This document shows, one piece after another, positions 1 to 14,502 of a stretch of DNA of 14,502 bases (within the stretch, counting starts at the first letter, position 1; every line of letters starts with the position of its first letter). This DNA comes from Pseudomonadales bacterium (GTDB taxonomy: Bacteria; Pseudomonadota; Gammaproteobacteria; Steroidobacterales; Steroidobacteraceae). Location of the stretch: assembly GCA_020442965.1 (NCBI GenBank), contig JAGRJB010000085.1, positions 1 to 14,502 on the forward strand, written 5' to 3'. The notes under the pieces were generated by a model. The model made no database searches, was not told the origin of the DNA, and saw only the letters and a list, made by a program, of their open reading frames with translations. A program made the position numbers and the translations under genes.

Positions 1-1211
1 ACAATGGCTGCATCTGCTGCACCGTACGCGGCGACCTCATTCGCATACTCAATCAGCTGCTAAAACGTCGCGACAAATTCGATTATGTGATGATCGAAAC
101 CACCGGCATGGCCGACCCGGGTCCGGTCGCCCAGACTTTCTTTCTCGACGACGATCTCAAACAGCAGTTTGTGCTGGACGCGATCATCACCGTCGTCGAT
201 GCGCAACATTTCGAGCAGCACCTCGACCAACTCGAGGAACCCGCTGAGCAGGTTGCATTCGCCGACGTGTTGTTGCTCAACAAGGCCGACCTCGTTGCGG
301 CCGCTGATCTCGCGCGCATCGAGCGTCGGGTACGCGCGATCAACAAGACCGCACGCGTCTTTCGCACCCGCAATGCGGACGTCCCGATAGATCAGGTCTT
401 GAATGTCGGGGCATTCGACTTGCAGCGAGCACTCGCTGTTGACGGTGATTTTCTGGAGCCAGAGTATCCCTTCGAATGGGCCGGTGCCTACCAGCTCGAA
501 GCGGGTAATTACGCTCTGCGCCGCGCTATGACACATGATGGGCATTCTCACCACGACCACGATCATCAGGCGCACGCACACGCCTACGTCGGCGCTCTCG
601 GCATCGCGCTGCTACCGATCGCCGCAGCCACGCCCGCCGCGCTGGCCGCCGCGATCGAGCCTGCCGTACGCGCGTTCGCTGCGGACGAAGTTCCCGGCAC
701 GTGCGCTGGCCCGATCGAACCAACCGGGTACCGTGTGGTTGACATGTCGCGTGCTGGCGCGTCGGTTGCGCTCATGATCAAGCAAGCTGGCGCATACGCC
801 TTGTTCACCGAGCACGCGCCGGCTGAATTCAACTTGCGACTCGATGGTGCGACGCTCGCGGCGCAGCGCGCGTTCGCCTCGCATCATCATGACGGCGACA
901 TCAGTTCCATCGGCATTACCAATTCGTGCCCGTTGGACGCAAACAAGCTCAACGACTGGTTGTCGTACTTGCTGCAGAGTCGTGGTCAGGACATCTTTCG
1001 GATGAAAGGCGTGTTGAGCATTCAGGGCGAGGAGCGGCGCTATGTTTTCCATGGTGTACACATGATGTTCGATGGGCAGCTCGAGCGGCCGTGGGGTGCG
1101 GCCGAGCGCATCAATCGGCTGGTTTTCATTGGCCGCAACCTCGATCGACGGGAGCTCGAGGCAGGCTTTGCATCCGCCGTTGCCAAGTCGTCAGGCGCCG
1201 CCCACCGCTGA
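1..1211 (+). CDS. CobW/COG0523-family GTPase (metal chaperone), 5' partial
   Basis: Cytoplasmic G3E GTPase of the CobW family; relatives deliver metals, often zinc, to client proteins. The frame is open from base 3, so the true start and the Walker A loop lie left of the window. Visible in order: the metal-binding GCICC (CxCC) motif at 6-20, a TTGMADP switch-type motif near 99-119, and the LLLNKAD base-recognition motif near 270-291. A His-rich stretch lies at about 528-586, a second short HHHD stretch at about 882-893, and a typical CobW C-terminal domain follows (SSIGI near 904, GVHMMFDG near 1056). About 95 residues separate the two His stretches, where many relatives have one short His-rich linker. 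The ATG at 87 is internal to the GTPase fold and is not the start. The next gene begins next to the stop, suggesting co-translation. The family call is firm; the metal and client are unknown. Confidence 0.93.
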   Translation, partial: NGCICCTVRGDLIRILNQLLKRRDKFDYVMIETTGMADPGPVAQTFFLDDDLKQQFVLDAIITVVDAQHFEQHLDQLEEPAEQVAFADVLLLNKADLVAAADLARIERRVRAINKTARVFRTRNADVPIDQVLNVGAFDLQRALAVDGDFLEPEYPFEWAGAYQLEAGNYALRRAMTHDGHSHHDHDHQAHAHAYVGALGIALLPIAAATPAALAAAIEPAVRAFAADEVPGTCAGPIEPTGYRVVDMSRAGASVALMIKQAGAYALFTEHAPAEFNLRLDGATLAAQRAFASHHHDGDISSIGITNSCPLDANKLNDWLSYLLQSRGQDIFRMKGVLSIQGEERRYVFHGVHMMFDGQLERPWGAAERINRLVFIGRNLDRRELEAGFASAVAKSSGAAHR

Positions 1212-1212
1212 C

Positions 1213-2250
1213 GTGGCCCCGTCTTTCCCCATTCTCGAGCAGCGAGCGGAAACGACCCTCGAGGACTACGTCGCTGGCATCGTCTGGGCGCCCGACAGCC
1301 GCCAGTTCGCGGTTGCTGGCGGTGAAGGTCAGGTATTCCTTGGCAACATCACCGCTTCCGGCTTGAGCGCACGTCCAATCGGGGAGCATTTGTTAGGTGT
1401 GCTCGATATCGCCTGGCAGCCCAAGGGCGAGCATTTGGCGACGGCGGGCCAGGATGGGACGGTTGCGCTCTGGAACGCTGCCGGCCAGGAAGCAAAGCGT
1501 TGGCGCCCGGCGCCGGTGACGACTGATCGGCTCGCCTTTGCGCCAGGCGGCCAGTTGCTGGCGACTGCGAGCGGACGGCATGCCAACGTCTGGAACGCGC
1601 AAGGCGAGTTGGTGCACGCATTCCCGCCGGCGGCCAAGGCGATCGCGGGCCTGGCTTTCGACAAGTCCGGCCAGCATCTCGGTGCGGCGAGTGTCGGCGA
1701 GGTGGCGGTGCACCGTATCGACAGTCACAACTATCAGACACGCCGCTTTCTCTGGGATGCGCCTTGTCTGACGGTGTCGTTCAGTCCGAACGGCAAGTTC
1801 CTCGCCGCCGGGGTGGCCGATGGCTCGGTGCACTTCTGGTACTTGAACTCCGCCAAGGATTCACAGATGCGTGGCTACGGTTCGCGCGTGACGTGGACCG
1901 GCTTCAGCTGCAACAGTCGCTATCTCGGCACGTGCGCCGGCACCGACCTGATCATCTGGGATTTTGGCGGCAAGGGGCCAGAGGGCAGCAAGCCGATACA
2001 GCTAACAGGCCATACCGATCAAATCGAGTGCCTCGCCTGGCACCCTGACGGACCCTATCTGGTTAGCGGCGGCCGTGACTGGCGCGTGTCACTCTGGTGT
2101 CCAGGCAAGACGGCGCAGGCGCTGGATGCACAACTCGCGGGTTCCGAAGTGACCGCAGTGGCATGGTCACCGGATGGTCGGCAGCTGGCCGTGGGTGAGA
2201 AGAGCGGTCAAATGACGATCTACCAACTCGTGCTACCGGTGCGCGTGTAG
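1213..2250 (+). CDS. WD40-repeat beta-propeller protein
   Basis: Predicted soluble propeller of 345 residues, probably a protein-interaction scaffold. I count eight WD-like units, each a hydrophobic strand plus (S/A)PDG-type turn and often closing in W-N/W-D: for example LDIAWQPKGEHLATAGQDGT, LTVSFSPNGKFLAAGVADGS, IECLAWHPDGPYLVSGGRDW and VTAVAWSPDGRQLAVGEKSG. No signal peptide or membrane span is visible. Start choice: the frame is open to an ATG at 1072, but that would overlap the GTPase by 140 bases with non-propeller sequence. GTG at 1213, one base after the GTPase stop codon, begins just before the first blade and suits translational coupling. TTG at 1168 or 1180 is possible. No strong Shine-Dalgarno precedes 1213. 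The tight pairing suggests that it works with the GTPase in metal handling; this is inference. Confidence 0.88.
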   Translation: MAPSFPILEQRAETTLEDYVAGIVWAPDSRQFAVAGGEGQVFLGNITASGLSARPIGEHLLGVLDIAWQPKGEHLATAGQDGTVALWNAAGQEAKRWRPAPVTTDRLAFAPGGQLLATASGRHANVWNAQGELVHAFPPAAKAIAGLAFDKSGQHLGAASVGEVAVHRIDSHNYQTRRFLWDAPCLTVSFSPNGKFLAAGVADGSVHFWYLNSAKDSQMRGYGSRVTWTGFSCNSRYLGTCAGTDLIIWDFGGKGPEGSKPIQLTGHTDQIECLAWHPDGPYLVSGGRDWRVSLWCPGKTAQALDAQLAGSEVTAVAWSPDGRQLAVGEKSGQMTIYQLVLPVRV

Positions 2251-2275
2251 GCAGCGAGCAAAGCGCAGGGTGCAG

Positions 2276-2293
2276 GGCGGCTTTGACGCCGCC
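2276..2293. terminator. Possible bidirectional hairpin between convergent genes
   Basis: A perfect 6-bp GC inverted repeat (GGCGGC and GCCGCC) with a 6-base loop lies in the 42-base gap between the convergent WD40 and glycosyltransferase genes. It touches the glycosyltransferase stop codon. No T-run follows on either strand, so an intrinsic terminator is only a weak suggestion from position and symmetry. Confidence 0.25.
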
Positions 2294-3441
2294 TACCGCG
2301 TTTCGATCAGCCTGATCGGTTCGACCGCTGGTGTTACGGTCGGGCTATGGCGTGCGATGCCGGCGTAGGTCTGCATCTGTAGCTGCAGTGCCTGATTCCA
2401 GGTGAAACGCCGCAACACGAGTTCGCGAGCGGCCGCGCCCAGGGATTCGATGTCGCGGTCATAGAGCGCTTCGATCGAGCGGGCCATGCTGACGGCGTCG
2501 TACGGCGTGGCCAGCGTGCCGACGGATTCGTCGATCAACTCCGGAATCGCACCGGCGCGGGCGCCAACGACCGGCCGGCCGCAGGCCATCGCTTCGAGGA
2601 TGACGAGCCCAAAGGTTTCGCGGGTACCGGCATGTACCAGTGCATCGCAGGACGCTAACCACTCGGCCAGCTCGCGACTATCGCGCCGATAGGCGACCTT
2701 GGTGACATTGCTCGCGACACGGCCGGTTTGATCGCCGCCGATCAGTAGCAAGTGGTAGCGATCGCCGAGCCGCGCGAAGGCTTGGAGCAATACCGAGAGG
2801 TTCTTCTCCTTCGCAAAGCGGCCCGCGAACGCCAGCAGGCGCGTAGCGGCTTTGAGGCCAAGGGCGTGCCGCAAATCGCGCACACGCCGCGCGGGTGAGA
2901 ACACGTCCGCGTCGACTCCGAGCGGTTGCAGCGTGGTGTGCCGGACGCCGATGCTCGCCAGGTAGTCGCACATATAGCGGCTCGGTGCGAACACCCGATC
3001 GAAACCGGCGTACGTTTCACGCACGTAGTTCGCCAACAGCCATTCCACGGCGCGACCGAGCCGGCGCCCGGCGAGTTGCGGAAAATTCGAATGATAGAAA
3101 GCGACGATCGGGGTATTGCGGCGGCGCGCCGCGATACGTGCGCACCACGCCGGATGGAACACGTCGCCAACCTCGGTGATGTCGGGAGCCAATTGCTCGA
3201 GCGCTCGCGACCAGGCCCACGGTTTGAGCGGCAGTCGATAGTTGAAGGTGCCAGGCACGATGCCGCCCGTGATCGTCGAGACACCGCCGCGCTCCAGCCG
3301 CGTGGATTCACCCGGCACGAGTAAAGTCTGCTGCCAATTGGTGTGGCGCGCGAGCCAGGCCCGCTTGGCGAGCAGGTACCGTTTGACGCCGCCGCTCGTC
3401 GGCGAAAAGAATAGTGTCGCATCGACGAGGTGCATAGGCAT
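2293..3441 (-). CDS. GT4-family (group 1) glycosyltransferase
   Basis: Predicted retaining GT-B glycosyltransferase of 382 residues, the usual family length, moving a sugar from a nucleotide-sugar donor to an unknown acceptor. The N-terminal half holds the acceptor-side motif SGGVKRYL (residues about 16-23). The C-terminal half has FAGRFAKEKN and the donor-site EX7E pattern in ETFGLVILEAMACG, followed by GRPVVGARAGAIPEL. No membrane span or signal is visible. It stands alone: the upstream neighbour is divergent, the downstream one convergent, and no polysaccharide cluster surrounds it, so the pathway (lipid, exopolysaccharide or other glycoconjugate) cannot be told. The start is ATG 3441 or the in-frame ATG 3435; neither has a clear Shine-Dalgarno. 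Longer readings of other frames across this region are shadows. Confidence 0.92.
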   Translation of the reverse strand: MPMHLVDATLFFSPTSGGVKRYLLAKRAWLARHTNWQQTLLVPGESTRLERGGVSTITGGIVPGTFNYRLPLKPWAWSRALEQLAPDITEVGDVFHPAWCARIAARRRNTPIVAFYHSNFPQLAGRRLGRAVEWLLANYVRETYAGFDRVFAPSRYMCDYLASIGVRHTTLQPLGVDADVFSPARRVRDLRHALGLKAATRLLAFAGRFAKEKNLSVLLQAFARLGDRYHLLLIGGDQTGRVASNVTKVAYRRDSRELAEWLASCDALVHAGTRETFGLVILEAMACGRPVVGARAGAIPELIDESVGTLATPYDAVSMARSIEALYDRDIESLGAAARELVLRRFTWNQALQLQMQTYAGIARHSPTVTPAVEPIRLIETR

Positions 3442-3529
3442 GATGAGGCGGGAACTGATACAGCGCGCATTGCAACGTTCTCGGGCCGGAGTGTCAAGCG
3501 CGTTGCCAGCCAGCGACTGTTACGTGCAA

Positions 3530-3547
3530 ACTGCGCTGCAACGCAGT
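3530..3547 (+). promoter_or_regulatory. Small hairpin in the M20 gene leader
   Basis: An inverted repeat (ACTGCG and CGCAGT, 6 bp, 6-base loop CTGCAA) ends seven bases before the Shine-Dalgarno of the amidohydrolase gene. The rest of the 126-base intergenic stretch (3442-3567) shows no convincing -35/-10 pair, riboswitch or operator on either strand. A role in expression is possible but unsupported beyond position. Confidence 0.2.
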
Positions 3548-3567
3548 GCTGCGAGAGGAATGAGTAG

Positions 3568-4899
3568 ATGAACAGCGCGCCGTCGCGGGCAGCAAGGGTG
3601 CTCACAGTTGGGCTGCTCGCGAGTTTGCTCGGACCTGCGACCGTCGCGGCGGCGGAGCCGTCGCCGCTGGAAGCGGCGCTCACAGCAGTTGATGCCAAAG
3701 TGATCGCCTGGCGGCGCGACCTGCATCAGAACCCGGAGCTGTCCAACCGCGAATTCCGCACGTCCAGACTTGTCGCCGAGCATCTACGCACACTCGGCCT
3801 CAAGGTTCGGACGGGCATCGCACACACCGGCGTCGTGGCGTTGCTCGAGGGCGGCAGGCCCGGGCCAACGATTGCGTTGCGTGCTGATATGGACGCCCTA
3901 CCGGTAACCGAGATGGTAGACGTGCCATTCAAGTCCAAGGCGACAGCTACCTATCGGGGCGAGACGGTGGGGGTGATGCATGCCTGCGGCCATGACTCGC
4001 ATACCGCGATCCTGATGGGTATTGCCGAGGCGTTCGCGCAGCTGCGTCCCGGCTTGCCCGGCAAAGTGCTGTTCGTCTTTCAGCCGGCCGAGGAGGGAGC
4101 TCCCGCCGGTGAACGCGGTGGCGCGAGTCTCATGTTGGAAGAGGGCGTATTCGATCTCGCTACTCCCGAGGCTATCTTCGGTTTGCACGTCATGTCGACG
4201 CTCAACGTGGGCACCATCGGCTACCGTGGCGGACCGCTGATGGCCGGCTCGGATTCCTGGCGCATTCTCGTCAAGGGCAAGCAGACACATGGAGCGCTGC
4301 CCTGGGCTGGTATCGATCCGATCGTCATCAGCGCGCAGATCATCAATGCGTTGCAGACGATCGTTAGTCGTCAGATCGATATCACGGAGATCCCGGCCGT
4401 CGTCACTGTCGGTGCTATCAAGGGCGGCATCCGCAATAATATCGTACCGGACGAAGTGGAGATGATCGGCACCGTTCGTACGTTCGATGCCGCTCAGCGT
4501 CGCGATATCCTCGATCGAATGGCGCGAATAGTGGAAAAGACAGCGGCGGCGAGCGGCACGACGGCCAGTTTCACAGTTGATGCGGATTCGAATCCGGTCG
4601 TGTTGAACGACCGAGCACTGACCGAAGCGGTGGTGCCGAGCTTGCGCAAAGCATCACAGGACGTGCGCACGGTGCCGCTGGTCACGGGCGCGGAAGACTT
4701 CGCGTTTTTCGCCACGAAGGTACCGAGCTTTTTCTTTTTCGTCGGGATCACGCCGCCCGATCAGAATCCGGCCACAGCCGCGTCGAATCACTCGCCGTTG
4801 TTCTATATCGACGAGGCGGGCATACCGATCGGGAGCCGCGCGTTGGCCAACGTGGCGTACGATTATTTGCTAGCTTCCCAAGGCGCGCAGGCTCGCTGA
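3568..4899 (+). CDS. Exported M20-family amidohydrolase/peptidase (hippurate hydrolase-like)
   Basis: Metal-dependent amidohydrolase of 443 residues, probably cleaving N-acyl amino acids or related amides in the periplasm. A Sec-type signal is visible: a basic start, a hydrophobic core at about 11-22 and an AAAE cleavage region near 27-30. The M20D metal-site pattern is complete: HACGHD (Cys140, His142), PAEEG (Glu175/Glu176), GLHV (His207) and NHSP (His408). The RRDLHQNPELS and LRADMDALPV motifs are typical. The dimerisation-domain THGALPWAGIDPI is present. ATG 3568 has an AGAGGAA Shine-Dalgarno seven bases upstream. The gene is divergent from the glycosyltransferase across 126 bases. Its 3' end overlaps the convergent oxidoreductase gene by 30 bases. 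The substrate is unknown. Confidence 0.93.
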   Translation: MNSAPSRAARVLTVGLLASLLGPATVAAAEPSPLEAALTAVDAKVIAWRRDLHQNPELSNREFRTSRLVAEHLRTLGLKVRTGIAHTGVVALLEGGRPGPTIALRADMDALPVTEMVDVPFKSKATATYRGETVGVMHACGHDSHTAILMGIAEAFAQLRPGLPGKVLFVFQPAEEGAPAGERGGASLMLEEGVFDLATPEAIFGLHVMSTLNVGTIGYRGGPLMAGSDSWRILVKGKQTHGALPWAGIDPIVISAQIINALQTIVSRQIDITEIPAVVTVGAIKGGIRNNIVPDEVEMIGTVRTFDAAQRRDILDRMARIVEKTAAASGTTASFTVDADSNPVVLNDRALTEAVVPSLRKASQDVRTVPLVTGAEDFAFFATKVPSFFFFVGITPPDQNPATAASNHSPLFYIDEAGIPIGSRALANVAYDYLLASQGAQAR

Positions 4900-7086
4900 G
4901 ATTGGCAAGCGGCGGATGCGCTGACCGGTCGCGGCAAAGATCGCATTGCAGACCGCGGGCGCAATTGGGGGAGTGCCAGGTTCACCGGCGCCGCCCATCG
5001 GGGCGTTGCTCGATATTATCTGCACGCTGATTGCCGGCATCTCGTTCATCCGGAGCACCGGGTAGGTGTCGAAATTGCCTTGCACCGGCCGGCCATTCTC
5101 CACGGTAATCTGCCCGCTGAGAGCGGCCGACAGACCGTACACGATACCGCTCTCCATCTGTGCGACGACGCCGTCGGGATTGACTGCCCGTCCACAATCG
5201 ATCGCGCACCAGACACGATGCACGCGCACCTGCCTGCCGGTCACGGATACTTCCGCTACCTGCGCGACGATGCTGCCAAAGGACTCGTGCAGGGCGAGGC
5301 CGCGCGAGCGGCCGGCCGGCGCCTCTTTCCCCCAGCTCGCCATGGCGGCTGCGGCATTCAGCACGGCAAGGTGGCGCGGCTTTTCAGTCAGCAGCTTGCG
5401 ACGCAGGGTGAGCGGATCCTGCTGGCCAAGGTGCGCCAGCTCATCGAGTACTGATTCGACCACGAACGCGCCATGTGAATGTCCTACCGAGCGCCACCAC
5501 TGGATCGGAATGGTCGGATTGCCGTCGTCGATATCGACACCGAAGTTTGCGATGCTGTACGGCATGTCCGCCGTGCCTTCGATGGTCGAGGGATCGATGC
5601 CATCCTCTTTGACAGCAAATTTCGCAAACGCCGAAGCTTTGATGACCGGCTGACTAACGATCGATTCGCCCCAGGCAACCGGCATACCTCGAACGTCGAT
5701 TGCTGCGCGCACGCGCGCCATCACGAACGGGCGATACCAAAGCCCGCGCATATCGTCCTCACGCGTCCAGATGGTTTTCACGGGCCGGCCGAGCATCGCC
5801 TGCGCAACCTGCACGCCTTCGAGCACGTAATCGGCGGCAGGATTGCCGCGCCGCCCAAAGCCGCCGCCCAGGAAAGTCGTGTGTAGAGCGACTTGTTCGG
5901 CTGGCAGCCCCAGCATGTTGGCGACCAGATCGCGTTCCATCGACTGCATCTGCGTGCCGACCCAGATCTCGCAGCGATCGGCGTCCACCTTGGCCACACA
6001 ATTGAGCGGCTCCATGCACGCGTGCGCCAGGTAAGGCAGCTCGTACTCGACATCGATGCTGCGTTTGGCGCTTTTGAGTGCTGCCCGAACATCACCGACG
6101 TTTCTGGCGACCTTGCCACCGCGTGCCAGCAGTTGCCGATATTCGACCCGTAAGGCGTCGGTGGAGAAGCCAGCGTTTGGGCTGTCGTTCCAATCGGCCT
6201 GCAGGGCCTCGCGACCTCGCTGGGCCGCCCAGGTGTTGGTGGCGTAGACCGCAACGCCGGTGGGTACCTGTTTTACGTCAACCACGCCCGGCGTGGCGCG
6301 GGCTGCGCGTTCGTCGAACCGAGCGAGCGTCGCACCAATGACGGGCGCCCGTGCAACCACGGCGACCAGCATATCCGGTAGCTTGACGTCACAGCCAAAC
6401 CGCGCTCGTCCATCGACTTTCAGCGGACTATCGAGCCGCCGCTGGTGTTTGCCGATGTAACGAAACGCAGCCGGATCCTTGAGGGTCACGTCAGTTGGTA
6501 CGGCGACAGCCGCGGCGGCGGTCGCGAGGGAGCCATAACTCGCACTGCGCTTGCCATCGGCGCTCAGCACACGGCCGTCGTTAGTGGTCAGGGTCGACAC
6601 ATCGGTTTGCCATTCCCCCGCTGCGGCGGCCAACAGCATGGCGCGCGCCGTGGCACCCGCCTTGCGCATCTGCTCGTACGTGGTATTCGTGCTGCTGCTG
6701 CCGCCCGTGAACTGGGCCGGCAGGTACGGGTGATTGAAGGCCGCATTGACTGGCGCGAATTCGACTGCGACTCGCTGCGGATCGATGTCCAGTTCCTCGG
6801 CGATCGCCATGGCGATCCCCGTATAGACTCCCTGGCCCATCTCCGATTTGCCGATCACTACCGTGACGCTGTCATCCGGGGCGATCCGCAGAAAGGCGTT
6901 TGGCGCGAACGGCCCGCTGGTCGCGCCTGGGGCGCGCACCGGGCCAGGACTGCCGTCATTGCGACGGGCGATCGCAAGGCCTACCACTAGCCCCGCGGAC
7001 ACGACCCCGGCGCCCAGCAGGAAATACCGGCGACTCAGCCCCGCATCCGCACTTGAGTCGTTAGCGTTCAGTGACTTGAGATTCAT
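4870..7086 (-). CDS. Molybdopterin-binding aldehyde/xanthine oxidoreductase large subunit, Tat-exported (IorB-like)
   Basis: Catalytic molybdenum-cofactor subunit of the xanthine dehydrogenase family, most like isoquinoline 1-oxidoreductase beta subunits; relatives hydroxylate N-heterocycles or oxidise aldehydes. From ATG 7086 the protein has 738 residues, a full-length IorB-type chain. A twin-arginine signal [10 protein letters not shown] (about residues 18-27) plus hydrophobic stretch directs export of the folded protein and may stay as an anchor, since no clear AxA site follows. Family motifs include [42 protein letters not shown] and the C-terminal [12 protein letters not shown] with the catalytic Glu near residue 702. 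The frame extends to a TTG at 7140, but the added 18 residues precede the Tat motif unnaturally, so ATG 7086 is preferred. The usual [2Fe-2S] partner subunit is not adjacent. The substrate is unknown. Confidence 0.93.
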
Positions 7087-7180
7087 GATGGTGTTCTCGA
7101 AAGATCCTAGGCCAACGGAGCGCGACGATAGCACGATCAATCTATCGGTCGCCGCTACAGTCCGCTATCCTGCCTGAGCT

Positions 7181-8602
7181 ATGGAGCTAGAGTTTTTCGG
7201 GGCGGCCGGCGAGGTAACGGGTTCTTGCCACATCGTGCGCGCTGCGGACAGACAGCTGTTGCTCGACTGCGGCATGATTCAGGGCGGGCGGGACGCGCAG
7301 GCCCGAAATCGCATGGCATTTCCGTTCAATGCCCAGGCGCTCGATGCGGTGGTTCTGAGCCACGCGCATCTCGATCACTGTGGGCGACTGCCGTTGCTCG
7401 TGCAGCGCGGGTTTCGCGGACCGATCTACACGAACCGTGCTTGTCGTGATCTATTGCCGGTCCTGTTGAAGGACTCGGCCAAACTGGCGGAGCGCGACGC
7501 TGAGCGCCGCAACCGCCAACGCGATGGCGGCGATGAGGATATCGAGCCGCTCTATACGGTGGCGGACGTGGAGAAGACCCTCGAACTCGTTAGGCCGTTC
7601 GCCTACGATGAAAAGCACACACTGTTCCCGGGCATTACCGCGCGTGTGCGCGATGCGGGCCATATTCTCGGCTCGTCCAGTATCGAGCTATGGGTCGAGG
7701 AAGCTTCGGTAAGGCGCAAGCTGCTCTTCAGCGGTGACCTTGGGCAGTATGAGTCGCCGATTCTGCTCGATCCGCACGAGTTTCATTCCGCTGATGTCGT
7801 GTTGATGGAAAGCACCTATGGCAATCGCCTGCATCGCGATCGCGACGCCACCGAGGTTGAGCTCGGAGAAATCCTGATGGCTGCCTGGCGCGACGGGGGC
7901 AACGTCGTCATTCCGGCATTCGCGATCGGCCGCAGCCAGGAACTCCTGTACCTGTTTGCGAAGCATTTCAAGGATTGGCGCATGCAGCGCTGGCGCATCT
8001 TCCTAGATAGCCCCATGGCGATCGAGGCGAGCGAGATCTACTGGCGGCATGAGGATCGCTACGACGAGGAGGCGCGGCATTTGCGTGCGGGCTTTGGTAC
8101 GATGCCGCCGCTACCGAATCTCGTATTGGCACGCACGGCGGATGATTCGAAAGCGATCAACGCGATGCGCCGCGGCGCAATTATCATCGCTGGCAGCGGC
8201 ATGTGCACCGGCGGGCGCATCCTCCATCACCTCAAGCGCGAGGCTGGCCGCCGTGAGTGCCAAATTGTCTTTACCGGGTTTCAGGCGCCGGGCACGCTCG
8301 GCCGGGCGATCGTCGATCGGTCCGAAAAAATACGCATTCATGGCCAACAGATCGAATTCGCCGCCCAAGTGCATACGCTTGGCGGCCTGTCGGCGCATGG
8401 CGATCAGCACGACTTGCTGCGCTGGTATGGCAGCATGGCGGAGCGCCCGCCCGTCTATCTGGTCCATGGCGAACGAGAGTCCGCAGAGGCGCTGGCCGTC
8501 GAACTCCGGAAGATCGGCGCAACCGTTACCGTCAGCGAGCCGGGCCTCAAGGTCGAACTCGCCAATCTGCCGTCACGTGCAGGCCAAGACGCTGTAGACT
8601 AA
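7181..8602 (+). CDS. Beta-CASP metallo-beta-lactamase-fold RNase-like hydrolase
   Basis: Predicted cytoplasmic zinc-dependent nuclease of the CPSF73/Ysh1-like beta-CASP family, 473 residues, close to the usual bacterial length. The metallo-beta-lactamase ligands are all visible: Asp29, HAHLDH (His61, His63, Asp65, His66), His161 in RDAGHILGS, and Asp186 in FSGDLGQ. The beta-CASP part carries ESTYGNRLH (Glu210) and GSGMCTGGRILHHLK. The RNA-type C-terminal part has GGLSAHGDQ (His406) and YLVHGE (His429). The first residues MELEFFGAAGEVTGS are the classic family start, so ATG 7181 is well supported although its Shine-Dalgarno is weak. The gene is divergent from the molybdoenzyme over 94 bases and followed within about 30 bases by the Rossmann protein, probably as one transcript. 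The RNA or other substrate is unknown. Confidence 0.94.
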   Translation: MELEFFGAAGEVTGSCHIVRAADRQLLLDCGMIQGGRDAQARNRMAFPFNAQALDAVVLSHAHLDHCGRLPLLVQRGFRGPIYTNRACRDLLPVLLKDSAKLAERDAERRNRQRDGGDEDIEPLYTVADVEKTLELVRPFAYDEKHTLFPGITARVRDAGHILGSSSIELWVEEASVRRKLLFSGDLGQYESPILLDPHEFHSADVVLMESTYGNRLHRDRDATEVELGEILMAAWRDGGNVVIPAFAIGRSQELLYLFAKHFKDWRMQRWRIFLDSPMAIEASEIYWRHEDRYDEEARHLRAGFGTMPPLPNLVLARTADDSKAINAMRRGAIIIAGSGMCTGGRILHHLKREAGRRECQIVFTGFQAPGTLGRAIVDRSEKIRIHGQQIEFAAQVHTLGGLSAHGDQHDLLRWYGSMAERPPVYLVHGERESAEALAVELRKIGATVTVSEPGLKVELANLPSRAGQDAVD

Positions 8603-8624
8603 CAATTCGAACTGGACTGCGATG

Positions 8625-8628
8625 AGGG
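8625..8628 (+). promoter_or_regulatory. Ribosome binding site that selects ATG 8636
   Basis: An AGGG core lies one base before the first in-frame ATG (8630) but seven bases before the second (8636). Only the second has functional spacing, so translation most likely starts at 8636. Confidence 0.55.
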
Positions 8629-8635
8629 TATGACG

Positions 8636-9406
8636 ATGCAACAGGGAATATTTGGCGCACTGATCGCGGCGGCAGTCGTGGCGCTAACAGCGTGTGGCAC
8701 GACGGGTGGCGATCCGCAGGGCAAAGTGCTGCTCGTGATCGGGGCTACTGGTGGCACGGGCGAGCAGGTAGTGACGCAGGCTTTGGCGCAGGGTTATCGT
8801 GTGCGGGCGCTCGTGCGCAACGAGCCGCGTGCCCGGGACCTGCTGGGCGACAAGGTCAAGCTGTACGTTGGTGACGTCCGCGACCCTTCGTCCATGGCAA
8901 GCGCCTTTCGCGGTGCCGACTACGTCATTTCCGCCCTCGGCTCCAACAGTCGGCGCGATCCTGAGAACAAACCAGAGGTGATCGATTTCGGCGGTACCAA
9001 GTCGATCGCCGAACTGGCGCACGCCGCCGGTGTCCGGCAGTTGGTAATCGTCTCATCGATGGGCGTCACCGATCCCAATCACCCGCTGAACAAGTTGCTC
9101 GACAACATCATGGCGTGGAAGCTGCGTGGCGAGGAGGCGGTGCGGGCCAGTGGCGTGCGCTATACGATCGTCAGACCCGCAGGTCTTTCAACAGAGCCGG
9201 GCGGCACACAGGGCATTCACGTCACGCAGGGCGATCCCAAGGATATCGTCGCGCGGATTCCACGGGCAGATGTCGCGGCTGTGTGCCTGGCGGCGCTCGG
9301 GCGCCGCGCAGCTTACGACACGACGTTCGAGGTCATGACGGACAAGCAGGCTGACCGCGTCGATTGGGACACGCTGTTCGGCGCTCTGCACGCCGATGGC
9401 GGCTGA
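8636..9406 (+). CDS. NAD(P)-binding atypical SDR (NmrA-like) with a lipoprotein-type N-terminus
   Basis: Rossmann-fold protein of 256 residues. The nucleotide loop GATGGTG follows the first strand (VLLVIGATGG), and an Arg-rich end of strand two (VRALVRNEPRA) favours NADP. Atypical-SDR motifs are visible: VSSMGV, a Lys in MAWKLRGEE, and TIVRPAGL. It differs from ordinary cytoplasmic relatives in its first 20 residues, a hydrophobic segment ending in the lipobox LTAC, with Cys at residue 20 and Gly at +2. This would predict an outer-membrane lipoprotein. The n-region has no Lys or Arg, however, so export is uncertain and the segment could be a membrane anchor. It lies about 30 bases behind the beta-CASP gene, with which it is probably co-transcribed, and 11 bases before the convergent CheA-like gene. 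No substrate can be named. The ATG at 8630 is an alternative start. Confidence 0.85.
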   Translation: MQQGIFGALIAAAVVALTACGTTGGDPQGKVLLVIGATGGTGEQVVTQALAQGYRVRALVRNEPRARDLLGDKVKLYVGDVRDPSSMASAFRGADYVISALGSNSRRDPENKPEVIDFGGTKSIAELAHAAGVRQLVIVSSMGVTDPNHPLNKLLDNIMAWKLRGEEAVRASGVRYTIVRPAGLSTEPGGTQGIHVTQGDPKDIVARIPRADVAAVCLAALGRRAAYDTTFEVMTDKQADRVDWDTLFGALHADGG

Positions 9407-9417
9407 ACCCGCGGTCC

Positions 9418-11028
9418 CTAGGCTACCTGCTGTCGCAATACGCGCGGCAGCATGATGCGAAAGCGCGTGAATTCGCCCGGCTTGGTCGCTACGCCGACCT
9501 TCCCGCCGAGCGCGTGCACGCGCTCCCGCACCAGATCCATACCAAGTCCCTGAATATGCGACGGTCCGGCCATCGCGGTGCTGAACCCCGGACGAAAAAT
9601 CAGGCTCGCGAGTTTGCGTGGGTCGATACGCTCAGCGACCGCTTCCGTCAGCAGGCCCTGCTCGATGGCCACGGCACGAATCCGGTTGTAGTCGAGGCCG
9701 CGGCCGTCGTCCTGGAACGAAAGGTTGAAGGCGTTACGCTCGTCGGCATCGAATTGCACAACGAACGTGCCAGCCGGCGCTTTGCCGCGGCGTGCGCGCT
9801 CTTGCGGCAACTCGAGACCGTGTAGTACGGCATTGCGCACGAGTTGATTGAGGACGTCGCCTATCACCGATTGAATTTCGTCGGGAACCTCGTCGAGCCC
9901 GATTGCGACGACCGAGACCTCGCGCTCGCTCGCTGCGGCGACTTCCATCGCCAATCGTCGGACGAATTCGCCAAGATCCTCCACGTCGTCCTGCATTGAC
10001 GGCGCCGGCAACAACTGCGTTGCAGCATGTGTCTCCGCGCAGTCCTTAGCGACGATGGGTTCATCGGCCGTCTGTGCGGGAGCAGCGTCACGCCCGAGCG
10101 AATCGCTCAGCCATGCGAGGTGACTGAATAGGTCGTCCAGCTTGGCTGCGAGCGGCAGAAAATCGTTGCCGGTCAGAGTCGGCTTCGCGCTCAGCGACAG
10201 AAGCAGATCTTCGAAGCTGGTCGATTGCTGAACGACCGCGTCGAGCGACTGTGCCGCCGCCCGTTCGCGCAGTGCGACAATCAATTCCTGGATCCGGTTC
10301 AGCTTCTCCCGAAATGCCGGTTCTGCGCGTGCGGGCATGCGCAACATCGCTCTCACTTGCGATGCTTTACTGCTGGCGTCCTGAAGAAACTGGGCGAGCG
10401 CCGTCCCGTCTCGTTTCAGTTGGACCGTGATCGCTCCAACGTCGTCGGCCGGCGCGAGCGCCACGGGCGGTTGTTCCTGCGCTGCGATGGCCTCCGCTGC
10501 GATGGCCGGCGCTATTGTGGCCTCCGTCACTACGGGTAGCGCCTCTGCGTGCTGCGACGCGACTTGCCGTTCCTCGATGATGACGAGTATGCCGGCCATC
10601 GTGCTGTGCGCCGCTATCTTTTCAAAGGCGAAGTCGAGAATACGGCCATGAATGGCGATCGCCGAGAGCGGATTGGTGGCCGGCTCCCCCCGCAGCAGCG
10701 CTTCGAGATAACTAACGGCCTGTAGACGGCGATCGTCTGCGACGTTGCCTCCGAGCAGGCTGGAAAGCGTTGTGCCCGCGACACAATCGCGTCCGAGCAT
10801 GCGGCTGGCGGTCGGTGGGAGCTTGCCGACGACACGTTGTTCACAGTCGATGATGAACGCAGTTTTAGGCTGCGCACCCAGCACGGCATCCAGGCGCATC
10901 TGCGCGTCGAGCGCCTCGCGACGTGAGAAGAGCGATTTGCGGCGTAGTGATCGCGCGTGCAGCATCACGGCAATCACCGTAACGAGCAACACCAGCGCAA
11001 GCCCAACAGCCAGGGCGGAAGATAGCAT
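9418..11028 (-). CDS. Membrane-anchored CheA-like ATPase with a degenerate HPt region
   Basis: Protein of 536 residues, last of a three-gene operon. Layout: one N-terminal membrane span (about 5-23); a PAS-like sensor region (about 45-152, TAFIIDCEQRVVGKL start); an Ala/Pro linker; a helical region (about 197-310) resembling HPt (FREKLNRI...SLDAVVQQ) but lacking the HTLKG-type phosphohistidine; and a C-terminal CheA-class HATPase. The ATP site looks intact: N-box LNQLVRNAVLHGLELP (Asn394/Asn399), DDGRGL (440-445), GFSTA (481-485) and GLGMDLVRERV (from 494). The chain ends straight after the ATPase, so there is no CheW-like domain. ATG 11028 has GGTGAG eight bases upstream, and the gene starts 39 bases after the kinase gene. 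CheA enzymes phosphorylate a His on their own HPt; none is recognisable here. The target is unknown. Confidence 0.85.
   Translation of the reverse strand: MLSSALAVGLALVLLVTVIAVMLHARSLRRKSLFSRREALDAQMRLDAVLGAQPKTAFIIDCEQRVVGKLPPTASRMLGRDCVAGTTLSSLLGGNVADDRRLQAVSYLEALLRGEPATNPLSAIAIHGRILDFAFEKIAAHSTMAGILVIIEERQVASQHAEALPVVTEATIAPAIAAEAIAAQEQPPVALAPADDVGAITVQLKRDGTALAQFLQDASSKASQVRAMLRMPARAEPAFREKLNRIQELIVALRERAAAQSLDAVVQQSTSFEDLLLSLSAKPTLTGNDFLPLAAKLDDLFSHLAWLSDSLGRDAAPAQTADEPIVAKDCAETHAATQLLPAPSMQDDVEDLGEFVRRLAMEVAAASEREVSVVAIGLDEVPDEIQSVIGDVLNQLVRNAVLHGLELPQERARRGKAPAGTFVVQFDADERNAFNLSFQDDGRGLDYNRIRAVAIEQGLLTEAVAERIDPRKLASLIFRPGFSTAMAGPSHIQGLGMDLVRERVHALGGKVGVATKPGEFTRFRIMLPRVLRQQVA
10480..10507 (-). 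repeat. Short tandem duplication in the linker of the CheA-like gene
   Basis: The 13-base string CGCTGCGATGGCC occurs at 10480-10492 and again at 10495-10507, a period of 15 bases that keeps frame. It encodes an Ala/Ile repeat in the low-complexity linker between the PAS-like and HPt-like regions. It is probably a simple slippage product. Confidence 0.5.
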
Positions 11029-11067
11029 GCGGGCATCTCACCGGGCTGGCGCCCGTGGCACCGTGAT

Positions 11068-12504
11068 CTAGTTCACGGCTGCGGCGATGGCGGGTTCATC
11101 GTTGCCTGGAGCTGCAGTATGGATCACAGGATCGAGGATGGATTCGCCCTGCTGCGCTCGATCGAGTGCCTCGAGTACCGCGTTGGCGGATTCAAAGCGC
11201 TCGTCACGATCCTTCGCCATCAGACGATCCAAAAGCCATTGCCAATGAGCGAATTCGATCGGCAACAGCGGTACCGGCGCATCGACGTGCTGTCGCAACA
11301 CGTCCATGGCGGATGCACCCAGATGCGGCTTCTTGCCCGCTAACATCTCATAGAAAATGATACCTAGACTGTACAGATCCGTGCGTGCGTCGAGATCGTT
11401 GCCTTGTGCCTGTTCGGGACTCATGTAGTAAGGTGAGCCGCGTAGTACACCCGTGCGAGTGGTGCCGTCGCCGGCCAGCAGATTGCGAGCCAGACCGAAG
11501 TCGATCAGGACGACGCTACCATCTTCGCGCAGCATGACATTGGGTGGCTTGAGATCACGATGCACGATTCCTGCGCTGTGCACCACATGGAGTGCGGCGG
11601 CGATGTCGCGTACGAATGAGAGCGCCTCGTTGAGCGCTATGGGATGCTGCAACCGCGCCTTGAGATCGCCGCAGGGGTAATACTCCATCGCGAGATACTC
11701 GCGCCCGTCGTGCGAGCCGTAGTCAAAGATCTGCACCACCGCCGTATCATGTACGGTGGCGAGCGCGTGGTACTCGCGTTCGAACACCGCGCGCTCGACC
11801 GCGATCGATTCGCCATCTTCCGATTCGCCCGATTCATCGCGGGCGCGTTTGCTGACCTTCAGCGCGACTTTGCGCTCCAGCGCCACGCTCATCGCGAGAT
11901 ACACGGACGCTGCTTCCGATTCGCCCAGTGGCTGCAGGATCGTATATCCCGGCACGAGATCTGCATCCGCCGCGGGCTTCGTGGCGGGTGGCGCACTCGC
12001 CGCCGCCGCAGGGCCCGGCGTTGCAACTGGGACGGCGCTCGGTAGGGCGGCGGCCTTGCTGCCAGGTTGCTGAGCACGGCGTTCTTCACGATCCTGTCGT
12101 TCGCGCTGAATCGCCCGCAGCGCGAGCCGGACCGCGTTCTGCAATCGAAAGGGTGTTAGTAAACGCTTCGGTAGGTAATCAAGCACGCCGAGCCGGATGG
12201 CACGCACCGCCGTTAGCTCGCTCCCACCATCGGCGAGTACTATGATCTGCGGAAAGGCGGGCTGGTGACGCAATTTCCGCAACCAGTCGAGACCGCCAGA
12301 TTCGGTATCCTCGGGCGTCTCGCCGAATTTGAGACAAACCAGCGCGAGCTCGAAGTCCCGCACCGTAATGCCGGCGCGCAGCCGCCGCAGCTCGCCCAAA
12401 TCCATGACGCGCAGCTCGGCGGCTGGCCAGCCAGCCTCGAGCGAATGTCGTAGCCACGCGCCAAACTTCGCGTCATCCACGGCGATGAGAAAGCGATCAG
12501 CCAT
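11068..12504 (-). CDS. Ser/Thr protein kinase with an N-terminal pseudo-receiver domain
   Basis: Cytoplasmic protein of 478 residues with no membrane span. Residues about 4-130 form a receiver-like fold: the acidic pair Asp10-Asp11 and Lys113 (DYLPKR) are kept, but the phospho-acceptor position after strand three is Cys57 (LALVCLKF) and the switch Thr/Ser is Ala91, so Asp phosphorylation is unlikely. An Ala/Pro linker (about 131-182) leads to a Hanks-type kinase at about 186-448. It has Lys216 (VALKV), a helix-C Glu in FEREYH, HRDLKPPN (Asp317, Asn322), DFG (335-337), SPE (362-364) and Asp376 in RTDLYSLG. These predict an active kinase. The glycine-rich loop is degenerate (GESEAASV instead of GxGxxGxV). 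The gene starts nine bases after the TonB-domain gene and ends 39 bases before the CheA-like gene. The substrates are unknown; the two operon partners are candidates. Confidence 0.92.
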   Translation of the reverse strand: MADRFLIAVDDAKFGAWLRHSLEAGWPAAELRVMDLGELRRLRAGITVRDFELALVCLKFGETPEDTESGGLDWLRKLRHQPAFPQIIVLADGGSELTAVRAIRLGVLDYLPKRLLTPFRLQNAVRLALRAIQRERQDREERRAQQPGSKAAALPSAVPVATPGPAAAASAPPATKPAADADLVPGYTILQPLGESEAASVYLAMSVALERKVALKVSKRARDESGESEDGESIAVERAVFEREYHALATVHDTAVVQIFDYGSHDGREYLAMEYYPCGDLKARLQHPIALNEALSFVRDIAAALHVVHSAGIVHRDLKPPNVMLREDGSVVLIDFGLARNLLAGDGTTRTGVLRGSPYYMSPEQAQGNDLDARTDLYSLGIIFYEMLAGKKPHLGASAMDVLRQHVDAPVPLLPIEFAHWQWLLDRLMAKDRDERFESANAVLEALDRAQQGESILDPVIHTAAPGNDEPAIAAAVN

Positions 12505-12513
12505 GTGCGCTGA

Positions 12514-14502
12514 CTACTCGTCTGTCGTATTGAATCGAATGCGCAGCCGTGCGCGCTGTTCGACGGCGGTACCGTTCTTCATCACAGGCTTGTAGCGCCA
12601 GCGGCGTACGGCGTCGAGGGCGGAGTCCTCAAAAATGCCCTTTGGTTCGGCGCCGACGATCTGCGCGTCCGCGACCGACCCGTCGGTGCCAACGGTGAAT
12701 TCCACGTCCACCCAACCCTCGCTGCCGCGCGTCCGCGCGGAGATCGGATAGCGGGGTTGTACGAATCGCACATTTTCAAGCGTATTGGCGGCGACGACGG
12801 GCGACCCAGGCGCGCCGGACGCCGCCGCCGAGCCACCGGCGGGCTCTCGGGCGGGATCGGGTACCGGGGCGCCTGTGGGGGTAGCTGTCGGGGCGGCCGA
12901 AGCGTTGGGGGCCGCAGCGGGAGCCCGGGCGAGCGCGACGGCAAGATCTCGTGTTACGGCCGCGGTCTCCGGCCCGTTGTAGCCGATCGTCCGGACCTCG
13001 CCAAGCCAGCGTTCGGCGCCGGCCAGATCATTGCGGCCGATCGAAATACGCGCCTCCTTCAACATCTCGCTGCCGAGGTTCTGCCGCGCCTGAGCGGTCG
13101 CCGGGTGGCTCGGATCCGCCTCGACGAGTGCGCGGAAGTACTGCCGGGCATTGTCGTCGGGCGGTTCGAGCAAGCGGTTGGTTGCGATCGCCTGGCGGAA
13201 CGACTGGGTGAGCGCGGTGATCCTGTCGGCTTTGTTAGTGATCTCCGCCTGTTGCAACGTGCGTCGGACCTCCGCCAACGCGGCGCGCGAGGCGCGGGCC
13301 TCCTCGGCGTTGGCCAGCCAGCGCTCGGCATCGGCGAGATCACCGCGAGCCGCGGCCACGCTCGCGCGGTCGAGCATGGCGGTCTGCAGTGCACGGGTGG
13401 CATTCGCGAGGCCCGGTTCGTTGGGTGAGACACGTCGCGCGGCTTCGATGTAGAAGCGCGCGTTGTCTTGCGCCGGGTCGATCAGACTGCCAGTTGCGAG
13501 GCGTTGACTGGCAAGGCGCAAGAACCCGACGGCCTGTTCGTTGGCGCTGCCGCGGGCGTCCGATTGCGTCTGCGCGAGCGCAGTTCGCTCGCGTTCCTTG
13601 TTGACTTGCACCGCGAGAAACGCCGCGCGGCTGCTGCCGGGGGCCAGCAAGATGGCTGCATCGATTTGCGCTTGCGCCTCGTCGACCTGTTCCGCGAGCA
13701 GCGCAGCCTCCGCGGCGGACAGCAGCTTGTCGACGACGCGCTCGATTCCCGCCCGCGCTTTCGCATTGTTAGGATCGAGCGCGAGTATCGCGCGATAGCG
13801 ATCGGCGGCACCCGAGCCGGCGGGCGAAAGATATTCGCCCTTGACGTAAGCCGCGTCGCCGGCTGCCAGCAGCCCGGCGATTCGATTGGCTTCGATCGCG
13901 GCTCGATCGACGGGAGCTTCCTGCACCTTCTTGACTTCCGGCGCGGGCGGCGAGCGCAGCGCAAGCCAGCCGCCGGCCACTGCTAACAAGATCAACACGA
14001 CGCCGGCACCGATCAAGACGCTATTTGACGGTCGGCCGATCGTGCTACTTGCGTTGGTTGGCGCAGTCGCAGGCGCAGGCGCATCTGCGAGTTCCGCATG
14101 CTCGACGTCGTGGCGGCGCAGTGCGGCTTCCAGAAACAGCCGGACGCGTTCCTGCGATACGGGTCGATGCAGAAACCGATAGACCAGATTGCTGGTAATG
14201 TGCCGCGACAGTGCCGCCTGGTCTTCCGGTCCGCCGGCAACGACCAGCACGAGATCGGGAAATTGACTCTTGATGCGTTCAACGAATACATCGACCGGCT
14301 CGCGTACCGCGGCGCTATCAATCAGGACGGCGCCCACTCGTTTTTCAATGAGTTCTGTAGCCAAGTCGATATCGGCGCGAACCGTAACGACCTCGTGCTC
14401 GTGCGCGGTGGCGCGGCGCACGGTCGCGAGCAACTCGTTGTTGCTGGACAAAACCGCCACCGCGCCGTTCGGCGCGGTGGCGATCGCGGTGGTCGATGTG
14501 GC
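12514..14502 (-). CDS. Pseudo-receiver / transmembrane / helical-repeat / TonB C-terminal protein, 5' end probably outside the window
   Basis: First visible gene of the operon. The frame is open to the right edge; GTG 14460 gives 648 residues, but it falls inside the first strand of the N-terminal domain, so the true start is probably beyond the window. Numbering from that GTG: a receiver-like domain (about 1-117) with Asp48 kept (AVLIDS) but no acidic pair (AVLSSN) and His98-Arg99 where Lys-Pro is usual; a linker; a membrane span (147-169); three related helical units (about 195-510); a Pro/Ala/Thr-rich linker (about 512-556); and a TonB C-terminal domain (about 561-648) with PRYPISAR, GWVDVEFTVGTDGSV and AVRRWRYKP. 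The predicted topology is cytoplasmic N-terminus and periplasmic repeats and TonB domain. A classic TonB has a short cytoplasmic N-terminus and a long Pro-rich spacer, so ordinary iron-uptake energising is doubtful. Confidence 0.88.
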   Translation of the reverse strand, partial: ATSTTAIATAPNGAVAVLSSNNELLATVRRATAHEHEVVTVRADIDLATELIEKRVGAVLIDSAAVREPVDVFVERIKSQFPDLVLVVAGGPEDQAALSRHITSNLVYRFLHRPVSQERVRLFLEAALRRHDVEHAELADAPAPATAPTNASSTIGRPSNSVLIGAGVVLILLAVAGGWLALRSPPAPEVKKVQEAPVDRAAIEANRIAGLLAAGDAAYVKGEYLSPAGSGAADRYRAILALDPNNAKARAGIERVVDKLLSAAEAALLAEQVDEAQAQIDAAILLAPGSSRAAFLAVQVNKERERTALAQTQSDARGSANEQAVGFLRLASQRLATGSLIDPAQDNARFYIEAARRVSPNEPGLANATRALQTAMLDRASVAAARGDLADAERWLANAEEARASRAALAEVRRTLQQAEITNKADRITALTQSFRQAIATNRLLEPPDDNARQYFRALVEADPSHPATAQARQNLGSEMLKEARISIGRNDLAGAERWLGEVRTIGYNGPETAAVTRDLAVALARAPAAAPNASAAPTATPTGAPVPDPAREPAGGSAAASGAPGSPVVAANTLENVRFVQPRYPISARTRGSEGWVDVEFTVGTDGSVADAQIVGAEPKGIFEDSALDAVRRWRYKPVMKNGTAVEQRARLRIRFNTTDE
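12931..13878 (-). repeat. Three degenerate ~100-residue protein repeats in the TonB-domain protein
   Basis: Units lie at about residues 195-290 (13591-13878), 311-405 (13246-13530) and 417-510 (12931-13212). Units 2 and 3 share an L-x-x-P-x-x-DNAR-x-Y-x-x-A start, an SPNEP/DPSHP turn, an L-x-x-x-ML-x-x-A helix and a DLA-x-AERWL helix. DNAR and AERWL recur 105 and 104 residues apart. Unit 1 is weaker, with SPAGSGAADRY and DEAQAQI at matching places. The units look like tandem TPR-like helical bundles. Confidence 0.7.

What the first reader, a model, noticed from the sequence alone, without database searches (positions are those of the whole stretch)
9418..14502. Three-gene operon built from phosphorelay parts with their phosphosites lost
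The three minus-strand genes are spaced by 9 and 39 bases. They encode a degenerate receiver fused through a membrane span to repeats and a TonB C-terminal domain, a degenerate receiver fused to an apparently active Ser/Thr kinase, and a CheA-like ATPase without a visible phosphohistidine. Two receiver-like domains and one HPt-like domain each miss key residues, while both ATP-using active sites look kept. This suggests a signalling unit where receiver and HPt folds serve as docking modules and output is by Ser/Thr phosphorylation or ATP-driven conformation. It is visible as architecture; the mechanism is inference.
Basis: partly seen in the sequence, partly recalled or inferred. Interest (0 to 1): 0.78.

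Follow-up and report, generated by a model that had tools for sequence, protein, structure and literature searches.

The report
His-less CheA operon with Ser/Thr kinase
A bacterial signalling operon whose relatives pass phosphate from histidine to aspartate has lost that relay and carries a serine/threonine kinase instead, and related genomes preserve what look like intermediate stages of the swap.

Summary
The operon is real: three minus-strand genes, 9 and 39 bases apart, in an incomplete MAG whose named kin are Steroidobacteraceae. C is a membrane CheA-like protein with Val251 where its HPt phospho-His should be and an intact ATP site. B is a receiver-Ser/Thr kinase with Cys57 in place of the phospho-Asp and an intact kinase. 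A is a receiver fold, membrane span, helical repeats and TonB domain.

Of 168 C proteins examined, 123 keep HxxKG; 118 of these adjoin CheY and/or CheX and the other five are cut by contig ends. Forty-five lack it: 41 adjoin B, none adjoins CheY, two adjoin a CheX-like gene. Of 13 relatives from other gammaproteobacterial families, 12 are His+ C-CheY-CheX, so the loss is derived. Apparent intermediates exist: B beside C(His)-CheY-CheX, A-B without C, and outside the order an intact receiver-kinase directly after C(His)-CheY-CheX.

Best reading: the output of a phosphorelay moved to a Ser/Thr kinase and the relay chemistry was then lost, leaving C as a probable ATP-binding dock for B. The series is well supported but rests on few (2-4) independent losses; the mechanism is inferred. 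New variant of a known kind.

The parts
12514..14502 (-). Gene A: receiver fold - membrane span - helical repeats - TonB C-terminal domain; 5' end cut by the contig end (three residues missing)
   Evidence: ORF; TonB_C; AF2 model; P0121
14086..14463 (-). A, receiver fold (residues 14-139); pseudo-receiver that keeps the beta-3 Asp
14317..14319 (-). A, codon of Asp62, the phospho-Asp position, kept
   Evidence: invariant in 38 of 38 rows; position
13963..14007 (-). A, hydrophobic helix, probable membrane span (residues 166-180)
   Evidence: helix in the AF2 model, low confidence there; reading of the sequence
12913..13905 (-). A, helical repeats (residues 200-530), presumably periplasmic
   Evidence: AF2 helices; Pfam TPR only at E 1.5
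12529..12759 (-). A, TonB C-terminal domain (residues 582-658)
   Evidence: PF03544, 78.8 bits; fold match to TonB domains
11068..12504 (-). Gene B: aspartate-less receiver fused to a Ser/Thr kinase
   Evidence: ORF; Pkinase 141.9 bits, Response_reg 18.1 bits below its cut-off
12100..12495 (-). B, pseudo-receiver (about residues 4-135)
   Evidence: weak Response_reg match at 70-124; alignment with receiver-kinases and CheY
12334..12336 (-). B, codon of Cys57 in the phospho-Asp column
11140..11946 (-). B, Ser/Thr kinase domain (about residues 187-455) with Lys216, Asp317 and Asp335
9418..11028 (-). Gene C: membrane helix - PAS-like domain - HPt-like bundle without phospho-His - CheA-type ATPase
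10951..11025 (-). C, N-terminal hydrophobic helix, probable membrane span (residues 2-26)
   Evidence: AF2 helix; reading of the sequence
10567..10893 (-). C, PAS-like alpha/beta domain (about residues 46-154)
   Evidence: AF2 secondary structure; no family match
10087..10407 (-). C, HPt-like helical bundle (residues 208-314)
   Evidence: alignment A1; AF2; relatives pass Pfam Hpt
10276..10278 (-). C, codon of Val251 in the phospho-His column
9439..9975 (-). C, CheA-type ATPase (residues 352-530), N, G1, F and G2 boxes kept

Best explanation
The operon descends from a phosphorelay whose output was handed to a Ser/Thr kinase and whose relay chemistry was then lost. The ancestral module is a membrane CheA-like kinase with an HPt His (C), a CheY and the phosphatase CheX, in Steroidobacteraceae usually with A. 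A receiver-Ser/Thr kinase (B) joined it, B's receiver lost its Asp, and in the branch that holds the window C lost the HPt His and the operon lost CheY and CheX. SHOWN by sequence: these states in living genomes, the direction of the His loss, and the kept catalytic residues. INFERRED: C still binds ATP and, as a membrane-anchored scaffold, docks B's aspartate-less receiver on its HPt/ATPase surface, so that the conformation of C sets B's kinase activity; A, with a cytoplasmic receiver fold and a probably periplasmic repeat and TonB part, is B's envelope-side partner or substrate.
For: His status and neighbours are almost perfectly linked in 168 C proteins. In relatives from other families 12 of 13 C genes are His+ with CheY and CheX, and rooting on them makes the loss derived, with at least four changes. 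Receiver-kinases with the Asp stand beside His+ C-CheY-CheX in L281 (all five receiver residues) and in L192, the most basal C-linked B. B with a changed Asp stands with His+ C-CheY-CheX in 12 loci (L074 is cut before CheY/CheX). ATP-site residues of C are 98-100% conserved in 119 near relatives that, but for two, lack the His. Purifying selection on all three genes in same-genus triads. Precedent for a His-less kinase acting as receiver dock: DivL (discussion section read).
Against: Only two His losses are independent on well supported branches, and over random pairings B differs in about one of the two pairs, so the linkage cannot reach significance once kinship is counted. At least five B genes have no C beside them, so C is dispensable there. 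F or G2 motifs are decayed in several His-less C proteins of other branches (L045, L050, L169-L171, L180, L182, L183). No binding or activity was tested. A keeps its Asp, which pure docking does not explain. G001 has a CheY-CheX pair at a contig end although only a His-less C was found in it.
Confidence: 0.5

Rival explanations
1. C is a fading remnant: once B took over the output, C lost its role and is on the way to deletion; B, with A where A is present, signals without it.
For: Five B genes with readable downstream sequence have no C beside them and nest among A-B-C* and B-C* operons (in a sixth, L195, the contig ends 424 bases after B). F/G2 boxes decay in several His-less C proteins. dN/dS of C is higher in same-genus triads (0.21-0.25) than in His+ pairs (0.08-0.11), and 0.64 in the pair L169/L170.
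Against: C is under purifying selection in the window's genus, and its ATP-site residues are 98-100% conserved in 119 near relatives. It adjoins B in 41 of 45 His-less cases.
Confidence: 0.2
2. The relay is still alive in trans: C's ATPase phosphorylates a separate HPt or another protein's His, or A's Asp62 is phosphorylated by another donor.
For: The ATP site is kept and A's Asp62 is invariant in 38 of 38 rows.
Against: CheY and CheX are absent beside the His-less C genes (0 of 45 and 2 of 45), and 13 of 18 genomes in which only His-less C was found have no CheX match. A lacks the acidic pair, the Ser/Thr and, in the window, the Lys.
Confidence: 0.14
3. C's ATPase has itself become a protein Ser/Thr kinase or an ATP-dependent inhibitor of another protein, as in other members of the fold.
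Confidence: 0.06

Closest known systems
CheA-CheY-CheX modules (chemosensory-type phosphorelay)
   Same: CheA-type ATPase and an HPt-like bundle in one protein; close relatives of C adjoin CheY and CheX
   Different: The window lacks the phospho-His, CheY, CheX and a CheW-like P5 domain; it has a membrane helix and a PAS-like domain; the partner is a Ser/Thr kinase
DivL of Caulobacter, a pseudo-histidine kinase (PMC4211667; outline and discussion section read)
   Same: Histidine-kinase architecture without the His that keeps dimer and receiver docking as its function
   Different: DivL has a DHp (HisKA-type) core with Tyr and binds a phosphorylated true receiver; C has an HPt bundle with Val and its partner receiver has no Asp and is fused to a Ser/Thr kinase
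Pseudo-receivers and aspartate-less receivers (PMC12632262 and PMC4395418; passages read)
   Same: B lacks the Asp, A lacks other active-site residues; both meet the review's definition of a pseudo-receiver
   Different: Here the pseudo-receiver belongs to a kinase and its operon partner has lost the matching His
CheA proteins with His-less Hpt copies, such as ChpA or CheA3 (PMC10782961; passages read)
   Same: Hpt domains without the conserved His in CheA-type proteins
   Different: Those proteins keep at least one working Hpt; C has a single HPt-like domain and it is His-less
Plant ethylene receptors with degenerate kinases signalling through CTR1 (recalled; only titles and abstract starts seen)
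   Same: A receptor descended from a histidine kinase that works through a Ser/Thr kinase
   Different: Other kingdom and kinase type, no HPt and no receiver-kinase fusion; analogy, not kinship

Membership tests
CheA histidine kinase (C) | P1/HPt phospho-His | tested here: not met
   Val251 in the His column; 118 of 120 nearest proteins lack it
CheA histidine kinase (C) | P4-type ATPase | tested here: met
CheA histidine kinase (C) | P5/CheW-like domain | tested here: not met
   Pfam up to E 10 gives HATPase_c only; CheW matches of this genome lie on contig C10 only
HPt domain (C, 208-314) | helical bundle homologous to Hpt | tested here: met
   alignment with relatives that pass PF01627; AF2 helices
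HPt domain (C, 208-314) | phospho-His with following K-G | tested here: not met
   window motif ELIVALRER
[quoted passage not shown]
   fold; acidic pair, Ser/Thr and Lys changed, Asp kept
Aspartate-less receiver, A | no phospho-Asp | tested here: not met
   D62 in 38 of 38 rows
Aspartate-less receiver, B | receiver without the phospho-Asp | tested here: met
   Cys57; 119 of 120 nearest lack Asp there; receiver homology by weak Pfam match and alignment, no fold model of B made
Hanks-type Ser/Thr kinase (B) | catalytic Lys, HRD Asp, DFG Asp | tested here: met
TonB C-terminal domain (A) | TonB_C sequence and fold | tested here: met
   78.8 bits; fold matches
DivL-like receiver dock (C) | binds a receiver without phosphotransfer | not testable with these tools
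   needs binding assays

The most novel reading that the evidence does not exclude
Steroidobacteraceae and their kin preserve a stepwise replacement of His-Asp phosphorelay by Ser/Thr phosphorylation inside one operon family: intact relay; relay plus true receiver-kinase; relay plus aspartate-less receiver-kinase; His-less CheA-like protein plus kinase; and finally kinase without CheA-like protein, with the relay folds kept as non-phosphorylated docking parts.
Probability: 0.55. Interest if true: 0.8.

Novelty: new variant of a known kind. Interest (0 to 1): 0.62.

Why it matters
How bacterial pseudo-receivers are switched is described as a mystery in a 2025 review (PMC12632262, passages). Here a pseudo-receiver, an aspartate-less receiver-kinase and a His-less CheA-like protein sit in one operon, and living relatives keep the chemistry, so ancestral-type and derived-type modules can be compared part by part. 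If the reading holds, it is a bacterial case of a pathway that changed its phosphorylation chemistry while keeping its parts.

Tried and rejected
Relocated phospho-His: 80 of the 120 nearest C proteins have a His three residues after the lost one, but the others have Asn (21), Arg (15), Lys (3) or Gln (1) there, and the window has Arg. Rejected as a conserved relocated site.

Relocated phospho-Asp in B: in some other branches an acidic residue lies two residues after the lost Asp. In the 120 nearest proteins that column is mainly Lys 37, Ala 34, Glu 17, and the window has Lys. Rejected for the window's group, open elsewhere.

Two receivers without Asp: rejected, A keeps D62. In the wider set of A rows, 76 of 100 have Asp in that exact column; the 24 others all belong to His+ systems, and several printed ones show it one column further.

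Chance or assembly error: rejected; the same losses recur in many other contigs.

One or several His losses: not resolved. Holding the two large His-less groups together is not rejected (p-AU 0.40; 0.475).

Statistics: the Fisher tests give very small p values but ignore kinship. Independent pairs number two on starred branches, so I do not rest on them.

Literature: searches listed no paper on this operon; searches found no paper for their term sets. Only listings were seen except for the four papers named. The library is open-access only.

Rows dropped: HPt matches with under 50 aligned columns; tree rows with under 180 filled columns; near-identical rows thinned; duplicate loci L199-L201. 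Not all profile matches were fetched: end with 'more matches are not listed', and I fetched 170 stretches, chosen.

Full report
WHAT IS THERE. The window is the whole contig C6 of G000, an incomplete MAG (67.6% complete, 653 contigs). G000 is unnamed; close named proteins are labelled Steroidobacteraceae, as are several loci. Three minus-strand genes, A (12514-14502), B (11068-12504) and C (9418-11028), are spaced by 9 and 39 bases. A is cut by the contig end; the identical protein P0121 shows only three residues missing.

PROTEIN B. A degenerate receiver (18.1 bits, cut-off 30.2) is fused to a Ser/Thr kinase (141.9 bits). In the 120 nearest proteins the phospho-Asp column holds Ala 74, Ser 24, Thr 11, Gly 7, Cys 2, Val 1, Asp 1. 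The receiver's Lys (119 of 120) and one acidic residue (120 of 120) stay. The kinase Lys is kept in 120 of 120, and the HRD and DFG Asp in 119 of 119 aligned.

NEIGHBOURHOODS. A profile of the HPt region (A1) matched 149 of 217 genomes of the family and 135 of 396 of the order, of which 13 lie outside the family, six of them with strong matches. I fetched surroundings and read 171 sources including the window, which gave 168 C proteins. Counted on either strand within 3 kb: 123 have His and KG. Of these, 118 adjoin CheY and/or CheX; in the five others the contig ends within 412 bases downstream of C. Forty-five lack His-KG: 41 adjoin B, 0 CheY, 2 a CheX-like gene (L175, L177, with no ATPase match in frame). 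Of the four without a counted B, L162 is cut by a contig end and shows a partial B (106 bits); L156, L175 and L177 show none. Thirteen His+ C genes have B within 3 kb: twelve with A, and L192, where B is on the opposite strand. L174 has a His in the column but no KG and counts as His-less.

DIRECTION. A class-wide search matched 12 of 369 genomes at E 1e-8, two of them G000 and G006. The 13 C genes fetched from nine of the other ten genomes are His+ with CheY and CheX beside them in 12 cases; L290 lacks all three. In L281 the order is C-CheY-CheX-receiver-kinase, and that receiver keeps both acidic residues, Asp, Ser and Lys. Rooted on these rows, His loss is derived, with at least four changes: the window's group, the g7/g3 group, L156 and L290; the first two may be one event (p-AU 0.475). 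None of the L156 and L290 surroundings shows CheY, CheX or B.

GENE B HISTORY. In a quick kinase tree of 110 rows, 60 B proteins group together (support 92; 95 without L192) within a wider gammaproteobacterial receiver-kinase family; 54 of the 60 have a C within 6 kb. Six do not. In one of these, L195, the contig ends 424 bases after B, so five are informative. The genomes of these six each have one A1 match elsewhere, at coordinates that coincide with His+ loci. L192, the most basal, keeps the Asp. Of 17 receiver-kinases outside this group that I aligned, 10 show Asp in that column. So the Asp was probably lost within the C-linked group and before the His, because the 12 His+ operons with A and B already lack it.

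GENOME-LEVEL CHECK. CheX matched 138 of 217 family genomes. In 18 genomes every C that I examined was His-less. Thirteen of them have no CheX match: G000, G023, G029, G031, G117, G118, G129, G167, G233, G235, G236, G238, G239. Five do: G164 and G166, where it stands beside L177 and L175; G234 and G237, with weak matches on other contigs; and G001, with a strong CheY-CheX pair whose contig ends just beyond CheY (L293), so that a His+ C may be off its edge. Many of these genomes are incomplete.

SELECTION. dN/dS among three same-genus triads: A 0.28-0.34, B 0.18-0.24, C 0.21-0.25. C in four His+ pairs: 0.08-0.11. Other His-less pairs give C 0.12-0.26, except L169/L170 at 0.64. Frames run from stop to stop and may include some non-coding sequence. 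Decayed F or G2 boxes occur in L045, L050, L169, L170, L171, L180, L182 and L183, not in the window.

HOW IT PROBABLY WORKS. Shown: lost acceptors in C and B, kept ATP and kinase sites, gene association, direction of change. From established knowledge: receivers dock on HPt or DHp surfaces, and a His-less kinase can serve as a receiver-binding switch (DivL, discussion section). Inferred: membrane, PAS-like and ATP states of C are read by B's receiver through docking and set the Ser/Thr kinase; A is an envelope-spanning partner. Loss of C in some lineages is the best argument for the remnant rival.

WHAT IS KNOWN. The CheA survey (PMC10782961, passages) reports His-less Hpt copies inside multi-Hpt CheA proteins and P1, P3, P4 and P5 in all CheA; C has a single HPt-like domain without His and no detected P5, so I do not file it as CheA. 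The pseudo-receiver review (PMC12632262, passages) gives missing His in 90 of 10,312 Hpt domains and missing Asp in 3,111 of 152,269 receivers. No paper on this operon was listed.

Noticed in passing
L281:4924-9354: Outside the order, C(His)-CheY-CheX is followed directly by a receiver-Ser/Thr kinase whose receiver keeps all five active-site residues: a possible true response regulator with Ser/Thr kinase output.
   Followed up: partly
L282:3206-8148: A gene that by my reading holds a PP2C-like stretch followed by a kinase (kinase match 120 bits) stands divergently beside C(His)-CheY-CheX in another family; the PP2C reading was not tested with a family search.
   Followed up: partly
L175:4187-5500 and L177:601-2000 (approximate): Short His-less HPt-region proteins without an ATPase match in frame that overlap or adjoin a CheX-like frame.
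   Followed up: no
L290:5794-7776: A single C relative in another family without His and without CheY, CheX or B nearby, in a genome that also holds a His+ module (L289).
   Followed up: partly
window:2293-3441 and 4870-7140: The glycosyltransferase and the molybdopterin-binding oxidoreductase of the window have look-alikes close to B in L198 and L202 (glycosyltransferase) and downstream of B in L194 (oxidoreductase), seen; this may mark an old shared neighbourhood.
   Followed up: no
window:1072-2250: The WD40 ORF as listed overlaps the end of the CobW-type gene by 140 bases; its true start is probably further downstream.
   Followed up: no
G000:C198:96-461: A PP2C-type phosphatase stretch (38.3 bits) exists elsewhere in the window's genome, a possible counterpart of Ser/Thr kinases.
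   Followed up: no
L219: A receiver-kinase contig titled as a Klebsiella pneumoniae MAG; judged by its gammaproteobacterial kin in the tree it may be mislabelled or mis-binned.
   Followed up: no
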